This document shows positions 1 through 6,487 of a DNA stretch of 6,487 bases, one piece after another; position 1 is the first letter of the stretch; the number at the start of each line of letters is the position of its first letter. Source of the DNA: Myxococcota bacterium (GTDB lineage: Bacteria; Myxococcota; Polyangia; GCA-2747355; JAKLHH01); NCBI GenBank assembly GCA_022710245.1, contig JAKLHH010000446.1:1-6487 (forward strand), written 5' to 3'. The position numbers were made by a program, and so were the translations under genes. A model generated the notes under the pieces. It worked only from the letters and a program-made list of their open reading frames with translations, did no database searches and had not been told where the DNA came from.

Positions 1-155
1 GTCAGCAGCTCCTCGGCGAGGACCTTGACGGCGACCTTGCGGCCGATCTTGGGGTGCTCGGCAGCGTAGACCTCGCCCATCCCCCCACGCCCCAGCAGAC
101 CGGTCACCACGTAGTTGCCGATCTGCTGACCGACCAGGCTGCCCGAGCTGTCCAT
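1..155 (-). CDS. Serine/threonine protein kinase, N-terminus (runs off left edge)
   Basis: Reading the minus strand from the ATG at 155-153 gives 51 residues before the window ends. They are the start of a Hanks-type (Pkn/Stk) kinase domain: I12-G-N-Y-V-V-T, the glycine-rich ATP loop G22-R-G-G-M-G-E-V-Y30, then V41-A-V-K44, where K44 is the ATP-anchoring lysine of the VAxK motif. The catalytic loop and any C-terminal sensor or membrane segments lie outside the window. The family phosphorylates Ser/Thr on partner proteins, and myxobacteria carry many of them. The start is supported by GGAGG at 160-164, four bases upstream of the ATG; another ATG at 166-164 is out of frame. The gene is divergent from the SIMPL-domain gene at 396. 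Family assignment is firm from the loop and lysine alone; substrate and role cannot be inferred. Confidence 0.9.
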   Translation of the reverse strand, partial: MDSSGSLVGQQIGNYVVTGLLGRGGMGEVYAAEHPKIGRKVAVKVLAEELL

Positions 156-395
156 GACCCCTCCATGTTAGGGGACCGCGCTGGGTTGCGGAAGCAGTAT
201 CTCGTCGCCCGGGGCCAGATTACCGGCCGCGGTAGCGTCGCCCGACCGCCCGAGGCCAGGGTGGAGCGACGCCGCGCACCGCAGAGGGCGGTGGCGGGGA
301 GCTGCCGCGACCCGCAATGGATGCTTTACCGACTCGTTACAGCAGAGCCCCGACGCGGCCGCTAGCCTGGTGGTCACCAACCGAGGAGATAACCC
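156..395. other. Divergent intergenic region, kinase / SIMPL gene
   Basis: These 240 bases separate the kinase start (minus) from the SIMPL-protein start (plus), so promoters for both genes should lie here. A TAACAT hexamer on the minus strand (165-170) resembles a -10 box. It lies so close to the kinase start that transcription from it would cut into the ribosome binding site, so I do not call it. On the plus strand no -35/-10 pair with 16-18 base spacing stands out. I see no RNA gene, repeat or convincing small ORF; open frames crossing the region lack a ribosome binding site and resemble nothing. Confidence 0.5.
383..388 (+). promoter_or_regulatory. Ribosome binding site for the SIMPL-domain gene
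   Basis: GAGGAG lies seven bases upstream of the ATG at 396. The good spacing fixes the start of the exported SIMPL protein and argues against the overlapping open frame that starts at 317. Confidence 0.75.
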
Positions 396-1175
396 ATGCG
401 CTCGCCGATCAGCCCCCGCCTCGTCCTCGCCGCCGCCGCCGTCCTCTGCGCCTGGCTGCTCGCGTGCCCGCAGCTGCAGCAGGCGACCGCCGCGCCAGCC
501 GCTGTCCCGCTCCTCGCCCAGCCCGCGCCGCCGCGCCTGATCGAGGTGAGCGGCCAGGCGCGCCTCGATGTACCGCCCGACCGCGTCGACCTCGAGCTCA
601 CCCTGGAGCAGAAGCGCCCCTCGCCCCGCCTGGCGGTGGCGGAGCTCTCCCGGCGGCGCGACGCGCTCGTCTCCGCGCTGCGACGCAGCAGCGTTGGCGG
701 CGAGGACCTGGTCCTCTCCCACGTGGGCCTGCAGCAGAGCTTCGCCCCCGGTCCCATCCGCACGCCGGACGGCTACCTGGCGAGCGTCACCCTGATCGCC
801 ACGCTGCGCGACCCGGCCCGGATCGGCCTGGTGATGGAGGCCGCGGCCGCGGCCCAGGTGACCCGCATCTCCTCCACGATGCGGACCAGCAAGGGCCCCG
901 AGATGAAGAAGCGCGTGCGTGAGATGGCGCTCCACGCGGCCCGCGAGAAGGCCGCACAGATCGCGCGCAACCTCGGGGTCAAGCTCGGCCCGGTGCAGCA
1001 GGTGCGCGAGTCGCAGTGGGAGAGCTGGTACGGGGGCCGCTGGACGCTGACGAACGAGAACGCCTACGCGAGCGGCCCGCGCGGCGGCGGAGGCGGCGAG
1101 CAGCCCGAGCGCGCGCCGTCGCCCGACGCGATCCCGCTCATCCTGGGGCTCAACGTCACCTTCGCCATCCAGTGA
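396..1175 (+). CDS. Exported SIMPL-domain (DUF541, YggE-like) protein
   Basis: 259 residues, a usual length for the family. The N-terminus is an export signal: R2/R8, a hydrophobic core L9-A23, then C24 in L-L-A-C. This is a weak lipobox (Leu at -2), so the protein may be a lipoprotein or may be cleaved by signal peptidase I near A30-T-A-A. The SIMPL domain begins at I49-E-V-S-G53 and continues through V59-P-P-D-R-V-D-L-E-L. It has a middle segment with V131-T-L-I-A-T-L, then the family's characteristic helix K171-K-R-V-R-E-M-A...A-A-R-E-K-A-A-Q-I-A-R-N-L-G194 with V-K-L-G following, and closes with a strand ending at Q259. A glycine run (G230-G234) sits in a loop before the last strand. YggE in E. 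coli is an envelope protein linked to oxidative-stress tolerance; its biochemical activity is unclear, so none is assigned here. It is monocistronic and converges with the DNRLRE lipoprotein gene. Confidence 0.87.
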   Translation: MRSPISPRLVLAAAAVLCAWLLACPQLQQATAAPAAVPLLAQPAPPRLIEVSGQARLDVPPDRVDLELTLEQKRPSPRLAVAELSRRRDALVSALRRSSVGGEDLVLSHVGLQQSFAPGPIRTPDGYLASVTLIATLRDPARIGLVMEAAAAAQVTRISSTMRTSKGPEMKKRVREMALHAAREKAAQIARNLGVKLGPVQQVRESQWESWYGGRWTLTNENAYASGPRGGGGGEQPERAPSPDAIPLILGLNVTFAIQ

Positions 1176-1186
1176 CCGCCGCCTGC

Positions 1187-1203
1187 GGCCGCGCCCTGCG
1201 GCC
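1187..1203. terminator. Possible shared hairpin terminator between convergent genes
   Basis: GGCCGC at 1187-1192 and its exact complement GCGGCC at 1198-1203 enclose a five-base loop. The hairpin lies in the 51 bases between the stop codons of two convergent genes, where a bidirectional terminator is expected. There is no T-tract on either side, and six-base GC palindromes arise easily in DNA of this composition, so this is a weak call. Confidence 0.3.
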
Positions 1204-1226
1204 CTGGCGCGCCGGCCTCCGCGGGC

Positions 1227-2063
1227 TCAGGGAGCGCACTCGACCTCCAGCCAGGGCTGCAGGTCCGCCCCCTGCTGCTTGCCGTACGCCCAGGACTCGT
1301 GATCAGAGACCTCGGTGTCCAGGTACTCGGTCGCGCCGCGGAGCTGCAGGCTGAGCACGCCGTCGCCGCCCCGCTCGCTCTTGACCACCGCCGTCAGGTC
1401 CCAGCTCTGCACGTTCAGCGGCGGCGCGGCGAACGCCGGCACGACGAGCAGCGCGGTCGACGCGCAGGCCGGCTGGGTCAGCCAGGTGAGGCTCGCGGCG
1501 CTCCAGCTGTCGGGGCAGAGACGCACCTCCAGGTCCGGCCAGCCCCAGGTGCCAAAGAAGGCCAGCACGAGCCGCGCGCTGACCAGCTTCGCCGCGGGGC
1601 AGAGCGACTTGAGGTCGAACTTGAGCAGCGAGCGCATGCTGCGGTTGTAGCTGTAGGCGCAGTAGCCCACGCGGAGCTGCTCCAGCGCGGTGTTGTCATC
1701 TCCGTTCTCGGGAGCGGCGGCGACGTCGGCGCGCGTCTTGCCGGGGCGTCCGGAGAGGACGAAGGTGTCCTCCAGCGCCGGCAGGCTGGTCGGGCTCGCG
1801 GTCGTCGCGTCGGGCGGGCTCGCGTCGGGCGGGCTCGCCTCGCGCCCCCGCTCGGTCGCGCGCAGATCCCGGCCGTCCGCCCGCGGCCCATCGCCGAGCG
1901 GCGCGTCGCGGTGCGCGAGCTCGCCCGGGTGGCGCTCCGCCGTCGCGTCGGCGGCCGGGGGGGCGTCCGTCGCCGGCGTGCCCTGCCCGGCGGTGAAGGG
2001 GACCAGCGTGTGGCAGCCGCCGAGGAGCAGCGTGGCGCAGAGTAAAGACGACCGCAGGACCAT
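1227..2063 (-). CDS. DNRLRE-domain lipoprotein
   Basis: 278 residues from the ATG at 2063. I chose this start because it gives a textbook lipoprotein signal: R4, hydrophobic S6-L14, lipobox L14-G15-G16-C17. The open frame extends 22 codons upstream to 2129, but that stretch is Arg-rich and would bury the signal. GGAGGT lies at 2066-2071 (2-base spacing) and AGAGG at 2074-2078 (10-base spacing). C17 is followed by His, not Asp, which suits outer-membrane sorting. Residues 24-95 are a disordered Ala/Pro/Asp/Arg linker with a tandem A-S-P-P-D pair. Residues 97-277 match the DNRLRE pattern: E98-D-T-F-V, N124...L-R-V-G133, R144-S-L-L-K-F-D-L151, V161-S-A-R-L-V-L, W187-S-A-A-S-L-T-W, W221-D-L-T-A-V-V, L237-S-L-Q-L-R-G, W271-L-E-V-E. 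These domains are carbohydrate-binding-like beta sandwiches of extracellular proteins. Five Cys (135, 155, 183, 200, 276) could form disulfides. The ligand is unknown. Confidence 0.82.
   Translation of the reverse strand: MVLRSSLLCATLLLGGCHTLVPFTAGQGTPATDAPPAADATAERHPGELAHRDAPLGDGPRADGRDLRATERGREASPPDASPPDATTASPTSLPALEDTFVLSGRPGKTRADVAAAPENGDDNTALEQLRVGYCAYSYNRSMRSLLKFDLKSLCPAAKLVSARLVLAFFGTWGWPDLEVRLCPDSWSAASLTWLTQPACASTALLVVPAFAAPPLNVQSWDLTAVVKSERGGDGVLSLQLRGATEYLDTEVSDHESWAYGKQQGADLQPWLEVECAP
1805..1834. repeat. 15-base in-frame tandem repeat in the lipoprotein linker
   Basis: Two identical 15-base units (1805-1819 and 1820-1834), with four bases of a third, encode A-S-P-P-D twice in the disordered linker of the lipoprotein (residues 76-85). 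The in-frame period and exact identity point to slippage or short unequal exchange that changes linker length without breaking the gene. Confidence 0.9.
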
Positions 2064-2065
2064 GG

Positions 2066-2071
2066 ACCTCC
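2066..2071 (-). promoter_or_regulatory. Ribosome binding site for the DNRLRE lipoprotein
   Basis: GGAGGT on the minus strand lies only two bases from the ATG at 2063. AGAGG at 2074-2078 is ten bases away and may serve as well. Either one supports this start over the in-frame ATG at 2129. Confidence 0.5.
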
Positions 2072-2106
2072 ATCCTCTGCTGCGCGGCCTGGCGCTGCAA
2101 GCCCGC

Positions 2107-2130
2107 CGCGCGGCCTCGGCCGGCCGCACG
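2107..2130 (-). terminator. GC-rich hairpin downstream of radical SAM gene (second of two)
   Basis: Read on the minus strand, CGTGCGGCC pairs with GGCCGCGCG around a six-base loop. This gives nine pairs, including a G-U pair at the third position. In the opposite transcript that pair becomes A-C and breaks, so the structure favours minus-strand RNA. It sits directly after the hairpin at 2131-2152. No U-tract follows, so it may be a U-less terminator, a 3'-end stabiliser or an attenuator before the lipoprotein gene. Confidence 0.4.
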
Positions 2131-2152
2131 CGCGCCGGTCACCGCCGGCACG
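2131..2152 (-). terminator. GC-rich hairpin downstream of radical SAM gene (first of two)
   Basis: On the minus strand CGTGCCGG pairs with CCGGCGCG around the loop CGGTGA. This gives eight pairs, again with a G-U at the third position that would be a mismatch in antisense RNA. It is contiguous with the next hairpin (2107-2130), and its arms begin and end with the same CGTGC...GCGCG frame. It overlaps the end of the downstream copy of the duplicated gene end, so part of it is duplicated sequence. Confidence 0.4.
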
Positions 2153-2250
2153 AGCACGCCCTCGGCGCCTCCGGCTACTGCTCCTCGCCGGTCACGGCCG
2201 GCACGAGCACGCCCCCTCGGCGCCTCCGGCTACTGCTCCTCGCCGGTCAC
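2144..2250. repeat. Near-perfect tandem duplication of the radical SAM gene's 3' end
   Basis: Bases 2144-2195 and 2197-2250 are identical apart from two extra C bases at 2214-2215 in the second copy. The gene-proximal copy (2197-2250) contains the last six codons and TAG stop of the radical SAM gene (2230-2250) plus 33 bases of 3' flank. The other copy lies entirely downstream of the stop. The shared ten-mer CGCCGGTCAC recurs at 2133, 2186 and 2241, giving periods of 53 and 55 bases. The periods are not multiples of three, so the downstream copy is not an in-frame extension. Confidence 0.93.
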
Positions 2251-4458
2251 CTTCTTCTTCGGGACCAGCGGCAGCGGCGCCATCTCGGTCATGTGCGTGC
2301 GGTCCTTCTTCGGCTCGGCCTTCTTCGGGGGCGCCTTCTTCGGCGGCGGCTTCGTCGGCGGCTGCGGCCGCGGCGCCATCTCCTTCATGTGCGTCCTGCC
2401 CGCGTCCCGGGGGATCGGCGCCATCTCCGCCATCTGCGTCTCGCCGGCGTCCCGGTACGGCCGCGGCGCCATCTCGCTCATGTGCGTCCGCTCGAGCGGG
2501 AGCCCGGCGGCCTTCGCGCGCGCGAGCTCCTCGGCGCTGAAGCGGAGGACGAAGCGCCGGTTGCCCACGTCGGCGCCCTGCACCTGCAGGCGCACCCCGC
2601 GCGGGCAGGCCTGCGCCTCGCCGCTCCCGGCCTTGAAGGTGCAGGTCCGGAGCTGACCGTCGTGGCCGAGGACCACGGTCACCTCGACGGCGACCGCGCG
2701 GCTCACGAGCTGCGCGATCCAGGGCAGCACGGCGCGGGTCACCGGCTCGCGCACCTTCGCCGGGTCTCCCTCGAGGGGCGCCGCGATGGTCTCGTAGACG
2801 TGGGTGCCGATGCCGGGCTCCTGCTTGCACGCGGCGCCGGCGACGGAGATCGTCGCGGCCAGCCCCGCCGCCGCCACCCGCCTCGCCGCCCCGCGCAGCC
2901 TCCCGCCGCGCGCGTCCTGCCGCGCGGCCGCGTGGATCGCGTCGAGGAGCGCCATCCCCTCGGCGCCGAGGCGCTCGTTCTCCCCGGCGACCCAGGCGGT
3001 GAGCTCCCGCGCGAAGGCGCTCTCCAGACCGGGGAGCCTGCCGCGAGCGCGAGCCAGCCGCGCGACCAGCGCCTCGAGCCCGCAGCAGGTGCTCGCGTTC
3101 ACCCGCCGCACGAAGTCCTTGGCGGCGGGCCTGAGCGCGGCCGTCCAGCCGAAGTGCTCGAGGAGCTGCGCCTCGAAGTCGACCCGCATGGCCAGGTGGT
3201 GGAGCGCGCTCGCCCCGTGCCCGTAGTTGCGCTCGTAGAAGGCCCCGAGCGCGAGCTCGAAGGCGCGCTGCGCCCGCGGGTCCGCGATCACGTAGTGCCG
3301 CCCCCAGAAGTCGCCGAGGAGCCGCCCCTCGCGCGCGAGCCGCCGCTCGAGCGGCGTCCCCGCGTAGACCTCGGTGCGGCAGAAGTTCATCGGGTTCTCG
3401 CCGTGGCGGCGGAGGAAGCGGAGGTTCTCGGCGACGTCCTCGAGGGTCGAGTCGGGGTTGAAGAGGAGCAGGTTGAAGCAGGCGTGCAGGCCCGCCTCGT
3501 TCACCAGGCGGAGCGCGCGCTCGTTCTCGGCCAGGGTCTGGCCGCGGCCGAGGGCGCGGAGCGACGCCTCGCTCCCCGCCTCGATGCCGAGGAAGAGGCG
3601 GAAGGTGCCGAGGCGCTGGAGTGCGGCCAGCACCTCGGGCTCCACCGCGTCGGGGCGGCACTTGAGCGCGAGCGCGACGCGGCCGAGCTTGCGGGGGCGC
3701 AGCGCGCGCTCGAGGGCAGCGAGCCGCGCGAGCGCCGCCTCGCGGCCGCGGGGCAGGAAGTTGTCGTCGTGGAAGTTGAAGATGCGCACCCCCTGCCGGC
3801 GGAGCGCGGCCAGCTCCGCGGCCACCGCGTCGGCGTCGCGCAGGCGATGGCGCTCGCCGCCGCAGAGGCGATGCCAGGCGGAGATCGAGCAGAAGGCGCA
3901 GCCGTAGGTGCAGCCGCGCGAGGCGAGCAGGTTGACGATGGGCAGGCCGAGGAACTCGTCGGGCGGCTGCTTGCGGGTCGGCCAGGCGAGCGCGTCGAGG
4001 TCCGGCGCCATGCGCGGCGCGCCGGTGCGGCGGACCCGGCCGCCCGCGCCCTGGAGCACGAGCCCGCCGACCTCCGCGGGCGCCCTCCCGGCGGCGAGCT
4101 CGGTGAGCGGCCCCTCCCCCTCGCCGAGGACCACCGCGTCGAGCGCCGCCACCTCGCCGAGGAGCGCCTCCGCGTTGAAGCCGGCGAAGTGCCCGCCCGC
4201 GACGAGGAGCCCGCTCACCCCGAGCTCGCGCAGGCGCGTGGCCAGCGCGGCGAACTCGCGCGCCCGCGCGGTGAAGACCATCGACAGGCCGATCAGCGCG
4301 AAGCCCCCGGCGGCCGCGAGGCGCGCCACGTCCTCGAGCTGCTCGGGCTCGTTGAAGACGAGCTGGGTGACCTCGTGCCCGTCCCGCTCCAGCGCGCCCC
4401 GCAGGTAGCGGACCGCCAGGCTCTCCTCTTGCTCCGCGCCGATCAGCGCCACGCGCAT
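2230..4458 (-). CDS. B12-binding radical SAM protein with repeat-bearing C-terminal extension
   Basis: 742 residues from the ATG at 4458, with GGAG at 4465-4468 six bases upstream. Residues 1-125 are a cobalamin-binding Rossmann domain of the BchE-like radical SAM type: V3-A-L-I-G, L55-I-G-L-S, V86-A-G-G-H, V110-L-G-E-G-E-G-P-L-T-E-L. Residues 172-400 are a radical SAM domain with the [4Fe-4S] motif C183-T-Y-G-C187-A-F-C190, then F227-N-F-H-D-D-N-F, L265-K-C-R-P-D and G291-I-E-A-G-S. Residues 400-515 resemble the helical tail of such enzymes, with a vicinal C458-C459. The usual enzyme would end near here. Instead the frame continues with R526-R, a hydrophobic run to C544 like a lipoprotein signal, an unrecognised domain (about 550-655, C606 and C618), four T-[H/Q]-M-x-E-M-A-P-x-P repeats starting at 658, 674, 689 and 721, and a Pro/Lys linker (699-719). 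Relatives use SAM and B12 for radical methylation or ring chemistry; the substrate here is unknown. Confidence 0.85.
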   Translation of the reverse strand: MRVALIGAEQEESLAVRYLRGALERDGHEVTQLVFNEPEQLEDVARLAAAGGFALIGLSMVFTARAREFAALATRLRELGVSGLLVAGGHFAGFNAEALLGEVAALDAVVLGEGEGPLTELAAGRAPAEVGGLVLQGAGGRVRRTGAPRMAPDLDALAWPTRKQPPDEFLGLPIVNLLASRGCTYGCAFCSISAWHRLCGGERHRLRDADAVAAELAALRRQGVRIFNFHDDNFLPRGREAALARLAALERALRPRKLGRVALALKCRPDAVEPEVLAALQRLGTFRLFLGIEAGSEASLRALGRGQTLAENERALRLVNEAGLHACFNLLLFNPDSTLEDVAENLRFLRRHGENPMNFCRTEVYAGTPLERRLAREGRLLGDFWGRHYVIADPRAQRAFELALGAFYERNYGHGASALHHLAMRVDFEAQLLEHFGWTAALRPAAKDFVRRVNASTCCGLEALVARLARARGRLPGLESAFARELTAWVAGENERLGAEGMALLDAIHAAARQDARGGRLRGAARRVAAAGLAATISVAGAACKQEPGIGTHVYETIAAPLEGDPAKVREPVTRAVLPWIAQLVSRAVAVEVTVVLGHDGQLRTCTFKAGSGEAQACPRGVRLQVQGADVGNRRFVLRFSAEELARAKAAGLPLERTHMSEMAPRPYRDAGETQMAEMAPIPRDAGRTHMKEMAPRPQPPTKPPPKKAPPKKAEPKKDRTHMTEMAPLPLVPKKKVTGEEQ
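2269..2487 (-). repeat. Four-copy Met/His peptide repeat in the radical SAM C-terminus
   Basis: Copies lie at 2458-2487, 2410-2439, 2365-2394 and 2269-2298. Each encodes T-[H/Q]-M-x-E-M-A-P-x-P. In DNA the first eight codons are the same in all four (ACG CAC ATG nnn GAG ATG GCG CC), except CAG for CAC in copy 2 and the variable codon, which encodes Ser, Ala, Lys and Thr in turn. Copies 1-3 are spaced 48 and 45 bases apart. Copy 4 follows the Pro/Lys-rich linker, 96 bases from copy 3. The spacing keeps frame throughout. Confidence 0.93.
2776..2805 (-). repeat. Degenerate upstream copy of the C-terminal peptide motif
   Basis: Residues 552-561 of the radical SAM protein read T-H-V-Y-E-T-I-A-A-P, just after the hydrophobic stretch ending at C544. 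This matches the later repeats at T, H, E, A and P with one extra residue, and may be an ancestral or diverged copy. The similarity is short and could be chance. Confidence 0.35.
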
Positions 4459-4490
4459 GGCTCGCTCCGTCCGTCTCAGGATGAGGGGCG

Positions 4491-4496
4491 ATGATA
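4491..4496 (-). promoter_or_regulatory. Candidate -10 box for the radical SAM gene
   Basis: TATCAT on the minus strand, five of six bases of TATAAT, stands in otherwise very GC-rich DNA. It would start an RNA near 4484, with a leader of about 26 bases that includes the GGAG at 4465-4468. The same hexamer precedes the PhzF-family gene. No recognisable -35 box lies 17 bases upstream, so an activator or other sigma factor may be needed. Confidence 0.4.
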
Positions 4497-4523
4497 CCGC
4501 CGGCCCGCGCGCGGCGGCGAGCC

Positions 4524-4552
4524 TTTACAGCTCTTCGCGGCCCCCCTACCCT
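4524..4552 (+). promoter_or_regulatory. Candidate promoter for the secreted protein gene (leaderless start)
   Basis: TTTACA (4524-4529, five of six bases of TTGACA), a spacer of exactly 17 bases, then TACCCT (4547-4552, three of six bases of TATAAT but matching its first, second and last positions). The predicted RNA start is near 4558-4559, which is the A of the ATG at 4559. No Shine-Dalgarno sequence precedes that ATG, consistent with a leaderless message. Confidence 0.5.
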
Positions 4553-4558
4553 CGTCCC

Positions 4559-5263
4559 ATGACTCGCCCGACCTCCCTGAGCGTGCCTTCTGTGCTTCGC
4601 GTGCTGCTCGCGCTCCTCGCGCTCGGCTCCCTCGCGCTCGCCGCGCCGCTCCCCGCCGACGTGGCGGCCGACCCCGTCCTCGCGCGCCTGCCGCTCCCCG
4701 CCGGGTGGCGCGTCCTCCGCCAGGGTGACCAGCTCGTCTTCGAGCGGACCACGCCGGTCTGGGTCCTCCCCGAGAACCGGATCAGCGCCCCGGTCTCGAC
4801 GGAGACGGCCGCCGAGCGCTCCGCCCGCATCCGCAAGCACGGCAAGCTGGTGCGCCCGCGCTTCGCCTTCCGCCTGGAGCCGCGCTGGAGCGCCGCGCGC
4901 CTGGCGCGGGTCACCCGCGAGAACGCCGCGGTCTCCCGCTCGCTCGCGGCGCTCGGCCGCAAGCACGGCATCACGCCGCTCCTCGACCAGGTCGCCCACA
5001 GCAAGAACCCCGACCCGCTCCGCCTCGCCCGCACCCCCGACGAGGAGCGCCGGGTCCGCGCCTACCTCGCCGAGCGCCGCGCCCTCGAGGCGAAGCTGCA
5101 GCCGCTCCCCGAGCTCGCGAGCGCGCGCTTCAGCCTCTTCCCGGCGGGGCACGAGGGCTGGAGCGACGCCACCCACCTGGTCGACCCGCCCGCGGCGGCC
5201 GAGGAGTGCTACCGAGTCGAGCAGGCCCTCCGCGACGCGATCGGGGCCGCGGCCCGTCCGTGA
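4559..5263 (+). CDS. Secreted protein of unknown function
   Basis: 234 residues from the ATG at 4559. The open frame extends upstream to 4457, but that part overlaps the divergent promoters. This internal start puts a signal peptide at the N-terminus: R3, R14, hydrophobic core V12-L27, and a likely cut after A28 (A26-L-A). The mature part starts P30-L-P-A-D-V-A-A-D-P-V. It is Arg-rich, with a predicted beta-type segment (G49-W-R-V-L-R...L-V-F-E-R), then mostly helical, charged stretches at 83-130 and 160-185. It holds one Cys (C217) and no transmembrane segment after the signal. I recognise no family or catalytic motif. It is probably periplasmic or secreted. Codon bias matches the neighbours. 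No ribosome binding site is visible, but a promoter is placed to start the RNA at the ATG. It is divergent from the radical SAM gene, which may be chance or may mean shared control. Confidence 0.75.
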   Translation: MTRPTSLSVPSVLRVLLALLALGSLALAAPLPADVAADPVLARLPLPAGWRVLRQGDQLVFERTTPVWVLPENRISAPVSTETAAERSARIRKHGKLVRPRFAFRLEPRWSAARLARVTRENAAVSRSLAALGRKHGITPLLDQVAHSKNPDPLRLARTPDEERRVRAYLAERRALEAKLQPLPELASARFSLFPAGHEGWSDATHLVDPPAAAEECYRVEQALRDAIGAAARP

Positions 5264-5291
5264 GGGCCGCGACCCGTCCGTGAGGGCCGCG
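5244..5291. repeat. 20-base tandem repeat across the stop codon of the secreted protein gene
   Basis: Unit 1 (5244-5263) holds the last six complete codons and the TGA stop. Unit 2 (5264-5283) matches it at 19 of 20 bases (G to A at 5272). Eight bases of a third unit follow (5284-5291). The unit begins with GGGCCGCG and ends in the stop TGA. The period is not a multiple of three, so the extra copies are untranslated. Confidence 0.92.
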
Positions 5292-5302
5292 CCGCCCTCG
5301 CG
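5279..5302 (+). terminator. GC-rich hairpin downstream of the secreted protein gene
   Basis: CGTGAGGGC (5279-5287) pairs with GCCCTCGCG (5294-5302) around the loop CGCGCC. This gives nine pairs with a G-U at the third position. It starts 16 bases after the stop codon and uses the last part of the 20-base repeat. No U-tract follows, so it may be a U-less terminator or a 3'-end stabiliser. It would separate this gene from the PhzF-family gene. Confidence 0.42.
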
Positions 5303-5325
5303 CAACACCGCGCGACGTCGAGCCC

Positions 5326-5354
5326 TGGCCCGCCGCGGCGCCCTCGTCTATCAT
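5326..5354 (+). promoter_or_regulatory. Candidate promoter for the PhzF-family gene
   Basis: TATCAT at 5349-5354 is a good -10 match in GC-rich DNA, with a weak -35, TGGCCC (5326-5331), 17 bases upstream. The predicted RNA start near 5361 would leave a leader of about 29 bases carrying the GGAGGT at 5381-5386. Confidence 0.45.
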
Positions 5355-5380
5355 CAGCCACCTCACAACGCTCAGCATGG

Positions 5381-5386
5381 GGAGGT
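5381..5386 (+). promoter_or_regulatory. Ribosome binding site deciding a GTG start
   Basis: GGAGGT lies three bases before the GTG at 5390. The ATG at 5377 is out of frame, and the protein aligns with the family from its first residues only if translation starts at this GTG. The spacing is short. Confidence 0.65.
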
Positions 5387-5389
5387 GCC

Positions 5390-6265
5390 GTGCAGGTCCG
5401 CTACAAGCAGGTCGATGTCTTCTCGCGCCGCCCGCTCTCGGGCAACCCGGTCGCGGTCTTCCTCGAGGCGGCGCCGCTCACGCCGGAGGTCATGCAGCAG
5501 ATCGCGAGCTGGATGAACCTCTCGGAGTGCACCTTCGTCACCCCAGCCGCTGATCCGCGCGCGGACTACCGCGTCCGCATCTTCGATCCGCGGCACGAGA
5601 TGCCCTTCGCGGGCCACCCGACCGTCGGGACCGCCCACGCGCTGCTCGAGGCGGGGCTGCTCCCCCGGCAGCCCGGCCTCCTCGTGCAGGAATGCGGGGT
5701 CGGCCTCGTCCGGCTGCACCTCGAGGCCGACGGGGTGGTCTTCTTCGAGCTGCCCGCGCCGGTGTTCGAGCCGGTCCCCGACGGCGGGCACGCGGCGGTC
5801 GCCGCGGCGCTGGGGCTCGAGGCGGCGCGGCTCTCGCCGCTGCAGTCCATCTCGGTGGGCCCGCGCTGGCTCACCACCGAGCTCGACTCCGTCACCACGG
5901 TCCTCGCGCTGACCCCGGACCAGCACGCGCTGACGACCGTCAGCCGCGCGCTCGGGGCGGAGGGCGTGACGGTCTTCGCGGCCTACGCCTCCGGGGGCGC
6001 CGCCCTCGACGCCGCCATCGAGGTCCGCTCCTTCGCGCCGGCCACGGGCGTGCCGGAGGATCCGGTCTGCGGCAGCGGGAACGGCTGCGTCGCGGCGCTC
6101 CTCCGCCAGCGCGGGCTGCCGCTCGGGCTCGCGTACACCGCCTCGCAGGGCAAGGCGCTCGGGCGCTCGGGGCGGGTCCAGATCCGTTACGAGGGCGAGA
6201 CCATCCTCGTCGGCGGTGCGGCCAACACCTGCCTCGACGGAGAGCTCCGCATCGCCGCCCTCTGA
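5390..6265 (+). CDS. PhzF-family isomerase/epimerase
   Basis: 291 residues with a GTG start, close to usual PhzF length. The two-lobed diaminopimelate-epimerase-like fold is recognisable from its motifs: Q7-V-D-V-F...G18-N-P-V-A-V-F at the start, N43-L-S-E46-C-T-F-V with the catalytic glutamate, F66-D-P, G75-H76-P-T-V-G-T-A in the first lobe, and E223-D224-P-V-C-G-S229-G-N-G in the second. E46, H76, D224 and S229 correspond to E45, H74, D208 and S213 of Pseudomonas PhzF. The tail has Q253-G-K-A-L-G-R and G275-G. PhzF itself isomerises trans-2,3-dihydro-3-hydroxyanthranilate in phenazine synthesis, but most family members have other or unknown substrates. No phenazine genes are adjacent, so a phenazine role is not supported. 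All key residues are intact, so it is probably an active cytoplasmic enzyme. Confidence 0.92.
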   Translation: MQVRYKQVDVFSRRPLSGNPVAVFLEAAPLTPEVMQQIASWMNLSECTFVTPAADPRADYRVRIFDPRHEMPFAGHPTVGTAHALLEAGLLPRQPGLLVQECGVGLVRLHLEADGVVFFELPAPVFEPVPDGGHAAVAAALGLEAARLSPLQSISVGPRWLTTELDSVTTVLALTPDQHALTTVSRALGAEGVTVFAAYASGGAALDAAIEVRSFAPATGVPEDPVCGSGNGCVAALLRQRGLPLGLAYTASQGKALGRSGRVQIRYEGETILVGGAANTCLDGELRIAAL

Positions 6266-6277
6266 GCGCGGGACCAT

Positions 6278-6306
6278 CAGCGTCGCCCGGTGCCCTCCCG
6301 GCGCTG
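6278..6306 (+). terminator. Possible imperfect hairpin after the PhzF-family gene
   Basis: CAGCG (6278-6282) pairs with CGCTG (6302-6306), and CCGG (6287-6290) pairs with CCGG (6298-6301). Four bases are bulged on the left arm and the loop has seven bases. It starts 13 bases after the stop codon at 6263-6265. There is no T-tract and the pairing is imperfect, so the call is weak. Confidence 0.25.
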
Positions 6307-6333
6307 GCGGGCAGCTCGGACGCGACCCATACT
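6305..6333 (+). promoter_or_regulatory. Weak candidate promoter for the right-edge gene
   Basis: CATACT (6328-6333, four of six bases of TATAAT) has TGGCGG (6305-6310) 17 bases upstream, much like the TGGCCC box before the PhzF-family gene. The RNA would start near 6340, giving a leader of about 19 bases that holds AAGGAG at 6347-6352. Confidence 0.3.
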
Positions 6334-6358
6334 CATCGTCCAACGCAAGGAGTCCGGC

Positions 6359-6487
6359 ATGAGCACCGAGCACCTGAGAGGCGTCGCGCTGGTCGACGCG
6401 GTGATGCAAAACCGCAAGCAGGAGGACGACGAGGAGCTCGAGGGGATGCCCGCGGAGGAGCTCGCGTCCGCGACGCTCGGCGACAGG
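6359..6487 (+). CDS. Acidic protein of unknown function, N-terminus (runs off right edge)
   Basis: 43 codons are open from the ATG at 6359 to the window end. AAGGAG at 6347-6352 with six-base spacing is the best ribosome binding site in the window and fixes the start. The visible part begins M-S-T-E-H-L-R-G-V-A-L-V-D-A-V-M, predicted helical. It continues with an acidic stretch E22-D-D-E-E-L-E-G and P31-A-E-E-L-A. There is no signal peptide or membrane segment, so it is probably cytoplasmic. I recognise no family from this fragment. It lies 93 bases after the PhzF-family gene with its own weak promoter candidate. Confidence 0.7.
   Translation, partial: MSTEHLRGVALVDAVMQNRKQEDDEELEGMPAEELASATLGDR

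What the first reader, a model, noticed from the sequence alone, without database searches (positions are those of the whole stretch)
2269..2487. Radical SAM enzyme ending in a substrate-like repeated peptide
Seen: four copies of T-[H/Q]-M-x-E-M-A-P-x-P at the C-terminus of a cobalamin-binding radical SAM protein, with an intact C183/C187/C190 cluster motif. The repeats are set in Pro/Lys-rich spacers. Known: B12-dependent radical SAM enzymes modify peptides in several RiPP pathways, and precursors with repeated cores exist. Inference: the tail could be a covalently attached, multi-core substrate for the enzyme domain, which would be an unusual self-contained arrangement. I know of no described family with this motif.
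Basis: partly seen in the sequence, partly recalled or inferred. Interest (0 to 1): 0.75.

Follow-up and report, generated by a model that had tools for sequence, protein, structure and literature searches.

The report
Radical enzyme fused to its peptide
A bacterial vitamin-B12 radical enzyme carries at its own end a repeated peptide that looks like its substrate; relatives without the tail mostly have the same kind of peptide as a separate gene beside them, which points to an undescribed family of enzymes that probably modify a peptide attached to themselves.

Summary
In detail: four exact copies of T[HQ]M.EMAP.P end a 742-residue B12-binding radical SAM protein with an intact CxxxCxxC at 183-190. 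A fifth, diverged copy (THVYETIAAP) was missed. This is a family trait: relatives from Myxococcota, Planctomycetota and Verrucomicrobiota share core, Ala-rich hydrophobic segment (usually ending in Cys) and 0-7 motif copies. The decisive find: paralogues lacking the tail sit beside small separate genes with the same layout (signal-like start, Cys, copies of VVCDPMPxP, VVDCVPPP or similar), clearly in 10 of 15 tail-less members and weakly in one more. Fused and split forms interleave on the enzyme tree, and the motif is nearly private to this system (3 of 3 VVCDPMP matches in 377 genomes lie in these partners). Fixed motif positions evolve as slowly as the enzyme core. Best reading: a precursor peptide fused to its modifying enzyme, as in fungal borosins but with a cobalamin radical SAM enzyme and an internal signal-like leader. 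That the repeats are modified, and how, is inferred. No protein-family model fits enzyme or peptide above its cut-off, and nine literature searches found no description.

The parts
2230..4458 (-). CDS, 742 aa: B12-binding radical SAM enzyme with C-terminal repeat tail
   Evidence: ORF; Pfam; same architecture in homologues
4096..4425 (-). B12-binding domain, residues 12-121
   Evidence: PF02310, E 1.3e-15
3412..3921 (-). radical SAM domain, residues 180-349
   Evidence: PF04055, E 2.5e-19
3889..3912 (-). CTYGCAFC, [4Fe-4S] cluster motif C183/C187/C190
   Evidence: the three Cys are invariant columns in a 52-row alignment
2827..2877 (-). signal-like hydrophobic segment VAAAGLAATISVAGAAC, residues 528-544
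   Evidence: similar place in most homologues; lipoprotein-like nature is inference, no signal predictor was run
2776..2805 (-). diverged first repeat THVYETIAAP, residues 552-561
   Evidence: many homologues carry TH..ET or TH..EM at this place
2500..2781 (-). folded tail domain, about residues 560-653
   Evidence: pLDDT about 90 in the full model, 90.8 alone; weak TolA-III/TonB-CTD likeness
2458..2487 (-). repeat THMSEMAPRP, residues 658-667
2410..2439 (-). repeat TQMAEMAPIP, residues 674-683
2365..2394 (-). repeat THMKEMAPRP, residues 689-698
2299..2364 (-). Pro/Lys-rich spacer QPPTKPPPKKAPPKKAEPKKDR
   Evidence: sequence; pLDDT below 50
2269..2298 (-). repeat THMTEMAPLP, residues 721-730

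Best explanation
The protein is a cobalamin-dependent radical SAM enzyme fused to its own precursor peptide. The tail after about residue 525 is a complete precursor module: a basic plus Ala-rich hydrophobic leader that resembles a lipoprotein signal and ends in Cys, then repeated core peptides (TH.xEMAP.P) on flexible Pro-rich linkers, with a small folded domain in between. The enzyme domain most likely modifies the repeats, in cis or within a dimer, probably at or near the acidic-Met/Pro core (a methyl transfer would be the default for this enzyme class; this is inference). In related paralogues the same kind of module is a separate small gene directly beside the enzyme. Shown: architecture, family-wide conservation, split and fused forms, near-privacy of the motif, slow evolution of the motif. 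Inferred: that the repeats are modified, the chemistry, and that the signal-like segment lets the modified tail be exported or anchored.
For: (1) Rosetta-stone: of 15 tail-less complete members, by reading, 10 have a clear partner with signal-like start, Cys and motif within 600 nt on the same strand (L101, L102, L103, L104, L105, L106, L107, L110, L138, L141), one is weak (L109), four none or undecidable (L023 and L033 broken frames, L149 contig end, L108 none). Script-only count 11 of 15 against 7 of 66 tailed members, Fisher P 2.4e-6; 1.9e-5 if the false call L023 is dropped. A 4-nt overlap with the enzyme stop in L106, L107, L110, L141. (2) The partner family is precursor-like: 49 proteins (42 at E<=1e-3), 59-192 aa, most with an N-terminal part like VRxRVxRHLxxLLIPGVxGLGAC, and VVCDPMPxP or close variants in 1-5 copies by regex. 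(3) Reciprocal: the four well-scoring peptide hits among 289 genomes all lie beside a family enzyme; two (G006, G008) are the profile's own sources, G015 was known from the enzyme side, G360 is new. (4) Near-privacy: 12 of 15 THxxEM[AV][AP] DNA matches in 19 genomes lie in these tails, the other 3 are unrelated; VVCDPMP matches 3 times in 377 genomes, always in partners. (5) Fused and split states interleave on the enzyme tree, at least 3 changes of the fused label forced by well-supported branches. (6) Fixed motif positions substitute at 0.191, core 0.184, rest of tail 0.415 over 105 close pairs. (7) Paralogues in one genome carry different motif words (G011, G015: 8 members each). (8) Core fold matches OxsB, TsrM and the protein-modifying MgmA.
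Against: No product, mass or assay evidence. No conserved protease, transporter or other tailoring gene was seen in the flanks, so release of a peptide is unsupported. The E-type (TH.xEM) motif was never found as a stand-alone peptide: the tail search found only a fragment of another fused protein, and 0 of 377 genomes matched THM.EMAP; the link from E-type tails to D-type partners rests on layout, position and enzyme kinship, not on sequence homology of the peptides. The pattern controls read backwards were not empty: 2 matches in 377 genomes for VVCDPMP and 1 in 19 for THxxEM. The Cys before the core is conserved in VVCDPMP but absent from the window repeats. 15 of 121 proteins had no copy by the regex. 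Four of 15 tail-less members lack an identified partner.
Confidence: 0.66

Rival explanations
1. The tail is an envelope partner module, not a substrate: a signal-like segment anchors the enzyme or exports a lipoprotein-like tail, and the repeats are docking or ligand-binding motifs; the enzyme acts on something else.
For: Hydrophobic segment at a near-fixed place; stand-alone partners have lipoprotein-like starts; tail domain weakly TolA/TonB-CTD-like; Pro/Lys-rich linkers as in TonB-like proteins (recalled).
Against: Many tails and partners lack the folded domain but keep the repeats; paralogues of one genome have different motif words, odd for a shared dock; no other place in 377 genomes carries VVCDPMP.
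Confidence: 0.2
2. The repeats bind a metal (Met, His, Cys, Glu rich) and serve metal handling or cluster/cobalamin supply for the enzyme, unmodified.
For: E-type words are rich in His, Met, Glu and often Cys (THMCEMAP).
Against: D-type words such as VVDPxPPD and PPPDPLPPP in the same family have no His, Met or Cys.
Confidence: 0.08
3. The tail is neutral low-complexity expansion in a high-GC genome.
For: GC-rich repeats; spacers evolve fast.
Against: Motif kept across phyla at about enzyme-core rates; same layout encoded separately beside tail-less enzymes; shuffles give none.
Confidence: 0.02
4. Two products from one gene: an internal start or signal-peptidase-like cleavage releases the tail as a free lipoprotein, so the fusion is only formal. 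Compatible with the best explanation.
For: Signal-like segment with Cys inside the chain; Shine-Dalgarno-like plus start codon upstream of it in 20 of 65 members against 37 of 260 control windows.
Against: No excess of ATG there (26 of 65 against 117 of 260) and no SD-preceded start in the window protein.
Confidence: 0.25

Closest known systems
Borosins (omphalotin-type, fused precursor plus N-methyltransferase)
   Same: Precursor fused to its modifying enzyme in types I-III; a separate precursor in bacterial type IV (PMC11285071, passages read)
   Different: Borosins use a SAM-dependent backbone N-methyltransferase; here the enzyme is a B12 radical SAM protein, with a signal-like leader and several short cores
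Cobalamin-dependent radical SAM enzymes acting on peptides or proteins (PoyB/PoyC; MgmA, PDB 9ccb)
   Same: B12-binding plus radical SAM core, CxxxCxxC; MgmA is the best PDB sequence match and OxsB, TsrM, MgmA are top fold matches
   Different: Their substrates are separate molecules (recalled). All NCBIfam equivalogs score far below cut-off
MNIO-modified RiPPs with Sec or lipoprotein signal peptides (bufferins)
   Same: Precursor carries a signal peptide instead of a classical leader (PMC12452194, abstract and passages read)
   Different: Different enzyme family, separate genes with partner proteins, Cys-motif cores
rSAM/lipoprotein pairs of Bacteroidetes (TIGR04133/TIGR04134, recalled)
   Same: Radical SAM gene beside a lipoprotein-like putative substrate
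   Different: Recalled to be SPASM-type without B12; neither model appears among the shown hits of our enzyme, and our peptides matched no NCBIfam model

Membership tests
Cobalamin-dependent (class B) radical SAM enzymes | N-terminal B12-binding domain and radical SAM domain with CxxxCxxC | tested here: met
   PF02310 and PF04055 above cut-off; C183/C187/C190
Cobalamin-dependent (class B) radical SAM enzymes | Fold of solved members | tested here: met
   Foldseek: OxsB E 1.7e-20, TsrM 6.4e-19, MgmA 9.6e-18
Cobalamin-dependent (class B) radical SAM enzymes | Cobalamin binding and SAM-derived radical chemistry | not testable with these tools
   needs purified protein
RiPP systems | Encoded precursor-like peptide next to or fused with the candidate modifying enzyme | tested here: met
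   partners beside 10 of 15 tail-less enzymes and G360; fused in others
RiPP systems | Leader plus core organisation | tested here: inconclusive
   N-terminal part alike in most of 50 stand-alone peptides, with 1-5 repeated cores by regex; leader role not shown
RiPP systems | Post-translational modification of the core | not testable with these tools
   needs mass spectrometry
RiPP systems | Dedicated protease or exporter nearby | tested here: inconclusive
   no conserved neighbour of 110 aa or more among 64 sources with limited flanks; not every RiPP cluster has one (recalled)
Borosins | alpha-N-methyltransferase domain | tested here: not met
   only B12-binding and Radical_SAM found
Borosins | Core fused at the enzyme's C-terminus | tested here: met
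   architecture
HpnR, HpnJ, ApyD, MgmA and other NCBIfam B12-rSAM equivalogs | Score above the curated cut-off | tested here: not met
   best HpnR 75.4 bits against 650; ApyD 65.5 against 750; MCR glutamine methylase 53.8 against 360
TIGR04133/TIGR04134 rSAM/lipoprotein pairs | Match to the NCBIfam models | tested here: not met
   not among the 25 of 30 hits shown for the enzyme, the last of which has E 0.034; no hit for four partners and the window tail at E<=10

The most novel reading that the evidence does not exclude
An undescribed, widespread class of single-gene peptide-modification systems: cobalamin radical SAM enzymes that carry their own multi-core precursor behind an internal signal-like leader, modify the cores in cis, and then send or anchor the modified tail in the envelope. 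Paralogues in one genome each carry their own core word, and the module has moved between fused and split forms several times.
Probability: 0.45. Interest if true: 0.86.

Novelty: new variant of a known kind. Interest (0 to 1): 0.74.

Why it matters
Enzyme-precursor fusions pair enzyme and substrate with certainty, which is a main obstacle in assigning radical SAM chemistry. If the reading holds, more than a hundred sequence variants (106 of 121 proteins with at least one copy) already come with their substrate attached, in phyla whose peptide products are poorly known, and one purified protein plus mass spectrometry would reveal the modification. The internal signal-like leader also raises the question how modification is timed before membrane insertion or export.

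Full report
What is there. The window (6487 bases, GC-rich) encodes on the minus strand a 742-residue protein, 4458..2230, with Pfam B12-binding (residues 12-121) and Radical_SAM (180-349) domains. The cluster motif is CTYGCAFC at 183-190, and four strict copies of T[HQ]M.EMAP.P lie at residues 658, 674, 689 and 721; none of 20,000 shuffles of the tail gave one. A fifth, diverged copy THVYETIAAP follows shortly after an Ala-rich hydrophobic segment that ends in Cys544. AlphaFold gives a confident core, a long helix 476-541, disorder at 541-559, a confident small domain at about 560-653 and a disordered repeat region 654-742.

A family trait. The homologue search returned 242 proteins at E<=1e-3, of which the best 120 were listed and their tails read. 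The hydrophobic segment begins at about residue 514-571 in most of them; the script picked another stretch in six rows (P0008, P0074, P0079, P0081, P0087, P0095) and one protein (P0110) was too short. By regex, 106 of 121 proteins (the 120 listed, the window's own among them, plus one found) have at least one motif copy in the tail, range 0-7; with a similar regex only 2 of 120 have a match before the tail. Several proteins without a match have reduced forms (RPEMAPRPP in P0052, P0059, P0090) or are cut short (P0110). The 33 genome-contig loci come from MAGs and genomes labelled Myxococcales, Deltaproteobacteria, Planctomycetota, Verrucomicrobia and others. Over 105 close pairs, fixed motif positions changed at 0.191 per site, the enzyme core at 0.184, variable motif positions at 0.409 and other tail sites at 0.415; pairs share proteins and motif sites were chosen because one of the two sequences matched, so the contrast is indicative.

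Paralogues and other words. Nineteen genomes reached through the loci have (by construction at least one) 1-8 matches at E<=1e-40. More distant paralogues (about 38-50% identity) mostly keep the core, the hydrophobic segment with Cys, and a repeat-bearing tail, but with other words: PPPDPLPPP, VVDPxPPDAG, DMVPPTGGR, GVAEAAPPPY, HMCEMMMEP, CDMAAPPPD. An acidic residue followed by Met, Pro, Cys or Ala and then small residues and Pro is common to most. Members of one genome carry different words (for example G011 and G015, 8 each).

Split systems. Of 94 distinct frames, fifteen complete members end within 75 residues after the core. By script, 11 of 15 have within 1500 nt on the same strand an ORF with a signal-like start ending in Cys and a motif; 7 of 66 tailed members with enough flank do (P 2.4e-6). 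Reading them one by one: L101, L102, L103, L104, L105, L106, L107, L110, L141 and (missed by the script) L138 are clear, ten in all; L109 is weak; the call for L023 is false; L033 and L023 have broken frames, L149 lies at a contig end and L108 has none. Four partners overlap the enzyme stop codon by 4 nt. In L103 the partner lies 562 nt upstream. A profile of the L101 and L102 peptides finds 49 proteins (42 at E<=1e-3): most have VRxRVxRHLxxLLIPGVxGLGAC or a similar start, followed by 1-5 copies (by regex) of VVCDPMPxP or close variants. Searching genomes with that profile, the four well-scoring hits among 289 genomes all lie beside a family enzyme: G006 and G008 are the profile's own sources, G015 was known from the enzyme side, G360 is new. 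Six further hits at E 1e-4 to 8e-4 show neither motif nor enzyme. The DNA pattern for VVCDPMP matches three times in 377 genomes, always in these partners (G008 twice, G122 once); the same pattern read backwards matched twice. THM.EMAP matches in none of the 377. In the 19 family genomes 12 of 15 THxxEM[AV][AP] matches are in the tails, and the other three lie in what read as chorismate synthase, a phosphofructokinase-like gene and a frame without an evident gene (names by eye); the backward control matched once.

History. A tree of 71 enzyme cores (57 fused, 10 split, 4 without tail or partner as labelled then) needs 5 changes of the fused label, at least 3 forced by well-supported branches; no shuffle of 500 was as low. 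With L138 relabelled as split, the two states need 4 changes. The window protein lies in a supported clade of 23 fused rows; motif words with Glu are, apart from L061 and three rows that I count as mis-scored, confined to the larger 32-row clade around it, with 7 of 71 rows untyped.

Mechanism. Enzyme plus repeat peptide, adjacent and often overlapping or fused, a nearly private motif, slow motif evolution and clade-specific words are what an enzyme and its dedicated peptide substrate would show. The fold neighbours OxsB, TsrM, MgmA, CysS and TokK make C-methylation or another radical reaction likely, but nothing here shows which. The hydrophobic segment resembles a lipoprotein signal in both forms; that it works as leader, anchor or export signal is inference. 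No dedicated protease or exporter is conserved in the flanks examined, so the product may stay a modified protein rather than become a small peptide.

Comparison. Borosins are the precedent for a precursor fused to its modifying enzyme, with separate precursors in bacterial type IV (PMC11285071, passages); bufferins are the precedent for precursors with signal peptides (PMC12452194, abstract and passages). A 2025 review of cobalamin radical SAM enzymes (PMC13331322, passages) mentions no such fusion in the passages I saw. NCBIfam has no match for the peptides and Pfam only sub-threshold ones, and no NCBIfam equivalog reaches its cut-off for the enzyme among the 25 of 30 hits shown.

Verdict. 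Observation confirmed; interpretation partly supported: a fused precursor is the best reading (0.66), with an envelope docking or anchoring module as main rival (0.20).

Noticed in passing
window 2133-2251: A 55-bp tandem duplication (2.2 copies, 93% match) covers the last codons and stop region of the enzyme gene and its 3' flank.
   Followed up: no
window 1227-2129 (-): Directly downstream on the same strand lies a lipoprotein-like gene with a DNRLRE/CBM96 domain; its sequence shows no TH.xEMAP copy.
   Followed up: partly
window 4559-5263 (+): Divergently oriented secreted-looking protein of 234 aa with no Pfam or NCBIfam match at E<=0.1.
   Followed up: no
window 396-1175, 5390-6265, 3-155: SIMPL (DUF541) protein, PhzF-family isomerase, and the start of a protein that reads like a Ser/Thr kinase (by eye).
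   Followed up: no
L031 (Geomonas) and L033 (Syntrophobacteraceae): These relatives have a different, non-repetitive shared C-terminus (..WVDGGYNFGLSPSAIPYHEFKRQLA in L031); in L033 it lies in another frame. No convincing partner peptide was seen.
   Followed up: no
L069, L070, L071, L073, L074, L076: Very long tails (about 420-530 residues after the core) with domain-like stretches around a CDMAAPPPD, CDPMAIPPD or CDCAPI word, in two genomes with 8 paralogues each.
   Followed up: no
L132 (G078): Tail domain resembles the AgmX/TonB C-terminal type by eye; TonB_C matched 1 of 16 tail-domain members at E 0.0015 (which member was not shown).
   Followed up: partly
P0061, P0097; partners L103, L110, L138: Another domain type follows the motif in some fused tails and in some stand-alone partners, so the accessory domain looks exchangeable (by eye).
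   Followed up: no
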